Origin: Prochlorococcus marinus str. GP2
GTDB lineage: Bacteria; Cyanobacteriota; Cyanobacteriia; PCC-6307; Cyanobiaceae
Direction: 5' to 3'
Assembly (NCBI RefSeq): GCF_000759885.1
Contig: NZ_JNAH01000004.1
Span: forward strand, 124,001 to 188,000
DNA: 64,000 bases
The translations under genes were made by a program, and so were the position numbers. The notes below the pieces were generated by a model. It made no database searches. It was given only the letters and a program-made list of their open reading frames with translations, and was not told the DNA's origin. This document shows positions 1 through 64,000 of this stretch, piece by piece; position 1 is the stretch's first letter, and each line of letters opens with the position of its first letter.

Positions 1-273
1 GGTATTTGCTTCATAAACTAGTTCGCCAGAGAGAATTATAAGAAACTTTGACTCATCATATCTTTCTCTTAATTTTAATAATTCTAACCTTATAAGATCT
101 TCTGATTGGAAATTAAGAACATTCCATATAACTAAATCCGGAGTTTTATCTCCCGTTCCATTATTAAAATTAATGTTTAAATTTTGGTCAAGTGATGTTA
201 ACTTAAGCGATAAAGATTCTGCTATTAAGCTTGGAGCAATAATCAAGATCGATTTTTTTGAAATTAATTCCAA
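1..273 (-). CDS. N-terminal part of a regulator-like conserved cyanobacterial protein (cut by window edge)
   Basis: The reading frame is open from position 273 down to the window edge, giving 91 residues. An in-frame stop lies just upstream and the only usable start I see is TTG at 273. The opening has a hydrophobic beta-strand (KKSILIIAPSLIAESLSL) followed by acidic and Leu-rich stretches (LVIWNVLNF), the look of a receiver-like alpha/beta domain. It resembles the Ycf55/DUF3685 group of cyanobacterial proteins, but the visible part is too short to be sure. It runs in the same direction as hisA, which lies upstream of it. No function is assigned. Confidence 0.55.
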   Translation of the reverse strand, partial: MELISKKSILIIAPSLIAESLSLKLTSLDQNLNINFNNGTGDKTPDLVIWNVLNFQSEDLIRLELLKLRERYDESKFLIILSGELVYEANT

Positions 274-352
274 GACTAGTTTTCTTATCTCTTATACAAA
301 ATTAACTAACAATTACTGCAAATACCAGCCTTGAATCAATTTTTATACTCTT

Positions 353-1120
353 TTAAGCGTAATAATTTCTGTTTAAATCAAAGTCATTTAATCTCTCTGA
401 TGACAATACATTATTCGCTTCGCTTATCGTGAATTTATTTTCATATAGAGCTTTACCTACAATTACTCCAACGAGTCCAGAATTTTCAAATTTTACTAAC
501 GATAATAAATCAGAAATTGATCCAATACCTCCTGAGGCTATTACTGGAATATCTGTAATTTCAAGTATGCTTTTTATGAATTCTTCATTTGTTCCTTCTA
601 ACGTCCCATCTGTATTTATATCTGTAACAATAAAACTAGCAATTTTAAATGAAGAAAACTCCTTTACTAGATCTGTGGCTAAAATATTAGATTGCTCAAG
701 CCACCCCCTTGTACTAACTTTTCCATCTTTTGCATCTATACCAACAATTATCCTTCCAGGAAATTCATTTGATAAGTCTCTAACTAATTCTTTATTTTCT
801 ATTGCAGAAGTTCCCATGATAACTTTCTCAATACCATAAGAAAATAATTGTTTTATCCTTTCATGAGACCTTATTCCCCCACCTATTTGAATAGGTATGT
901 TAACTGTTTTTGCAATTTTTTTTATTGATTCATCGTTTCTTGGTGATCCAGTTTTTGCAGCATCTAAATCAACTATATGTATATATTTTGCCCCTTCGCT
1001 TTCCCAAAATTTAGCCTGCTCATGAGGTTCTTTGGTGAAGTCTTTTCTTTTATTAAAGTCACCTTTAAAAAGCCTTACACACTTACCATTTATTAAATCA
1101 ATTGCTGGTATTAGTTCCAT
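353..1120 (-). CDS. hisA: Phosphoribosylformimino-5-aminoimidazole carboxamide ribotide isomerase HisA
   Basis: A 255-aa (beta/alpha)8-barrel isomerase of histidine biosynthesis. It opens the ribose of ProFAR to give PRFAR, the substrate of HisHF. The start MELIPAIDLINGKCVRL carries the catalytic Asp (AIDL). The second catalytic Asp lies in the FIVTDINTDGTLEG stretch, and phosphate-binding glycine loops are seen as IQIGGGIRS and PVIASGGIGS. Length is normal for the family. It is divergent from the epimerase gene at 1213, with about 90 bp of AT-rich promoter DNA between them. Confidence 0.95.
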   Translation of the reverse strand: MELIPAIDLINGKCVRLFKGDFNKRKDFTKEPHEQAKFWESEGAKYIHIVDLDAAKTGSPRNDESIKKIAKTVNIPIQIGGGIRSHERIKQLFSYGIEKVIMGTSAIENKELVRDLSNEFPGRIIVGIDAKDGKVSTRGWLEQSNILATDLVKEFSSFKIASFIVTDINTDGTLEGTNEEFIKSILEITDIPVIASGGIGSISDLLSLVKFENSGLVGVIVGKALYENKFTISEANNVLSSERLNDFDLNRNYYA

Positions 1121-1212
1121 AGAATCATCCTTTTCATTAATTACTTATTAGTAGTACTATTCAATATGTAATTCTATTTTAGATTACTACTTCAGTTAAA
1201 TATTTTTTGAAT

Positions 1213-2133
1213 ATGAAAATTCTTGTAATGGGTGGTACTAGATTTGTTGGCAGGTCTTTGGTTGGAAAGTTATTAAGTCAAAATCATGATATTGATATTT
1301 TCACGAGAGGTAATAAAAGTAATCCTGAAAAAACAAATTTAATTAAGGGTGATAGAAATAGTTCAGAAGATATTATGAGGCTAAGAAATAAAAAGTATGA
1401 TGTTGTTTATGATATTTCTGGAAGAGAGTTAGAACAAACTAAACTTGTTATAGAAAATTTAGATAACTCTTTCCAGAGATATATATATGTCAGCTCTGCT
1501 GGTGTTTATAAAGATAATTTTGAACTACCCTTATCCGAAGTTGATCCAATTGATCCAGATAGTAGGCACAAAGGAAAGTTTGAGACAGAAAATTGGTTAA
1601 AAAACCAAAAAATTCCTTTTACAAGTTTTAGGCCTACTTATATTTATGGACCGGGAAATTATAATAAAATTGAAAATTGGTTTTTTGAAAGGTTATATGC
1701 TAAAAAATCTATACCTATCCCTGGTGACGGGTCTTTAATTACTCAGTTAGGCCATGTTTCTGATCTAACTGATGTAATGATAAGGTGTATGAATTTTGAA
1801 AATTCTAAAAATAATATTTACAACTGTTCAGGTGAAAAAGGAGTAACAATCAAGGGTTTAATTTATTTCTGTGCGAATGTACTTGGATTAAACCAAAATG
1901 AGATTTCTTTAAGAAGATTTGATTATAAAAAATTAGATCCTAAATCTAGAAAGGGATTTCCAATAAGATTAAATCATTATCAGACTGATATCTCTAAGAT
2001 TAAACATGATTTAGAGTGGTTGCCAACATTTGATTTACTTAATGGTTTAAAGGATAGTTTTTTAAATGATTTTAATAATAAAAAGAATGAGGAGTTTGAT
2101 GAAAATTCAGATCATATTCTTTTTAATTCTTAA
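1213..2133 (+). CDS. NAD-dependent epimerase/dehydratase family protein (CSP41-like)
   Basis: A protein of about 306 aa with an N-terminal Rossmann nucleotide-binding motif (GGTRFVGRSL, residues 8-17) and the extended-SDR pattern YVSSAGVYK followed by FRPTYIYGPGN. It resembles the cyanobacterial and chloroplast CSP41 group, atypical SDRs implicated in RNA binding and stability. A sugar-nucleotide epimerase role is the alternative. I chose ATG at 1213; an in-frame TTG at 1207 would add two residues. The 3' end overlaps the end of the convergent pgsA gene by 27 bp. Confidence 0.85.
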   Translation: MKILVMGGTRFVGRSLVGKLLSQNHDIDIFTRGNKSNPEKTNLIKGDRNSSEDIMRLRNKKYDVVYDISGRELEQTKLVIENLDNSFQRYIYVSSAGVYKDNFELPLSEVDPIDPDSRHKGKFETENWLKNQKIPFTSFRPTYIYGPGNYNKIENWFFERLYAKKSIPIPGDGSLITQLGHVSDLTDVMIRCMNFENSKNNIYNCSGEKGVTIKGLIYFCANVLGLNQNEISLRRFDYKKLDPKSRKGFPIRLNHYQTDISKIKHDLEWLPTFDLLNGLKDSFLNDFNNKKNEEFDENSDHILFNS

Positions 2134-2646
2134 ATAGACTAATAAAGTCACAAAAGTCAGAATGAATCCTAACCAATAAAATATTAAAGCCAAATTATTC
2201 AATAAGCTTATTTTTAATGGGGTAAAGAAGCTGATTACTGAAATAAAAAAGAAAAACGTTTTAAATTTACCCAGCATAGATGCTGGTAAACCGTCTTTTG
2301 TAGAGTTCCTCAGGCTAGAGATAATTATTTCTCTAAATAAAATTAATGACAAAGACCAGAAAGGTATTAAATTGTTTTTACAAAGAAAGGTTAAAGGAAT
2401 TAAATAGAATATTTTATCGCTTAAGGGATCAAGGATAGCTCCTAATCTGGTTTTAAGATTAAACTTCCTTGCAATTAACCCATCAAAATAATCAGTTAAA
2501 CCTCCAATAATAATTAATATAAAGACGTAAAAAGGCCTGTTAATTTCTAAAAAAAGTATTAATGGAAATACAAGGAAAAGGCGAGATATCGATAATAAGT
2601 TGGGAATATTCAATGTTAAATTTTTAAGATTTTTTCTTAATAACAA
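2107..2646 (-). CDS. pgsA: CDP-diacylglycerol--glycerol-3-phosphate 3-phosphatidyltransferase
   Basis: An integral membrane CDP-alcohol phosphatidyltransferase that makes phosphatidylglycerophosphate, precursor of phosphatidylglycerol, a lipid needed by the photosystems. The family signature D-x2-D-G-x2-A-R-x8-G-x3-D-x3-D is visible as DYFDGLIARKF...GAILDPLSD. Several hydrophobic helices surround it. The frame opens with TTG at 2646. A second TTG at 2613 (giving MNIPNLLSIS) is a plausible start and matches family N-termini better; neither has a clear ribosome binding site. It is convergent with the epimerase gene. Confidence 0.88.
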   Translation of the reverse strand: MLLRKNLKNLTLNIPNLLSISRLFLVFPLILFLEINRPFYVFILIIIGGLTDYFDGLIARKFNLKTRLGAILDPLSDKIFYLIPLTFLCKNNLIPFWSLSLILFREIIISSLRNSTKDGLPASMLGKFKTFFFFISVISFFTPLKISLLNNLALIFYWLGFILTFVTLLVYLRIKKNMI

Positions 2647-2829
2647 ATTGGTTTTTGTATATAAAAAATATATTACACTCTCAATAAGCTTAAATTTTTA
2701 TTGAAAATATTAAATATTTTTATTGCTAGATTCTCAAACTCAATTGAAAACTGAATCCTAAAGATTATAAACTCAACTTCTCTTTATGATTGATGATGTT
2801 TTATATTACGAAATTATTCCTTATATCTA

Positions 2830-3441
2830 ATGCAATCTCATAGCCTAAAGCTATCTCCAGAATCTGATTTGATGAATTCAATTAAAGAATATTCTTTATT
2901 GAATAATTTATACGGGTATGTTTCTGGAGTGGTTGGTAATCTTAGAACAGTTTGTATTCAATGCCCAGGAAATCAAGAGATAAATAAATTTCAGGGAAAT
3001 CTAGAGATAGTCTCTTTAAATGGACATTTTAATAAGGGAGATGTTCATTTACATTTGAGTTTTGCAGATGAGGGATGTAATGTCTTTGGTGGTCATCTTG
3101 AGGAGGGATGTATTGTAAAAAAAGGTACTGATATATTATTACTTTCTTTTGAACAAAAAATTATTAATATCTCAACTAATGATTTATTAAAAAATGAATC
3201 ACGTGTAAAAGCATATATTTTAAAGGATTGTCCTTGGTCTAAAAGAGCAATTAGGTTGCTTAATTCTTTATCTATTCCTCATGAAGTTACTTTAATAGAC
3301 AATGATGAGAGCTTTCAAAAAATAATGGCTCAGAGTAGCCATAATACTTTCCCTCAAATATTTTTGGATAATGAATTTTTTGGAGGATATGATGAACTTT
3401 CAGAACAAGCAAAAATTGATAACTTGAGTTCATTTATGTAA
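2830..3441 (+). CDS. PPC/DUF296 domain fused to a CPWS glutaredoxin domain
   Basis: A two-domain protein of 203 aa. Residues about 1-115 match the PPC (DUF296) fold: the stretch GDVHLHLSFADEG and the following GGHLEEGCIV show the conserved His and Gly residues of that fold. PPC domains occur in plant AT-hook proteins and in free-standing bacterial trimers. Residues about 128-203 form a glutaredoxin: CPWS active site, TFPQIF cis-Pro loop and a GGYDEL glutathione-binding motif. The active site lacks the second Cys (CPWS instead of CPYC), so monothiol chemistry is expected. The cellular role is unknown; the fusion suggests a redox sensor or a thiol-modified scaffold. Confidence 0.85.
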   Translation: MQSHSLKLSPESDLMNSIKEYSLLNNLYGYVSGVVGNLRTVCIQCPGNQEINKFQGNLEIVSLNGHFNKGDVHLHLSFADEGCNVFGGHLEEGCIVKKGTDILLLSFEQKIINISTNDLLKNESRVKAYILKDCPWSKRAIRLLNSLSIPHEVTLIDNDESFQKIMAQSSHNTFPQIFLDNEFFGGYDELSEQAKIDNLSSFM

Positions 3442-3451
3442 TCTAAATTTT

Positions 3452-3640
3452 TTAACTAGCATGATCAGTAAGTTTTTCAGCAACTAATTCTTCCTCTAAC
3501 TGCTTTATTAACCTTGATACAAGACTCTGAAATTCTGGTTGACAACCTTTAAACGCAGCTTTATGTCTTATTGGCTCATTTCTAGTTCTTAAATCAGTAA
3601 GCATTAATTGCAATGCGTCAATTTTTGAGTTTATTTTCAT
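3452..3640 (-). CDS. Small conserved hypothetical protein
   Basis: A 62-aa soluble protein, mostly helical, with alternating charged and Leu residues (SLVSRLIKQLEEELVAEKL) that could form an amphipathic or coiled helix. It has no membrane segment or signal peptide. It lies just upstream of the NAD-binding protein gene at 3667 in the same direction, with a short gap, so co-transcription is likely. I recognise no function. Confidence 0.7.
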   Translation of the reverse strand: MKINSKIDALQLMLTDLRTRNEPIRHKAAFKGCQPEFQSLVSRLIKQLEEELVAEKLTDHAS

Positions 3641-3666
3641 AGTTTTATTTTATATATTTACATCTT

Positions 3667-4326
3667 TTAAATCATTTGCATAGCTTTTTTAAAAGATATC
3701 TTTTTATTATCATTCGAACTTGTTACTTCTATTAATTTATTAATTGCATCTTTGTTTTTTAAAGAATCTATACAGCATTGTGCTACTAATCTTCTTGGGA
3801 TTGATCCATTAATTTGAGTATTCTCCTTTGAATATTTTATATTTTCTAATTTAATATCTTCATTTTCCTTTAATCCTCCAGGTCTAATAATAGTCCATTC
3901 GAAGTTTGAGTTTCGTAGAAAGTTTTCACCTATTTTCTTCCAAATAAGAATCAAACCAAACAAGTTTAATGGGTGAAATAACTTACCAGTACAAAGAGAA
4001 CTTACTAAAATAACTCTCTTAATGCCAACTCTCTTACAACTCTCTAATTGCCTGTATACCCCTAACGCATCAACCTTTGCAGGACCGGTTAAATCTAATG
4101 ATGCTCTAGCACCAGTTGCAATTACCAAAGCATCAATACCTTTAAACGCTTTATCAAGTTCTTTTTTATTATCTAAAGATACTCTAATTTTTTCCAAACT
4201 CTCTAGACCTTCTGAAACTTTAGAATTTTTTCTAATAATTTGCCTAACTTTATATCCTTTCTTAACTGCTTCTTCAGTAATTCTATAACCTGTTTTGCCA
4301 GATGCACCAGTAATTGCTATTTTCAT
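3667..4326 (-). CDS. NAD(P)-binding atypical SDR (NmrA-like)
   Basis: A 219-aa protein with an N-terminal Rossmann motif MKIAITGASGKTGYRI that binds NAD(P). It continues with ALVIATGARAS and RVILVSSL strands and a WTIIRPGG segment typical of atypical short-chain dehydrogenases of the NmrA/SDR_a5 type. In cyanobacteria and plastids such proteins include chlorophyll-biosynthesis and photosystem-assembly factors (for example Ycf39-like), but this protein cannot be assigned to one from sequence alone. No catalytic YxxxK is obvious, so it may be a binding or regulatory protein. Confidence 0.8.
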   Translation of the reverse strand: MKIAITGASGKTGYRITEEAVKKGYKVRQIIRKNSKVSEGLESLEKIRVSLDNKKELDKAFKGIDALVIATGARASLDLTGPAKVDALGVYRQLESCKRVGIKRVILVSSLCTGKLFHPLNLFGLILIWKKIGENFLRNSNFEWTIIRPGGLKENEDIKLENIKYSKENTQINGSIPRRLVAQCCIDSLKNKDAINKLIEVTSSNDNKKISFKKAMQMI

Positions 4327-4361
4327 GATTTTAAAACTAATTAAATTATTATATTAATTTA

Positions 4362-5015
4362 TTAGGGTTTTTTACATATAAATTTCTTCTTTCTTTTTGG
4401 GTAAAGAGTACGACATAAATAACATTTTGTTCCATCACAGCCTCTTGCAGTGCAGTATTCTCTGCCATAAAAGATTATTTGTAAATGTAAGGTATTCCAA
4501 TCATTTACTGGAAATATTTTTTTTAGGTCTTTTTCTGTTTGAACTACGCTTTTTCCATTTGATAGACCCCATCTTTGTGACAACCTGTGTATGTGAGTAT
4601 CGACTGGGAATGAAGGGATTTTAAAGACTTGAGACATTACAACTGATGCTGTTTTATGGCCTACCCCTGGAAGAGATTCAAGCTTCTCAAAAGAATCTGG
4701 GACCATACCATTATGCTTCTCAATCAATAATTTAGATAAATTATAGATGTTTTTTGATTTTTGATTAGATAGACCTAAAAATTTTATGTATTCGTAAATG
4801 CCATTAATACCTAGCTGTATCATCTTTTCTGGATTATCTGCAACCTTAAATAAGCTTTTTGTTAATTCATTAACTTTCTTATCTGTTGATTGAGCACTTA
4901 AAACTACCGCGACTAGAAGTGTATATGCATTTGTATGATCAAGGGGTATTGGAGGCGATGGATATAACTTTTTGAGTTCCTTGAGTACTATTTCTGCTCT
5001 TTCAGATTTTCTCAT
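4362..5015 (-). CDS. nth: Endonuclease III (DNA glycosylase/AP lyase)
   Basis: A 217-aa base-excision repair enzyme that removes oxidised pyrimidines. The helix-hairpin-helix LPGVGHKTA carries the catalytic Lys and VDTHIHRLS the catalytic Asp. The Fe-S region is unusual in spacing: YCTARGCDGTKCYLC gives C-x4-C-x4-C-x2-C with a later Cys near the C-terminus, not the textbook C-x6-C-x2-C-x5-C. The cluster may still form with a variant set of ligands. It is divergent from futC. Confidence 0.93.
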   Translation of the reverse strand: MRKSERAEIVLKELKKLYPSPPIPLDHTNAYTLLVAVVLSAQSTDKKVNELTKSLFKVADNPEKMIQLGINGIYEYIKFLGLSNQKSKNIYNLSKLLIEKHNGMVPDSFEKLESLPGVGHKTASVVMSQVFKIPSFPVDTHIHRLSQRWGLSNGKSVVQTEKDLKKIFPVNDWNTLHLQIIFYGREYCTARGCDGTKCYLCRTLYPKRKKKFICKKP

Positions 5016-5110
5016 TAAATTTGAAAATTAAATGGTGTATAAAATTATACAAGGGATATTTTAGGTGAATATTTTCTGCTAATTTAATATATTTATATAA
5101 GAAGAACTTA

Positions 5111-6169
5111 GTGAAAAATGATGCGTTAATAATTGATGATCTGCATCATAAATATGATAAGCGAGAATGTTCAAATTGGATATTAAACAAAATTAACCTG
5201 AAACTTGAAAATGGCGAATTGTTAGGCTTGCTTGGTCCTTCTGGTTGCGGAAAAACAACTCTTTTAAGATTAATCGCAGGGTTTGAATATCCCTCAAAAG
5301 GAAAAATCTCTTTAAATGATAAGGAAATTTCAAGTAGAAAAAAAATTCTTAGCCCTGAAAAAAGAAATATTGGTATGGTTTTTCAAGATTATGCGCTTTT
5401 CCCTCACTTAACTGTTTTGGAAAATGTAATGTTTGGTTTGAAAAACAAAAAAGACAGATCTAGGGTTGATTATTTACTAAATATTGTTGGTCTTGATAGT
5501 TTTGTTGGAAGGTACCCACATGAATTGTCTGGCGGCCAAAAACAAAGACTTGCAATTGCGAGAGCCCTTGCTCCAGGTACAAATTTTATTCTATTGGATG
5601 AACCTTTTTGCAGCCTTGATATGCATGTCAAACTTAAATTGAGAAGTGAACTTCCAAATATTCTAAAAGGTTGCAATGCAAGTGGATTAATGGTTACTCA
5701 TGACCCTGAAGAAGCTCTGTCAATTTGCGATAAAGTTGCCGTTATGAATGAGGGTAAAATACATCAAATTGATACTCCAATTAACCTTTTAAAAAGTCCC
5801 AAAACTAAATTTGTTAGTAGTTTTATTTTAGGAAATAATATTCTTAATCTTAAACAATATGGCAATTCATACATGTCTTGTTTAGGTGAAATAAATAGTT
5901 TAGGGTTATCAAGCAAAATAAAAACTAAAAATATGTCTATTTCACCTAAATTTATATCAATTAAAAGATCAGAATCTGGTAATGCTGTTGTAATTTCTAA
6001 AGAATTTATTGGTGAATATTTTATTTATAAAGTATCTATTAATAATGAAATTTTGAGGGTTAGAGCTAATATAAATAATCTGTTAAATAGTGGTGATAAA
6101 TGTTTTCTTTCTATAAATAAAAATAGTTATTATTTTTTATATCCTGGAGCAATAAAGGTAAATATTTAA
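5111..6169 (+). CDS. futC: Iron(III) ABC transporter ATP-binding protein (FutC/FbpC type)
   Basis: A 352-aa ATPase that would energise a ferric-iron permease. Walker A GPSGCGKTT, Q-loop MVFQDYALFPH, signature LSGGQKQRLAIARAL, Walker B FILLDEP and H-loop MVTHD are all present. A C-terminal domain of about 110 aa resembles the TOBE-type regulatory extension of FbpC. The family assignment to iron over other oxyanions rests on overall similarity and on the neighbouring ferritin and Fur-like sites. The start is GTG at 5111 after an AAGAAG-type ribosome binding site. The permease and binding-protein genes are not in the window. Confidence 0.85.
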   Translation: MKNDALIIDDLHHKYDKRECSNWILNKINLKLENGELLGLLGPSGCGKTTLLRLIAGFEYPSKGKISLNDKEISSRKKILSPEKRNIGMVFQDYALFPHLTVLENVMFGLKNKKDRSRVDYLLNIVGLDSFVGRYPHELSGGQKQRLAIARALAPGTNFILLDEPFCSLDMHVKLKLRSELPNILKGCNASGLMVTHDPEEALSICDKVAVMNEGKIHQIDTPINLLKSPKTKFVSSFILGNNILNLKQYGNSYMSCLGEINSLGLSSKIKTKNMSISPKFISIKRSESGNAVVISKEFIGEYFIYKVSINNEILRVRANINNLLNSGDKCFLSINKNSYYFLYPGAIKVNI

Positions 6170-6175
6170 TCTTTT

Positions 6176-6298
6176 TTATAGGCAATTACACTTTCCTCCC
6201 TTCCAATTAGAGCATTTTTTCTTTTTACATTTCTTTTTTTTATTTAAATATATTTTATTAATTAATAACAGTTCAGAAAAATTATACTCGAAATTCAT
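6176..6298 (-). CDS. Candidate 40-aa Cys/Lys-rich peptide beside a Fur-like box
   Basis: A complete small reading frame (ATG at 6298, TAA at 6176-6178) in the futC-ferritin gap. The product begins MNFEYNFSELLLINKIYLNK and ends with a basic half holding four cysteines: CKKKKCSNWKGGKCNC, spacing C-x4-C-x7-C-x-C. The 3' half of the gene is richer in G+C than the surrounding spacer, as expected for coding DNA. The start codon is 10 bp from the Fur-like palindrome at 6309-6327, which it would share with ferritin on the other side. It could be a metal- or Fe-S-binding peptide. It has no recognised family and could also be a chance frame. Confidence 0.45.
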   Translation of the reverse strand: MNFEYNFSELLLINKIYLNKKKKCKKKKCSNWKGGKCNCL

Positions 6299-6305
6299 TT
6301 ATGAT

Positions 6306-6334
6306 ATTGCTATTGATATTCATTATCATATAAT
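6306..6334 (+). promoter_or_regulatory. Ferritin promoter with overlapping Fur-like box
   Basis: GCTATTGATATTCATTATC at 6309-6327 matches the classical 19-bp Fur consensus GATAATGATAATCATTATC at 16 positions by my alignment. A perfect TATAAT follows at 6329-6334 and a weaker TTGCTA (6307-6312) lies 16 bp upstream of it, so the palindrome would fill the -35/-10 spacer of a promoter reading into ferritin. The leader also holds an ATACAA-AATG-TTGTAT inverted repeat at 6371-6386, about 25 bp before the ferritin start. Fur regulation is inferred. Confidence 0.6.
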
Positions 6335-6411
6335 TTAATTTATTTTAAAGGTTTAAGTAATTACTTATTTATACAAAATGTTGTATTATTTACTTAGTTT
6401 CTTCTTAAGTT

Positions 6412-6966
6412 ATGAATGAAAATAATTTAAAATTAAAGAAATTAATTAATTTTGGTCCATCTGGAAGAGCTATTGCCCAACCTATGGATAATAGTTTGTT
6501 AGATAATTTTTTTGAACATCTTACAATGGAAAGATATGCGAATGTTCAATATTTTTCGATATATCTATGGTTCCAAGAACGTGATTTAAATGGATTTGCC
6601 TCTTTTTTTCTGGGTGAATCACAAGGTGAAATGGAACACGCTCAAAAATTTGCTGATTATCTCATTGCAAGGGGACAAAACGTGAAATTGAATGAAATTC
6701 CAGCACCAGTTCAGACTTGGGACTCAATAGAAGAATTGATTTCTTTTTCTTTCAATATGGAGGCTGATTTAACTTCATCTTTACAACAACTTTATTCAAT
6801 TTCAGAAAGAATTTCAGATACAAGATCCAACGTATTTTTAGATCCAATTGTAGAAGCTCAAACGAAATCTGAAGATGAATTCGCAAATATACTGGGAAAA
6901 GTTAAGTTTGCTTCTAATCAACCTTCTGCAATCTTATTGATAGACAGTGAATTAAAACAAAAATAA
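6412..6966 (+). CDS. ftn: Bacterial non-heme ferritin
   Basis: A 184-aa iron-storage protein of the ferritin four-helix family. It would form a 24-mer cage that oxidises Fe(II) and stores it as ferric mineral. Ferroxidase-site residues are visible: Glu in helix A (ERYANVQYF), the E-x2-H of helix B (GEMEHAQKF) and further Glu residues in later helices. About 20 N-terminal residues precede the ferritin core. Its 3' end overlaps the convergent small gene at 6952 by 15 bp. The upstream Fur-like promoter suggests control by iron status. Confidence 0.93.
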   Translation: MNENNLKLKKLINFGPSGRAIAQPMDNSLLDNFFEHLTMERYANVQYFSIYLWFQERDLNGFASFFLGESQGEMEHAQKFADYLIARGQNVKLNEIPAPVQTWDSIEELISFSFNMEADLTSSLQQLYSISERISDTRSNVFLDPIVEAQTKSEDEFANILGKVKFASNQPSAILLIDSELKQK

Positions 6967-7242
6967 ATTACTTTCATATATATTTTCAATTATTGTCCTT
7001 TTTGTTTTTTCAATAAGTAAATTTGAAAAATTTATTTTCTCACTATTTGTTTTATTCAAGAATTCAGCTATTCTATAGATCTCATTAACCCTTTGAAATA
7101 TATTTTTATTTTCATAATATAGTCTTTCCTTTAACCCCTTATTTTGAGTAGTTTTAAGGGATTCTCTTATATTTCTGATTCGATTAGTCAATACATCTAT
7201 TTCTATTAATAGGGTATTAGTAATTGATTGTGATTCTTCCAT
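6952..7242 (-). CDS. Hypothetical helical protein downstream of the CRP-family regulator
   Basis: A 96-aa charged protein, predicted almost wholly helical (ITNTLLIEIDVLTNRIRNIRE segment with heptad-like Leu/Ile), without membrane segments. It starts 3 bp after the end of the CRP-family regulator gene and is almost certainly translated from the same message. It might act with the regulator or in the same iron response. I recognise no family. Confidence 0.7.
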   Translation of the reverse strand: MEESQSITNTLLIEIDVLTNRIRNIRESLKTTQNKGLKERLYYENKNIFQRVNEIYRIAEFLNKTNSEKINFSNLLIEKTKRTIIENIYESNLFLF

Positions 7243-7245
7243 TTT

Positions 7246-7833
7246 CTATAGTAATGATGATTCAATAAAAGAAGGTGCAACACTGACAGTTTGAGTGCCA
7301 ACTGGAGCTATCATTAACTCAGAGGACCTTAATTTAGAAATTAACCTGGTTGATGTTACTCGTGTTGAACCAATTAATTCACCTATCCTTTCATGAGTTA
7401 ACCTAAAAGGTAATTCACACCATTGACCACATCTTCTTCCTAATCGGTTTACTAATATAGAAAATAAAGCCTGTAACCTTTGTTCAGCATTTCCCAAGTG
7501 TCTAATTCTGAGGAGTTGCAATGTCCACTCATTTACTGCATCAAAACCTACATTTTCATTAATAATTCCACTGCTATGGAACGATAAATCTGTTAATGCT
7601 TCAACGCATACACCCTCACTACATAAAAGGTCAGTTCTTAACTGGTCCCCTGACTGTAGGAAGGCTAGTGTCATCCCTTCCGTTTCTTCGCAAGGGCAAT
7701 AGACTCTTGCAATCCCACTCTCAATTTCTAGACATGTTCCTTTTGGCCTTGATGAAGGATCTATTAAAACGGATTGACCAGTTATTATTCTTACTAACTT
7801 AGAAGGTGGTTCCCCATAACTATGGAAATTCAT
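7246..7833 (-). CDS. CRP/FNR-family transcriptional regulator
   Basis: About 195 aa. The N-terminal part is a cupin-like sensor domain (GQSVLIDPSSRPKGTCLEIE, then VYCPCEETEGM and a cluster of Cys around residues 65-85). The C-terminal winged helix contains the recognition helix region LTHERIGELIGSTRVTSTRL. I start at ATG 7833 (MNFHSYGEPPS); an upstream TTG-type extension would run into the Fur-like box. The cyclic-nucleotide pocket is not well conserved, and the several Cys residues could sense redox or metal. The Fur-like boxes at the promoter point to an iron-responsive second-tier regulator. Confidence 0.88.
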   Translation of the reverse strand: MNFHSYGEPPSKLVRIITGQSVLIDPSSRPKGTCLEIESGIARVYCPCEETEGMTLAFLQSGDQLRTDLLCSEGVCVEALTDLSFHSSGIINENVGFDAVNEWTLQLLRIRHLGNAEQRLQALFSILVNRLGRRCGQWCELPFRLTHERIGELIGSTRVTSTRLISKLRSSELMIAPVGTQTVSVAPSFIESSLL

Positions 7834-7845
7834 CTGAAAGGTTTT

Positions 7846-7909
7846 GATAATGAGAATTATTATCAATTATGCACTATTTAATAACTTATTGCAATAGATT
7901 CTCATTATC
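7846..7909 (-). promoter_or_regulatory. CRP-regulator promoter bracketed by two Fur-like boxes
   Basis: GATAATGAGAATTATTATC at 7846-7864 matches the Fur consensus at 17 of 19 positions and lies 12 bp before the ATG of the CRP-family gene. On the minus strand a TTGCAA (7889-7894) and CATAAT (7866-7871) pair is separated by 17 bp, a credible promoter. A second, weaker GATAATGAGAATC-containing element lies at 7891-7909, over the -35. The two boxes thus flank the promoter. The outer box could also serve the divergent gene at 7987. Confidence 0.6.
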
Positions 7910-7986
7910 ATAAATAAATTTTTGCTTTTCTTAATATATGTTTTTAAGAATATAATTAAGTTGTATTCCTAAAAAAAATTTTTTAG

Positions 7987-8175
7987 ATGAACACAAATAG
8001 AGTCTGTCTTAATTGTGGGAGTTCTGCATTAGTTTCAGATCGATCTTTAGGAGGCAAGATAATTTGCTCTAAATGTGGATCTTCTTCATTTAAAAATAAA
8101 TCTTCTTCATTTTTAAAAAGTGGAAAATTAATTTTTCTTGTTATTGGAATAGCTATTTTAATAATTCTTATTTAG
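7987..8175 (+). CDS. Small zinc-ribbon membrane protein
   Basis: A 62-aa protein with an N-terminal zinc ribbon made of two knuckles, CLNCGSS and CSKCGSS, and one C-terminal transmembrane helix (KLIFLVIGIAILIILI) that runs to the last residue. It would sit in the membrane with the ribbon facing the cytoplasm. Its end overlaps that of the convergent ABC ATPase gene by 8 bp, and it is divergent from the Fur-boxed CRP gene. The function is not known. Confidence 0.75.
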   Translation: MNTNRVCLNCGSSALVSDRSLGGKIICSKCGSSSFKNKSSSFLKSGKLIFLVIGIAILIILI

Positions 8176-8956
8176 ATAATCTCTTAATAGACCAAAAACT
8201 ATTATTTTTAGTTACTTCAACATCAATACCATATAACCTATTAAGATTTTCGCTATTAATAACCTCATTTTGATATCCATCAGCGATAATTTCGCCATCT
8301 TTCATCATTATGACTCGATCAAAAATATTTGTAATCATCGAAATATCATGGGTAACACAAAAAATTTTGCTGTTTAATTTTGATAATTCATTAATTTTAT
8401 CAATCACTAAAAACTTTGATCTATAATCTAAATTTGCAGTTGGCTCATCAAGTATTAAAATTTCAGGTTTTTTTATTAACGCTCTTGCAATGAGAGAAAT
8501 TTGCTTTTCTCCATCTGATAAATAGGAAAAATATTTTTTAGATAAATTAAATATATTCATATTTTTCAAGATATTATCCACCTGATAATGATCTCTTTCA
8601 GATTTATTTGGTATGTAACAATATTTTCCATATAATCCACTTAAAATTAAATCAAAAACTTTTATATTAGGATTTATTCTATTTTTAATATCATTATTTA
8701 CGGTACTTATTCTTTTTCTCAGTTCCCATAAATTTATAAGTTCTTCGTTAAATATTTTCAGTTTTGATTGATTAGTTACTACTGGGTATATATTTCTATT
8801 AATTACTTCTATTAAAGAAGATTTACCTGAACCATTTGGTCCAATTAATATTACATTCTCTGAATTCGCAATTTTTAAATTTAAATCTTTAATTACTCTA
8901 AAACCACCCTTAAAACAATTTATGTTTTTCGCTTCAAACCATAACTTATTAACCAC
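8168..8956 (-). CDS. Stand-alone ABC transporter ATP-binding protein
   Basis: A 262-aa ATPase with Walker A GPNGSGKSS, a signature of the form LSDGEKQ (Asp in place of the second residue Gly of LSGGQ), Walker B ILILDEP and H-loop CVTHD. It resembles the ModF and metal/siderophore ATPase groups. No permease gene is adjacent. The start is GTG at 8956, overlapping the TAG stop of the 33-aa membrane peptide by one base (TAGTG), so translational coupling is likely. It is the third gene of an operon with a Rieske oxygenase. Confidence 0.85.
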   Translation of the reverse strand: MVNKLWFEAKNINCFKGGFRVIKDLNLKIANSENVILIGPNGSGKSSLIEVINRNIYPVVTNQSKLKIFNEELINLWELRKRISTVNNDIKNRINPNIKVFDLILSGLYGKYCYIPNKSERDHYQVDNILKNMNIFNLSKKYFSYLSDGEKQISLIARALIKKPEILILDEPTANLDYRSKFLVIDKINELSKLNSKIFCVTHDISMITNIFDRVIMMKDGEIIADGYQNEVINSENLNRLYGIDVEVTKNNSFWSIKRLSK

Positions 8957-9057
8957 TAAAACTTATTGCTCCAAAATATAATTAATTGGATTGTGCTTAA
9001 AATAAATATTAAAAGATAAAGCCAATTCAACCATGAAGGTCTATTTACTTTCTTCAT
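8956..9057 (-). CDS. 33-aa single-pass membrane peptide in the Rieske-ABC operon
   Basis: A complete frame, ATG at 9057 to TAG at 8956-8958, between the Rieske oxygenase and the ABC ATPase. The ATG is 3 bp after the Rieske stop, and the stop overlaps the next start (TAGTG). The product is a Trp-containing basic head (MKKVNRPSWLNW) followed by one hydrophobic helix (LYLLIFILSTIQLIIFW) and a short basic tail. The tight packing on both sides is the main reason to believe it is expressed. It could anchor or regulate the neighbouring proteins. Confidence 0.6.
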   Translation of the reverse strand: MKKVNRPSWLNWLYLLIFILSTIQLIIFWSNKF

Positions 9058-9060
9058 AAG

Positions 9061-10383
9061 TTATATAATCAACATAAAAAATATAAGTGGAGCTGCAAAT
9101 CTTAAAAATGTTTTTCTAATAATATCAATATTATTGATAATTTCTAAGTTTTTTATCTCCGGAGGATATTTCAATATTACTTCGTCGTATACGTTGATAT
9201 TTTGAGTTTCATTAGTATTTTTCCATGGTTCATCCTTATCTTCAGATTTCTTGTACCATTTCCAGAAGTAATTTATTATTCTGTCTTCTCCCAATAATTT
9301 TATTTCATCTTTACTTATAAATCCCATATTGTGATTAAATGTTTGTGTTTTTAAAATCATATAATCCTCATCAAATATCTTATAAAAAATCTTTCTTTGA
9401 TTCTCTTGAAATAACATAAGGTTATTAATTAATTTATTTTTTAAGAATTTCCTGTAGTGTCTTACTATTACTCTTGCTTTGTTATTTCCTAGTGGAATAT
9501 GGTCTAAAACTTGTAAATATCTAGCTTCAGAAGGATTCCCTTTATAAATTAAAATCCTTCCAGGTGGAATGTATTTTATTCGTATAAATTCTTTTGTAGG
9601 ATCATTCTTATAGTAATAAATACTTTCAATATATTTTGGAGTGACATTAATTTTCTGGTTAAAACTTACTAATACATTTTTATTAACATCTTTATCAGGG
9701 ATTGTATCACCGTGAACCCAAAAAAGATGAAGGATATCTAAGTGATTTTCAATTATCCTTGACCAATCACATTTAAAGTCAACTAGAACCTCTTCATATA
9801 CATAATCCGCATGTAAAAATCCATTTTCAGATAATTCGTAGTTACTTATAGGTGAATCTTCACTTATATTTTTTAAATCAGTGTCAGATTTTTTGGAAAA
9901 ATGTACAAATATATATCCATTCTTTTCTAAAGCTTTGTATTGGGATAAGTGAATTCTTTTGGCGTAGTTATCGTAGTTATTATCAATTATGTGACTGCAT
10001 GTTATTCTATCAAGATTTTGGCAACTTCCACCAGAGGAGAATTTAGCACCATGATATGGACAGGTTATTACTCCATCTGATATGGTGCCTCCAAAAAAGG
10101 AAGCTCCCCTATGCGGACAAATATTTTTAATGCATCTAACATTTTTATTCTCATCTCTATAAAGAACTAGAGGCTCATCATATAGTGAAAAATAATGTAG
10201 CTTATTTTTTTTAAGTTCTTTTGAAGGACAAATTGCATACCAACCAAATAAACCTATTTTTAATTCATTTTTATTTTCTCTAATATCTATCGAGTCAATT
10301 TTTACTACCGTTCCTTTTTTAAAAGGCTTGAGAACGGTATTAAAGTCTTTTGATTTAAAAAAATTAATTTGTCTGTTTTCCAT
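9061..10383 (-). CDS. Rieske [2Fe-2S] oxygenase, pheophorbide a oxygenase-like
   Basis: A 440-aa non-heme oxygenase. The Rieske site is C-P-H-x16-C-P-Y-H (CPHRGASFFGG and VITCPYHG, residues about 87-113). The mononuclear iron site N-x2-D-x2-H-x4-H is present as NHLDILHLFWVH. A C-terminal hydrophobic helix (APLIFFMLII) would tether it to the membrane. This arrangement is typical of the PaO/CAO/Tic55 group, which act on chlorophyll derivatives and other ring substrates. The substrate here is unknown. The gene heads an operon with a 33-aa membrane peptide and an ABC ATPase. Confidence 0.87.
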   Translation of the reverse strand: MENRQINFFKSKDFNTVLKPFKKGTVVKIDSIDIRENKNELKIGLFGWYAICPSKELKKNKLHYFSLYDEPLVLYRDENKNVRCIKNICPHRGASFFGGTISDGVITCPYHGAKFSSGGSCQNLDRITCSHIIDNNYDNYAKRIHLSQYKALEKNGYIFVHFSKKSDTDLKNISEDSPISNYELSENGFLHADYVYEEVLVDFKCDWSRIIENHLDILHLFWVHGDTIPDKDVNKNVLVSFNQKINVTPKYIESIYYYKNDPTKEFIRIKYIPPGRILIYKGNPSEARYLQVLDHIPLGNNKARVIVRHYRKFLKNKLINNLMLFQENQRKIFYKIFDEDYMILKTQTFNHNMGFISKDEIKLLGEDRIINYFWKWYKKSEDKDEPWKNTNETQNINVYDEVILKYPPEIKNLEIINNIDIIRKTFLRFAAPLIFFMLII

Positions 10384-10540
10384 AAATTAATTTCTTTTTT
10401 AATTGACTGTTTATCTTTCGGAACTATAACTCAAGTAAATAATCAATTACTTATAAAAAGAAAATTCTCTATTATTTGTAGCAATATTTATATAGTTCTT
10501 TAAATATATTGGGACCCTGCTGTATTTATGTATATTTATT

Positions 10541-10735
10541 TTATGTTTTTTGTATCTTTTGCGATTCTTTTAAATTTTTTATGTAATCAATTGCATCATC
10601 AATATTTTTATGAAAATTGCATTGGCCGAGATAACAACCTATAAATCTCAAGAATTTTCTCTTGCCACCACTAATTTCATATCTATGTATTGTTCCGCCA
10701 TCTATTGGAGCATATATAAGTTCTGGTAATGCCAT
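10541..10735 (-). CDS. Small conserved hypothetical protein
   Basis: A 64-aa soluble protein with the segments LIYAPIDGGTIHRYEI and KRKFLRFIGCYLGQCNF. It has two nearby Cys residues and a C-terminal helix. The start ATG at 10735 gives a well-formed N-terminus. It is the first of a run of short genes between the Rieske operon and the urea transporter. No function is recognised. Confidence 0.7.
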   Translation of the reverse strand: MALPELIYAPIDGGTIHRYEISGGKRKFLRFIGCYLGQCNFHKNIDDAIDYIKNLKESQKIQKT

Positions 10736-11096
10736 ATTAATTTTGAATTTAATTCTTAATAAAAGAATAATTCATGTTCAAATACATTTCCATAGCTGAA
10801 TCCATATATTTAATAATTAATTTACTTATTTTGAGATATTTATTTATTGAATAGATAATCTTTAATTTTTATCTATTAAATATTGACATTGATTTTTTAT
10901 TATTTCAAAAGCATTTAGTCTTTTTTTTAAGACTACCAATGTAATTCAAAAAAAATACTAATTTTGTGAGTTTTATCTTACAAAATTTCGGAGAAATGGT
11001 ATATTCATCACACTTTTTAATTTCTAAATTTTTAATAAATCAAAGTCGGCGTAGTTAAATTATAAACTATATTAAATTTGCAATTTATGGAATATT
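10736..11096. other. 361-bp intergenic gap with two stem-loops
   Basis: No reading frame worth reporting on either strand. Two inverted repeats stand out. TAGTCTT-T6-AAGACTA (10916-10935) has a 7-bp stem. AATTTTGTGAG-TTTTAT-CTTACAAAATT (10960-10987) has an 11-bp stem with one G-U pair. A GC-richer patch, GTCGGCGTAG, follows near 11045-11054. This is one of the longest non-coding stretches in the window and could hold a small RNA or the leader of the gene at 11097. Confidence 0.4.
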
Positions 11097-11438
11097 ATGA
11101 TCAAAAGAATCTTCACGATATTCACCTTAACTTTACATCTTCTTTTTAGTAATCCGGTTTACTCTTTAAATACTTCCTTTAAAAATCTTGAGAAATATAC
11201 TAATAAGATTTCTAATAAGTTCACTAGAACCTATTGCAATACTGTAAAATTTGGTATTTCACATGAAGGAGCTTTGCAATTTGCTATTGGAGAGACTAAT
11301 AAGGAATTTAGAAATAACAAACTCAATAAGTTGATAGATTATTCTCTATTAAAAAATTCAATAGTTAATGATTTAGAAAATAATTGCGAGGTGTATGATT
11401 TTGATATTAGTAATTTAGAAAATTTAAAATTTAACTAG
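11097..11438 (+). CDS. Hypothetical secreted or periplasmic protein
   Basis: A 113-aa protein with a clear signal peptide: basic start MIKR, a hydrophobic core (IFTIFTLTLHLLFS) and a likely cleavage around NPVYS-LN. The mature part is Lys/Asn-rich and includes FTRTYCNTVKFGISHEGAL and a second Cys near the C-terminus, so one disulfide is possible. I recognise the general look of a cyanobacterial exported hypothetical, but no family function. The preceding 361-bp gap is unusually long. Confidence 0.75.
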   Translation: MIKRIFTIFTLTLHLLFSNPVYSLNTSFKNLEKYTNKISNKFTRTYCNTVKFGISHEGALQFAIGETNKEFRNNKLNKLIDYSLLKNSIVNDLENNCEVYDFDISNLENLKFN

Positions 11439-11458
11439 AAATATTAAAATTTAAAGTC

Positions 11459-11641
11459 TTATTTTTTACCTATCCAATCGTTGGGTTTCTCCATCATCCA
11501 TTCAAAAACTCCTTTAGCATCAAGGTTTTTAGATGCATAAACAAACAAAATTGGAAATATTAGAATTACTGCTCCAATTACTGTCATTTCTATTTTACCA
11601 ATACCCATCTCGCTTACTGTTAAGGCAAAATAATTAATCAT
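11459..11641 (-). CDS. Small single-pass membrane protein
   Basis: A 60-aa protein with one hydrophobic helix (MTVIGAVILIFPILFVYA) and a polar tail KGVFEWMMEKPNDWIGKK. The tail with its WM and DWIGKK motifs looks conserved, and the size matches small thylakoid or plasma-membrane proteins of Prochlorococcus. No function is recognised. It is convergent with the secreted protein gene at 11097. Confidence 0.7.
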   Translation of the reverse strand: MINYFALTVSEMGIGKIEMTVIGAVILIFPILFVYASKNLDAKGVFEWMMEKPNDWIGKK

Positions 11642-11814
11642 TATTTTTATTGAATTAAAATTTATTTTTTCATAATGTATAAATAATTTTTTATTCTTTA
11701 ACTTTTTTACAAAAAATCTTAATTGTTTATGATGAATGAAATTTGTATAAAGTACCTATTTTATTGATGCAGATTTTTTAATAATTTGGATATTATGCTT
11801 ATATTTTGATTGTT

Positions 11815-11958
11815 ATGAATCGTGAAATTATTATTTTCACCCCTATTATTACAATAGTCATTGGTTTTATAGTTTATACAATTTTAAATAAAAGAAAGAG
11901 ATCGGCTAAAAGTATTTATAAATTAATAGATGATTTAGAAAAAAAATACATTTATTGA
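11815..11958 (+). CDS. 47-aa membrane peptide
   Basis: A complete frame (ATG 11815, TGA 11956-11958). The product has an N-terminal hydrophobic helix (IIIFTPIITIVIGFIVYTIL) followed by a basic stop-transfer KRKR and a charged tail ending LIDDLEKKYIY. This textbook single-pass topology favours a real gene. Its function is unknown. Confidence 0.55.
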   Translation: MNREIIIFTPIITIVIGFIVYTILNKRKRSAKSIYKLIDDLEKKYIY

Positions 11959-11978
11959 TCTTTTTGATAGAGAAAATA

Positions 11979-12275
11979 TTAATCGAATTCTATACCAACT
12001 TCCTCTTTTAAATCTCTCTCCAAATCTGGAAGATGCGGTTCAACCCAATGATCCTTGTTATCAATACCTGCTGCATTAACATAGTTCATGATATGTTGGT
12101 CTACTTGTTTATAAAGGTCATGCAAATTTAAATCCATGCGTATATCATGTGCAATTTCAGAGACTTGTTTTTCAGTTAAACAATGATCAGGATGAAGTAA
12201 ATCACAGCAGGGAATTCTCTTCTCTATCAATTCATTTAAATTGATTTTTATTTCATAATCTTGATGAACAGTCAT
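11979..12275 (-). CDS. Conserved hypothetical protein with His/Cys-rich segment
   Basis: A 98-aa acidic soluble protein. A compact cluster CCDLLHPDHCL (residues about 23-33) could bind a metal. The C-terminal half is rich in Asp, Glu and His (NKDHWVEPHLPDLERDLKEE). The protein is well formed and conserved-looking, but I recognise no function. It is convergent with the 47-aa membrane peptide gene. Confidence 0.72.
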   Translation of the reverse strand: MTVHQDYEIKINLNELIEKRIPCCDLLHPDHCLTEKQVSEIAHDIRMDLNLHDLYKQVDQHIMNYVNAAGIDNKDHWVEPHLPDLERDLKEEVGIEFD

Positions 12276-12367
12276 AATTTTTTTTATTCCTTCTTATTTT
12301 AATTAAGATCAAGTTTTTGTATATCTTTGGTCAAGAAATAAAGTTTTAAATTATTTATAAAGTGTTT

Positions 12368-12514
12368 TTAAATGAATAGATCTTCCAACTCTTCATAATA
12401 GTCATCATCTTTTGAGTTTTCTAATTGAATATCATCTTCTATTAGAAGTTCTTTTTTTGAAGTATAAAATAAATATCCAAGTGCCCCAAAAAGAAAGATT
12501 GTAGGTAAAATCAT
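12368..12514 (-). CDS. 48-aa acidic membrane peptide
   Basis: A complete frame (ATG 12514, TAA 12368-12370). It has a short hydrophobic N-terminal helix (MILPTIFLFGALGYLFY), then a very acidic tail with DDDYYEELEDL. The hydrophobic-then-acidic pattern is coherent. It would be a membrane-anchored acidic peptide of unknown role, divergent from the gene at 12590. Confidence 0.5.
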   Translation of the reverse strand: MILPTIFLFGALGYLFYTSKKELLIEDDIQLENSKDDDYYEELEDLFI

Positions 12515-12541
12515 TAAATTTAATTGACTTATTATGAATAT

Positions 12542-12575
12542 AGTGCAACACTTAATATAGTCAAGTGCTGAACTT
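12542..12575. repeat. Paired inverted repeats upstream of a CopG-like gene
   Basis: AGTGCAACACTT (12542-12553) contains an AGTG/CACT palindrome, and AAGTGCTGAACTT (12563-12575) contains AAGT/ACTT. The two centres are about 21 bp apart, two helical turns. They lie just before the ATG of a protein whose N-terminus looks like a ribbon-helix-helix DNA-binding domain. An autoregulatory operator is a reasonable guess. A related stretch occurs past the gene's end near 12990-13012. Confidence 0.3.
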
Positions 12576-12589
12576 ATTTAAAATTTTAG

Positions 12590-12988
12590 ATGCCCACCAA
12601 GAAAAAAAGAGTTGGTTTTATTCCGAGAGAAGATGTATTGAAAATAATTGATAGATTGAGTTTAGAAAATAACTTAAGTAATTCAAAAATAATTAGTATT
12701 TTGGTAGAGGAAGCACTTTCAATGAGAGGTATGTTTAACAAAAAAAATAGCATATTAACCCAAATAAATAAAAAGAATAATAAGGATTCAGAAAACTTTT
12801 CGGAAGCTTCTTATGCTTTAAGAGAAAATGATAAATTCAAAATCAATACTAAAGTAGTTAATCATAAAAACCCCATGGAAGGAAACTTTTTAAATCAAGC
12901 AAATAATGAGGATTTTGATTTGCATATCTATAAAAAGTTCTTAACTTTTCTTAAATTTCAGAAAATGATGGATGAATACAATAATTAG
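12590..12988 (+). CDS. Ribbon-helix-helix-like hypothetical protein
   Basis: A 132-aa basic protein. Residues 1-50 (RVGFIPREDVLKIIDRLSLE and the following SNSKIISILVEEALSMRG) fit the strand-helix-helix plan of CopG/Arc-type DNA-binding domains. The rest is Lys/Asn-rich and low in complexity until a C-terminal helix (FLTFLKFQKMMDEY). It may bind DNA, perhaps the repeats just upstream. No toxin partner is seen next to it, so I do not call a toxin-antitoxin pair. Confidence 0.7.
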   Translation: MPTKKKRVGFIPREDVLKIIDRLSLENNLSNSKIISILVEEALSMRGMFNKKNSILTQINKKNNKDSENFSEASYALRENDKFKINTKVVNHKNPMEGNFLNQANNEDFDLHIYKKFLTFLKFQKMMDEYNN

Positions 12989-13107
12989 AGGTGTTGCATA
13001 GTTCTGCACTGTGAGTTAAATTATGAATGTGTTTATTCATTGGGGATTTATTTTTTTAGAGATTCTTTCACATTTCTAAATTCGACATTCAATTAATCCA
13101 AAAAAAT

Positions 13108-13419
13108 ATGAATTCTTCATTACCAATTTTTTCTATAAATCTTCTTCCTCCAGAAAGGTTATATTGTGATTTTAATTATTGGAGTACTCTGTTCTCTCAG
13201 GATATGCAAATTCTATGGGATAGAGCTCATGGGATACCTTTAGAAAAACTTCCAAAAGGGGTTTCGGATATGATATTTCCTTATTTATTGCTCGCTCTTT
13301 CAGACTATAAGACTTCTCAAGTAAATAAAATGAGTGGAATAGGTTTAGACAATCTATTAAGTCTTTGGTTTGATAAGTATTTGTTGAATAAAAATGGTTA
13401 TTTCGAACTAATTAAATAA
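13108..13419 (+). CDS. Hypothetical protein
   Basis: A 103-aa soluble protein rich in aromatic residues (LYCDFNYWSTLFSQDMQILW) with a well-formed ATG start. No recognised domain, signal or membrane helix. It is followed directly by an AT-rich inverted repeat, TTTTGAA-7 nt-TTCAAAA (13420-13440), which could be a weak terminator or a stabilising hairpin. Confidence 0.68.
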   Translation: MNSSLPIFSINLLPPERLYCDFNYWSTLFSQDMQILWDRAHGIPLEKLPKGVSDMIFPYLLLALSDYKTSQVNKMSGIGLDNLLSLWFDKYLLNKNGYFELIK

Positions 13420-13494
13420 TTTTGAATTTTATCTTCAAAATTTGTTGACTTTTATTGTTCATGAGATGATAATGACAAAAATAAATTATTAATT

Positions 13495-13668
13495 GTGAAT
13501 CCTCTCTCAGATACTTTCGATGATTTTGTTGATGATCTACTTGCTTCCGATGCAAATTTACTAAAAGGGGAACTTGATTTTCTTCTTATCCAGCACTTAT
13601 TTAATTCAATTGATTTAAAGCTTATTAATAAAACTGAATTTGAAGATAAAGAATCATTTGTTGCTTAA
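13495..13668 (+). CDS. 57-aa acidic hypothetical protein
   Basis: A frame starting with GTG at 13495 and ending with TAA at 13666-13668. The product is acidic and helical: NPLSDTFDDFVDDLLASDA, then LLKGELDFLLIQHLF. Codon use and composition look coding. No family recognised. The small gene at 13675 follows after 6 bp, so the two are probably co-transcribed. Confidence 0.5.
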   Translation: MNPLSDTFDDFVDDLLASDANLLKGELDFLLIQHLFNSIDLKLINKTEFEDKESFVA

Positions 13669-13674
13669 TTTTTT

Positions 13675-13791
13675 ATGAAATTTCTCTATGATAAGTTTTG
13701 GGTCCCAGTTTTTGGATATATTTTATCAAAATTTGTTTTTTTAATAGAAGATAAAAAGAATGACTCTAATAAAAAAAAAGAAAAACTTTAA
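13675..13791 (+). CDS. 38-aa basic peptide
   Basis: A complete frame (ATG 13675, TAA 13789-13791) 6 bp after the previous small gene. It has an aromatic, hydrophobic half (MKFLYDKFWVPVFGYILSKF) and a Lys-rich tail. It could be membrane-associated. It is supported only by the tight spacing and amphipathic layout. Confidence 0.4.
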   Translation: MKFLYDKFWVPVFGYILSKFVFLIEDKKNDSNKKKEKL

Positions 13792-13927
13792 TTATTTTTC
13801 GACCTTTTTAAGTATCTTTCATTACATAATTAAGGTCAATATATTATGATAACAACAAAAGATATACTTTACTTTTTTAAATTATGCATTGTTGAAATAT
13901 AAATAAAATTGCTTTTAACAAACTAAA

Positions 13928-14104
13928 ATGAGCAAAAATGCATTTAAGAGATATACAGTACATTATCGTGATTTTCAAAATATAAGAATTGAAAATTGTT
14001 TTTATGCTTCAGACGCCTACGAGGCCAGAACACTAGCAATGGAATTTAATAAGTATATAAAAGAACATCCAAACAGTATTGACCTTATAAGATGTGAAAA
14101 ATGA
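13928..14104 (+). CDS. 58-aa conserved-looking hypothetical protein
   Basis: A complete frame (ATG 13928, TGA 14102-14104). The product begins MSKNAFKRYTVHYRDFQN and has an ASDAYEARTLAMEFNKYI helix, a strand-helix pattern like small proteins common in marine picocyanobacteria. The G+C content rises within the gene relative to the spacer before it. The function is unknown. It is the last of the small-gene run before the urea transporter operon, with which it is convergent. Confidence 0.6.
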   Translation: MSKNAFKRYTVHYRDFQNIRIENCFYASDAYEARTLAMEFNKYIKEHPNSIDLIRCEK

Positions 14105-14137
14105 ATAAAAATTTATAATTTAATAGGAAAAAAATAT

Positions 14138-14848
14138 TTAAACACTTAAGAATTTATCAATAACTGCTTGACTCAACTCACTAGTATTTCCGCTGGCAAC
14201 AATACCTCCCCGCTGCATCGCATAATATCTATCTGCTTGTCTTACAAAATGCAAGTGTTGTTCAACTAATAAAACACCAATTCCTGTATCTCTAATTATC
14301 TGATTAATTGCATTTTCAATATCTAAAACTATATTGGGCTGAATACCTTCTGTTGGTTCGTCAAGTAATAGTAGTTTAGGTTTGCCTAGCAATGCTCTTG
14401 CAATAGCTAGTTGCTGTTGTTGTCCACCACTGAGATCTCCTCCTTTCCTTTGTAGAAAATCTTTTAGGATTGGGAAGAGATCATAAATAAATGGATCTAT
14501 TTTCTTGTTCTTAGATAATCCACCTGGCAGCGACTCCATTCCTAACATAAGATTCTCTTCAACTGATAAGTATGGAATAATTTCTCTCCCTTGAGGAACG
14601 TAAGCCATTCCTTTCCTCGCCCTCTGATGAGGTGCTTTTCTATTGATATTTTCTCCAATCAAATAAATATCGCCTTTTTTTTGTCTTAACAAACCAATAA
14701 GTGATTTCAATAATGTTGTTTTGCCAACTCCATTTCTTCCAATCAAACAAACCATTTCACCTGATTGAACATTTAAATCTACATCTCTGAGAATATGACT
14801 TTCGCCATAATATGTATTCAATGATTTGATTTCCAGTAAATTTTTCAT
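14138..14848 (-). CDS. urtE: Urea ABC transporter ATP-binding protein UrtE
   Basis: A 236-aa ATPase of the branched-chain (HAAT/LivF-like) type. Walker A GRNGVGKTT, signature LSGGQQQQLAIARAL, Walker B LLLLDEP and the H-loop region LLVEQH are present. With UrtD it powers urea uptake through UrtBC. It is the last gene of urtABCDE and starts 2 bp after urtD ends. Its identity as UrtE, rather than another HAAT ATPase, is set by the adjacent urease genes. Confidence 0.94.
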   Translation of the reverse strand: MKNLLEIKSLNTYYGESHILRDVDLNVQSGEMVCLIGRNGVGKTTLLKSLIGLLRQKKGDIYLIGENINRKAPHQRARKGMAYVPQGREIIPYLSVEENLMLGMESLPGGLSKNKKIDPFIYDLFPILKDFLQRKGGDLSGGQQQQLAIARALLGKPKLLLLDEPTEGIQPNIVLDIENAINQIIRDTGIGVLLVEQHLHFVRQADRYYAMQRGGIVASGNTSELSQAVIDKFLSV

Positions 14849-14850
14849 AA

Positions 14851-15600
14851 CTAATCCTCAGGCCTTCCTAGATAAACATCAATAACTCTTTGGTCCTTTT
14901 GTATGGTTTCCATTGTTCCCTCGCATAATACAGTTCCTTGATTTAATACTGAAACATTACTATCAAGTCTTCTTATAAATTCCATATCGTGATCTATTAC
15001 TACTACAGTATTTTCTCCTGATAATGATTTTAATAAATCAGCTGTAAGATCAGTTTCTTCATCAGTTAAACCAGCAACAGGTTCATCAACTAACATTAAA
15101 TCTGGCTTCTGTCCTACTAACATAGCTATCTCGAGCCATTGTTTTTGGCCATGTGATAAAGAACCAGCTTTAGAATCAACCTTTTGAGCTAAATTGACAA
15201 TTTTCATAAGACGTTCAATCTCATTAAGTTGCTCATCCTTAATTCTTTTATTTATAAGGTTTAAGGGACTTTTAGGAGTTGACACTGATATTTCAAGATT
15301 TTCTTTAACTGTTAAATTTTCAAAGATTCTTGGACTTTGGAACTTTCTTCCCACTCCAAGTCGAGCAATCTTATGTTCCTTTCTGCCTACTAAAGATTTT
15401 CCTTTGAAAATTACTTCACCTTTTGTTGGCTTAACCTTTCCAGTTATTACATCAAGAAATGTTGTTTTACCTGCTCCGTTGGGTCCTATTACAGCTCTTA
15501 ATTCTCCTTTGTTTAAATTTAAATTAAGTTTGTTGAGAGCTAAAAAACCCTCGAAACTAACAGTAATATCTATTAAATTTAGAAGATCTTTATTGTTCAT
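14851..15600 (-). CDS. urtD: Urea ABC transporter ATP-binding protein UrtD
   Basis: A 249-aa LivG-like ATPase with Walker A GPNGAGKTT, signature LSHGQKQWLEIAMLV (the His-containing form usual for this group), Walker B LMLVDEP and H-loop VVIDHD. It pairs with UrtE. Its start overlaps the end of urtC by 11 bp, which points to coupled translation. Confidence 0.94.
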   Translation of the reverse strand: MNNKDLLNLIDITVSFEGFLALNKLNLNLNKGELRAVIGPNGAGKTTFLDVITGKVKPTKGEVIFKGKSLVGRKEHKIARLGVGRKFQSPRIFENLTVKENLEISVSTPKSPLNLINKRIKDEQLNEIERLMKIVNLAQKVDSKAGSLSHGQKQWLEIAMLVGQKPDLMLVDEPVAGLTDEETDLTADLLKSLSGENTVVVIDHDMEFIRRLDSNVSVLNQGTVLCEGTMETIQKDQRVIDVYLGRPED

Positions 15601-16723
15601 TATTCCCCTCCTTATTGTTAACTTCTAAGCTTGGATAGGTTTCAATCTTCCTTTTCAAACCAAATCTTTGAAGAAGATTCCTAGGACCATCTCCTTGAAT
15701 CCATCCTAAAACTCCTTCTGGCAGAGCTGTCACAACTAATATAAATAACCCTCCTTGGATAAACATCCAACTAGCAGGTAAAGCTTCACTTACTAAACTT
15801 TTTGCGTAGTTGATGAAAACTGCTCCTAGTATTGCTCCTAATAAAGTCCCCCTACCTCCAACAGCAACCCATATAACCATTTCTATAGAAAAGGGAACTG
15901 TCATAAATTGAGGTGATACTATCCCAGACTGAACAGTATATAAAGCTCCCGAAATTCCAGCGAGACCTCCAGCAATTGAAAATACTATCGTCTTGAATAT
16001 AACTGGGTTATATCCTGTAAACCTAACTCTTGGTTCATCATCTCGTATTCCTATAAGAATATTTCCAAACCTTCCTCTAACTACCCACTTTGCAAAAAAC
16101 CAAGCGGCTATTACTAGTATGGCCGTAATCCAGAAGAATATTCTTTGCATGGACTCAGAACCTACCATCTGACCAAATAGTTGTGTTACATCTGTTTTTA
16201 ATCCATTTGTTCCATTTATAAGTTTTTGTTGTCCATTAAAGAAGTTAAAGAATACAAGAAGCGATGCCTGAGTAAGTATAGAAAAATAAACCCCTTTGAT
16301 TCGATTCCTGAAAACGAGAAATCCAATTAAACCCGCAACCAATGCTGGAATTATCCAGATAGCGAAGAAGGTGAAAATTGGCGATTTAAACGGTTCCCAG
16401 AAAAAAGGTAATTTTTCAACACCATATAAAGCAAAAAATTCAGGAATATTATTTGGGAATTCTGAAGAGCTGGTTATTTGCAAATACATTGCTGCGCAAT
16501 ATCCACCTAATGCAAAAAATATACCTTGTCCAAGACTTAGTAAACCTGTATAACCCCAGATAAGATCTACACCTAGAGCCACTATGGACAAAGATAAATA
16601 TCTACCAAGTAGATTTAGCCTAAATACAGGGAGTAAGGTTGGTGCTGCAATAATAAGAGCTATTAATATTATCCAGAATGATAATACTATCCTTCTATCA
16701 AATTTAAATTTACTTAGAGACAT
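15590..16723 (-). CDS. urtC: Urea ABC transporter permease UrtC
   Basis: A 377-aa LivM-like inner-membrane permease with many hydrophobic helices. It includes the family stretch LGVDLIWGYTGLLSLGQGIF and the ATPase-contact region GFSIAGGLAGISGALY-like segment (residues about 245-262). It overlaps the urtB stop by one base and the urtD start by 11 bp. It forms the membrane channel together with UrtB. Confidence 0.94.
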   Translation of the reverse strand: MSLSKFKFDRRIVLSFWIILIALIIAAPTLLPVFRLNLLGRYLSLSIVALGVDLIWGYTGLLSLGQGIFFALGGYCAAMYLQITSSSEFPNNIPEFFALYGVEKLPFFWEPFKSPIFTFFAIWIIPALVAGLIGFLVFRNRIKGVYFSILTQASLLVFFNFFNGQQKLINGTNGLKTDVTQLFGQMVGSESMQRIFFWITAILVIAAWFFAKWVVRGRFGNILIGIRDDEPRVRFTGYNPVIFKTIVFSIAGGLAGISGALYTVQSGIVSPQFMTVPFSIEMVIWVAVGGRGTLLGAILGAVFINYAKSLVSEALPASWMFIQGGLFILVVTALPEGVLGWIQGDGPRNLLQRFGLKRKIETYPSLEVNNKEGNNEQ

Positions 16724-17877
16724 TAGTTTTCCACCATCCTGCCTTTTTGAGGAAATAAACCTGTGGGTTTAAATTGTAAGAATATAACTATTAAGGCAAA
16801 TATCATAACTCTTGCCATACTTGTTGTCGCAAAAAAGTTGATTGTGTTTGAGAGTGGTAAAGGCATATCTGGCCATATTGATAAGAGCCTTCCAGCTCCA
16901 ATTAAATCTGTCATTATTCCTATTCCAAAGGAAGCAAGTACTGTACCTAATAAATTTCCTACTCCTCCCAGCACTACAACCATAAAACAACCAACTATAT
17001 AATTTCCGCCAACATTAGGTCCTACAGAACCTAGTAGCGATACTGCTACTCCAGCAACTCCTGCTAAGCCAGATCCTATTCCGAAGGTAATTATATCCAC
17101 TTTTTCAGTAGATATACCAAGGCAGTCACTCATTTGTCGGTTCTGAGTAACTGCTCTAATACGCATCCCCCAAGCACTTTGGTTTAGAAATAATGTTATT
17201 GCTATTACAGAGATAAGTGTAATTACAATTATCATTAATCTTGTTTTAGGAAATGCAGTTCCTAAAATTTCTACTTGTCCTCTCATCCATGAGGGAGCTG
17301 TTACATCAACATTACGAGCACTCGCTCTACTTAGTTTGCTCACAGTGGATGAAATAACGCTACCGGTGAGAACCCCACTTAAAGCAGCAAATATCCAAGA
17401 ACTAAATTTAAAATATTTGAAATTTACTGATTCTTTTATTTTTGGAGGAAACGTTGTTGGTAAAAATAAACCAATTATAAGACTTATAATTAGACCGGTC
17501 CCATAAGCCAATGGTACACTTCTGACAAATTGTTGAAGAATTAAGCTAACGCCCCAAGTGGCGAGAAGAGTTTCTAGTGGACTTCCATAAAGCTTCCTAA
17601 TTATAGTTTTTTCAAGGAGAATGCCTACTACTCCACTAACAATAAAAGCAAGGAAAATTGAAACTATTATGTATGAATTGTAGAAGGGTTTTAATATAGG
17701 TAATTTGAAAATTAATTGGGTAACGTATGTTGTGTAAGCCCCAAGCATCATAAGTTCTCCATGGGCAAGATTAATAACACCCATGAGACCAAAAACAATC
17801 GCAAGACCTAATGCCGCAACAAGTAATACAGATCCGATCGCAACACCATTAAAAAGACTGTCGAGAAGTAACTCCAA
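16723..17877 (-). CDS. urtB: Urea ABC transporter permease UrtB
   Basis: A 384-aa LivH-like permease. The N-terminal helices contain GLAIVFGLMGVINLAHGELM, a hallmark of HAAT permeases, and the C-terminal part a GSGLAGVAGVAVSLLG loop that contacts the ATPases. It is preceded by an 83-bp gap from urtA that holds a strong hairpin at 17912-17931, so its message level may be lower than that of urtA. Confidence 0.94.
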   Translation of the reverse strand: MELLLDSLFNGVAIGSVLLVAALGLAIVFGLMGVINLAHGELMMLGAYTTYVTQLIFKLPILKPFYNSYIIVSIFLAFIVSGVVGILLEKTIIRKLYGSPLETLLATWGVSLILQQFVRSVPLAYGTGLIISLIIGLFLPTTFPPKIKESVNFKYFKFSSWIFAALSGVLTGSVISSTVSKLSRASARNVDVTAPSWMRGQVEILGTAFPKTRLMIIVITLISVIAITLFLNQSAWGMRIRAVTQNRQMSDCLGISTEKVDIITFGIGSGLAGVAGVAVSLLGSVGPNVGGNYIVGCFMVVVLGGVGNLLGTVLASFGIGIMTDLIGAGRLLSIWPDMPLPLSNTINFFATTSMARVMIFALIVIFLQFKPTGLFPQKGRMVEN

Positions 17878-17902
17878 TTTGAAAATGAAAAAATTTGTTT
17901 AT

Positions 17903-17931
17903 ATAAAATAAAAGGAGGTGTTAACCTCCTT
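17903..17931 (-). terminator. Hairpin between urtA and urtB (partial terminator or stabiliser)
   Basis: Plus strand AAGGAGGT (17912-17919), loop GTTA, ACCTCCTT (17924-17931): a perfect 8-bp stem. Reading on the minus strand, as the operon does, the stem is followed by TTATTTTAT, a T-rich run. That fits a leaky intrinsic terminator or a 3' stabilising hairpin for the urtA message, the usual way to make more binding protein than permease. Confidence 0.6.
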
Positions 17932-17960
17932 ATTATTTTGAAGCATAGGTTTTAATTAAA

Positions 17961-19238
17961 TTAAAGCCTATACTTTTCTCCTTTTGAAGGATCTGTCCAA
18001 TCGCAAGCAAATCCTTTTGAGCTTGGATGCTTTTGGTTCCATGCTTGAGGAAGAACAACTCCTGTCTCTTCAAGAATTGTAAAGCCACCTTCTGCATTAA
18101 TCTCTCCAATTCTCACTGTTTGAGATAAGTGATGGTTAGGCATAACTTCAACTGGACCTTGTGGGGCATCAAACTTTTGTCCAACTAGGGCTTCCCTAAC
18201 TGCGTTGTCGTCGAAAGTTCCAGCATCTTCAACTGCTTGTTTCCATAAGTAAACCATGTTATAAGCAGATTCTTGAGGGTCAGCTACAACACGATCTGCT
18301 CCCCATCTTTTCTTGAAGCTTTTAGCAAATTTCTTAGATGCAGGAGTATCAATTGACATCATGTAGTTCCAAGCGCCGTAGTGACCTTCAAGGAACTCAG
18401 GACCAATTGTACTAATCTCTTCTTCAGCAATTGAATAGTTCATTACGTAGTAGCCACTCGAAGGTGTGATACCTGCGTCTTGAATCTGTTTGAAGAATGC
18501 AACGTTTTGGTCACCATTAAGTGTGTTAATGATTATTCCACCTTCAGGAAGTGCCTTTTTGATTTTTGAGATAATTGGAGCAACTTCAGTATTCCCTAAT
18601 GGAAGGTAATCTTCTCCAACAACTTTACCGCCTAACTGTTTTACCTGAGCTTTTGTGATTGTGTTTGAGGTTCTTGGGAAAACATAATCAGAACCTACAA
18701 GGAAGAAATCTCCACCAGCTGCGGGAGAACGCTTATACATGAAATCTGTAGCGGGTTCCGATTGTTGGTTTGGTGTGGCTCCTGTGTAGAAAATGTTGTT
18801 AGAACATTCTTGAGCTTCATATTGAATTGGGTAGTAGAGGAAAGCATCTTTCGATTCGTAGACAGGTAACATTGCCTTTCTACTTGCAGATGTCCATCCG
18901 CCAAATACGACAGGAACTCCGTCTTGGTCAATAAGCTTCTTAGATTTTTCAGCAAAAGTAGGCCAGTCAGATGCACCATCTTCAACTATGTATTCTATTT
19001 TGTAGCTTTTGCCGCCAACTTTAACACCACCAGCAGCATTTATCTCTTCGATAGCCATTTTTTCCGTATCAACAAGAGTTGATTCAGAGATAGCCATTGT
19101 TCCGGATAATGAATGCAAAATACCAACGGTTACTGTGTCATCGAAACTTCCGGAGGTTCCGCCTCCACCACACGAAGTTGCTGTGACCGCAAGTGAGGCA
19201 GTAGCTAAACCTGCCAAAATACGCCTTGAAATTCTCAT
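17961..19238 (-). CDS. urtA: Urea ABC transporter substrate-binding protein UrtA
   Basis: A 425-aa periplasmic urea-binding lipoprotein. The signal peptide has twin Arg near the start (MRISRR), a hydrophobic core and a lipobox-like VTATSCGGGG, so it is probably lipid-anchored. The mature part opens with TVGILHSLSGTMAISE, the type I periplasmic-binding fold of the amide/urea family. G+C is visibly higher than in its neighbours, as often seen in highly expressed Prochlorococcus genes. An NtcA-type promoter lies upstream. Confidence 0.95.
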   Translation of the reverse strand: MRISRRILAGLATASLAVTATSCGGGGTSGSFDDTVTVGILHSLSGTMAISESTLVDTEKMAIEEINAAGGVKVGGKSYKIEYIVEDGASDWPTFAEKSKKLIDQDGVPVVFGGWTSASRKAMLPVYESKDAFLYYPIQYEAQECSNNIFYTGATPNQQSEPATDFMYKRSPAAGGDFFLVGSDYVFPRTSNTITKAQVKQLGGKVVGEDYLPLGNTEVAPIISKIKKALPEGGIIINTLNGDQNVAFFKQIQDAGITPSSGYYVMNYSIAEEEISTIGPEFLEGHYGAWNYMMSIDTPASKKFAKSFKKRWGADRVVADPQESAYNMVYLWKQAVEDAGTFDDNAVREALVGQKFDAPQGPVEVMPNHHLSQTVRIGEINAEGGFTILEETGVVLPQAWNQKHPSSKGFACDWTDPSKGEKYRL

Positions 19239-19263
19239 GAATTAGGATAAATTAGGTAATTGA

Positions 19264-19329
19264 CCCTTATTAAGGGGGATAAAATAAAAGTTATTAACGA
19301 GTGAGGATTAGTTTTGTATCAGTCGTAAC
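19264..19329 (-). promoter_or_regulatory. NtcA-activated promoter of urtA, with 5' hairpin
   Basis: On the minus strand GTTACGACTGATAC (19329-19316) fits the NtcA core GT-N10-AC and differs from GTA-N8-TAC only in the third base. After 22 bp comes TAACTT (19293-19288), matching TA-N3-T, the spacing expected for class II NtcA activation. The predicted transcript start falls near 19280, right before a CCCTT-ATT-AAGGG hairpin (19264-19276) that would cap the 5' end. Confidence 0.65.
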
Positions 19330-19365
19330 TTTTTGTTGAATCCAATATATAAAAATAATTATTTT

Positions 19366-19977
19366 CTAGCTTCGATTGTTTGGTATATGTGATTCTAAAA
19401 ATTGAGTTATTTCTTCAACTCCTATGCCGCTACTTAGGTTAGTAAAAAACCATGGTTTCCCTTTTCTCATAAATTCAGTATCACTTCTCATAATATTTAA
19501 ATCTGCACCAACCATATCTGCTAAGTCAATTTTGTTTATTAATAATAAATCTGACCTTGTTATTCCTGGGCCCCCTTTTCTAGGAATTTTGTCTCCTGCA
19601 GATACATCAATTACATAAATTGATAAATCTACAAGTTCGGGACTAAAACTTGATGCTAAATTATCACCTCCACTTTCTACAAAAACAAAATCTAAAGGAT
19701 TATATTTATTTTCTAAATCTAAAACTGCATTTTTATTTAAGGAACAATCCTCTCTTATTGCTGTATGAGGACAACCTCCTGTTTCTACTCCAATAATCCT
19801 TCCCTCCTCTAATACTTTTTTATTTATAAGAAAATTAGCATCTTCTTTGGTGTATATATCATTGGTGACAACTGCTATCTCATAATTTTTTTTCAGGCTT
19901 AAGCACAAGGTCTCTACTAGTGCGGTTTTTCCTGAACCTACAGGCCCAGCAACACCTATTCTTAATTTACTGCTCAT
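19366..19977 (-). CDS. ureG: Urease accessory GTPase UreG
   Basis: A 203-aa SIMIBI-class GTPase that drives nickel delivery to urease. P-loop [12 protein letters not shown] near the N-terminus, the Cys-Pro-His metal motif ([15 protein letters not shown]), a [10 protein letters not shown] stretch and the NKID guanine-specificity motif are all present. It lies 3 bp after ureF in the ureEFG operon. Confidence 0.96.
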
Positions 19978-19980
19978 AAA

Positions 19981-20667
19981 TTAATTTCTAAAAAGTTTTG
20001 TATAAAGGTCATTATGATTTTGTTGTGCCATAGCTAAACCTACATTGCCAAAATAGATGTCATCAATATTTTTGTCCATAATTTCTTTAGAAACTTTTGA
20101 AATTATTGCTAACAAATCTTTCTGAATTACTTGTGCTTCTGTTGAACCAATAGGAATAATTCTTAACGCAGCACTAAGTTGGTTTGCACTCCACGCATAG
20201 AAAAAATTCTCAACCATTTCTAACTTCGAAATTTCAAAACAATAGCAAGCCCAACTCCAAGCTAATGGCCAGGAGATTTTTTTATTATTTTCATATAGAT
20301 ATTCAAATCCAAATTCTTTTGTTATATCAAAAAGAGATTTTGCCATTTGGGTTTGTTGTTCTCTCATTTCGATAGAGTCCTTTGATGAGAGTATCCACTT
20401 ATCCAAACTCAATAACTTTTTCGAGTTAATTTTTAAATTTTTGCCATCGTTTATCTCATTGAAAATATCAAAAAAATCTAGTAACAGTCTTCCATCTAGT
20501 CTAATTTGGCCAATTTCAAGTTCACTCATGATTAATTCTTTTACCGAATTTGAGTCTTTTAAATTTTTATTCTGAAGATAACTCTCCATTCCCTCCGAAT
20601 AACAAAATCCTCCAACTGGTAAATTAGGGCTTATTAACAAGTACTTTAATAAGTGACTTTTACTCAT
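19981..20667 (-). CDS. ureF: Urease accessory protein UreF
   Basis: About 228 aa, mostly helical. It forms a complex with UreD and UreG that opens urease for nickel insertion. The N-terminal LLISPNLPVGGFCYSEGMES is the characteristic UreF start, and SANQLSAALRIIPIGSTEAQ is the conserved C-terminal part. I use ATG at 20667, which overlaps the ureE stop by 8 bp; an upstream start at 20724 would lie deep inside ureE. Confidence 0.94.
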   Translation of the reverse strand: MSKSHLLKYLLISPNLPVGGFCYSEGMESYLQNKNLKDSNSVKELIMSELEIGQIRLDGRLLLDFFDIFNEINDGKNLKINSKKLLSLDKWILSSKDSIEMREQQTQMAKSLFDITKEFGFEYLYENNKKISWPLAWSWACYCFEISKLEMVENFFYAWSANQLSAALRIIPIGSTEAQVIQKDLLAIISKVSKEIMDKNIDDIYFGNVGLAMAQQNHNDLYTKLFRN

Positions 20668-21115
20668 GACTATGTGCACCTCTTTCCGGAAAAAATTTTT
20701 TCTGGATATTTTCGATATCAACATTAAAATTTTTAAGCATATTCGCTATTACGTAGTCATCTTTTGTTAAGAGAATGTCCTCTTCAATTTCTACTTCAAC
20801 ATGCCTATTTCCGAGGTGATAAGCAGTTTTAACAAGTTCAATTTTAGAATTTGAACTTATTTCAATTAAATTTTCCGTTTTGGCAATTATCTCTACATAA
20901 AAATTAGAGTCATTAGTTAAAAGAATATCTCCATCATTTAATTTACCTTCTCTAGGTAATTGTAAAATTATTTCTTGATCACAATCAGTTAATCTTTTAC
21001 CACGCAAGATTCTTCTTTCATCTGAACTTAAGGTAAGTTTTAAAAATGAACCTAATCTTGGTTTTTCCTTAATCCAATCAGTTACAACTATTTGTTTATT
21101 CATTCTCATAATCAA
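20660..21115 (-). CDS. ureE: Urease accessory nickel chaperone UreE
   Basis: A protein of about 150 aa that carries nickel to the UreDFG complex. It has the N-terminal UreE fold (ERRILRGKRLTDCDQEIIL) and the conserved metal-site segment TAYHLGNRHVEVEIEED. The C-terminal tail is only HSHE, unlike the long His-rich tails of enterobacterial UreE. The start is one of three close Met codons (MIMRMNKQ). It is divergent from ureD with 43 bp between them. Confidence 0.94.
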   Translation of the reverse strand: MIMRMNKQIVVTDWIKEKPRLGSFLKLTLSSDERRILRGKRLTDCDQEIILQLPREGKLNDGDILLTNDSNFYVEIIAKTENLIEISSNSKIELVKTAYHLGNRHVEVEIEEDILLTKDDYVIANMLKNFNVDIENIQKKFFPERGAHSHE

Positions 21116-21158
21116 AATTTTTTGGTTACTTTAATTTAATAATTAAAGAAAACAATTT

Positions 21159-22061
21159 ATGATCAAAACTTCTTGGGAAGGCAATTGTTTCTTAAATTTT
21201 TTAAATAATAAAGCAAGTTTAGGAAATGTTGATAAAACAATCTTTAAATCTAAATCAACTTCTCCTTACAAATTATTAAAGTCTACTCATGATCAAGAGG
21301 GCAGATGCATTTTACCTGTTCTTCATACTGCAGGGGGATTGGTTGGTGGAGATTTGCTTGAGTTTAAAGTAAATCTTGAAAAAGACTCTAAGGTTTTGTT
21401 GACAACTTCTTCAGCTCAGAAAGTATATGGATCTGTTGGAAGATCAAAAATTAATCCAAAAGGAAGTTTTTCAAAACAAAAAAATCTTATAAATATTCTT
21501 GATAATTCCCATTTGGAATATTTGCCTCAAGAAACTATTATCTTTGCAAATGGTTTATATGATCAAAAGTTTAAAGTATCAATTTCAGAAAATTCAAGTT
21601 TTTTATTTACGGATTTAATAAGACTTGGAAGATCTTCTTCCGGAGAATCTATTGAGAGTGGAGTTTTTAGATCTAAATTAGAAATTATTAGAAATAATGA
21701 TTTATATGATGATTGGGAATATGTTGATCAAATTGAATTATCTAAAGCAAGTTATGAGGCAAAGTCAGGCATGGATTACATGCCTGTTTTTGGATCATTA
21801 ATTTGGATTTGCGAAAAAGAATTTTCCAAGTCAAAAATAAATAATCTTGTTGGAAATATAAAAAAGATTTTCAATGAAACAGAAAATAATTTATCTATTG
21901 GAATTCTTGAAAATGGAATCTCTGTACGATTCCTAGGGAGTTCTTCTCAAGATGCTAGGAAATGTTTTTTTTGTATTTGGAAACAAATTAGGTCTGTTTC
22001 TGGATTTTGTGAGCCAAAATATCAAGGTGTATGGCCTTTACAAGATTCTATGAATTATTAA
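21159..22061 (+). CDS. ureD: Urease accessory protein UreD
   Basis: A 300-aa urease activation scaffold. Family blocks are visible: [43 protein letters not shown] and a conserved Arg-rich segment RLGRSSSGE. It begins the ureDABC operon, divergent from ureEFG, and has a 50-bp gap to ureA in which GTTC-AGAAA-GAAC is followed by seven T, too short a stem to call a terminator. Confidence 0.95.
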
Positions 22062-22111
22062 TTATGTTCAGAAAGAACTTTTTTTAAGAATTTATAGATT
22101 AATTTTTTATT

Positions 22112-22414
22112 ATGCATCTTTCACCTCAAGAAAAGGATAAATTATTAATTTTTTCTGCTGCACTCTTAGCTGAAAGAAGGCTTAGTCGAGGTCTTAAGCT
22201 TAATTATCCTGAAACAATTGCTTTTTTGAGTTTTCAAGTTCTTGAAGGAGCTCGAGATGGAAAAAGTGTGAGTCAATTAATGTCAGAGGGAACTAACTGG
22301 CTTTCAAAATCACAAGTTATGGAGGGCATTCCTGAAATGGTGAATGAAGTCCAAATAGAAGCGGTTTTCCCAGATGGTACAAAGTTAGTTACTATTCACA
22401 ATCCGATTAACTAG
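22112..22414 (+). CDS. ureA: Urease gamma subunit
   Basis: A 100-aa small subunit. It begins [20 protein letters not shown] and contains [20 protein letters not shown] and the conserved C-terminal [20 protein letters not shown]. The three-gene urease layout (gamma, beta, alpha separate) is the usual bacterial one. It is followed by ureB after 2 bp. Confidence 0.97.
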
Positions 22415-22416
22415 TT

Positions 22417-22737
22417 ATGAGTAATTTAATTCCTGGCGAAATAATTCCTGAACAAGGTGAAATCGAATTAAATCTTGGGAGGGAAGTTAAAACAGTAAAA
22501 GTTTCTAATTCTGGAGATAGACCTGTGCAAATTGGATCTCATTATCATTTTTATGAAGCAAACAAGGCTTTAATTTTTGATCGAGAAAAAACATATGGTA
22601 TGCGTCTTGACATTCCTGCAGGAACAGCAATTAGATTTGAACCGGGTGATACAACAGATGTCAAATTAGTGCCATTTTCAGGTTTAAGAAATGCATATGG
22701 TTTTAATTCATTAGTTAATGGTTCTTTAAAAAGTTAA
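22417..22737 (+). CDS. ureB: Urease beta subunit
   Basis: A 106-aa subunit that packs around the alpha chain. Recognised by [16 protein letters not shown], the [18 protein letters not shown] block and the [11 protein letters not shown] stretch. Length matches the family. It lies between ureA and ureC with 2-4 bp gaps. Confidence 0.97.
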
Positions 22738-22741
22738 AATT

Positions 22742-24451
22742 ATGTCTTATAAAATTGATAGAAAAACTTATGCTCAAACTTACGGACCCACTACCGGAGA
22801 TAGGGTAAGGCTCGCTGATACCGATCTTTTTATTGAAGTAGAAAAAGATTTAACTACATACGGAGATGAAGTTAAATTTGGTGGAGGTAAAGTTATTCGA
22901 GATGGAATGGGACAGTCTCAAGTAAGAAGAGCTGATGGAGCTGTAGATACCGTAATAACTAATGCTTTGATTGTAGATTGGTGGGGAATAATTAAGGCTG
23001 ATGTGGGTATAAAAGATGGAATTATTTTTGAAATTGGTAAGGCTGGCAATCCTGATATCCAGGATAATGTTGATATTGTTATTGGTGCATCAACAGAAGT
23101 AATAGCTGGAGAGGGGCATATTCTTACTGCAGGTTCAATTGATACTCATATTCACTTTATCTGTCCCCAACAAATTGAGACAGCACTAGCCTCTGGAATT
23201 ACAACCATGTTGGGAGGAGGAACTGGACCTGCAACTGGCACAAATGCTACTACTTGTACTCCGGGATCTTTTCATATTTCAAGAATGCTTCAATCAGCAG
23301 AAGCATTTCCCATTAATTTAGGTTTTTTTGGGAAAGGAAACTCAACAAACGAGAGCAATCTTATTGATCAGGTTGAGGCTGGTGCATGTGGATTGAAGCT
23401 TCATGAGGATTGGGGAACCACTCCTTCTACAATAAATTCTTGTCTAAATGTTGCAGATAAGTTTGACGTACAAGTATGTATTCATACTGATACTTTGAAT
23501 GAGGCAGGCTTTGTTGAAGATACCATCAACGCTATTGCAGGAAGAACTATTCATACTTTTCACACCGAAGGAGCAGGTGGAGGTCATGCTCCAGACATTA
23601 TAAAAATCTGTGGAGAAAAAAATGTTCTTCCTAGTAGTACAAATCCCACAAGACCTTATACAACGAACACATTAGAAGAACATCTTGACATGTTAATGGT
23701 TTGTCATCATTTAGATTCTAAAATTCCAGAAGACATTGCATTTGCTGAATCAAGGATCAGAAGAGAGACTATTGCAGCTGAGGATATCTTGCATGATCTA
23801 GGTGCCTTTTCAATTATTGCTAGTGATTCTCAAGCTATGGGAAGAGTTGGCGAAGTAATTACAAGAACGTTTCAAACTGCACATAAAATGAAAGTCCAAA
23901 GGGGTCCGCTATCGCAGGATTCTGATAGAAACGATAACTATAGAGTAAAGAGATATATTTCTAAAGTTACAATTAATCCTGCAATAGCCCATGGTATTGA
24001 TAAACATGTTGGGTCTATAGAAAAAGGTAAAATTGCGGATTTGGCATTGTGGAAACCTTCCTTTTTTGCTGTAAAGCCTGAATTAGTTGTTAAAGGAGGA
24101 TCTATAGTTTGGTCTCAAATGGGTGATGCAAATGCTTCAATTCCTACTCCAGGTCCTGTACATGGTCGACCTATGTTTGCAAGTTTCGGGCAATCTTTAA
24201 TTAAGAGTTCTTTTACCTTTTTAAGTAAAAATTCAATTGAACAAAATATTCCAAATAAATTAGGCTTACAAAAGAAATGTATTGCGGTAGAAAATATAAG
24301 AAATATCAATAAATCAAACTTAAAACTTAATAGTAATTTACCAAATATTTCAGTTGATCCTCAAACTTATGAAGTTTTTTCTGATGGAGAACTTCTTACT
24401 TGTGAACCACTTGATGAAGTCCCAATGGCTCAGAGGTATTTTTTGCTTTAG
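22742..24451 (+). CDS. ureC: Urease alpha subunit (catalytic)
   Basis: A 569-aa nickel hydrolase that splits urea to ammonia and carbamate. Metal ligands are in place: the DTHIHFICP pair of His, the carbamylated Lys in [33 protein letters not shown] and the Asp region [12 protein letters not shown]. The active-site flap Cys/His region MVCHHLD is conserved. The 3' end overlaps that of the convergent gpgS gene by 4 bp. Confidence 0.98.
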
Positions 24452-25674
24452 AAGTTTTTAATTAATTCTTTTTCACTTATCTTTATGTCTTTTGACCCCG
24501 CAATAGCTAAATCTTCTTGCAGTTTGTTCTCACAAGATAGAACTCTTGACCAACTTGGTAACTGAAGTGTCGTTGGACAAGCCAAATAATCTTCTGTAGC
24601 TGGTCTTAATAGTTTCGCAAACTTTTGTACTGATAATTCTTCTTCGTGCCTATCGTATGGAAGTTGATTAACTGCTGAATCTAATCCAAATTGTTTTACC
24701 CGATCTTCTCCAACTCTTTTGTAGAGAACTTCTAAAGTTGCTAGTTGAGTGCTAGTTAAGGTCTCTGCTTGATGCTCCATGAGACCTCTTAAAACACTTG
24801 AAAGTATTTCTGTGCACATTTTTTGCAATCCTTCTTTAGAAGAATCTCCAATATTCTTATGTTTATGATCAAATAAACCTAGGTCAACTTGGGCTATTTT
24901 GGAGGTCCTTACGTTTCTATAAACCTCTGATAATAAGCCTATCTCTAAACCCCAGTCACAAGGTATTCTTAAATTCATAGCAAGGTCTTTAGTAAAAGCA
25001 AACTCACCTGCTAATGGATATCTAAATGATTGAAGATATTGTAAAAACGGACCCTTACCAACTAACTGCTCAAGACTTGCTAATAAAGGACCCACGAATA
25101 ATCTTGTTGCTCTACCTTGTAATTGATTGGTCTCTAAAGATAACCTGCTGTAAAATGCTTTTACATATGATATTCCATATGATTCATCCAGAAGTGGAAG
25201 TATCATTCTTGAAGGATATAAAGGACTAAAAGTTCTTATATCAGCATCAAAAAGAGCAACAACTTCTGATTTTCTAGTCGCAACTCCTATCCCTTGCCAT
25301 ACAGCCCATCCTTTACCTGGAGTTCCTAAAAGTTCTAATCCATTTTTTTCTTGGCTTTTTAATAACTCAATTACAGAGGGAGAATTAGTCCATTGAACGT
25401 GAACTGGAAATGGCATTGAGTCAAAAAATGATTTTGCTGCCTTAACTTGCTCAACAGTTTTTGCAGAGAGAGCAATTACTAATTCATTTAAGCCTGTAAG
25501 GTTTTTTAAAACCTCTCTTATATCTTTTAATGCTGGACGTTCAAACTCTTCATATAAACAAGGTATTAAAATGCTAGTTGATCTTTTTTTAAGACTTTTG
25601 TTTAATTCTTTAAGTAAATTTCCTGTAACTCCATATTCATGTATTGTTGTGATTAAACCTTGTTGAAAGTCCAT
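24448..25674 (-). CDS. gpgS: Glucosyl-3-phosphoglycerate synthase
   Basis: A 408-aa GT81-family glycosyltransferase that joins glucose from an NDP-glucose donor to 3-phosphoglycerate. The nucleotide-binding loop is seen around [20 protein letters not shown], and the metal-binding D-x-D lies in [28 protein letters not shown] segment is also typical. It makes the first intermediate of glucosylglycerate, a compatible solute. It is divergent from the rest of the pathway genes, 50 bp away. Confidence 0.9.
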
Positions 25675-25724
25675 TTTCTAATTGATGTGCAGAATGGTAT
25701 TAATACTTCGATGATTTTTTCAAA

Positions 25725-27236
25725 GTGAAGCAAATTGATTCAGAGAAAAAATTAGATAGATTAAAAATTGATAAATTGTTAAAAACAATTTATTCAAATC
25801 ATACTACAGAAGAAATTAATTTTATTTCAAACCAATTATTACAGATTTTAGATGATTTCTCAGAGAAATCTGCTTATGAAGAAATAAGAGATAAGGAAAG
25901 GTGGAATGAATCTCATTCAGTTTTGATAACTTACGCAGATAGTATTTATAAAAATGGTGAGGCAACATTAATAACTCTTAGGAAGTTGTTAAGTAAACAT
26001 TTTGGTAGTCTCTCTAAAGTTGTACATATTCTTCCTTTTCTGAAATCTACAAGCGATGGAGGTTTCGCCGTCTCAAGTTATGATTCCCTAGAAGAAAAAT
26101 TTGGTGGTTGGGATGATCTCAAAAGTATTTCTAAAAATCATGATTTGATGGCTGATTTAGTACTAAACCATGTCTCATCATCTCACCCATGGGTACAACA
26201 ATTTATTAAATCTCAAGAACCGGGTATATCAAATGTTTTTTCACCGAAAGAAAATCTTGACTGGTCAAATGTAGTTAGGCCTAGAAGTTCCTCCTTGTTT
26301 TCTCAAATGAATACTGATGATGGTCCTAAACAAGTTTGGACAACTTTTGGGCCAGATCAAATTGATTTGAATTGGCATAATCCTAAAATGGCTCTTGAGT
26401 TCTTAAATTTGATTGTTATTTATTTATCTAATGGAATTAAATGGTTAAGGCTTGATGCTGTAGGTTTTATTTGGAAGGAATCAGGGACTACATGCTTACA
26501 TCTACCTAAAGCACATTCAATTGTAAAACTCTTAAGAGTTCTTTTAAATGATCTTCTTAATGATGGCGTTTTAATAACAGAAACCAATGTTCCTCAGAAG
26601 GAAAATCTTTCTTATCTCATTCCTGATGATGAAGCCCACATGGCATATAATTTCCCATTACCTCCTCTCCTCCTAGAGGCAATTATTACTTCAAGAGCTG
26701 ATATTCTGAACTCATGGATTTTTGATTGGCCAATATTACCTGAAGATACTACTTTATTTAATTTCACGGCATCGCACGATGGTGTTGGACTGAGAGCCCT
26801 TGAGGGTTTAATGAATGAGCAGAGAATTAAGGATTTATTAATTAATTGTGAGAAAAGAGGAGGATTAGTAAGTCATAGACGTTTATCAAATGGTGAGGAT
26901 AAACCTTATGAATTGAATATTAGTTGGTGGAGTGCAATGGAAGACTCCAGTAGAGATGCTAAAAGATTTCAATATGAGAGATTTATCTTGAGTCAACTAT
27001 TAGTAATGGCTCTGAAAGGGGTACCTGCATTTTATTTACCAGCATTACTAGCTTCAGAAAATGATATCAAAAGTTTTTCTATGACGGGTCAAAGAAGAGA
27101 TCTAAACAGAGAAAAGTTTAAATCAGAAAATCTTTCAGCAGTTTTAAATAATCCTGAATCTAATGCTAATAAAAACTTAAAATATCTCCGTAATGCTATG
27201 GATGTCCGATCAAAATTAAAGCAATTTCACCCTTGA
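25725..27236 (+). CDS. GH13 sucrose-phosphorylase-like enzyme, glucosylglycerate phosphorylase candidate (truncated by TGA)
   Basis: A 503-aa frame with the GH13 barrel: DLVLNHVSSSHPWVQ (region I), WLRLDAVGFIWK (nucleophile Asp), LITETNVPQ (acid/base Glu) and NFTASHDGVG (stabilising Asp). It belongs to the sucrose phosphorylase subfamily. In this gene context the substrate is more likely glucosylglycerate, giving glucose-1-phosphate and glycerate. An in-frame TGA at 27234-27236 ends it after FHP, and the same frame continues to 27485 with a matching C-terminal domain, so about 82 residues are lost. Catalytic residues are all before the stop. The start is GTG at 25725. Confidence 0.85.
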   Translation: MKQIDSEKKLDRLKIDKLLKTIYSNHTTEEINFISNQLLQILDDFSEKSAYEEIRDKERWNESHSVLITYADSIYKNGEATLITLRKLLSKHFGSLSKVVHILPFLKSTSDGGFAVSSYDSLEEKFGGWDDLKSISKNHDLMADLVLNHVSSSHPWVQQFIKSQEPGISNVFSPKENLDWSNVVRPRSSSLFSQMNTDDGPKQVWTTFGPDQIDLNWHNPKMALEFLNLIVIYLSNGIKWLRLDAVGFIWKESGTTCLHLPKAHSIVKLLRVLLNDLLNDGVLITETNVPQKENLSYLIPDDEAHMAYNFPLPPLLLEAIITSRADILNSWIFDWPILPEDTTLFNFTASHDGVGLRALEGLMNEQRIKDLLINCEKRGGLVSHRRLSNGEDKPYELNISWWSAMEDSSRDAKRFQYERFILSQLLVMALKGVPAFYLPALLASENDIKSFSMTGQRRDLNREKFKSENLSAVLNNPESNANKNLKYLRNAMDVRSKLKQFHP

Positions 27237-27242
27237 TCACAA

Positions 27243-27485
27243 ATGAAATGTTTGTCTAAAGGTAGAAGTGATATTGTTGTAATCAAAAGAGGTAAAGGAC
27301 CTGAGTCTGTTTTTGCAATCCATAATATGACTGAAAATAAAATCAATTATCAATTGAACGATAATGATCTACCAAAAATAATTGATAATGATTTCAATAC
27401 CCATGATTTTTTAACATCCACTAAATACAATTTCAAAAATATTAGTCTTGATCCTTTTCAAGTAATTTGGCTTAGTGCTTTATAA
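27243..27485 (+). pseudogene. Detached C-terminal domain of the GH13 phosphorylase
   Basis: This stretch is in the same frame as the enzyme before it (both start positions are multiples of three) and is separated only by a TGA and two codons. Its product (SDIVVIKRGKGPESVFAIHN, ending FQVIWLSAL) is a beta-sandwich typical of the C-terminal domain of GH13 enzymes. Together the two parts make 587 codons including the TGA, a size I would expect for this subfamily. It could be translated by reinitiation at ATG 27243. Confidence 0.75.
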
Positions 27486-27487
27486 AA

Positions 27488-28285
27488 ATGATAGAGAATT
27501 CTTCTATTTGGGTAGTAAGTGATGTAGATGGTACTTTAATGGATCACTCATATGATTTATCACCTGCTAAAGAAACTATAAAAAAACTACAAAAATTATC
27601 TATACCCGTAATTCTTTGTACAAGCAAAACTGCTTCTGAAGTAAAAGTTATTAGAAAGGAACTTAACTTGACGGATCCTTATATTGTTGAGAATGGTGCA
27701 GCAATATATGGTGAATCTCTTAAAAGAGTAAATGGAGAAATAATTCTTGGAATAAAATACGAAACTCTTGAAGAAATCTTAAATTTGATTTCTAAAGAAA
27801 TTGATTACAAACTTACTCCTCTTAATAATCTCTCTGATCAAGAAGCCACTAAGCTTACAGGTTTAGTAGGCAACTCATTGAACTTAATGCGTGATAGACA
27901 CTGGAGCATGCCTTTTTTAAATCCGCCAAGTTCTTTAGAAGAGAAAATTAATATCTGTTGTAAAAAATTCAATGTTGATATTTTTAAAGGCAATAGAATG
28001 AGTCACTTATTATCTACAAAATCGAATAAAGGGAAAGCAATAAATGCTCTTAAAGAATATTCAAATATTCATAATATTGAAATTATAGGTTTAGGCGATT
28101 CTCCAAATGATTTGCCTCTACTTTTAAACTCAGATATTAAAATAGTTATCCCTGGAATAGATGGGCCTAACTTAAATTTACTAGAGCAATTAAAAGATTT
28201 GGAATTTACTTTGGCTTCTGAACCAAATGGATATGGTTGGAAAAATGAAATCAATAAACTAATAAATAAGCGAGAACTAAGTTAG
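27488..28285 (+). CDS. HAD-superfamily glucosyl/mannosyl-3-phosphoglycerate phosphatase
   Basis: A 265-aa HAD-IIB phosphatase. Motif I is VVSDVDGTLMD, motif II LCTSKTASE, and motif IV GLGDSPNDLPLL; the cap region matches mannosyl-3-phosphoglycerate phosphatases. Here the partner is gpgS, so the likely reaction is removal of phosphate from glucosyl-3-phosphoglycerate to give glucosylglycerate. It starts 2 bp after the split phosphorylase frame ends. Confidence 0.88.
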   Translation: MIENSSIWVVSDVDGTLMDHSYDLSPAKETIKKLQKLSIPVILCTSKTASEVKVIRKELNLTDPYIVENGAAIYGESLKRVNGEIILGIKYETLEEILNLISKEIDYKLTPLNNLSDQEATKLTGLVGNSLNLMRDRHWSMPFLNPPSSLEEKINICCKKFNVDIFKGNRMSHLLSTKSNKGKAINALKEYSNIHNIEIIGLGDSPNDLPLLLNSDIKIVIPGIDGPNLNLLEQLKDLEFTLASEPNGYGWKNEINKLINKRELS

Positions 28286-28289
28286 AAAC

Positions 28290-29234
28290 ATGAAAGATTT
28301 AGATATTAATTTTCCTCTTGATAAATTTGAAAAATTAATTATTGATATTGGTTGGGAATCCTTGGATGATTGGTTCAATTTTTGGAATAATAAAAGAAAC
28401 ATTCTTTCAATTGATCAATATTGGAACAATAAAGTAAATGATGATTGGATTTGGGGTTTGGCTTTACCTCTTTTATCTCAGGCTTATAAATTTCAAAACA
28501 ATTTTTCTGATAGAAAAATTATTGGGATCTCGGCTTTGCCTGGGACAGGTAAAACAACACTAGGTAAATGGCTCGAAGCTATATCGTTAAAATTAAACTT
28601 CAAAATTGCGGTTATTTCTATTGACGACTTTTATCTTCCGTCAAATGAAATGAAATTAGCAATTAAGAATAACCCTTGGAATGTTTCAAGAGGGTTTCCT
28701 GGAAGTCATTCAGTAAAATTAATGCATGAAAAATTATTAAATTGGAAGATAACTGGAGAATTAAATGTACCCGTTTTCGATAAATCTTTAAGAAATGGTT
28801 TGGGAGATAGATCTCATTGGAGATTAGATAATCCTGATTTATTAATTCTTGAGGGATGGTTTTTGGGAGTAAAACCTTATTCTATTGACACAAATTATCG
28901 ACCAATAAATACAACAAATTTGAGTCTTCATGAATCATCTTATGTATTAAAAATTCAAAATAACTTAAAAGAATATTTAGATATTTGGACTTTAATAGAC
29001 AATATTTGGCACTTAAAGCCATTGAAGATTGAATACATGAATATATGGAAAACAAATCAGGAAAAAGAAATGTTTTTAAAGAAAGGTAACGCCCTTATAG
29101 ATGAAAAATTATCTAATTTCTTGAGAATGCTTAATGTCTCCATTCCTCATAAAAGCTTTGATGTTATAAAATCCTACGCGCTTTTATTAATTGATCAAGA
29201 AAGAAATTTAGTTGAGTCAGGATTGAATTTGTAG
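28290..29234 (+). CDS. glyK: D-glycerate kinase (plant/cyanobacterial GLYK type)
   Basis: A 314-aa P-loop kinase. The ATP site GISALPGTGKTTLGKW, the SIDDFYLPSNEM block and the LLILEGWFLGV strand match the cyanobacterial and plant D-glycerate 3-kinase family. It phosphorylates glycerate from photorespiration. Next to a glucosylglycerate phosphorylase it could also return glycerate to central metabolism. The start is 4 bp after the phosphatase stop, indicating one operon. Confidence 0.88.
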   Translation: MKDLDINFPLDKFEKLIIDIGWESLDDWFNFWNNKRNILSIDQYWNNKVNDDWIWGLALPLLSQAYKFQNNFSDRKIIGISALPGTGKTTLGKWLEAISLKLNFKIAVISIDDFYLPSNEMKLAIKNNPWNVSRGFPGSHSVKLMHEKLLNWKITGELNVPVFDKSLRNGLGDRSHWRLDNPDLLILEGWFLGVKPYSIDTNYRPINTTNLSLHESSYVLKIQNNLKEYLDIWTLIDNIWHLKPLKIEYMNIWKTNQEKEMFLKKGNALIDEKLSNFLRMLNVSIPHKSFDVIKSYALLLIDQERNLVESGLNL

Positions 29235-29325
29235 CATTTTCTAAATTTCTTTTTTTTCAGTAATTTTTTATACATTTTTTTCAGCTCTTTATAGTGTTTA
29301 ATTGTTTATATTTTGCTGCTTAGGG

Positions 29326-29553
29326 ATGGTTGAGTTTTCTTACAAAAATGAAGGCTGTAGAATGGTTGTCTTGAGATGTATTGGTCCATCAAACTTTTTC
29401 TTAGAAAGAGTTTTATTCCCAACTGACATTCTTACTTTTATGGCCCCAAATGATTCGAGAGTTGAAATCTGGGGAAATGAATTATATGGCCCTAAGTTGG
29501 AAGAGAGAATAAGAATTTCTTCTGATAACGAAGATTCGACTTTAGTGGCTTAG
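29326..29553 (+). CDS. DUF1830-like conserved cyanobacterial protein
   Basis: A 75-aa protein beginning MVEFSYKNEGCRMVVLRCIG and containing NFFLERVLFPTDILTFMAP and a VEIWGNELYGP end. I recognise the DUF1830 pattern. An in-frame TTG at 29302 would add eight unlikely residues, so I prefer ATG at 29326. The biochemical role is unknown. Confidence 0.75.
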   Translation: MVEFSYKNEGCRMVVLRCIGPSNFFLERVLFPTDILTFMAPNDSRVEIWGNELYGPKLEERIRISSDNEDSTLVA

Positions 29554-29642
29554 AACAGATATTATCTAATTGTCTTCGAGTCAAAATTTTTTACAAATAC
29601 CTAGTTTTTATTGATATTATCAAACTAGTTTAAGTTTTATAG

Positions 29643-29768
29643 ATGTATTATTTTTCTTCCTTTGCAATAGGAGGTTTCGTTCCCTCTGCAGCCATTGCTG
29701 GAGTTTTACTTTTAGTTGGTTTAGGAGCCTTCTTTTATCTTGGTATAAAAGGACCCACAGATTATTAA
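29643..29768 (+). CDS. 41-aa membrane peptide
   Basis: A complete frame (ATG 29643, TAA 29766-29768). A single helix (SAAIAGVLLLVGLGAFFYL) is followed by a short tail GIKGPTDY. The size and layout resemble small subunits of photosynthetic or NDH-1 complexes, but it does not match any Psb, Psa or Pet subunit I can recall with confidence. G+C is higher than in the flanks, favouring coding. Confidence 0.65.
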   Translation: MYYFSSFAIGGFVPSAAIAGVLLLVGLGAFFYLGIKGPTDY

Positions 29769-29825
29769 ATATGAGTTAATAAAAATCTTGAAATTTTTCA
29801 TAACCTTCTTGAATAAGTTAACATT

Positions 29826-29960
29826 ATGGATTTAACAACTATTTTATTTATATTAAGCTTACCTTTCGTTTTATTAACTGTTTATTTTGGGACAAAAAAT
29901 GATTTTTACGAAAGTGAAAACTACAAAGGTGATGGTTGTGCTCACGATGTTAAGAGGTAA
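29826..29960 (+). CDS. 44-aa membrane peptide
   Basis: A complete frame (ATG 29826, TAA 29958-29960). A hydrophobic helix (LTTILFILSLPFVLLTVYFG) precedes a polar tail (TKNDFYESENYKGDGCAHDV) with a single Cys. It is a plausible single-pass thylakoid or plasma-membrane protein. Function unknown. It is convergent with the secreted protein at 29966. Confidence 0.6.
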   Translation: MDLTTILFILSLPFVLLTVYFGTKNDFYESENYKGDGCAHDVKR

Positions 29961-29965
29961 TTTTA

Positions 29966-30244
29966 CTATTCATTACCGCTAAATATACAAGTCCATCTAC
30001 TATCAAATTGCCAAACAGGTTTATATATTTCATTAGTAATTTTTTCCCCTGCTTTGTTACATGTATCCAAATCTTTCATCGGTATTGAGTATAACGAAGG
30101 ACTTGTAATACCACTTACCTCTGGTCTTGCTCCTGGACCTTGTCTGTATGTCCCAATTATTAACCAATAATTAGCTTTTGCAGAGTCAGAAAAAAAGAAT
30201 TGAAAAAAAAGGAATAAAAATATTAAAAAGGATTTTTTCTTCAT
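29966..30244 (-). CDS. Hypothetical secreted protein
   Basis: A 92-aa protein with a strong signal peptide: KKK, then a Phe/Leu core (SFLIFLFLFFQFFFS) and a likely cleavage after SAKA. The mature part, about 67 aa, contains two Cys (DTCNKAGEKI and RWTCIFSG) that could form a disulfide and an N-terminal NYWLIIGTYRQG. No family function known. Confidence 0.75.
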   Translation of the reverse strand: MKKKSFLIFLFLFFQFFFSDSAKANYWLIIGTYRQGPGARPEVSGITSPSLYSIPMKDLDTCNKAGEKITNEIYKPVWQFDSRWTCIFSGNE

Positions 30245-30326
30245 CGTTTTATATTAGCTTTTACTTAATAAATGTAAATTGTATTTTCTAAATTGCTATT
30301 AATTAGTTAAGTGATGTTAAAAGTTT

Positions 30327-31127
30327 TTGGAATATTTAAGATTCATTCTGTATGGCTTAATTCAAGGTTTAACAGAATTTATTCCTGTAAGTAGTACTGC
30401 TCATTTAAAAGTAATATCTATTTTTTTTCGAATTGATGATCCTGGTGCCTCTATTTCCGCAATAATTCAATTTGGAAGTGTTTTATCACTACTTTGGTAT
30501 TTTAGAAAAGATTATTTTAGATTAAGAAGTAAATCTTTAAAAAGATTTATTAGTTTTTCATTACATGCAAGATTATTGAGGTCAATTTTTATTGGTACTA
30601 TTCCAATTACTTTGCTGGGTGGGACCATAAAAATATTTGCTCCTTATTTTTTTGATAAGATTTTTCGTTCAAATTTGTCTATAGCTTTATTTTCTTTATT
30701 TATGGCTATTTTTATGTTCATAGCTGATACTTCAGAAAAAGGTTCTATTAATTTAAAAAATCATAAATACTTTGATAGTTTTTTGATTGGTTTTTCTCAA
30801 GCCTTAGCTATTATTCCAGGTGTCTCAAGATCTGGTATTACAATTTCTACAGGCCTGATAACAGGTTGGGAAAGAAGGGATGCTGCAAAATTTTCCTTTC
30901 TTTTAGGAATTCCAGCTATCACTTTTGCTGCTATTGTTGAATTTATTTCTTCGTTTAATGAATTCTCTTCATTAAGTTTTTTCCCTGTAATAGTTGGTCT
31001 TATTACGACATTTTTATCTTCTTTATTAGCTATAGATTTCTTACTAAAGTTTTTTTCTTCAAACGGTTTGAAATTATTTATTATTTACCGTATTGTTTTT
31101 AGTGTTGTAATTCTTTTGAATTTATAA
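30327..31127 (+). CDS. uppP: Undecaprenyl-diphosphatase
   Basis: A 266-aa membrane phosphatase (BacA family) that recycles undecaprenyl pyrophosphate for peptidoglycan and other glycans. The motifs GLTEFIPVSSTAHL near the N-terminus and PGVSRSGITI in the middle are the two catalytic regions, on opposite repeats of the fold. About eight hydrophobic helices are visible. The start is TTG at 30327. Confidence 0.95.
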   Translation: MEYLRFILYGLIQGLTEFIPVSSTAHLKVISIFFRIDDPGASISAIIQFGSVLSLLWYFRKDYFRLRSKSLKRFISFSLHARLLRSIFIGTIPITLLGGTIKIFAPYFFDKIFRSNLSIALFSLFMAIFMFIADTSEKGSINLKNHKYFDSFLIGFSQALAIIPGVSRSGITISTGLITGWERRDAAKFSFLLGIPAITFAAIVEFISSFNEFSSLSFFPVIVGLITTFLSSLLAIDFLLKFFSSNGLKLFIIYRIVFSVVILLNL

Positions 31128-31180
31128 ATCATCGGGATAATATTTTTTAATTATGTTAGGGTTTAAAAAATAATTAATAA

Positions 31181-31330
31181 ATGAATTTTTTTATATCTTT
31201 TCAACTTGGAGAAGTTGAAGTTTCAAATCTTACCATATTGGTTCTAGTTTTTTTTTCATCTTTTACTTTCATAGCTGTTGGAATAAGTTCATATAAACTA
31301 TATAAATCTCTTATAAATAATGATAAATGA
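31181..31330 (+). CDS. 49-aa membrane peptide
   Basis: A complete frame (ATG 31181, TGA 31328-31330). A polar start FQLGEVEVSN is followed by one helix (LTILVLVFFSSFTFIAVGI) and a basic tail (YKLYKSLINNDK). It ends one base before the tRNA-Pro gene on the other strand. The function is unknown. Confidence 0.5.
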   Translation: MNFFISFQLGEVEVSNLTILVLVFFSSFTFIAVGISSYKLYKSLINNDK

Positions 31331-31404
31331 TCGGAACGGCGGGATTTGAACCCACGACCCCCACTACCCCAAAGTGGTGCGCTACCAAACTGCGCTACGC
31401 CCCG
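31331..31404 (-). tRNA. trnP: tRNA-Pro(UGG)
   Basis: The minus strand folds as a 74-nt tRNA: acceptor CGGGGCG pairs with CGTTCCG plus discriminator A, with a D-arm (GCGCAGTTTGGTAGCGC), an anticodon arm with TGG in the loop (ACTTTGGGGT), and a T-arm with GGGTTCAAATCCC. No CCA is encoded. Two G-U pairs are in the acceptor stem by my reading. It is the only tRNA I found in the window. Confidence 0.95.
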
Positions 31405-31431
31405 TATTATTACTATAAATATTAGAGGTAT

Positions 31432-32160
31432 TTAAATGTTATTTTTTATAGGATTGTTATCAGATCTCAATACACACTTATCAATTTCCCAATTAAATTT
31501 TTCCCAAATATAGTTTTTTAATTTGAAATTACTTCCAGGAAAATTTCCTAACTTCACTTTTGTAGGTGATGCTGAGCAATATTGTCTGCTACCTGGTGAT
31601 GCAAGATATTGTTGATGGTACGCTTCCGCATAATAATAGTTATCAATCATTTTTATTTCTGTTTCAATTACACCAAGATGATTTTTATTTAATTGTTTTT
31701 GGTATTGTTCTTTACTGGCTAATATGATTTTTTTATTATTTTCATTTTTGTAGTATATTGCAGACCTATATTGAGTACCTATATCATTACCTTGTCTGTT
31801 TTTTTGTGTAGGGTCATGGCATTCCCAAAACATCTTTAATAAATCACTTATATCTACTTGACTTTTATTCCAGATAACTCTTACAACCTCTGAATGCCCT
31901 GTTAAACCGCTACATACTTCATAATAAGTTGGGTTTCTTTTTTCACCACCAGCATAACCTACGGAAGTTGTGACAACTCCTGGAAGTTTCCAAAAGCATT
32001 TTTCGGCTCCCCAGAAGCAACCACATCCAAATATTATTTCATCTTCCTGGGGAGTAGGATCTCTATTGAAATCTGTTTTTAATATTCTATGAACTGAATA
32101 AACATCATTAGTTGGAGTTGGCAGTTCATTATTCATAAATTTTTTAATTAATTCAAACAT
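31432..32160 (-). CDS. msrA: Peptide methionine sulfoxide reductase MsrA
   Basis: A 242-aa repair enzyme reducing methionine-S-sulfoxide. The catalytic Cys is in FGCGCFWGAEKCFWKL. The block VGYAGGEKRNPTYYEVCSG and the AYHQQYL region match the family. The protein is longer than the E. coli enzyme core because of N- and C-terminal extensions of about 30 residues each. It is downstream of the ABC exporter on the same strand, with a 35-bp gap. Confidence 0.95.
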   Translation of the reverse strand: MFELIKKFMNNELPTPTNDVYSVHRILKTDFNRDPTPQEDEIIFGCGCFWGAEKCFWKLPGVVTTSVGYAGGEKRNPTYYEVCSGLTGHSEVVRVIWNKSQVDISDLLKMFWECHDPTQKNRQGNDIGTQYRSAIYYKNENNKKIILASKEQYQKQLNKNHLGVIETEIKMIDNYYYAEAYHQQYLASPGSRQYCSASPTKVKLGNFPGSNFKLKNYIWEKFNWEIDKCVLRSDNNPIKNNI

Positions 32161-32195
32161 AACAATATTTTTACATCATAAGACAAAAATTACTT

Positions 32196-33941
32196 CTAGC
32201 TTTTAACAATATTAGCAGCAAGTTCTCTCTCCCAAAGTTTTTTATAAAGTCCTTCCTCTTTTACTAGGTCATTGTGATTACCCTCTTGAACTATTTCTCC
32301 ATTGTCCATTACTAAAACCCTGTCACAAGTTGCAGCAACAGATAATTGGTGACTTATCATTATAATTGTTTTATTTTTTCTATCTCGTATTTCACCTATA
32401 ATTCGAGCTGCTGTTTTATTATCTACACTTGCTAAAGCATCATCAAGAACGATAATAGGAGAGTTTACAAGTAATGCTCTCCCGAGGGCTGTTCTTTGTC
32501 TTTGTCCACCACTTAGGGTAATACCTCTTTCACCAACAATCGTTTGAAATTTTTGAGGAAAATTATTTACATCATCAATCAAACCAGCTTTTTTAGCGCT
32601 TTTTTTAACTAGTCCATTAGATGCTTTTGGTTCTCCAAAACGTAGGTTTTCTGAGATTGTAGATGTAAATAAAAATGCTTCTTGTGGGACAATCGAAATA
32701 TTTTTTCTAAGATCTCCTAATTTAATATTTTTTACATCAATTTCATCTAAGAACAATTGATCTTGTGGGATTTCTATTGTTCGCCCTAGTGCCCTTGCTA
32801 ACGTAGTTTTACCACAACCTACAGGTCCAACTATTGCAATAAGTTCTCCAGGATGAATTTTAAAATTCAGACCATTTAACGAATTAAATAATGATCCTGG
32901 ATATTTTATAGTTAAATCTCTAGCTTCTAAGGAACCTTTTATCTTTCTTTTTAAAAATTTGGAATTCGCTCCATCAACTATATTTGGATGGTTTTGAAAG
33001 ATTTCTTCAACACGATCTAAACTCACTTGACCCAGTTGAAAAGTATTCAATGTAAAACCCAAGAGAGCTGTAGGAAAAACTAGTCTTTCAACATAAAGTA
33101 TTAAGGCTACTAAACCACCTATTGAAATAAATCCACTATCCAGTTGAAAGGTTCCTAATCCTAATAAGATTAATAATGAAATTGAGGAAATACCTTGCAG
33201 CAACGGGAATAACGTACTAGCTGTTCTGGCAAGTTTTATAGCCGAATTCCGATAGGCATTATTGTAGATATTAAACTCTTTCTTCTCAGAATTTTCTTGT
33301 GAATATATTTTGATAGCGCTTATTCCAGAAAGATCTTCTTGTATTAAATCACTAAGTTTGGATAATGATTCTTGTTGAGATTTTCTTTGACTCACCATTC
33401 TTCCGCCGAATAAACTTACAATTCCAAGTATTACTGGAAATATAATTAAGGCTGAAATTGTTAGTGTTTTGTTTATTGCAAACATCGAGGGGATAGTGAA
33501 TGAGTAAGCTAAAACAATGTTGCATAAACTTAAAACTGTAAAGCCAAGAAGTCTTCTTATATTTTCAACATCGCTTGTAGCTCTACTAATAATGTCTCCA
33601 CTTCCTTTTTTTTGTATCCATTCTGGATCTTGAATAAGCAAATGATCGAAAAGTTTCTGTCGAAGATTTACCTCAACCTTTCTACCTATTCCGAATACAA
33701 TTTGCCTTGAAAATAATCTTATTAAACCCATACAAGTTGCTAAAAAAATTAAAAGAAAAGATTTAGAAATTACAAATTCAGAAGAGAAACCTTTTTGTAA
33801 TTGGTCTATTATATTTTTTACTTCTAAAGGGATTACAACGCTTAAAATATTAACTATCAGTAGAGCTAGAGCTCCTATAAAAAATTCTTTTTTGTAAGGT
33901 TTAAGGTATTTTGATATAACTTTAAATTTTAAATTTTTCAT
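32196..33941 (-). CDS. ABC exporter, fused transmembrane and ATPase domains
   Basis: A 581-aa half-transporter. Residues about 1-320 hold six membrane helices of the type I exporter fold, and residues about 340-581 the ATPase with Walker A GPVGCGKTT, signature LSGGQRQRTALGRAL and Walker B IIVLDDAL. It belongs to the MsbA/LmrA-like multidrug and lipid exporter group and would work as a dimer. The substrate cannot be told from sequence. Confidence 0.9.
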   Translation of the reverse strand: MKNLKFKVISKYLKPYKKEFFIGALALLIVNILSVVIPLEVKNIIDQLQKGFSSEFVISKSFLLIFLATCMGLIRLFSRQIVFGIGRKVEVNLRQKLFDHLLIQDPEWIQKKGSGDIISRATSDVENIRRLLGFTVLSLCNIVLAYSFTIPSMFAINKTLTISALIIFPVILGIVSLFGGRMVSQRKSQQESLSKLSDLIQEDLSGISAIKIYSQENSEKKEFNIYNNAYRNSAIKLARTASTLFPLLQGISSISLLILLGLGTFQLDSGFISIGGLVALILYVERLVFPTALLGFTLNTFQLGQVSLDRVEEIFQNHPNIVDGANSKFLKRKIKGSLEARDLTIKYPGSLFNSLNGLNFKIHPGELIAIVGPVGCGKTTLARALGRTIEIPQDQLFLDEIDVKNIKLGDLRKNISIVPQEAFLFTSTISENLRFGEPKASNGLVKKSAKKAGLIDDVNNFPQKFQTIVGERGITLSGGQRQRTALGRALLVNSPIIVLDDALASVDNKTAARIIGEIRDRKNKTIIMISHQLSVAATCDRVLVMDNGEIVQEGNHNDLVKEEGLYKKLWERELAANIVKS

Positions 33942-34020
33942 TTAATTTTTCCAATATGATTAAGATAATGTTTCATTTTTAAATATGTGAGCTAATTTTA
34001 TAGTGATTCAGTTTTTATCT

Positions 34021-34317
34021 ATGAGTAACGAACAAACTCATCCTTTACATGCAATAGACAAAAATATCATAGATTCTCTAATAACTAAAGAAAAACCAGA
34101 AGATTATGACTTTATTAATATAGCTAGATTAATTAATCGTTATGCTAATTTCCCCGGTGAAATTGAAATTAAAAATGATATTGAAAAAATTTTAAAATTT
34201 TGGAAAATTTCTAAAAATGATCTTTTTTCTAAAACGAAATATATTTGGTCAAAAAGCTTTAGGCCCTCAAATACAAATAAAGATTTAATTGGTTCAGGTT
34301 TTGATACTTCAAATTGA
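34021..34317 (+). CDS. DUF3288-like conserved cyanobacterial protein
   Basis: A 98-aa protein starting MSNEQTHPLHAIDKNIIDSL, with a DYDFINIARLINRYANFPG block that I recognise as the DUF3288 pattern. I prefer ATG at 34021 over the in-frame GTG at 34003. It is soluble and of unknown function, and lies 30 bp before trpD. Confidence 0.78.
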   Translation: MSNEQTHPLHAIDKNIIDSLITKEKPEDYDFINIARLINRYANFPGEIEIKNDIEKILKFWKISKNDLFSKTKYIWSKSFRPSNTNKDLIGSGFDTSN

Positions 34318-34347
34318 AATTTTTAACCTTTTTTTCTTAAAAAATAA

Positions 34348-35382
34348 ATGTCTTCTGACCTATCGAACGCAAAAATCCTAAATATTTTATTAGAAGGGGG
34401 TAACCTTGATAATTCAACCTCAAGGTTGTTAATGCAAAGGTGGCTAAATGATGAAATTTCTGCTGTACAAACAGGTGCCTTTTTGAGTGCTTTGAGAGCC
34501 AAAGGTTGTACAGGATTAGAATTATCTTCTATGGCTGAGGAACTTTTAAATGTTTGTGACTTGCCCGTCGCAAGACCAAATTTGTATTTGGTAGATACTT
34601 GTGGAACTGGAGGTGATGGCGCTAATACATTTAATATTTCTACTGCAGTGGCATTTGTAGCTTCATCATGTGGTGTAAAAATTGCAAAACATGGAAATAA
34701 AAGTGCGAGTGGAAAAGTTGGTTCAGCTGATGTTTTATTGAATCTTGGTTTAAATCTAAATTCTTCATTAGAAAAAGTTATTTCTGCTGTTAATGAAATT
34801 GGAATAACTTTTTTGTTTGCACCTGTTTGGCATAAATCTTTAATAAAACTTGCTCCATTAAGAAAAGATCTTGGAATAAGAACTGTATTTAATCAACTTG
34901 GTCCATTAGTTAACCCTTTAAGGCCTAATGCGCAAGTATTAGGTGTTGCTTCTGAAGATCTTTTGGAACCTATGGGAAGCGCACTATTAAAAATGGGGAT
35001 GAATAGAGTGATAGTAGTTCATGGTTCAGGGGGCCTTGATGAAGCTTCACTTCAAGGAGATAACAAACTTGTGTTTGTTGAAAATGGTAAATTGCGATTT
35101 TCAAAAATAAATATTTCAGATTTTAATTATGAAAATTTTTCAAATGATAAACTTGTTGTCTCCAATCGTGACACAAACGAAGATATTCTAAAGTCTGTTT
35201 TAGATGGTTCTGGGCAAAAATCACATAAGCATGTCGTTGCTTTGAATGCTTCATTAGTTCTTTGGGCTGCTGGAATTGAGGATGATTTACATGAAGGCTT
35301 TAATAAAGCCTTACTTACAATCAATAAAGGAAATCCATGGAAAAAATTTTTGCAATTAAAAAATTATTTATCCACAGATTAA
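34348..35382 (+). CDS. trpD: Anthranilate phosphoribosyltransferase
   Basis: A 344-aa enzyme of tryptophan synthesis that adds PRPP-derived ribose phosphate to anthranilate. The PRPP-binding [17 protein letters not shown] motif, the [17 protein letters not shown] block and the later [10 protein letters not shown] region are all conserved. It stands alone, away from other trp genes, followed by carA after 10 bp. Confidence 0.96.
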
Positions 35383-35392
35383 TTAAAAATTG

Positions 35393-36532
35393 ATGATTAA
35401 TACCTATAAGAAAAATGCAAAATTAGTTTTAAGTAATGGTATTATTTTCCCTGGATATTCATTTGGAGCTCCCGGTAGTGCAGTTGGCGAAATAGTCTTT
35501 AATACTGGCATGACTGGATATCAGGAGGTTATTACTGATCCAAGTTATTACGGACAAATATTAACTTTCACTTATCCAGAAATTGGAAATACTGGGATTA
35601 ATCATGAAGATTCAGAATCAAGTATTAATGTTAGAGGTATAATTGTTAGAAATTATTCAACAAATAATAGTAATTGGAGATCTCAAAAGAATTTTAATCA
35701 ATGGTTAGTTGAAAAAAATATAGTTGGTCTTTATGGAATTGATACTAGGGCTCTCGTTAAAATTTTAAGATCCAATGGCTCGATGAATGGAGTTATTACC
35801 TCTGAAGACAAAACTCTTGATAGCTGTTTAAAGATAATCTGTGAAACGCCAAAAATGGAGGGTTCAAATTTATCAAAAATAGTTTCAACAAGCCAACAAT
35901 ATTTTTGGCAAAATACGACAGAAACGGATTTTGATGTTAGAAAAAAATATTCGGATAAGACTAATAAATTAAAAGTTGTTGCGATTGATTTTGGTATAAA
36001 AAAATCAATTTTAAATAGGTTAGTCTCTCATGGTTGTGAAATTTTAGTTTTACCTTCCCGATCTTCTTTAAGCGAAGTTCTATCTAATAAGCCTGATGGT
36101 ATATTCTTCTCAAATGGCCCAGGGGATCCTTCATCTGTTACTGAAGGTATAGATTTAGCAAAATCACTTATTGAGTATGGAGAAATACCTATGTTTGGTA
36201 TATGTTTGGGTCATCAAATATTTGGATTAGCATTAGGCGGTTCAACTTATAAACTCCCTTTCGGACATCGTGGATTAAATCATCCTTGTGGACAGAATAA
36301 TCAAATCGAGATAACTAGTCAGAATCATGGTTTTGCAATTGACCCTAATTCTCTTCCAAAGGACATAGTCAAAATAACTCACTACAATCTTAACGATACT
36401 ACAGTTGCAGGATTAGAGGTCATTAATAAGCCAATATTTAGTGTCCAATATCATCCAGAAGCGGGACCTGGTCCGCATGATTCAGATTATTTATTTAAAA
36501 AATTTGTTTCTCAAATGTTAGATAGATGTTGA
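35393..36532 (+). CDS. carA: Carbamoyl-phosphate synthase small subunit
   Basis: A 379-aa glutamine amidotransferase subunit that feeds ammonia to CarB for arginine and pyrimidine synthesis. The N-terminal domain shows GEIVFNTGMTGYQEVITDPS. The class I amidotransferase domain carries the nucleophile Cys in FGICLGHQIF and the catalytic His/Glu in VQYHPEAGPGP. ATG at 35393 is chosen over TTG at 35390. Confidence 0.96.
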   Translation: MINTYKKNAKLVLSNGIIFPGYSFGAPGSAVGEIVFNTGMTGYQEVITDPSYYGQILTFTYPEIGNTGINHEDSESSINVRGIIVRNYSTNNSNWRSQKNFNQWLVEKNIVGLYGIDTRALVKILRSNGSMNGVITSEDKTLDSCLKIICETPKMEGSNLSKIVSTSQQYFWQNTTETDFDVRKKYSDKTNKLKVVAIDFGIKKSILNRLVSHGCEILVLPSRSSLSEVLSNKPDGIFFSNGPGDPSSVTEGIDLAKSLIEYGEIPMFGICLGHQIFGLALGGSTYKLPFGHRGLNHPCGQNNQIEITSQNHGFAIDPNSLPKDIVKITHYNLNDTTVAGLEVINKPIFSVQYHPEAGPGPHDSDYLFKKFVSQMLDRC

Positions 36533-36559
36533 CATATTGGTTTATTTTGATTTGATAAT
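36529..36559 (+). promoter_or_regulatory. Possible promoter for the STAS gene
   Basis: TTGACA (36529-36534) is a perfect -35, overlapping the end of carA, and GATAAT (36554-36559) differs from TATAAT by one base. The spacer is 19 bp, two more than ideal. It would start a short leader before the GGGAGG ribosome binding site at 36582-36587. Confidence 0.3.
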
Positions 36560-36595
36560 TACATTTGATATATTAATTTTCGGGAGGTTTAAATC

Positions 36596-36958
36596 ATAGA
36601 AGATTTCCAGAAGCTAACGGTTTCATTAAGAGGAAACCTAGATATAAAAACAAATATCATTGTTTTTACTTTTAAAGGCCAACTAGATGCCTTTTCAGAA
36701 AAACAATTTAAGACTTTTGTTACTAATAATTTAAAAAATGAGTTTCCCTTTGTTATTGACCTTACAAAAATTGATTTTCTAGATTCTTCAGGTCTTGGAG
36801 CTCTTGTTCAGACAGCTAAAGAATGTAAAAAATTAAAATTAGGTTTTTCAGTTGTTGGTAATTCTAGAGTAGCTCAAACTATTAAACTTGTGCGTTTGGG
36901 AGACTTTCTTAATTTAAAATCTAGTCTTGAAGATGCATTAAATTATTTGAAAAATTGA
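36596..36958 (+). CDS. STAS-domain anti-sigma factor antagonist (non-standard start)
   Basis: A frame of about 120 codons closed upstream by TAA at 36590-36592 and downstream by TGA at 36956-36958. The product has the STAS fold with the phosphorylatable Ser in FLDSSGLGALVQTAKE and an IVFTFKGQLDAFSE strand. No in-frame ATG, GTG or TTG occurs before the conserved domain. A strong ribosome binding site GGGAGG (36582-36587) instead points to ATA at 36596 (8-nt spacing) or ATC at 36593 (5 nt). It would act in a partner-switching pathway with a kinase such as the RsbW-like gene at 60939. Its stop overlaps the TTG start of the next gene. Confidence 0.75.
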   Translation: MEDFQKLTVSLRGNLDIKTNIIVFTFKGQLDAFSEKQFKTFVTNNLKNEFPFVIDLTKIDFLDSSGLGALVQTAKECKKLKLGFSVVGNSRVAQTIKLVRLGDFLNLKSSLEDALNYLKN

Positions 36959-37356
36959 ATTATTGGATTCAAAATTTAGACCCATATGGATCTCCTGAAG
37001 AAATAGGTGTTATACAACTTGCTTGGCTTGGAGATTCAGTTTGGGAACTTCATCAAAGATTAAGGTATGTACATTTTCCTTTGAAATCAAAAGATCTTCA
37101 TTTATCAGTTGTACAAGAGGTAAAAGCTAATACTCAATCAAAATCATTAGCAGAAATTGAACATTTATTAAGTGCCAATGAAATTGATTTAATTAGACGT
37201 GCTAGAAACAAATCAAAAAGATGCCCAAAGTCCACGGATCCTGCCGTATACTCAAGGGCAACTGGTTTTGAAACCCTCATTGGTTGGCTATTTCTTAAAG
37301 ATCCCAAAAGACTATCAATTCTTTTTGAGTATCTTGAAGTAAATATGAAATCATGA
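36955..37356 (+). CDS. mrnC: Mini-ribonuclease III
   Basis: A 133-aa protein with an RNase III catalytic domain but no dsRNA-binding domain. The acidic residues of the active site lie in IQLAWLGDSVWELHQR and in the C-terminal FETLIGWLF. In bacilli Mini-III matures 23S rRNA ends. The TTG start overlaps the STAS gene stop (TTGA), so these are coupled, and the next gene overlaps its stop (ATGA). Confidence 0.88.
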   Translation: MNYWIQNLDPYGSPEEIGVIQLAWLGDSVWELHQRLRYVHFPLKSKDLHLSVVQEVKANTQSKSLAEIEHLLSANEIDLIRRARNKSKRCPKSTDPAVYSRATGFETLIGWLFLKDPKRLSILFEYLEVNMKS

Positions 37357-38360
37357 AAAATTCATCTAAAAATAATAATTCTAAGAATAATATTAAACAA
37401 AACAAAAAAAGTTTTAATTCTAATTTTTTTCCTAAAAATACGAGTACATCTAAAAATAATCAATTTTTTAGTAATGTTTCTAAAAATAGAGGAAATGCGA
37501 ATTTTGATGAAGGTGAGAAAAAGAATAGTAACTTTTCATCATTTAAAACAAGAAAACCATTTAATAAATCTAATATAGAAGTATCTAGAAATACCCGAGA
37601 TATTTATCAAGAACAAGCGAATAAAAAAAATTTTGATGATTGGATATGGGGAAAACATTCAGTTTTTGAGACACTTGTGAGTAAAAGGGCAATTAATAGG
37701 ATTTGGTGCACATCTGAAATTTTTTCTTCAGAAAAATTCTATATTTTACTTAAAGACCTTAAATCAAAAGGAGTCTTGATTGAAGAGGTTTCATGGAACA
37801 GACTTTCGCAATTGACTTTAGGCGCTACACATCAAGGCATTGCCTTGCAGTTGGCATGTTCTAAAACAGTATCATTAGAAAAATTAATCAATTCATCTAA
37901 GAATAAATCTGCTAATCCTATTATTCTTGCCTTAGACGGAATAACCGATCCACACAATGTTGGAGCAATTATAAGATCAGCAGAAGCATTTAATTGTAAG
38001 GGTATTATTATTCCTCAAAGAAGATCCGCTGGATTAACAGGAACAGTTGCCAAGGTTGCAGCAGGGGCTATAGAGCACTTGCCAGTTTGTAGAGTTGTTA
38101 ATTTAAATAGGGCATTGGATGAAATGAAAAAAAATGGATTTCTTGTTATTGGATTATCAGGTGATGGTCAATTATCTATTTCAAATTTTCATGAAAAGAC
38201 TCCTTTGGTTGTAATAGTCGGAGCTGAAGATAAAGGTATTTCTTTGCTTACCCAAAAAAAATGTGATTTTCTATTAAAGATTCCTCTTAAAGGAAAAACA
38301 ACAAGTTTAAATGCCTCTGTGGCAGCAGCAATATCTCTCTTTCATCTAACAAGTAAATAA
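37353..38360 (+). CDS. rlmB: TrmH/SpoU-family 23S rRNA 2'-O-ribose methyltransferase (RlmB-like)
   Basis: A 335-aa protein. Residues about 95-335 form an L30e-like substrate-binding domain and a SPOUT fold with NPIILALDGITDPHNVGAII, a VVIVGAEDKG strand and the knot motif LKIPLKGKTTSLNASVAAAI. Residues 1-90 are an unusual Asn/Lys/Ser-rich disordered extension. The start ATG overlaps the mrnC stop, so an rRNA-maturation pair is suggested. Confidence 0.9.
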   Translation: MKNSSKNNNSKNNIKQNKKSFNSNFFPKNTSTSKNNQFFSNVSKNRGNANFDEGEKKNSNFSSFKTRKPFNKSNIEVSRNTRDIYQEQANKKNFDDWIWGKHSVFETLVSKRAINRIWCTSEIFSSEKFYILLKDLKSKGVLIEEVSWNRLSQLTLGATHQGIALQLACSKTVSLEKLINSSKNKSANPIILALDGITDPHNVGAIIRSAEAFNCKGIIIPQRRSAGLTGTVAKVAAGAIEHLPVCRVVNLNRALDEMKKNGFLVIGLSGDGQLSISNFHEKTPLVVIVGAEDKGISLLTQKKCDFLLKIPLKGKTTSLNASVAAAISLFHLTSK

Positions 38361-38441
38361 CTTTTTTTCTAAAAATCAGTGTAATTAAATTCTTTTAAAA
38401 TATGGTTGTTTCAATATATTTAAATAATTAATGAAAATTTA

Positions 38442-38501
38442 TTGAATTTTCCCTACAAAATTGTATAGAATTTGACAAGAATTAATGATCTCTAAAGATC
38501 A
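38442..38501 (+). promoter_or_regulatory. Possible promoter and leader hairpin before the DUF1816 gene
   Basis: TTGAAT (38442-38447) and TATAGA (38464-38469) with a 16-bp spacer resemble a sigma-70 promoter. The predicted leader ends in TGATCT-CTAA-AGATCA (38486-38501), a 6-bp hairpin only 6 nt before the TTG start at 38508, where it could limit ribosome access. Weak evidence. Confidence 0.3.
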
Positions 38502-38507
38502 ATAAAA

Positions 38508-38723
38508 TTGATTAGAAATTTTGGAAACAAACTCGGATTAGCTTGGTGGGCTAAAATTGAGACACAACAACCAAATACCATTTACTGGTATGGTCCATTT
38601 ATTACTAAACGCAGCTTAAAAGAAAGCATCACTCATTTTTTGAAAGATCTTTCCGATGAAGGTTCTGTTAATATTAAATACACTCTCATACGTTGCAAAA
38701 AAGAAGAACCATTAACTGTTTGA
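38508..38723 (+). CDS. DUF1816-like protein
   Basis: A 71-aa protein with LGLAWWAKIETQQPNTIYWY and GPFITKRSLKESITHFLKDL, the DUF1816 pattern seen in cyanobacteria and some phycobilisome-related proteins. The start is TTG at 38508. The biochemical role is unknown. Confidence 0.78.
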   Translation: MIRNFGNKLGLAWWAKIETQQPNTIYWYGPFITKRSLKESITHFLKDLSDEGSVNIKYTLIRCKKEEPLTV

Positions 38724-38752
38724 TAATTTTTACATAAGATATAGATTAAGAA

Positions 38753-40201
38753 ATGGACTTTAATTCTTTAAGAAAGTTAATTAATAATAAAAATGCTTCA
38801 GTCAAGGAATTAGTTAATGATATTTTTTCAAAAATAGATTCAAAAGATAAAGAAATCAATTCATTTATTTGTACTACAAAAGATAAAGCAATATTGCAGG
38901 CTGAAAATATTGATAAATTAATTCAAAAGAAAGAATCACTTCCTCCTTTAGCAGGCCTGCCAATAGCAATAAAGGATAATATTTGTACTAAAGGTGTTGT
39001 AACAACTTGTGCAAGTAAAATGCTCCAAAATTTTGTTGCACCTTATGAATCAACAGCCTCAAGTAAATTATGGTCTTCTGGTGGGATTTGTTTAGGTAAA
39101 ACAAATTTGGATGAATTTGCAATGGGTAGTTCAACAGAAACTTCTTTATTTGGTGTTACTTCAAATCCTTGGGATATTAATAGAGTTCCAGGTGGAAGTT
39201 CAGGAGGCAGTGCTGCTTCAGTTGCTGCTGGACTATGTGCTGCTTCTATAGGTTCTGATACTGGAGGATCAATAAGACAACCGGCTTCTTTTTGTGGAGT
39301 TGTTGGACTTAAGCCTACCTATGGCAGAGTAAGTAGATGGGGACTAGTAGCATTCGCTAGCTCTCTTGATCAAATTGGTCCAATTACAAATACTGTCTCA
39401 GATGCGGCTGAAATTCTTTATTTAATATCTGGTAAAGATCCCTTAGACTCAACATGTCTAGATAAACCGGTACCAAATTATCTGAGTGATTTAAATAAAT
39501 CTATAAAGAATTTAAAAATTGGCATTATAAAAGAATGCTTTGAACATCCAGGTCTAAATCCAGAAGTGAAAGAATCTGTTCTTTCTGCAGTTGAGAGATT
39601 CAAAAATTTAGGAGCAGAAATAATCGAAGTTGAATGCCCTAGGTTTAATGATGGAATTGCTACTTATTATGTGATTGCTCCATCTGAAGCTTCTGCAAAT
39701 TTAGCTAGATACGATGGAGTTAAATATGGTTACAGGTCCAATGAAGGATCTAATCTTTTAGATATGACTTCAAAAAGTAGAGCTGAAGGATTTGGAGATG
39801 AAGTACAAAGAAGAATTTTAATTGGAACATATGCTTTGTCTGCTGGTTACAGCGACGCATATTACAAGAAGGCACAAAAGGTTAGAACTTTAATAAGAAA
39901 AGATTTTGATAATGCTTTTAATAAAGTAGATATTTTATTAACTCCGACTTGTCCAACTACCGCTTTTTTGAAGGGTGATTTTGCAAATGACCCACTTTCT
40001 ATGTATTTATCTGATCTCTTAACTGTGCCTGCTAATTTAGCTGGACTACCAGCTATAAGCATCCCTTGTGGTTTTGATACTAAAGGATTGCCTATAGGAC
40101 TTCAATTAATAGGCAATGTGTTGGAAGAAGATAAAATATTGAATGCAGCAAATATTTTTGAAATTGATGCTCAGATAATGAAGAGTAGATCTATTTTTTA
40201 A
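38753..40201 (+). CDS. gatA: Glutamyl-tRNA(Gln) amidotransferase subunit A
   Basis: A 482-aa amidase that converts Glu-tRNA(Gln) to Gln-tRNA(Gln) together with GatB and GatC. The amidase triad is present: Lys in [10 protein letters not shown], the Ser pair in [14 protein letters not shown], and the nucleophile Ser in [14 protein letters not shown]. Length is normal. It is monocistronic here. Confidence 0.97.
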
Positions 40202-40286
40202 AATTTGTATTAATAATTAACTTGTAATCAAAAAGTATAGATCTTTTAGAAATTTTCTCTATCTTATATATATGAATTGATTAAGT

Positions 40287-43200
40287 ATGGGTTTTGTTCC
40301 ACTTCATAATCATAGCGACTACAGTCTGCTTGATGGTGCAAGTCAAATTTCTAAAATTGTTGATAGAGCATGTGATCTTGGAATGGATTCTATAGCTCTT
40401 ACTGATCATGGAGTTATGTATGGAGTTCTTGATTTAGTCAAAAGGTGTAAAGAGAGAGGTATAAAACCAATTATTGGTAATGAAATGTATGTGATTAATG
40501 GTTCTATTGATGATCCTCAACCTAAAAAAGAAAAAAGATATCATTTGGTTGTTTTAGCAAAAAATCATACTGGTTATAGGAATCTTGTAAAACTAACAAC
40601 AATTAGTCACCTAAATGGCATGAGAGGTCGGGGTATTTTTTCAAGACCATGTATTGATAAATATCTTTTAAATAAATATAAAGATGGTCTGATAATTTCT
40701 ACAGCCTGTCTTGGTGGCGAGATACCTCAAGCCATCTTGAAAGGAAGATTAGACGTAGCAGAGGATATTGCACTTTGGTATAAAAAAATATTTGCAGAAG
40801 ATTTTTATCTAGAAATTCAAGATCACGGGTCTATAGAAGACAGAATTGTTAATGTCGAATTAATAAAGATTGGTAAAAAGCATCAAATAAAAGTAATTGC
40901 TACTAACGATGCTCATTACATTTCAAATATGGATGTTGAGTCACATGATGCTTTGCTTTGTGTATTAACGGGAAAACTAATTAGCGATGAAAAGCGATTG
41001 AGATATACCGGTACAGAATATATTAAAAGTGAAGAGGAAATGCTTCAACTTTTCCAAGATCATATAGATGATGAATCAATTAGAGAGGCAGTCAACAATA
41101 CAGTAGAAATTTCTCAAAAAATTGAAGTATTTGATTTGTTTGGTAAATACAGAATGCCAAAATTTCCTATTAAGGAAGATTTAGATTCATTTTCTTTATT
41201 ATCAAAATTATCTAATGAAGGCCTTTTAAAAAGACTTAAAAAAAACAATCTTTCAGAAGTTGATGATAATTATAAAAATAGACTATCTACGGAATTAAAA
41301 ATTATAAAAGATATGGGTTTCCCAGATTATTTTTTGGTTGTTTGGGACTATATAAAATTTGCAAGAGATAACTCTATTCCGGTAGGACCAGGTAGAGGTT
41401 CTGCAGCAGGCTCGCTTGTAGCCTATTCTCTTAAAATTACAAATATAGACCCTGTTGAACATGGATTATTATTTGAAAGATTTTTAAATCCTGCAAGAAA
41501 GTCTATGCCAGATATTGATACGGATTTTTGTATTGATAGAAGAAATGAAGTTATTGATTATGTTACTAATCGATATGGAGAGGATAAGGTTGCGCAAATA
41601 ATTACTTTCAATAAAATGACTTCTAAGGCAGTATTAAAAGATGTAGCAAGGGTATTAGATATTCCTTATGGAGAAGCTGATAAATTAGCTAAGTTAATAC
41701 CTGTTGTAAGAGGGAAACCTTATAAACTTAAAGAAATGATTAATAACAATTCTCCAAGCCAAGAATTTAGAGATAAATATATTAATGATGATAGAGTCAA
41801 AAAATGGGTTGATTTGGCTTTAAGAATTGAAGGTACAAATAAAACATATGGGGTTCATGCTGCTGGAGTTGTTATTGCATCAGATCCTCTAGATGAACTT
41901 GTCCCTTTACAAAGAAATAATGAGGGACAAATAATAACTCAATACTCCATGGATGATATTGAATCACTTGGATTATTGAAAATGGATTTCTTAGGTCTTA
42001 AGAATCTTACGATGATTGAAAAGACAGTCTCTTTGATTAGTGAATCCACTGGAAATTCAATAAATATTGAAAATTTACCACAAAATGATGCTAAAACTTT
42101 TGAACTTATTGGAAGAGGAGATCTTGAAGGTATATTTCAACTAGAATCTTCTGGGATGAAACAGGTTGTAAAAGACTTTAAGCCTAACTCTCTTGAAGAT
42201 ATTTCATCTATCCTGGCTCTTTATAGACCTGGCCCGCTTGACGCTGGCCTAATACCTAAATTCATAAATCGAAAAAATGGTAATGAAAAGGTCGATTTTC
42301 CTCATCCTTTTATTAAGTCAATTCTTACAGAAACCTATGGAATTATGGTTTACCAAGAACAGATTATGAAAATAGCTCAAGACTTAGCCGGTTATTCCCT
42401 TGGTGATGCTGATTTACTTCGAAGAGCGATGGGGAAAAAGAAAGTATCAGAAATGGTAAAACATAGAAATATTTTTGTAGATGGATCTAAGAAGAAGGGT
42501 GTAAATGAAAAATTAGCAAATGATCTTTTTGATCAAATGGTTTTATTTGCAGAATATTGTTTTAATAAAAGCCACTCAACTGCATACGGCGCGGTAACTT
42601 ACCAAACTGCATTTTTAAAAGCTCACTTTCCTGTTGCATACATGGCAGCTCTTTTAAGCGTCAATTCTGGATCAACCGACAAAATGCAAAGATATATTGC
42701 TAATTGTTATTCGATGGGAATAGAAGTAATTGCGCCAAGTATTAATTTTTCTGGAGTTGATTTCACTATTAAGAATAATCAGATCTTGTTCGGTCTATCT
42801 GCAATTAAAAATTTAGGAGATTCTGCAATACGAAATATAATTGAAAATCGTAATAATTTTGGAATCTTTAAGTCATTATTAGATTTGTGTGATCGTTTAC
42901 CTTCTAATCTTCTTAATAAAAGAAGCCTTGAATCTTTAATTCATTGTGGAGCACTAGATGAGTTTTCAATTAATAATAATAGAGCTCAATTATTGTCAGA
43001 TCTCGAACATGTCATTGAATGGGCTTCTTCACGAAATCGTGATAGATTATCAGGCCAAGGGAATCTATTTGAATCTAAAGAACATTTTTCTAATATATCA
43101 TTTTCAGATTCACAATTGGCTAAGGTTGATGATTATTCTCTTATTGAGAAATTAAAGTTAGAAAAGCAGCTTTTAGGCTTTTACTTATCTGATCACCCGC

Positions 43201-43787
43201 TAAAACATTTAACTAAGCCTGCAAGGCTTGTATCTCCAATAAGTATTTCTCACTTAGAAGAAACTAAAGATAGAACCAAAGTCTCTCTAGTTGGGATGAT
43301 TCCCGAGTTAAAACAAATCACTACTAGAAAGGGAGATAGGATGGCTATAGTTCAGCTTGAAGATCTTTCCGGAAGTTGCGAAGCAGTAGTTTTCCCTAAA
43401 ACCTATGTAAGATTATCAGAATTTCTTTTGACTGACACTAGATTATTGGTGTGGGCTACAATAGATAAAAAAAGTGATAAAACCCAATTAATTATTGACG
43501 ATTGCAGAGAAATAGATAACCTAAAATTACTTATTATTAATCTTGAAAGTTCTCAAGCATCTGATGTAAGGGTACAAAATACTTTAAGAGACTGTTTAAT
43601 TAAATTTAAGCCAGATAAAGGGAAATGTGGAATCAAGATACCAGTTTTAGCTGCAGTAAGAAATACTAATAATAGTATTACCTATGTTAAATTTGGCGAT
43701 CAATTTTGTATTGGTGACATACAAGGAGTATGCAAATTATTAGAAGACAAATCATTTCAAGTTAATTTGAAATCGCTAGTTTCTTAA
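40287..43787 (+). CDS. dnaE: DNA polymerase III alpha subunit
   Basis: The 1166-aa replicative polymerase. The N-terminal PHP domain begins VPLHNHSDYSLLDGAS. The catalytic Asp residues are in PDIDTDFCIDRR, a PGRGSAAGSLVAYSL loop is present, and a C-terminal OB-fold (VSLVGMIPELKQITTRKGDR) follows the fingers. It ends 1 bp before the end of the convergent PAM68-like gene. Confidence 0.98.
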   Translation: MGFVPLHNHSDYSLLDGASQISKIVDRACDLGMDSIALTDHGVMYGVLDLVKRCKERGIKPIIGNEMYVINGSIDDPQPKKEKRYHLVVLAKNHTGYRNLVKLTTISHLNGMRGRGIFSRPCIDKYLLNKYKDGLIISTACLGGEIPQAILKGRLDVAEDIALWYKKIFAEDFYLEIQDHGSIEDRIVNVELIKIGKKHQIKVIATNDAHYISNMDVESHDALLCVLTGKLISDEKRLRYTGTEYIKSEEEMLQLFQDHIDDESIREAVNNTVEISQKIEVFDLFGKYRMPKFPIKEDLDSFSLLSKLSNEGLLKRLKKNNLSEVDDNYKNRLSTELKIIKDMGFPDYFLVVWDYIKFARDNSIPVGPGRGSAAGSLVAYSLKITNIDPVEHGLLFERFLNPARKSMPDIDTDFCIDRRNEVIDYVTNRYGEDKVAQIITFNKMTSKAVLKDVARVLDIPYGEADKLAKLIPVVRGKPYKLKEMINNNSPSQEFRDKYINDDRVKKWVDLALRIEGTNKTYGVHAAGVVIASDPLDELVPLQRNNEGQIITQYSMDDIESLGLLKMDFLGLKNLTMIEKTVSLISESTGNSINIENLPQNDAKTFELIGRGDLEGIFQLESSGMKQVVKDFKPNSLEDISSILALYRPGPLDAGLIPKFINRKNGNEKVDFPHPFIKSILTETYGIMVYQEQIMKIAQDLAGYSLGDADLLRRAMGKKKVSEMVKHRNIFVDGSKKKGVNEKLANDLFDQMVLFAEYCFNKSHSTAYGAVTYQTAFLKAHFPVAYMAALLSVNSGSTDKMQRYIANCYSMGIEVIAPSINFSGVDFTIKNNQILFGLSAIKNLGDSAIRNIIENRNNFGIFKSLLDLCDRLPSNLLNKRSLESLIHCGALDEFSINNNRAQLLSDLEHVIEWASSRNRDRLSGQGNLFESKEHFSNISFSDSQLAKVDDYSLIEKLKLEKQLLGFYLSDHPLKHLTKPARLVSPISISHLEETKDRTKVSLVGMIPELKQITTRKGDRMAIVQLEDLSGSCEAVVFPKTYVRLSEFLLTDTRLLVWATIDKKSDKTQLIIDDCREIDNLKLLIINLESSQASDVRVQNTLRDCLIKFKPDKGKCGIKIPVLAAVRNTNNSITYVKFGDQFCIGDIQGVCKLLEDKSFQVNLKSLVS

Positions 43788-43788
43788 A

Positions 43789-44265
43789 TTAATTATTATC
43801 TTCAAAATTTTGAGTTGCAGGTTTAAAGGCTGCTTTTGCACGTTCTATGTTCATTGGAATATTTTCAATACCGAAAAAAGATCCAGGTTCCTTATCCCAA
43901 CTAGCTGATAGTATTCCAAAACTTAATCCCGCGAGACCTATTAAGAAAAATAAAGCTGAAATTGCTATTGTTGAGGAAGGAGGGATTTCAGCAATATTTC
44001 TTGTAACGATAATGTAGCTAATAACAAATACGGACATTCCCAATATTGTGGGTATTCCCGCTGTAAAAAATATTCTTCTTGCCATTCTATCCGCTACATA
44101 TTTAGGGATCCCAGTTGATGCTTGCTTTGGAGTAGTTATTTTACTAGATGTTTTTTCTAGATTAGCGAAAACAGTTTTCTTAGTGTAATCGTTTTTCTTC
44201 TTATTTTGTGCCTTTTTTTTAGATTGCTTTTTTTTCATTAAATTGTAATCATCCTCTGATTCCAA
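43789..44265 (-). CDS. PAM68-like photosystem assembly protein
   Basis: A 158-aa membrane protein. A Lys-rich N-terminus is followed by [19 protein letters not shown], two membrane helices and a C-terminal [15 protein letters not shown] block, the PAM68 pattern. PAM68 proteins help assemble photosystem II chlorophyll proteins. The start overlaps the rpsO end by 17 bp, so rpsO and this gene are one unit. Confidence 0.85.
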
Positions 44266-44518
44266 TTTTCTTTACTAAATCTTGGTATTTCTGAATGTTG
44301 TTATCTTTTATGTAAGATAGTAATCTTTTCCTTTTACCAATCATTTTTAATAGTCCTTGCCTTGATGCAAAATCATGAATGTTTTCTTGAAGGTGATCAC
44401 TTAATTTTGAAATTCTTTTAGAAAGCATTGCAACTTGAATTTCCACTGATCCTGTATCAGTTGGATGCACTTGATGGGTTTCAATAAGCTTCTGTTTTTC
44501 AGCTGTATCTAATGACAT
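44249..44518 (-). CDS. rpsO: 30S ribosomal protein S15
   Basis: An 89-aa protein with the conserved [20 protein letters not shown] and [19 protein letters not shown] segments that bind the three-way junction of 16S rRNA. Length is typical for the family. The 35-bp gap to ruvA contains a TA-repeat stretch. Confidence 0.98.
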
Positions 44519-44553
44519 AAAATTTATAATCCGTATATATATATATTACTACG

Positions 44554-45231
44554 TTATATGACTACATTACTATTATCTTTATCTAGATAATTCATAGCTA
44601 ACTTCAATAAATATTCAAATGTTAAATTATTTTCTTTTTTAGCATGGAAATCTGCTTCTTTAATAACAATTGGCAAAATAGTCTTTATTTCTTTATCTTT
44701 ATAATTTAATGATTGAAGGGTCAACATAAGGTCATCTACCATTTTATTAATTTCAGAATTCTTAGTTTCAAATTCATCTTTTACTATTTCTTTTTCAAAT
44801 TGAATTTCACTTTTAAATTTACTTTTTAATTCTAAAATCAAACGATCACCCATTTTTGGCCCTATACCAGGCACTGAACAAATTAATTTTTTGTTTTGTA
44901 ATTTTATTGCATTGATAACTTCACTAATAGAAAATTTATTTAATATCCCCATACCAATTTGAGATCCAATACCTCGAATACTTAAAACTTCAATAAAGAA
45001 ATTCTTTTGATCCTTTGATGTAAAGCCAAATAATAAATCTGAATCTTCTTTCTTAATATGTTTTATCCAAAGAGTGATGTTTTTATTTGATAACTTATTT
45101 GTTTTTAATTTGAGAAAAAAGGATTCTAGTATTTGTATTTCGTATCCTAATCCTTGACAATTTATTAAAACAAAAAATTTTTGATTAGTTTGCCATAACT
45201 CAATCAACTCTCCATTTATCCAATTAATCAA
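44554..45231 (-). CDS. ruvA: Holliday junction branch migration protein RuvA
   Basis: A 225-aa tetrameric DNA-binding protein acting with RuvB. An OB-fold N-terminus (MINWINGELIELW) is followed by paired helix-hairpin-helix motifs (LSIRGIGSQIGMGIL, ICSVPGIGPKMGDRLI) and a C-terminal RuvB-binding helix domain. It directly abuts the secreted-protein gene at 45232. Confidence 0.92.
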   Translation of the reverse strand: MINWINGELIELWQTNQKFFVLINCQGLGYEIQILESFFLKLKTNKLSNKNITLWIKHIKKEDSDLLFGFTSKDQKNFFIEVLSIRGIGSQIGMGILNKFSISEVINAIKLQNKKLICSVPGIGPKMGDRLILELKSKFKSEIQFEKEIVKDEFETKNSEINKMVDDLMLTLQSLNYKDKEIKTILPIVIKEADFHAKKENNLTFEYLLKLAMNYLDKDNSNVVI

Positions 45232-45588
45232 TTAACCACCATCCACCTGGCATCCAATAAGTGCTCCTGCGGTCCCGCCAGCGGGAACGGCCCAAAATCT
45301 ATCTTTACCTCTTGAGGAGGATAGTGCTATTCCAGCACCAAGAATACCTCCAATAACAGAGCCTTCACTACAGTCATTATCATCTACTTTTTCAGCTTTA
45401 CTTTGACCTCCGCAAGGTATCACAACGTCAACTTCATAACTTTTTACGTAGCCTGGATTTGATTTCGTTCCAGGTATGTACTCCTCTCTATATTCAGTTC
45501 TTGTACAAGTTACTGACTTTGGAGTTGAAGCATTAACTTGAACTATAGGAAAAAAGCAAAATAATAAAGTTAAATAGAAAAATTTCAC
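45232..45588 (-). CDS. Secreted glycine-zipper protein
   Basis: A 118-aa protein with a signal peptide (FFYLTLLFCFFPIVQVNAS) and a mature part with four Cys and a Gly-rich C-terminal helix (SVIGGILGAGIALSSS, then GGTAGALIGCQVDGG), the glycine-zipper pattern of small envelope lipoproteins and porin-like proteins. Function unknown. Its stop is directly followed by the ruvA start. Confidence 0.78.
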   Translation of the reverse strand: MKFFYLTLLFCFFPIVQVNASTPKSVTCTRTEYREEYIPGTKSNPGYVKSYEVDVVIPCGGQSKAEKVDDNDCSEGSVIGGILGAGIALSSSRGKDRFWAVPAGGTAGALIGCQVDGG

Positions 45589-45613
45589 CGTGTTTTTTTA
45601 TTCTTTTATTATT

Positions 45614-46504
45614 CTATGTCCTTTTGATTATTTTGGTAGTAGATATAATAGTTCCTAATAAAACTAATGAGGCGCCAAATAAAAAATTTATTTTTATTAT
45701 TTCACTAAAAAATAAAATCCCCCAGATTGACCCAAATAAAACTTGCAAATAGTTAATTGTTGAAGCTTCAGAAGCGGGTAAATTTTTTAATCCTATTGTT
45801 AAGAAAATCTGACCTAATTGAGTAAATAAGCCAATGCCAATAATCCAAACAACTTCATTCCAATTTGGTGTAACCCAATTGATTAATACAATTGGCAATA
45901 AAGTTATAAAAGAAACAAGTGGAAAATATTCTATAATTACATACACATCTTCAGTGAATGAAAGTTTCTTTACTGTAACGTAAGCCAATGCAGTACAGAT
46001 TGCTCCAAGAAATGCTATTAAAATAGAAAAATTTTCAATTTCAACGTTTATATTTGTTAAATGACTTGGATTTAATATTATCAATATTCCAATCCAGCCA
46101 ATAATTAAAGCAATTATTATATTTCTAGTTATTTTTTCGTTTATAAATATGCCAGCGAATATAGATATAAAAATAGGATATGTGTACTGAATGACAGTTG
46201 ATATACTTAAAGGCATATTTCTTATCGCGTAAAAGATACAAACTAAAGCTAAAGTTCCGAAAACACCTCTTAAGATGAGTAATGGTTTATTTTTGCCCCA
46301 AGGATTTATATTTTTTAGATTAATTATGAATAATGTAATTATTAAACTTAACAATGATCTGAATAAAACTAATTCATAAATAGGTATCCTTTCATCAATA
46401 TTTTTTACGCATAAAGTCATCAAACTAAAGAAAAATGATGCAAATACCAAATTAAACTTATTTAATGAATTAAATTTTTGTTCTATTTTTGCGATATTTA
46501 TCAT
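45614..46504 (-). CDS. DMT/EamA-family transporter
   Basis: A 296-aa membrane protein with ten hydrophobic helices arranged as two EamA repeats (repeat 1 around SLMTLCVKNIDERIPIYELV, repeat 2 around LIAFLGAICTALAYVTVK). This RhaT-like superfamily exports or imports small metabolites such as amino acids. The substrate is unknown. It is divergent from dnaG. Confidence 0.88.
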   Translation of the reverse strand: MINIAKIEQKFNSLNKFNLVFASFFFSLMTLCVKNIDERIPIYELVLFRSLLSLIITLFIINLKNINPWGKNKPLLILRGVFGTLALVCIFYAIRNMPLSISTVIQYTYPIFISIFAGIFINEKITRNIIIALIIGWIGILIILNPSHLTNINVEIENFSILIAFLGAICTALAYVTVKKLSFTEDVYVIIEYFPLVSFITLLPIVLINWVTPNWNEVVWIIGIGLFTQLGQIFLTIGLKNLPASEASTINYLQVLFGSIWGILFFSEIIKINFLFGASLVLLGTIISTTKIIKRT

Positions 46505-46598
46505 TTTAAAAATAGTTTTTTTATGAAATTAAGTAGATTCTTATTTGATTTTGACCTATAACAGATAAATCATTATTTGTTTTTTGATTAAAATCTCA

Positions 46599-48632
46599 AT
46601 GGTTCATTCTATACATCCAAGAACTATTCAAGAGGTTAAGGAAAAGGCAGATATTGTTGACGTTATATCTGAACATATTGTTCTTAAGAAGAAAGGAAAG
46701 GAATTTGTGGGGATTTGTCCTTTTCATGATGATACTAAGCCATCAATGACAGTATCACCAAGTAAACAATTTTATTATTGCTTTTCTTGTGGTGCTGGTG
46801 GTAATTCTATTAAATTTTTAATGGAATTTACTCGAGCAAATTTTTCTGATGTTGTACTGTCTCTTGCCAAGAAAAATAATATTAATGTTGAAAACCTTGA
46901 GGGTCCCCAAGTAGAGGCTTATAAAAAACAATTATCTAGAAAGGAAGAGCTTTATAAAATATTAAGAGTTACCAAAAATTGGTTTAAGTCTCAATTGAAT
47001 AATTCTCTAGGTGTTGAAGCCAAGAAATATTTAACATCAAAGAGAAATTTGAGTAACAAGATTATTGATAACTTTGAATTAGGTTTTGCCCCAAATTCAT
47101 GGAATGATTTATTCAACTATCTATCTAAGGTAGAAAAATTTCCTATTAATTTAATATTAGCTTCAGGCCTCGCAATTTCTAAAGATAATTCTGACAAGAT
47201 TTATGATCGTTTTAGAAATAGATTAATTGTTCCAATACATGATATGCAGGGAAGAGTAGTTGCTTTTGGAGGAAGATCTCTTGATGGTCAGGAACCTAAA
47301 TACCTTAATTCTCCTGAATCAGAGATATTTGAAAAGGGCAAAATGTTGTTTGCATTCGAAAAAGCTTCTAGCAATATTAGGAAAAGAGATAAAGCCATTA
47401 TTGTTGAAGGCTACTTTGATGTTATTTCTCTTCATTCAAAAGGTATTACTAATTCTGTTGCATCTCTCGGTACTGCATTAAATAAGTATCAGATTTCTCA
47501 ACTATGTAGATGTACAGATAACAAAAATATAATTTTGAATTTTGATTCTGATAATGCTGGGATATTAGCTACAAAAAGAGTAATAAAAGAAGTGGAGAGT
47601 TTATCTCTTCATGATCAAATTAATCTTAAGATACTTCAACTAAATGATTTTAAAGATCCTGACGAATATTTGAATCGCCATACTCCTGAAGATTATTTCA
47701 ATTTAATTGATAATTCATCCTTTTGGATTGATTGGGAGATTGATCAGATTTTTAAAGATAAAGATTTAACTAAGGCTGAAATTTTCCAGAGTGTTATTTC
47801 TGCATTGGTAAAATTGTTGAGTAAACTCCCTCAATCATCAACCAGAACTCATTACTTACAAAAAATTTCAGAACGATTAAGTAAGGGACAAGCTAGGTTA
47901 GCAATACAGTTTGAACAAGATTTAAGAAATCAAGTTAAGGGATTTCGTTGGCATGGTAGATCAAAAAAATTTGAACAACCAAATGAAATTTCTCGTCGTG
48001 AGAAAAATGAATCTGAAATAATTTTTTATTATTTACATTGTCCAGATCTTAGGCTATTTATTCGTGAAGAATTTCTTAAAAGAGAAATTAATGGCTTCAA
48101 TACTAATTATATTCAAAATCTGTGGGAAACTATTGCAAAAATTGAACAAAATAATTTAGGTTTAAATTATTTAAATGATTTAAAACAATCAAATAGTCAA
48201 AATCTTCAAAAAGAATTTACAGCCATTAACATAATTTCACTTCTACCTGACTACTTAGCTCTTAATAATCCTGAATCATTAAATAAAATTAATATTTTTG
48301 TTAATCCAAATGAGTTGTTTTTAACTTTGCTGAGTAATCCTAAAGACAATTTACTTGGAACTTTATCTCTTCTTGAGAAATATAATTCTTTAAAAAGATG
48401 TAGACACTTGATTGAATCTTGGGGATCTCAAAGATTAAAAACTTTAGAAAATTGTATATCTATTCTAATTGATAATTCTTCTACAGGTTCCTCAAATACT
48501 AATAAAGAGATCGACGATCTTTTTAAGGATTTAAATTCAGACGCGATTAAATTTCAGGAATTATATTATTTAGAAAGGCGACATATTAATCTTTTAGATA
48601 AACAACGTTGTGGCAATTTCATCGCTAGTTAA
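46599..48632 (+). CDS. dnaG: DNA primase
   Basis: A 677-aa primase. The zinc-binding site is CPFHDDTKPS with CFSCGAGG, the TOPRIM catalytic motif is IIVEGYFDV plus a later LNFDSDNAG, and the C-terminal part is the DnaB-binding domain. I use ATG at 46599 (MVHSIHPRTIQEV) rather than TTG at 46584. Confidence 0.96.
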   Translation: MVHSIHPRTIQEVKEKADIVDVISEHIVLKKKGKEFVGICPFHDDTKPSMTVSPSKQFYYCFSCGAGGNSIKFLMEFTRANFSDVVLSLAKKNNINVENLEGPQVEAYKKQLSRKEELYKILRVTKNWFKSQLNNSLGVEAKKYLTSKRNLSNKIIDNFELGFAPNSWNDLFNYLSKVEKFPINLILASGLAISKDNSDKIYDRFRNRLIVPIHDMQGRVVAFGGRSLDGQEPKYLNSPESEIFEKGKMLFAFEKASSNIRKRDKAIIVEGYFDVISLHSKGITNSVASLGTALNKYQISQLCRCTDNKNIILNFDSDNAGILATKRVIKEVESLSLHDQINLKILQLNDFKDPDEYLNRHTPEDYFNLIDNSSFWIDWEIDQIFKDKDLTKAEIFQSVISALVKLLSKLPQSSTRTHYLQKISERLSKGQARLAIQFEQDLRNQVKGFRWHGRSKKFEQPNEISRREKNESEIIFYYLHCPDLRLFIREEFLKREINGFNTNYIQNLWETIAKIEQNNLGLNYLNDLKQSNSQNLQKEFTAINIISLLPDYLALNNPESLNKINIFVNPNELFLTLLSNPKDNLLGTLSLLEKYNSLKRCRHLIESWGSQRLKTLENCISILIDNSSTGSSNTNKEIDDLFKDLNSDAIKFQELYYLERRHINLLDKQRCGNFIAS

Positions 48633-48648
48633 TATAAAAATTTTTAAT

Positions 48649-49116
48649 TTATAGGCAGTATTTTTTAATCAAGTTTTTAACTTTTTTGGGTTTATCTTCA
48701 AGAACATAAGCTTCTACTTCTTTTGCATAAGTTCCCGAAAACTTTGAAGTAGAAAATTCTAATGCTTCTCTCTTTCTTGGATGTAATTTATCTTCTAAAT
48801 CTTTTATATCCCCTACCGTTTTATTATCGTTGCATTTTTGTATGGCATGAGTAGCTTCATGTCTTAATGCTTTTCTTATTGCTAATTCTGTTTTGAAGTT
48901 ATCTTTATTTTGTTGTCGCTTCGTATTTCTATAATTTGTCTTCCTTTTTGCATTCTCAGTACATATTATTATTTTATTTTCTTTAAAATTATGTAGTCCT
49001 TTTATTTCTTTATTTATTAAACATTCAATTTTATTTTCTTCAACTACGTAATTTGCTTTTATTAATAAGTTAAGAATTTCTTTATCTAATTTGCTTAAAA
49101 ATATTAAAAGTTCCAT
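48649..49116 (-). CDS. Putative HExxH zinc metalloprotease in the umuDC operon
   Basis: A 155-aa basic protein with a zinc-protease motif in RKALRHEATHAIQKC (HEATH fits HExxH) and a possible third ligand in the later KEVEAYVLED. The pattern brings to mind the Atp23/M76 (Ku70-binding) peptidases, though the match is loose. It starts 5 bp after the umuC stop in the same direction and should be induced with umuDC. A role in DNA-damage response or in turning over Y-family polymerase is inferred only from position. Confidence 0.7.
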   Translation of the reverse strand: MELLIFLSKLDKEILNLLIKANYVVEENKIECLINKEIKGLHNFKENKIIICTENAKRKTNYRNTKRQQNKDNFKTELAIRKALRHEATHAIQKCNDNKTVGDIKDLEDKLHPRKREALEFSTSKFSGTYAKEVEAYVLEDKPKKVKNLIKKYCL

Positions 49117-49121
49117 TTTTT

Positions 49122-50408
49122 TTACTTTACTATAGTTGGTATCTGTTTTATATCAGTTGTAGATGAGTGACTTAAGAAATTCTTATTCATCATCCAACTT
49201 TTTGGGTTTTTTGTAATAGCCCATGTAATTGCATTTTTATTAAATCTTCTATTTAATGAATCAATAGTTCTCATAAGATTTGCTGATTTTTTTAGTTCTT
49301 TCTGAGATTTGTAATTTATAACTGACTGCTGTAAATATTCGCTATTAGTTAAATCCTGCATTAAAACACCAGCCTTTGAAAATTTATATTCGGGATTAAA
49401 AATTTCTTTAGATAATTCAACTACTATTTTTAAAATACTATTTGTATCGTCTGTTGCATTCGTAAGTTTTCTATGAGCACTTCTTTGATAACTTTGACTT
49501 GAATATCTACTGGTTCTGGCGAATACTCTAATATCGGATGATTGCAAATTCAGGCTTCTCATCTTTTCAGACGCTTTTATTGCGTGAGTTGCCAGTGCTT
49601 GAGTTAAGTCTTCTAATTTGGTGACAGGAGTACCGAAACTTCTGCTTACCTGGATTTCTTTTTTTGATTTTTTACTTTCTTCTATGGGTAGACATTTATG
49701 ACCTTTAAGTTCTAATTGCAATCTTTTCCCTACAATGCCTAGTTTCTTAATGATTTCATTTTCTTCCATATCTCGTAATTCTCTTGCATTTTTAATACCT
49801 TTACTTTGTAACCAATTAGAGGTTTGTTTCCCGACTCCCCAGATCTCATCTACATTAATTTTTTTTAAATAATTATTCTCATTTCTGGTGTTAGCTAAAT
49901 CAAATATTCCAGCCGAATAATCAATATTTTTAGCTAATTTATTCGCAATTTTTGCTCTTACTTTATTTTCTCCTATTCCTACTGTTATGGGAATCCCTAG
50001 ATTCTGATATATTAATGATCTTAGGTTTCTTGCCCAAGGATATAGATTTTTATCATTAGATCTAGAAATAGAAATAAATGCTTCATCAATAGAATAAATC
50101 TCTATTTGTTCACAGTAGTTTTTCAGTAAATTCATTAACCTTCTACTCATATCCCCGTAAAGCGAGTAGTTTGAGCTTAAAACTGCTACATCTAATTTAT
50201 TTAATCTTTCTTTGACCTTAAAATATGGAGTTCCCATTTTAATTTTTAAAGCACGTGCTTCAGGACTTCTTGCAATGATACATCCGTCATTATTAGATAA
50301 AATTACTACTGGTTTATTTCTTAATTGAGGATTAATAGTTTGTTCACATGACGCGTAAAAGTTATTAGCATCTATAAGAGCTATCGCATCAATACTTGAA
50401 ATTTTCAT
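49122..50408 (-). CDS. umuC: Y-family translesion DNA polymerase UmuC
   Basis: A 428-aa polymerase V catalytic subunit. Metal-site residues are in ALIDANNFYASCEQ and IYSIDEAFISI. The palm is followed by the HhH thumb (VDEIWGVGKQTSNWL) and the little-finger domain. The start overlaps the umuD stop by 4 bp (coupled translation). Length matches UmuC. Confidence 0.95.
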   Translation of the reverse strand: MKISSIDAIALIDANNFYASCEQTINPQLRNKPVVILSNNDGCIIARSPEARALKIKMGTPYFKVKERLNKLDVAVLSSNYSLYGDMSRRLMNLLKNYCEQIEIYSIDEAFISISRSNDKNLYPWARNLRSLIYQNLGIPITVGIGENKVRAKIANKLAKNIDYSAGIFDLANTRNENNYLKKINVDEIWGVGKQTSNWLQSKGIKNARELRDMEENEIIKKLGIVGKRLQLELKGHKCLPIEESKKSKKEIQVSRSFGTPVTKLEDLTQALATHAIKASEKMRSLNLQSSDIRVFARTSRYSSQSYQRSAHRKLTNATDDTNSILKIVVELSKEIFNPEYKFSKAGVLMQDLTNSEYLQQSVINYKSQKELKKSANLMRTIDSLNRRFNKNAITWAITKNPKSWMMNKNFLSHSSTTDIKQIPTIVK

Positions 50409-50821
50409 AAATAGCTATGTATTGAATAAATAACAACTCCCCATATCTGTACATCAATATGATTTTTAAATCTAAAATCAGGATAATTGTGATTTTCTGC
50501 TTTTAAATACAATTCATTATTTTTTATAGATAATCTTTTTATTGTAAATTCCCCGTCTATCATGGCAATGATAATATTCCCTGGCCTGGCTGTTAAACTC
50601 TTGTCTACTATTATTAGATCTTTATCTTTAATTCCTGCATTTATCATTGAGTCACCTTTAACTCTAAGAAAAAAAGTGCTAAACGGATTAGATATTAAAT
50701 GTTCATTTAAATCAATATTCTCTTCTGTATAGTCATCTGCAGGAGAAGGAAATCCTGCTGATACTGAATCTACTAATAAGGGGATTTTAAAAATTTTAGT
50801 ATTTGAATCAAAGAAATTCAA
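50405..50821 (-). CDS. umuD: UmuD, S24 self-cleaving subunit of DNA polymerase V
   Basis: A 138-aa LexA-like protein. The cleavage site is in VSAGFPSPADDY, the Ser in VKGDSMINAGI and the catalytic Lys in FTIKRLSIKN. RecA-stimulated cleavage would yield UmuD', which binds UmuC. It begins the operon umuD-umuC-HExxH, 16 bp downstream of a LexA-like box. Confidence 0.95.
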   Translation of the reverse strand: MNFFDSNTKIFKIPLLVDSVSAGFPSPADDYTEENIDLNEHLISNPFSTFFLRVKGDSMINAGIKDKDLIIVDKSLTARPGNIIIAMIDGEFTIKRLSIKNNELYLKAENHNYPDFRFKNHIDVQIWGVVIYSIHSYL

Positions 50822-50835
50822 GATTTAAATTTTGA

Positions 50836-50851
50836 TAGTATATATGTACTA
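50836..50851. promoter_or_regulatory. LexA-like SOS box upstream of umuD
   Basis: AGTATATATGTACT (50837-50850), within the near-palindrome TAGTATATATGTACTA, matches the cyanobacterial LexA box AGTACWNWTGTACT at all but one position. It lies 15 bp before the umuD start codon and overlaps a TATACT that could be the minus-strand -10. Confidence 0.7.
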
Positions 50852-50922
50852 TACAATAAAAATTTAAAAAATAGTTAGTTATTAAAGTTTTATAGATTAA
50901 TTTTAGATTAGATCTAATCTTT

Positions 50923-51339
50923 TTAAGAACGATGGTAAGGAGAGTTGTTAGATATAGAAACAGATCTATAGAGTTGCTCGATTAGGATTAATCTGGCTAA
51001 TTCATGAGGAAAAGTTAAAGGAGACAGACTTAGAATAAGGTCTGAATTTTTTTTGATATCTGAACTTATTCCATCAGCATCACCGATTAAGAAATTAATT
51101 TTTTTATTTTTAAAATTTAAGAGTAAAGAACATAATTCAAATGAATTAAACTGCTTCCCTTCTTCACTTAGGCAGATAATAATATTGTTATTGGATCTAA
51201 GATTATTTACATTAAAAGTTTTTGACTCATTAATGATAAGTTCAGGCATTCTTTTTTTGTATTGATTAATTCCATCTCTAATCCAAAGTTTCTTTATTTT
51301 ACCGATAGCATAAATAGTTAATCTATTACTTTGAAGCAT
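50923..51339 (-). CDS. rlmH: 23S rRNA (pseudouridine-1915-N3)-methyltransferase
   Basis: A 138-aa SPOUT methyltransferase of the RlmH (YbeA) family. The core [15 protein letters not shown] and the knot-closing [20 protein letters not shown] with the terminal SPYHRS are diagnostic. It acts on helix 69 of the assembled ribosome. It is preceded by the hypothetical gene at 51359 after a short gap. Confidence 0.95.
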
Positions 51340-51358
51340 AAGTAAGTATTAAAAGTAA

Positions 51359-51691
51359 TTATTCATCAAGAAGATAATTAAATTCATCATATAGTTCCTC
51401 TTCGATTGTTAAATTCTTGGAAAATTTATTTTTTTTAGAATTCATATTAATTTGATTAATCTCACTTTTTCTTAGTGAGGTATTAACGTTAGAAGTCTCT
51501 TCTAAAGATTCTGAATTATCAATTAACGAATAAAAAATTTTATTGGGATCTTCTGAATTAAGTGGATTGATGATTAAATTATCATTATTAGTTGCATTTG
51601 TGTAATTATTTATATTTTTACTTTCATTATTTAAATTTTTATTTTTTTTAAATTTATTGAGTTTATCTAAATTATTTTTTGATAAGCTCAT
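51359..51691 (-). CDS. Hypothetical Asn/Lys-rich protein
   Basis: A 110-aa low-complexity protein, rich in Asn, Lys, Ser and Asp (for example NESKNINNYTNATNN), with no domain, signal or membrane helix. It ends in an acidic helix (LTIEEELYDEFNYLLDE). It is probably disordered. It lies upstream of rlmH and divergent from rsmA. Function unknown. Confidence 0.6.
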   Translation of the reverse strand: MSLSKNNLDKLNKFKKNKNLNNESKNINNYTNATNNDNLIINPLNSEDPNKIFYSLIDNSESLEETSNVNTSLRKSEINQINMNSKKNKFSKNLTIEEELYDEFNYLLDE

Positions 51692-51747
51692 GATATAAAG
51701 TATTAAATAAATTCATATTTAATTAAAACATATTATTGATCTTTTAG

Positions 51748-52572
51748 ATGAATTCTAAAAACTATCATCAAAAAAAAAGATTTGGGCAACACTGGTTGGT
51801 AAATAAAAAAATATTAGAAAAAATTAAAGAAATTGCTGTTCTTAATGAAAATGACTTTATTTTAGAAATTGGTCCTGGTAAAGGAGCTTTAACATCTAAG
51901 TTATTAGATTCAGAAATTAAAAAATTACATGCAATTGAGTTAGATAAAGATTTAATAAATTTATTAAATGATAAATTCAATAATAATGATAAGTTTTCAC
52001 TGCAGCAGGGAGATATTCTTTCTGTAAATTTAGATTCGATTAATAAGAAGATTACTAAAGTGATTGCAAATATTCCTTACAATATAACTGGCCCAATATT
52101 GGATATTTTTATAGGTCGATTGGGAGTTATAAGAAACCATAATTACGAAAAAATAATATTTTTAATGCAGAAAGACGTTGTAGATAGGATTTTGTCAAAA
52201 GAAGGTAGTCCCAATGCTGGTGCGCTTAGTATAAGAATGCAACTTTTATCAAAAATAAAAAAAATATGTGATGTGCCCCCTTCATCATTTAATCCGCCTC
52301 CAAAAGTTTTTTCTTCTTTAGTAGTTTTCGAACCAATTAAAAATGATTTACGATTAGATATTAGTCTAGAAAAATATATAGATAAACTTCTTAGAATTTC
52401 ATTTAATTCAAGAAGAAAAATGCTTAGAAATACTCTTAATTCAGTACTTTCAAATGAAGAGATAAATGAATTATCTGAATATTCAAAAGTTTGTTTTAAT
52501 TTAAGGCCACAAGATATTTCAATTGACCAATGGATTAAGCTTGCAGAAAATTGTATTAAAATTAAAAAATAA
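51748..52572 (+). CDS. rsmA: 16S rRNA (A1518/A1519-N6)-dimethyltransferase
   Basis: A 274-aa KsgA-family methyltransferase. SAM-binding motif [16 protein letters not shown], the acidic motif [10 protein letters not shown] and the catalytic N-I-P-Y in [14 protein letters not shown] are all present. It begins with the [12 protein letters not shown] substrate-binding helix. It is followed 13 bp later by ispE on the same strand. Confidence 0.96.
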
Positions 52573-52585
52573 AAAGTTTAAGTAT

Positions 52586-53521
52586 ATGCAAAATTTACCT
52601 AAAACGAAAATTAATATAAAGTCTCCTGCCAAAATAAATTTGCACCTTGAAGTTATTGGTAAAAGAGATGATGGATTTCATGAGTTAGCAATGATTATGC
52701 AAAATATCGATCTTTCTGATTATTTAGAATTTGAAATTAATAATGAAGGTTTAATTAAACTTGAGTCTGATTGTAATGATTTAAGCTTATCTGAAGATAA
52801 CTTAATTGTTAAATCGGCAAATCTATTAAGGAAAAAATCAAATATAGATTACGGTGCGAATATATTTTTAAGAAAAAATATTCCAATTGGAGCTGGACTA
52901 GCAGGAGGATCCAGTAATGCAGCAGCAACATTAATTGGTCTTAATAAGTTATGGGATTTGAATTTAGATAAAGAAACATTATGTTCATTAGCATCAAATT
53001 TAGGATCTGATATTCCCTTTTTTATAAATGGTGGTATTCAATTATGTTTTGGAAGAGGAGAAATTTTGGAGAAATTAGATTCAAACTTTGGATATGGAGT
53101 AATTCTTTTAAAAAATCCAAATGTATCAGTATCTACCGCTGAAACTTATAAAAAATATAGTAATAGATTTTGTGATCAATATCTTACTGATAGAGAAATG
53201 ATTGAGAACATAAGAAAAAATTTAAGAGATAATGGTTTAAATAACTTGGATTTTGATACTCATCATTCATCCATTAAAAATGATTTGCAGTTAGTTGTTG
53301 AAAATGAAAATGATTCTGTAAAGCAGGCATTATATTTACTTTCTAAATTAGAAAATTGTCTTACATATTCAATGAGTGGATCAGGCCCTACATGCTTTGC
53401 AGTCTTTAAAGATATTGAGACTGCTAAAAAAGAATTAATTGCAAATTATAAATTGTTTAGAAATAAAGGTTACGATTCATGGGTTTGCACTTTCCTTGAA
53501 AAGGGAATAACATTCATTTAA
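52586..53521 (+). CDS. ispE: 4-diphosphocytidyl-2-C-methyl-D-erythritol kinase
   Basis: A 311-aa GHMP kinase of the MEP isoprenoid pathway, needed for carotenoids and chlorophyll side chains. The substrate region is SPAKINLHLEVIGKRDDGFH, the ATP loop PIGAGLAGGSSNAAATL and the C-terminal MSGSGPTCFAVF glycine loop. ATG at 52586 (MQNLPKTKINIK) is chosen; a longer frame from 52523 would overlap rsmA. Confidence 0.96.
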   Translation: MQNLPKTKINIKSPAKINLHLEVIGKRDDGFHELAMIMQNIDLSDYLEFEINNEGLIKLESDCNDLSLSEDNLIVKSANLLRKKSNIDYGANIFLRKNIPIGAGLAGGSSNAAATLIGLNKLWDLNLDKETLCSLASNLGSDIPFFINGGIQLCFGRGEILEKLDSNFGYGVILLKNPNVSVSTAETYKKYSNRFCDQYLTDREMIENIRKNLRDNGLNNLDFDTHHSSIKNDLQLVVENENDSVKQALYLLSKLENCLTYSMSGSGPTCFAVFKDIETAKKELIANYKLFRNKGYDSWVCTFLEKGITFI

Positions 53522-53544
53522 ATTTTTTTTTACAAAATTTTATT

Positions 53545-53847
53545 GTGGCTGATAAAAGTAATGAGAATATTGAAAAAAACATTCCCGAAAAAGGACCATT
53601 CAATTTTATTGTAGGATCATTAACAAGTTTTTTATTATTTATATTTTTTTATTTTTTAAGTAATAAAATTGCAATTTATTTTTCAGTACATAAACCAGCT
53701 AATTCTTCTGAAATAGTCCAAAATATTTCTTCTAGTATTAATACCTTAATAATTGGATTATCTTTTTTGTTAACTTTCTCTTTTGCTTTTATAGGTTTAG
53801 GACTTTTTATTGTATTTATTCGCAGTTTTTTTCTGAAGAAAAGTTGA
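53545..53847 (+). CDS. DUF3082-like membrane protein
   Basis: A 100-aa protein with two hydrophobic helices (FIVGSLTSFLLFIFFYFLS and LIIGLSFLLTFSFAFIGLGL) and an N-terminal polar tail. I recognise the DUF3082 pattern of cyanobacteria. The start is GTG at 53545. Function unknown. Confidence 0.78.
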   Translation: MADKSNENIEKNIPEKGPFNFIVGSLTSFLLFIFFYFLSNKIAIYFSVHKPANSSEIVQNISSSINTLIIGLSFLLTFSFAFIGLGLFIVFIRSFFLKKS

Positions 53848-53881
53848 ATTCCCAATATTATTAAGAAAATGCTTTCTTCGA

Positions 53882-53977
53882 ATGTCTTTACATGACTTAG
53901 GCCTTTTAGTCCTTTTGCTGTCACCTGGAATGATTTTATCAATATTACTACTCATAACCTTCGCTGAAGGAGGTTGA
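53882..53977 (+). CDS. 31-aa membrane peptide upstream of pdhB
   Basis: A complete frame (ATG 53882, TGA 53975-53977) in the DUF3082-pdhB gap. The product is one hydrophobic helix (LGLLVLLLSPGMILSILLL) with a short FAEGG end. It lies 49 bp before pdhB. The G+C of the spacer rises here, which supports coding. It looks like the tiny single-pass proteins common in thylakoids. Function unknown. Confidence 0.55.
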   Translation: MSLHDLGLLVLLLSPGMILSILLLITFAEGG

Positions 53978-54026
53978 ATTATTCAAAGTGGTAGGATTAT
54001 ATATGTGATTAATTAGGTAATTAATT

Positions 54027-55010
54027 GTGGCTGGAACATTATTATTTAATGCTTTGAAAGAGGCAATTGATGAAGAAATGGCAAATGATGTAAATGTTTG
54101 CGTTATGGGGGAGGATGTTGGTCAATATGGAGGATCTTATAAGGTAACTAAGGATTTATATGAAAAATATGGAGAGTTAAGAGTCTTAGATACTCCAATT
54201 GCAGAGAATAGTTTTACGGGTATGGCTGTTGGTGCAGCAATGACTGGCTTAAGACCAATAGTAGAAGGAATGAATATGGGTTTTTTGCTTTTAGCTTTTA
54301 ATCAGATATCAAATAATATGGGTATGCTTAGATATACAAGTGGTGGAAATTATAAAATACCAGCAGTAGTTCGAGGACCTGGAGGAGTTGGCCGTCAACT
54401 TGGTGCTGAGCACAGTCAAAGACTTGAAGCATATTTTCATGCAGTTCCTGGCATAAAGATTGTTGCATGTAGTACACCCACAAATGCTAAAGGTTTAATG
54501 AAAGCAGCTATAAGAGATGATAATCCGGTTCTATTTTTCGAACATGTTCTACTATACAATTTGTCTGAAGAATTACCTGAGGGTGATTATACATGCGCTT
54601 TAGATCAAGCTGACGTTGTAAAAGAAGGGAAAGATATTACTTTATTGACTTATTCAAGAATGAGACATCACTGCCTTAAAGCTGTTGAAGAATTAGAAAA
54701 AAAAGGAATAGATGTTGAGTTAATAGATTTAATAAGTTTAAAACCATTTGATATGGAAGCCATCTCAAAATCAATAAGAAAAACAAATAAAGTAATTATT
54801 GTTGAAGAATGTATGAAGACTGGAGGTATTGGTGCAGAATTAATTGCCTTGATAACAGAAGAGTGTTTTGATGATCTTGATGCCCGACCAATTAGATTAT
54901 CTAGTCAGGATATTCCAACTCCTTATAATGGAAATCTTGAGAATTTGACAATAATCCAACCACATCAAATAGTTGAAAAAGTTGAACACTTAATTAGTGG
55001 GAGTATATAA
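54027..55010 (+). CDS. pdhB: Pyruvate dehydrogenase E1 component subunit beta
   Basis: A 327-aa subunit of the E1 heterotetramer that makes acetyl groups from pyruvate. Family blocks: [37 protein letters not shown] and a [17 protein letters not shown] loop. The start is GTG at 54027. The alpha subunit gene is elsewhere, as usual for cyanobacteria. SecD follows after 3 bp. Confidence 0.96.
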
Positions 55011-55013
55011 CCA

Positions 55014-56483
55014 ATGAAAAGAAGGCAAGGTTGGCTTTTTTTTATTATATTTCTACTTACTTTATCTGTTTATCTATTAATAAATTATCCCTTACAGTTG
55101 GGATTGGATTTACAAGGGGGTTCTCAACTTACACTACAAATTATTAAAGAGGAGGGTAAAGTAACAAGTGATGAACTTGAAGCTGTTAATTCGGTTATTG
55201 ATAAACGCGTTAACAATTTAGGAGTTTCTGAGTCTAATTTGCAGACTCTTGGTGGAGATCAATTGATTTTAGAATTACCAGGTGAACAAAATCCATTAGT
55301 GGCATCAAGGGTATTAGGTAAGACTGCTTTATTAGAATTTAGGACTCAAAAAAAAGGAACATCTACAGATTTAAAAACCTTGCAACTTCAGAGATTGAAT
55401 ATTAAAGAATTAATTGAACTATATTCCTCTTCAGATAAAACTCAAAATGATGAAAATTACCTAAAGATCATTCAAAATGATCTTAAAAAGATAGAGCAAG
55501 AATTAAATTACTCATACACTAGTAGTGATATATATGGGATGTTAATTGAAATTAAAAAGTATGTTGATAAAGAAATTACTAATTTATTTATTAAAACAGA
55601 TTTATCTGGTAAGGATCTTATTAACGCAGGAAGGAGACAAGAACAAACAAATAGTAACTGGGAAGTTTTATTAACTTTTAGTAATTCAGGCGGAGAAAAG
55701 TTTGCAGAAATTACAAAGTCAATTGCTGGAACTAATCAACTATTGGCTATCATTCTTGATGGCGAATCAATTAGTGAAGCAAGTGTTGGTAGTCAGTTCG
55801 TTAATACTGGGATTACAGGTGGATCAGCTACAATAAGCGGTAATTTTAGTGCTGAAAATGCTAGAGAATTAGAAGTTCAACTTAAAGGAGGTTCATTACC
55901 ATTGCCAATTGAAATAGTAGAATCTAACACTATAGGGGCTCTTTTGGGATCTAAAAATATTTTAAAAAGTCTTTATGCAGCTATTAGTGGATTAATTTTT
56001 GTTGGTATATTTATGATTTTTAATTATAGAATTCTAGGTTTTGTCTCAGTTCTTTCTCTAGTACTTTATGGTTTCTTTAACTTAGCCCTATATTCTTTAA
56101 TTCCTGTAACTTTGACTTTACCGGGAATATCTGGTCTTATACTTAGCATTGGTATGGCTGTTGACGCAAATATTCTGATATTTGAGAGAATTAGAGAAGA
56201 ATTATATGATGGAAATACTCTTACAAGATCTATTGATAGTGGTTTTCAAAGAGCTAATTCATCCATAGTTGATGGCCATATTACTACTCTTCTAAGTTGT
56301 TTTGTACTGTTTTTATTAGGAACAAATTTTGTTAAAGGTTTTGCGGCAACATTAGGTATTGGAGTCTTTATAAGCTTGTTTACCTCATTAAACTGCTCTA
56401 AAACTATTTTGAGATTTTTTACAACATATCAATCTTTGAGACAAAAAAATCTCTATCTACCCAAGAAAAATTTTTCAAATTAA
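55014..56483 (+). CDS. secD: Protein translocase subunit SecD
   Basis: A 489-aa membrane protein that uses ion gradients to pull proteins through SecYEG. N-terminal helix, then LGLDLQGGSQLTLQI (the D1 motif), a large periplasmic domain and five C-terminal helices with GLILSIGMAVDANILIFERI. The adjacent SecF is separate, with 22 bp between the genes. Confidence 0.96.
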   Translation: MKRRQGWLFFIIFLLTLSVYLLINYPLQLGLDLQGGSQLTLQIIKEEGKVTSDELEAVNSVIDKRVNNLGVSESNLQTLGGDQLILELPGEQNPLVASRVLGKTALLEFRTQKKGTSTDLKTLQLQRLNIKELIELYSSSDKTQNDENYLKIIQNDLKKIEQELNYSYTSSDIYGMLIEIKKYVDKEITNLFIKTDLSGKDLINAGRRQEQTNSNWEVLLTFSNSGGEKFAEITKSIAGTNQLLAIILDGESISEASVGSQFVNTGITGGSATISGNFSAENARELEVQLKGGSLPLPIEIVESNTIGALLGSKNILKSLYAAISGLIFVGIFMIFNYRILGFVSVLSLVLYGFFNLALYSLIPVTLTLPGISGLILSIGMAVDANILIFERIREELYDGNTLTRSIDSGFQRANSSIVDGHITTLLSCFVLFLLGTNFVKGFAATLGIGVFISLFTSLNCSKTILRFFTTYQSLRQKNLYLPKKNFSN

Positions 56484-56505
56484 ATTTTTTATTTCTTATT
56501 TTCCC

Positions 56506-57420
56506 ATGATATACAATTTTGAATTAATAAAAAATAAAAGAAAGATAATTAGTTTTTCAACTCTTCTTATTTTGTTGAGTCTTTTAGGAATTTTATATTC
56601 TACTTTTAATACTTCCTATAAAAAACCTATAAATTTAGGGATGGATTTTATTGGTGGAAATGAATTAAGAATAGAGAGAGTTTGTGAAGAGGAATGTTCT
56701 AATTTCCCCCCTGATTCTGTTTTGGAAAATTTAAGGGAGATCTCAAAAAATAAAAATGTTTTAAATAATACTAAATTACAATTCCAAAATAACAATAAAT
56801 TAATTTCAATAAGGACCCCTTATTTGAGTATCGAAGAGTCAAATAATCTTATTTCGAATCTTGATAATATTGTGGGACCTCTTAATTATGAGAGTAAGGA
56901 TTCAAGATTAATAGGTCCAAAGCTAGGGAAAAGATTACTTAATAATTGTGTTGCTTCATTGTTGGTTTCTTTATTTGCAATATCTTTATATATAACCATT
57001 AGATTTGATAAAAAATATGCATTATTTGCATTATTAGCTTTGTTCCATGATTTATTAATTGTTTTCGGTATTTTCTCCTGGTTGGGTATTATATTATCTG
57101 TCGAAGTAAATAGTTTATTTGCGGTGTCTTTGCTAACTATTGCTGGTTATTCTGTAAATGATACTGTTGTTATTTTTGATAGAATTCGCGAGAATTTAAA
57201 ATCAAATAAAGAAGGCCATAACGAAACTATTCAATTATCAGTAAATGAATCATTTAGGAGAACAACGTTTACCAGTATTACAACTCTTATCCCTTTATTA
57301 AGCATAATGTTGTTTGGATCTTACTCGCTATTTTGGTTTTCCTTGTCCTTATCATTAGGAATTATAGTTGGTAGTTATTCAAGTATTTTATTGGCTCCAA
57401 CTTTGCTGCTTAAAGACTGA
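56506..57420 (+). CDS. secF: Protein translocase subunit SecF
   Basis: A 304-aa partner of SecD. It begins with a first helix, then the INLGMDFIGGNELRI motif, a small periplasmic domain and helices including TIAGYSVNDTVVIFDRIREN. The C-terminus is membrane-embedded. It is co-transcribed with pdhB and secD judging from gaps. Confidence 0.96.
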   Translation: MIYNFELIKNKRKIISFSTLLILLSLLGILYSTFNTSYKKPINLGMDFIGGNELRIERVCEEECSNFPPDSVLENLREISKNKNVLNNTKLQFQNNNKLISIRTPYLSIEESNNLISNLDNIVGPLNYESKDSRLIGPKLGKRLLNNCVASLLVSLFAISLYITIRFDKKYALFALLALFHDLLIVFGIFSWLGIILSVEVNSLFAVSLLTIAGYSVNDTVVIFDRIRENLKSNKEGHNETIQLSVNESFRRTTFTSITTLIPLLSIMLFGSYSLFWFSLSLSLGIIVGSYSSILLAPTLLLKD

Positions 57421-57438
57421 CCTTAAGCTTCTAATTTT

Positions 57439-57621
57439 ATGAAATTGAATTATTATTTGATAATTTTATTTTCTTTAGTTTTAATAGATCTATCTACTGA
57501 GCTAAGAATATTACTTGATCATTTTACTTTTAATTCACTATATTTTGCTATTGGTAAACATCCCTTAGCTTTCTTTATACTCTTTTCCTACCCATATTTA
57601 TATAAAAAATTAATTAAGTAG
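57439..57621 (+). CDS. 60-aa hypothetical membrane protein
   Basis: A small protein with two hydrophobic stretches (YLIILFSLVLIDLST and PLAFFILFSYPYLYKKLIK), 18 bp after secF in the same direction. Likely membrane-bound. It is convergent with the AI-2E-family permease gene, whose end is 3 bp away. No family recognised. Confidence 0.6.
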   Translation: MKLNYYLIILFSLVLIDLSTELRILLDHFTFNSLYFAIGKHPLAFFILFSYPYLYKKLIK

Positions 57622-57624
57622 TTT

Positions 57625-58668
57625 TTAAATATCTTTAAATGATTCTTTGATTAAAACTTGTATTACTACAGCTAATGGAAGAGATAGTATTAAGCCTAAT
57701 GGACCAAAAATGAAGGTAAATCCAAATTGTGATATTAATGTTAAACCCGGAAGTAAGTTTGCTTTTTTCTTCATTATAGATGGCATTATTATGTAGCTTT
57801 CAATATTTTGAATGATTACATATGCTCCTAAAACAGCCAGTGGTTTCCAGAAATTATCTAGTAGTGCAATTGAGATTGGAAATATACCACTAATAACTGG
57901 ACCTATATTTGGAATAATATTAAGAACCATCGCTATTAAAGCATTTGAGACAACATATTTGACATCTAATATAGAGAGAACTATTAATGATAATAGACCT
58001 ACTGATAATGAGCTTATGACCATAGAAAAGGTCCAATTTGCTAATGCAATATTGCATTTTTCCAGAATATTTCTAAATTTGTTACGATAATTTTTTGGAA
58101 TTAATAGAAGTATATTTTCTTTATATTGTTTTGGTTCAATAGAAATCATTAAACTCACTGCTAATACGAAAATTAATCTCAAAACACCTGAACCCAAATT
58201 CCCCGCAATATTTATTAAATTTCTAAAACTTTCTTGTATAGCTTTTGCAATAGTTGAGGCATCTGGAATGGTAACTACATCATTTATAAGACTAAAAATG
58301 TCAATAACATTTTCTGATTGTTCACCATAAAATAAATTATTAAATTTGTTCAGATTTGTATTAATCAAAATATTTATTTTTGATAAACCATTTGGAATGT
58401 CAACTAGTATTTCGTTGAATTCTTTTATAAACGGAGGCAATACAAGAATAAAAATAGTAAATACTATTACTGATATAACAGTTAAAACAAGAAACAATGA
58501 CAGCGGTCGGGGAATTTTCAACCCCTTTTGTATTTGATTACATAAATTACATACAATATTTGAAATTACTAAGGAGCAAATTATTAGAAGAAGAAAATCT
58601 CTTAGAGTCCATACTATTAACGAAGTGATTAAAATTACTACTAACTTAAAATATGATGAACTACTCAA
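57625..58668 (-). CDS. AI-2E family (PerM-like) permease
   Basis: A 347-aa membrane protein with about eight helices. The family block ALIAMVLNIIPNIGPVISGI and a C-terminal GPLGLILSLPLAVVIQVL are visible. Members include the AI-2 exporter TqsA and Na+/H+ antiporter relatives, so the substrate is open. It is followed upstream by psb28 on the same strand, 12 bp away. Confidence 0.88.
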   Translation of the reverse strand: MSSSSYFKLVVILITSLIVWTLRDFLLLIICSLVISNIVCNLCNQIQKGLKIPRPLSLFLVLTVISVIVFTIFILVLPPFIKEFNEILVDIPNGLSKINILINTNLNKFNNLFYGEQSENVIDIFSLINDVVTIPDASTIAKAIQESFRNLINIAGNLGSGVLRLIFVLAVSLMISIEPKQYKENILLLIPKNYRNKFRNILEKCNIALANWTFSMVISSLSVGLLSLIVLSILDVKYVVSNALIAMVLNIIPNIGPVISGIFPISIALLDNFWKPLAVLGAYVIIQNIESYIIMPSIMKKKANLLPGLTLISQFGFTFIFGPLGLILSLPLAVVIQVLIKESFKDI

Positions 58669-58680
58669 TTTTCAAAATTT

Positions 58681-59034
58681 CTACTTTTTCTCAGAATATC
58701 CTAATCCATTTGATTTGGCATAACTATTTGCAAATCTCATAAATCTATCAAAGTCAGATGTGTTCTTCCAAATGTATGCTGCTTCTAAAAATATTGGTTC
58801 TCCATCAACAAACTTTACTTTTACTTCCCTAGTTAGTATTTCACCTTCAGAGTCAATCATACGCATGCCTGTGATTTCACCATCTGTAATGGAAGATAAT
58901 GCCTGAGGTTTTTCGAATAAAAATAATGCTTGGCCGGTGGTACCATCCTTACTCCTAGTAAGCCTTATTTCTGGTACTACTGGTTCATCAGTTCCTTCAT
59001 AAAATTGTATTTTTGCATCTTTATTTGCTGTCAT
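58681..59034 (-). CDS. psb28: Photosystem II assembly factor Psb28
   Basis: A 117-aa soluble protein (Psb28/Psb13/Ycf79 family) that binds CP47 on PSII assembly intermediates. Recognised by [34 protein letters not shown] and the C-terminal [19 protein letters not shown]. It lies upstream of the AI-2E-family gene on the same strand. Confidence 0.95.
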
Positions 59035-59094
59035 AATGTTAGTTTTATAATTTATTATCTTAGGAAATATTTTTCACATTCGTTTGTAATTATT

Positions 59095-60135
59095 TTATAA
59101 AAGATTATTTATTAACTCAAGGATACTTTCATCATATTTTTTATCGGTTAAATCTAATATCTTTATATTTGTTTTGCCAACCTTTTCATATTCATAACAC
59201 TTATCGTAATATTCTAGAACTGATTTACAAACTAAGTCCCACCTCTCATTATTAATTGATTCGAGAGCTATTTTTGTTCTTTGTGGTCCTAATCTTTTTT
59301 TAATCCTTAATACAGATTCTTGGAGTTCCTCTTTCTTAAATACACTATATGTATCTATTAACTCTTCTAACCTGTTAGATTCGCTCCTTACAATTTCAAT
59401 TCTCCTAGAATTTTTCATCTGATTAAAGAATTCATGTGGTATTTTGCATTTGCCTATATTTGCACTTTCAGCTTCTACAAAAATATTTTTAGTAAATTTA
59501 AAGGAATTTAATTTTTCTGCAATTTGGTTTTCAAATTGTTCATTTGAAGGTTGTTCTTTCATTCCTAAACCTCCAAATGTACTTCCTCTATGACAAGCAA
59601 ATCCTTCAAGATCAATAGTTTGATATTTATATTTCTCTATTAATGATAATAATTTTGTCTTTCCTGTTCCTGTTTTTCCTCCAATAACTACTATATTCAA
59701 CTTTTTTGAAAAACTATCTAATACCCATTTTCTATATATTTTGTATCCTCCATGAAGTGTTATTGGATTTAATTTATATTTTTCTAGTAGCCAAGCAATG
59801 CTTTGTGAACGCATTCCTCCTCTAGAACAATATATTCTGATAAAAAATTCATTATTTTTATTAGAAATAGTTTTATAAGACTCAATACTCATGAATAAAT
59901 TATCAAGAAGTAATTCCATTTTTTTTTCAAAAAATTTTAATCCTTCTATGACTGCTTTTTTTCTTCCTTCTTTCTTATAAATCGTCCCAATTTTAGATCT
60001 CTCATCATTATCAAATAATGGAATGTTAATAGAATTAGGCAGGTGTCCTTTATAATATTCACTCGGGCTTCTAACATCTATAAGTGGTCCTTTAAAACTT
60101 CTAAATTTCTCTAGTTCTTTTCTTTTGAAATACAT
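59095..60135 (-). CDS. mnmH: tRNA 2-selenouridine/geranyl-2-thiouridine synthase
   Basis: A 346-aa protein (SelU/YbbB). The N-terminal rhodanese domain has PLIDVRSPSEYYKGHLPNSI and the Cys in IYCSRGGMRSQSIAW. The C-terminal half is a P-loop domain (VVIGGKTGTGKTKLL). It modifies U34 of Lys, Glu and Gln tRNAs. Without a selenium donor, geranyl-thiouridine formation is the possible alternative. It is divergent from the GUN4-like gene. Confidence 0.9.
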   Translation of the reverse strand: MYFKRKELEKFRSFKGPLIDVRSPSEYYKGHLPNSINIPLFDNDERSKIGTIYKKEGRKKAVIEGLKFFEKKMELLLDNLFMSIESYKTISNKNNEFFIRIYCSRGGMRSQSIAWLLEKYKLNPITLHGGYKIYRKWVLDSFSKKLNIVVIGGKTGTGKTKLLSLIEKYKYQTIDLEGFACHRGSTFGGLGMKEQPSNEQFENQIAEKLNSFKFTKNIFVEAESANIGKCKIPHEFFNQMKNSRRIEIVRSESNRLEELIDTYSVFKKEELQESVLRIKKRLGPQRTKIALESINNERWDLVCKSVLEYYDKCYEYEKVGKTNIKILDLTDKKYDESILELINNLL

Positions 60136-60170
60136 GGATAGTTTTTATTTTTTTAGATTGATTTTTTAAA

Positions 60171-60890
60171 ATGAATAACAAAGAACAAGATAACTATAAT
60201 AATGTTACATTAGATTTAATAAAACAATTTGTAGATTCCAATCAAAGAAAAAGAATAAATTCATTAACTCAAATAGAATCCGAAGTCGAAAATATTTTTA
60301 ATCTTGGGCCTTCACTCTTCGATATCTTTGATAGTGAAGGAGATGACTGGGCTGCTGGTTGGATATTGCAAGTATTAAAAAAATTTAAGCCTGAATTCTT
60401 TAAAAACTCCAAATTTAATAATTGGTTTAATACTTATTCAGATATTGATATTAATTATGAAGAACTGCAATTAATGTTAATTGAGCAAAAATTTGAAGAG
60501 GCTGATAGATTAACTAGTTCTTACCTGAGAAAATTAGCTGGAAAATTAGCTGAAAAACGTGGATATGTCTTCTACAGTGAGGTTAAGAATATGTCAGGTA
60601 AAGATTTACAAACAATTGATAGATTATGGACTATTTATTCTACGGGTAGATTTGGATTCTCAATTCAAGCAAAGATATTAAAATCAGTAGGAAAAAAATA
60701 TGAATTAATGTGGCCGAAAATAGGTTGGAAACAAGATGGGTTATGGACTAGATATCCTGGATCTTTTTGCTGGTCATTAGATGCTCCCGATGGTCATATG
60801 CCTTTAATAAATCAACTAAGAGGAGTAAGACTTATGGATTCCATCTTGCGGCACCCTGCTATTGCAGAGAGACATAACAATATTCTTTAA
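60171..60890 (+). CDS. GUN4-like tetrapyrrole-binding protein
   Basis: A 239-aa protein. An N-terminal helical domain precedes a GUN4 core with EEADRLTSSYLRKLAG, LQTIDRLWTIYSTGRFGFSI and a GLWTRYPGSFCWSLDAPDGH segment. GUN4 binds protoporphyrin and stimulates Mg-chelatase in chlorophyll synthesis. This copy lacks some features of classical Gun4 and could be a divergent paralog. Confidence 0.82.
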   Translation: MNNKEQDNYNNVTLDLIKQFVDSNQRKRINSLTQIESEVENIFNLGPSLFDIFDSEGDDWAAGWILQVLKKFKPEFFKNSKFNNWFNTYSDIDINYEELQLMLIEQKFEEADRLTSSYLRKLAGKLAEKRGYVFYSEVKNMSGKDLQTIDRLWTIYSTGRFGFSIQAKILKSVGKKYELMWPKIGWKQDGLWTRYPGSFCWSLDAPDGHMPLINQLRGVRLMDSILRHPAIAERHNNIL

Positions 60891-60938
60891 ATTGAGGTAT
60901 TTAATAAGTTAAAATTAGTTCAGTCTGAAAATATTATT

Positions 60939-61372
60939 ATGTCCTTATTACGGGGCAAAAATATTTTAAAAAAGTTTTTTAAAAGGCCAAAGATTAACTG
61001 GTCAAACTACGAATTCGAATCATCATTGCAGTTAAATGAATTTGTAGATCAATTATTAGAACCTATTAAAAATTCTCAATCAAGCTATCTTATAAAACTT
61101 GGTTTACATGAAGCTCTAGTAAACGCTGTAAAACATGGAAATAAATTAGATCCTAAAAAAAATATTAGAGTAAGAAGAATAATTACTCCTAATTGGTGTG
61201 TTTGGCAAATTCAAGATCAAGGTAATGGTTTAGAAATAAAAAAAGAGACTATAAATTACCAAAAAAAATAAGTAGTGCAAATGGCCGCGGCCTTTATATT
61301 ATTAATGAATGTTTTGATGATGTTAGATGGAGTAGTAAGGGTAATAGGCTTCAGTTAGCTTTAAAAAGGTGA
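60939..61372 (+). pseudogene. RsbW-like anti-sigma serine kinase with -1 frameshift at A7
   Basis: A GHKL-type ATPase: N-box HEALVNAVKHGN, G1-like QDQGNGLEI, and, only in the -1 frame, the G2 motif SSANGRGLYIINECFDD ending LALKR at 61372. In frame 0 the product stops early after INYQKK (61271). The switch falls on A7 at 61238-61244, read as AT-A-AAA-AAA; a -1 slip there continues AGA GAC TAT AAA and joins both halves exactly. It can be a real mutation, an indel error in the homopolymer, or slippage-based expression. Confidence 0.75.
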
Positions 61373-61614
61373 TTTTTACTAGGGCAAGGTTGATCTACGT
61401 TAATTTCTTTTAACCATTTAATACTTTCTTCCATATACTCAATAGTTTCATTCTCATTACAAGAAATAATTAAATGGCATAAACCCGCAGAAATTAGTTC
61501 TGCAGATCGTTTATATTTATTTCCTTTATCTTTATGCCATGTAGAATGATCAATCTTTAATTTGTCATTAAGACTTTGAACAAGCTGAATAGTATCTTTA
61601 TCCCAATAGGTCAT
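61351..61614 (-). CDS. Small conserved hypothetical protein
   Basis: An 87-aa soluble helical protein with SAELISAGLCHLIISCNENE and a YMEESIKWLKEINVDQPCPS end. It looks conserved in picocyanobacteria, but I recognise no function. Its 3' end overlaps the end of the RsbW-like gene on the other strand by 22 bp. It is downstream of the methyltransferase gene on the same strand. Confidence 0.7.
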   Translation of the reverse strand: MTYWDKDTIQLVQSLNDKLKIDHSTWHKDKGNKYKRSAELISAGLCHLIISCNENETIEYMEESIKWLKEINVDQPCPSKNHLFKAN

Positions 61615-61626
61615 AGAAGTTTTTAT

Positions 61627-62682
61627 TTACTTTACAGCAGACCACACTTTGGTCATAAAAAAGGAATTTGATTTTACATCTTTAAAACCAACATCCTCTA
61701 TTTTAGAATCTATATCCTCTTTTATGTAATCACAATAAAAAGGCTCATGAAAAGATTTATAGAAGTTCTCCATTACAGATGTAAAGTCAGGTGAATCACT
61801 TATTTGAATTGAATCAGCTAAAACTAATATCCCACCAGGTTCAAGAACTCTAAAAAATTCATTTAATACTTTAGCTCTAATTGTTCTAGGTAATTCATGA
61901 AATAAGTAAACACAAGAAATACATTGAAAACTATCATTTTCAAAAGGTAATTCTTCAGCATTACCTTTTATTAACTGGATTAAATCTCCATCTAAATCTG
62001 AAATATATCTACTTGCCTCTTTTAAGTATGAATCAGATAAATCAATTCCTGTAATTTTTTCTTTAGGAAATGCGGCTCTTAATTGTTTTAATGTTCTCCC
62101 TGAACCTGTGGCCACATCAAGTATTTTTAATGAACTTTTTTTTCTATCGCTAAAAATTTCAAGTCCTTCTTTTATTGGCTTAATTATTCTTCTTCTCATT
62201 GAGTCAGCACTTCCATTAAAAAGTATCTCTACTTGTAAGTCATAAATGCTAGCTGAAAAATCTGATAAATAACCATCTGTTTGATGATGGAAATTTCTTA
62301 AGTAATATTGAGGATAATTATCTTTATCAATTGATTTTGGAAGATCATCAAAGTTTTGTTTTCTACGTCTATCCCATGTATTAGGCATATCGAGCCAAAT
62401 TTTAGGATATTGAGTTAAATATCTAAGCCATGGCTCGTCAAACAATAATTTTTTTGGATATATATTTTTTTCTGCATCATTCCAATCTTCTTCTCTTAAG
62501 TTATCCATAGAATTTTGGATTTGTATTAGAAGATCCTTATCTATATCAAAATTTTCAAGCTTAGAATCGGGAAGAATAAAATTCATTAATCTTGAACTGA
62601 TCTGCTTGTGAGCGAAACCTGCAAGGCTTTTACTTTGTTGTAGCGTTTTATATGCAATTTTTGAAATAGATTCCCTAGCCAT
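61627..62682 (-). CDS. SAM-dependent methyltransferase
   Basis: A 351-aa class I methyltransferase. Motif I is ILDVATGSGRTLKQL, followed by ITGIDLSDSYLKEA and an ISCVYLFHELPRTIRAKV motif; the UbiE/MenG-like Methyltransf_11 pattern. The first 130 residues are an extra helical domain. The substrate is unknown; quinone or pigment methylation is possible. Confidence 0.85.
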   Translation of the reverse strand: MARESISKIAYKTLQQSKSLAGFAHKQISSRLMNFILPDSKLENFDIDKDLLIQIQNSMDNLREEDWNDAEKNIYPKKLLFDEPWLRYLTQYPKIWLDMPNTWDRRRKQNFDDLPKSIDKDNYPQYYLRNFHHQTDGYLSDFSASIYDLQVEILFNGSADSMRRRIIKPIKEGLEIFSDRKKSSLKILDVATGSGRTLKQLRAAFPKEKITGIDLSDSYLKEASRYISDLDGDLIQLIKGNAEELPFENDSFQCISCVYLFHELPRTIRAKVLNEFFRVLEPGGILVLADSIQISDSPDFTSVMENFYKSFHEPFYCDYIKEDIDSKIEDVGFKDVKSNSFFMTKVWSAVK

Positions 62683-62710
62683 TTTTCAATATATATATCT
62701 ATATTCCAAC

Positions 62711-62760
62711 AAAAAAAAAATCAATTTGAGAATATTTTGTGATATTTCTCAAATTGATTA
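62711..62760 (-). terminator. Strong intrinsic terminator of glnA
   Basis: AATCAATTTGAGAA (62719-62732) and TTCTCAAATTGATT (62746-62759) form a perfect 14-bp stem. On the minus strand, in the direction of glnA, the stem is followed by ten T (62711-62720 reads as A10 on the plus strand). This is the clearest rho-independent terminator in the window. It sits 25 bp past the glnA stop. Confidence 0.9.
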
Positions 62761-62784
62761 ATTTAAACTAATATGTTCTTTCAA

Positions 62785-64000
62785 TTATGCATCGTAATAC
62801 ATAAAGAATTCATGTGGATGAGGCCTTTGTCTTAATTGTTGTACCTCTTCGTATTTTATATCGATAAAATTATCAATAAAATCATCAGTAAATACTCCAC
62901 CAGCTAATAGATAATCCTTATCTGCTTTTAGAGCATTAAGTGAGTCATTAAGAGATGAAGGTACCGTATCAATTTTTGCAAGTTCATCATCTGGAAGTTC
63001 AAATAAATCTACATCAACTCCATCACCAGGATCAATTTGGTTTTTAATTCCATCAATACCAGCAAGCATCATTACAGAAAATGCTAGGTAAGGATTTGCA
63101 AGTGCGTCACCTGATCTGAATTCTAATCTTTTAGCTTTAGGGCTTGGACCTGTTAAAGGTATTCTTACTGCAGCTGATCTATTACCCTCAGAATAAACTA
63201 AATTTACAGGTGCTTCAAATCCTGGAACCAATCGTTTATAACTATTTGTAGTTGGGTTAGTAAATGCTAAGAATGATGGAGCATGTTTAAGTATGCCTCC
63301 GATGTACCATCTTGCTGTTTGAGATAAATTTGCATATGCTCCCTCGCCAAAAAATAGTGGCTGACCACTCTTCCATAAACTTTGGTGAACATGCATTCCA
63401 GTTCCATTATCATTAAAAACAGGCTTGGGCATAAACGTTGCAGTTTTACCATATTTTTTAGCAACATTCCTGACAACATATTTATAAGTCATTACGTTAT
63501 CAGCAGAATTAATTAACGAATCGAATTTCATTCCAAGTTCGTGTTGACCGGCACCAGCAACTTCATGGTGATGCTTTTCTGTGGGTATACCTAATTCACC
63601 CATTAAAAGAAGCATTTCAGATCTGATGTCTTGCGCGGTATCATTTGGAGAAACAGGGAAATAACCTTCTTTGTATTGGATCTTGTATCCTAAATTTCCA
63701 CCTTCTTCAGTTCTTCCTGTATTCCATGGGGCTTCAATTGTATCTACACTGTAAAAGCAGGAACCTTCTTTTGAGTCGTATCTTACGTCATCAAATAAGA
63801 AGAATTCTGGTTCCGGGCCAAAAAATGCTGTATCAGCAATCCCAGTAGATTCTAAGTATTTTAATGCCTTTTGAGCTAAAGATCTTGGGCATCTATCATA
63901 AGGCTCACCACTTCTAGGCTCTTGGATAGAGCAAATCATACTTAAAGTTTTATGTTTATAAAAAGGGTCTATCCATGCTGTACTTGCATCAGGAACCATT
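62785..64000 (-). CDS. glnA: Type I glutamine synthetase (5' end beyond window)
   Basis: About 404 residues of a GSI subunit; roughly the first 70 are off the edge. It makes glutamine from glutamate and ammonium. Visible: [15 protein letters not shown], the metal/ATP site segments [16 protein letters not shown] and [20 protein letters not shown], and the NRSAAVRIP loop. At the usual adenylylation site (NLYDLP in enterobacteria) this protein reads DLFELP, with Phe in place of the modified Tyr, so that control is absent. It ends in a strong terminator. Confidence 0.97.

What the first reader, a model, noticed from the sequence alone, without database searches (positions are those of the whole stretch)
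6176..6334. Fur-type box shared by ferritin and a divergent 40-aa Cys/Lys-rich peptide
A 40-codon frame on the minus strand encodes a basic peptide with four Cys (CKKKKCSNWKGGKCNC) whose start is 10 bp from a 16/19 Fur-box match that also sits inside the ferritin promoter. A divergent pair controlled from one palindrome would make the peptide part of the iron response. It has no family I recognise and is too short for usual gene callers. This could be a metal-binding or Fe-S-related micropeptide.
Basis: partly seen in the sequence, partly recalled or inferred. Interest (0 to 1): 0.72.

Follow-up and report, generated by a model that had tools for sequence, protein, structure and literature searches.

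The report
Iron-switch micropeptide beside picocyanobacterial ferritin
A tiny, unnamed 40-residue protein with four fixed cysteines sits back-to-back with the iron-storage gene in Prochlorococcus and many Synechococcus relatives, shares its likely iron-sensor switch, and tends to come and go with that gene, which suggests it helps these ocean microbes handle stored iron.

Summary
The 40-codon frame (6176-6298, minus) is a real gene: among 86 distinct orthologous sequences start, stop and four Cys are invariant, and codons 20-40 show pN/pS 0.028. It belongs to an undescribed family ending in KKKxCKxxKCSxWKGGxCxC, seen only in this taxonomic family in the genomes sampled, without Pfam or NCBIfam match.

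The 16/19 Fur-type box (6309-6327) is real and kept in 107 of 107 genus sequences, although such a score is not rare in this genome. In 16 of 37 ferritin upstream regions a promoter-like element follows the box at 44-53 bp, which suggests opposite control: Fe-Fur represses the micropeptide and may activate ferritin.

The ferritin is of the SynFtn class. Of 80 genomes, all 61 with it hold the micropeptide family (one copy decayed, at least three the short type), 8 hold only the micropeptide, 11 neither (p 7e-9, uncorrected for descent).

Best reading: a Fur-repressed, probably metal- or Fe-S-binding partner of SynFtn, Bfd-like in role but not a homologue. Coding, conservation and linkage are shown; regulation, metal binding and function are inferred.

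The parts
6176..6298 (-). Micropeptide gene, 40 codons, ATG to TAA
   Evidence: intact orthologues, codon-level purifying selection
6182..6241 (-). Family-defining C-terminal motif, residues 20-39 (KKKKCKKKKCSNWKGGKCNC); consensus KKKxCKxxKCSxWKGGxCxC
   Evidence: K20, C24, K28, C29, S30, W32, G34, G35, C37, C39 invariant in the 37 members aligned (G35 is R in 1 of 86 genus sequences, and S in L218)
6309..6327 (.). Fur-type box GCTATTGATATTCATTATC (16/19)
6380..6391 (+). GTTGTATTATTT, likely ferritin -10 promoter element (consensus CTTGTATCATTT in relatives), 52 bp downstream of the Fur box
   Evidence: element and spacing 44-53 bp in 16 of 37 ferritin upstream regions; the window's own 10/12 match is not significant alone (shuffle p 0.145)
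6412..6966 (+). Ferritin, SynFtn class
   Evidence: PF00210, E 8.3e-28; PDB 5OUW 187.3 bits, best entry outside that group 78.9; 5OUW named as SynFtn in PMC8743623
5111..6169 (+). ABC transporter ATPase, convergent with the micropeptide gene (6 bp between stop codons); FutC-like by context and recall
   Evidence: ABC_tran; no NCBIfam match shown reached its cut-off
7246..7833 (-). Crp-family regulator of the same island (ATG at 7833; the ORF list starts at TTG 7866)
7846..7864 (.). 17/19 Fur-type box GATAATGAGAATTATTATC upstream of the Crp-family gene

Best explanation
The frame encodes a genuine small protein of a family found so far only in picocyanobacteria. Its gene and the SynFtn-class ferritin gene are divergent and share one Fur-type box. 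Inferred mechanism: with enough iron, Fe-Fur sits on the box, blocks the micropeptide promoter that it overlaps and, from about 50 bp upstream of the ferritin -10 element, permits or activates ferritin. When iron falls Fur leaves, the micropeptide is made and ferritin synthesis drops. The peptide's four Cys (C-x4-C-x7-C-x-C) on a Lys-rich scaffold bind one metal ion or Fe-S cluster, and it works with SynFtn or just downstream of it, as a redox factor or carrier in moving stored iron: a role like bacterioferritin-associated ferredoxin, without homology to it. Shown here: coding, conservation, shared conserved box, box-to-element geometry in part of the family, co-occurrence and neighbourhood. 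Inferred: Fur binding, direction of regulation, metal binding, partnership with ferritin.
For: Codon-level selection: pN/pS 0.24 (codons 2-40), 0.028 (codons 20-40), against 0.39-1.6 in the five other frames; ATG, TAA and all four Cys in 86 of 86 distinct CDS, with Gly34 using all four third bases. Of 80 loci fetched by ferritin alone, 78 hold the peptide, L093 in part; the other two (L053, L078) begin 41 and 2 bp before ferritin. Family: 202 of 300 genomes of the taxonomic family, 32 of 40 genera; motif conserved in 37 aligned members. Box kept in 107 of 107; with the untrained E. coli consensus the site upstream of the ORF is the single best of its locus in 11 of 23 distant ferritin-bearing loci and 1 of 17 others. 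Box kept at ferritin where the micropeptide is not beside it (L204, L205, L207, L211, L212). Spacing 44-53 bp from box to element in 16 of 37. Co-occurrence: 61 of 61 ferritin-positive genomes have the family and 11 of 11 family-negative genomes lack this ferritin. Neighbourhood in those 61: 25 divergent and 8 convergent within 1 kb, 9 divergent at 4.2-4.4 kb; the change of orientation argues that linkage is not only a shared promoter. In the one 4-kb locus annotated (L211) an OprB/SLH porin, a 2OG-Fe(II) oxygenase and a solute-binding protein lie between. Own genome: no Fer2_BFD domain at E<=0.1, two FUR-family genes.
Against: No direct evidence of transcription, translation, iron response or metal binding. 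8 of 80 genomes have the family without this ferritin; in one of them (G366, L159), and in L154 (G401, not tested for ferritin genome-wide), the gene follows a Crp-family gene, with CobW and ZnuA genes nearby in L154. A 28-aa paralogue without a nearby Fur box exists (L135, L144, L148, L160, L170, L213-L215), so the motif's function need not be tied to Fur or ferritin. In 19 of the 61 the two genes are far apart or on different contigs. If only long, intact copies count, at least 4 of the 61 drop out (G236, G281, G329 short type as read; G202 decayed) and probably two more g38 genomes (G260, G296: 32-aa frames, one search list for G260 and G296, not read). The matrix scan is largely circular: 15 of its 17 first ranks among 23 ferritin-bearing loci are training loci; of the 8 untrained ones 2 rank first, and 3 of 17 loci without ferritin do. 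The geometry motif was chosen after seeing the loci and 16 of 37 regions do not fit it at all. C-x4-C-x7-C-x-C is not a standard Fe-S motif (recalled). The AlphaFold model (helix 7-26 plus small hairpin, pLDDT 83.7, pTM 0.50) found no PDB match. Co-occurrence is not corrected for descent, and the 80 genomes were chosen to include known negatives.
Confidence: 0.4

Rival explanations
1. A Fur-regulated small basic protein acting on RNA in an iron-sparing response, as proposed for B. subtilis FbpA/FbpB/FbpC; the Cys would bind a structural or sensing metal and the Lys-rich face RNA.
For: Size, strong positive charge and Fur-type box resemble the Fbp proteins (PMC7430163 passages: Fur-regulated small basic proteins suggested to be RNA chaperones; FbpB 48 aa). 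It would explain genomes with the peptide but without this ferritin.
Against: No sequence comparison with Fbp proteins was run beyond Pfam and NCBIfam scans (0 hits). Does not by itself explain why the family comes and goes with SynFtn. The review says there is no experimental evidence that FbpB binds RNA.
Confidence: 0.2
2. A mini-metallothionein or metal carrier that buffers Fe(II), Zn(II) or Cu(I) when the iron regulon is on, not specifically a ferritin partner.
For: Four Cys embedded in Lys with a CxC end; ZnuA and CobW genes near the peptide gene in L154; a second type without a nearby Fur box.
Against: Only four Cys, against about nine in SmtA-type metallothioneins (recalled); an invariant Trp and rigid motif suggest a specific structure or partner; 23 of 40 distant loci hold ferritin.
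Confidence: 0.2
3. A co-factor or sensor for the Crp-family regulator of the same island.
For: A Crp-like cluster has members in 30 of 40 distant loci; the peptide gene lies directly downstream of and co-directional with such a gene in L154 and L159; the window's Crp gene has its own 17/19 Fur-type box.
Against: The strict correlation found is with ferritin; presence of the Crp gene was not tallied genome-wide.
Confidence: 0.12
4. Not a gene: a conserved regulatory RNA or DNA segment at the 3' end of the ABC gene that happens to be open.
For: Codons 20-28 are almost invariant also at third positions.
Against: pN/pS 0.028 in codons 20-40; Gly34 uses all four third bases; the other frames do not show the pattern; the motif is conserved as protein across genera. 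Rfam: one hit only, far below its gathering score and in the ABC gene. No RNA-structure covariation test was run.
Confidence: 0.02

Closest known systems
Bacterioferritin-associated ferredoxin (Bfd, Fer2_BFD, PF04324)
   Same: Small Cys-containing protein coded next to a ferritin-family gene and, by prediction here, expressed differently from it; [quoted passage not shown]
   Different: No Pfam match; Cys spacing differs from Bfd (recalled); 40 aa (Bfd is longer, recalled); the neighbour is a SynFtn-class ferritin, not a heme bacterioferritin; own genome holds no Fer2_BFD match.
B. subtilis FbpA/FbpB/FbpC
   Same: Fur-regulated small basic proteins of the low-iron response (PMC7430163 passages).
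   Different: Different phylum; no family match found; four invariant Cys here; linkage to ferritin.
Bacterial metallothionein (SmtA/BmtA)
   Same: Small Cys-rich protein; marine Synechococcus WH8102 has a Zur-activated one, BmtA (PMC9337993 passages).
   Different: Only four Cys, Lys-rich, Fur-type rather than Zur-type box, no family match.
SynFtn ferritin class (the neighbour, not the peptide)
   Same: SynFtn homologues are reported as confined almost exclusively to marine Synechococcus and Prochlorococcus (PMC8743623 passages); the micropeptide was found only in the same taxonomic family.
   Different: No partner protein of SynFtn is named in the passages read.

Membership tests
Bfd (Fer2_BFD) | Match to the Fer2_BFD profile | tested here: not met
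   0 Pfam families at E<=1 for three members
Bfd (Fer2_BFD) | Four Cys in the Bfd spacing (recalled: C-x-C near the start, C-x2-C later) | tested here: not met
   C-x4-C-x7-C-x-C
Bfd (Fer2_BFD) | Binds a [2Fe-2S] cluster | not testable with these tools
   four invariant Cys only
Bfd (Fer2_BFD) | Coded next to a ferritin-family gene | tested here: met
   within 1 kb in 33 of 61, within 6 kb in 42 of 61; not in 19 of 61
FbpA/B/C (Fur-regulated basic proteins) | Fur control | tested here: inconclusive
   conserved Fur-type box; no binding or expression data
FbpA/B/C (Fur-regulated basic proteins) | Sequence homology | tested here: inconclusive
   no Pfam or NCBIfam hit; no direct comparison made
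FbpA/B/C (Fur-regulated basic proteins) | Works with a Fur-regulated sRNA | not testable with these tools
   none
Metallothionein | High Cys content binding several metals | tested here: not met
   4 Cys in 40 aa, enough for one site
SynFtn-class ferritin (the neighbour) | Closest solved relative is SynFtn | tested here: met
   5OUW 187.3 bits; best outside the group 78.9; 5OUW named as SynFtn in PMC8743623
SynFtn-class ferritin (the neighbour) | Lacks the site C side chains | not tested
   residues not compared

The most novel reading that the evidence does not exclude
A dedicated iron-release or iron-delivery factor of the SynFtn ferritin class: a short, four-Cys, Lys-rich micropeptide, unrelated to Bfd, switched on by loss of Fe-Fur at the same box that, as an upstream activator site, switches ferritin on when iron is plentiful. 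This would be a one-box reciprocal store/release toggle in the ocean's most abundant phototrophs.
Probability: 0.22. Interest if true: 0.82.

Novelty: new variant of a known kind. Interest (0 to 1): 0.62.

Why it matters
[quoted passage not shown] A micropeptide that comes and goes with SynFtn and shares its Fur-type box is a concrete candidate partner and makes the storage-or-stress question testable in Prochlorococcus and Synechococcus. It also adds a gene family without a Pfam or NCBIfam model, present in 202 of 300 picocyanobacterial genomes searched.

Tried and rejected
Non-coding explanation: rejected by codon tests; Rfam gave only a sub-threshold sroH hit in the ABC gene. Phage or viral origin: no relatives, but BLAST's low-complexity filter may mask this Lys-rich query, so these negatives are weak. 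Fold match: none at E<=10, so the second aligner had nothing to compare. PDB sequence: only chance matches (E 3.2 and 3.8). A conserved palindrome ATACAA-N4-TTGTAT in the ferritin leader was considered as a second regulator site; the perfect palindrome was found only in the window among the regions scanned, while the right half persists as CTTGTATCATTT, so I read it as the ferritin promoter element. That motif is post hoc; the constant spacing is the better evidence. Zur instead of Fur as regulator: not excluded by consensus score, since a probable Zur site in this genome also scores 16/19; the core ATGA-N3-TCA favours Fur (recalled motif knowledge). Earlier description: a text search for four motif strings found 0 papers; listings showed no title or abstract start naming such a peptide, and passages read in PMC9723758 have no small-protein mention. 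Steglich et al. 2008 (PMC2518516: passages; section 14 whole) report 113 new MED4 ORFs of 33-130 aa; this ORF may be among them, but the supplementary tables were out of reach. Whether genome annotators list it as a hypothetical protein was not checked.

Full report
OBSERVATION. Between its ATG and the ferritin ATG (6412) are 113 bp. The best match to the classical Fur box is GCTATTGATATTCATTATC at 6309-6327, 16/19, 10 bp from the peptide's start. In the own genome a match of at least 16/19 occurs at 8 distinct places (11 strand-specific hits against 4 for the reversed control), so the score alone proves little.

IT IS A GENE. tblastn finds it in 157 of 200 genomes of the genus, 63 of 67 good-quality ones. 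Of 109 fetched genus loci (29 taken because they match; 80 taken by ferritin alone) 107 gave a hit; L053 and L078 begin 41 and 2 bp before ferritin, and L093 holds only a part. The codon set is the window plus 106 loci (full-length, ungapped hits; L093 dropped), 86 distinct sequences: start, stop and the four Cys are invariant, while Gly34 uses all four third bases and Gly35 does so in 85 of 86, the other reading Arg. Uncorrected Nei-Gojobori proportions give pN/pS 0.24 for codons 2-40, 0.66 for codons 2-19 and 0.028 for codons 20-40; the five other frames give 0.39 to 1.6. The two genome collections may overlap, so loci are not all independent.

IT IS A FAMILY. A profile of 15 genus members matches 202 of 300 genomes of the taxonomic family, 32 of 40 genera. 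Forty distant loci, chosen because they match, show a variable N-terminus and a constant end, KKKxCKxxKCSxWKGGxCxC; in the 37 members aligned K20, C24, K28, C29, S30, W32, G34, G35, C37 and C39 are invariant; L218, not aligned, has Ser for G35. The DNA pattern for CKxxKCxxWKGGxCxC is found in 29 of 291 genomes of the phylum: 29 of the 37 of this family in that draw and 0 of the 254 others; the backward control found none. The broader profile finds 16 of 146 genomes of the class, all 16 in this family, where 17 were drawn. Pfam and NCBIfam give nothing. No phage, viral or solved-structure relative was found, with the filter caveat given under rejected ideas.

TWO TYPES. The long type sits mostly at ferritin. 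A 28-residue type, almost only the motif (for example MADKKKKKKCKKKKCSNWKGGKCICYGQ), occurs elsewhere without a nearby strong Fur box: in genus g38 (L135, L144, L148, L160), beside the long type in G253 (L170), and in some genomes of the window's genus (L213, L214; L215 in a frame cut short upstream). In G202 it is decaying, with a stop and a lost Cys. In G236 and G329 (g38) and in G202 the spacer at ferritin holds no match to the profile (L204-L206).

NEIGHBOURHOOD AND CO-OCCURRENCE. In 80 family genomes, chosen for completeness and to include known negatives, 61 have both this ferritin (E<=1e-30) and the micropeptide family, 8 only the micropeptide, 11 neither and 0 only ferritin (Fisher p 7e-9, not corrected for descent; the decayed G202 copy counts as present). 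Of the 61, the nearest pair is divergent within 1 kb in 25, convergent within 1 kb in 8, divergent at 4.2-4.4 kb in 9, far on the same contig in 15 and on different contigs in 4. In L211, the 4-kb locus annotated, an OprB/SLH porin, a 2OG-Fe(II) oxygenase and a solute-binding protein lie between. Of the 40 distant loci 23 hold ferritin and 30 a member of a Crp-like cluster. Without ferritin in the locus, the gene lies by an ABC permease in L162 and L166, by Crp-like genes in L137, L142, L146, L155, L158 and L169, and by Crp, CobW and ZnuA genes in L154. The window ferritin is of the SynFtn class (5OUW identified in PMC8743623), itself reported as almost confined to marine picocyanobacteria.

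REGULATION. A 15-16/19 match is kept in 107 of 107 genus sequences (69 at 15, 38 at 16). With the untrained consensus the upstream site is the single best of its locus in 11 of 23 distant ferritin-bearing loci and in 1 of 17 others, L153. With a matrix trained on 15 of these loci the upstream site ranks first in 17 of 23 (15 of them training loci) and in 3 of 17 without ferritin, L153, L162, L166, the last two looking related. Loci without a convincing upstream site include L137, L142, L146, L154, L157-L159, L163-L165, L169 and the short-type loci. At ferritin the box stays where the peptide gene is elsewhere: 14/19 in L204, L205, L211, L212 and 15/19 in L207, 12/19 in L206. Downstream of the box, in the ferritin direction, an element CTTGTATCATTT (GTTGTATTATTT in the window) follows at a nearly constant distance: element >=10/12, box >=13/19 and spacing 44-53 bp in 16 of 37 regions, window included. 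L133 has 62 bp; L205, L206, L211 and L212 fit the spacing (42-54 bp) with weaker matches; the other 16 do not fit. The motif was chosen after seeing these loci. The simplest reading is a ferritin -10 region with Fur bound about 50-70 bp upstream, where it could activate or be neutral, while for the micropeptide the same box overlaps the start region and should repress. bfd is also expressed differently from its neighbour bfr (PMC7762939 passage).

MECHANISM. I infer that the peptide is made when iron is scarce, binds one metal or Fe-S cluster through its four Cys and helps move iron out of, or on from, SynFtn. This gives the co-occurrence, the two orientations, the Fur-type box and the Cys invariance one cause. 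It does not explain the short paralogue or the 8 genomes without ferritin, which favour a wider role (RNA-binding like Fbp, metal carrier, or partner of the Crp-family protein). The own genome shows no Fer2_BFD match, so no canonical Bfd was found there.

VERDICT. Observation confirmed; interpretation partly supported, with the sign of ferritin regulation probably opposite to that of the peptide. My odds: coding gene linked to iron about 0.9; the ferritin-partner mechanism about 0.4.

Noticed in passing
window 7846-7864: 17/19 Fur-type box GATAATGAGAATTATTATC directly upstream of a Crp-family regulator gene (ATG 7833, minus); Crp-like genes recur in 30 of 40 distant loci.
   Followed up: partly
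window 6380-6391: CTTGTATCATTT-like element at nearly fixed distance from the Fur box in 16 of 37 regions, likely the ferritin promoter; suggests that Fur may activate SynFtn.
   Followed up: partly
L135, L144, L148, L160, L170, L213-L215: 28-residue paralogue consisting almost only of the Cys/Lys motif, without a strong Fur box nearby, among mostly unnamed ORFs.
   Followed up: partly
window 6952-7242: 96-aa minus-strand ORF between ferritin and the Crp gene; a similarly placed ORF cluster recurs in 17 of 40 distant loci, with direct similarity seen only in L204 (37.5%).
   Followed up: no
L221 1960-2184: Short-type micropeptide whose motif runs into an unrelated 74-aa frame after WKGK, perhaps a recombinant or frameshifted copy.
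   Followed up: no
genome G367: Four SynFtn-class ferritin genes, three with equal scores at separate places; only one lies next to the micropeptide gene.
   Followed up: no
G243:C1:431234-431758: The ferritin match beside a micropeptide gene carries one TAA inside the matched stretch; broken gene or alignment edge not resolved.
   Followed up: no
G000:C5:89367-89391 (L230): Overlapping Fur/Zur-like sites between a ZnuA-like gene (named by eye) and an ABC ATPase, near a second FUR-family gene: probable Zur operator.
   Followed up: partly
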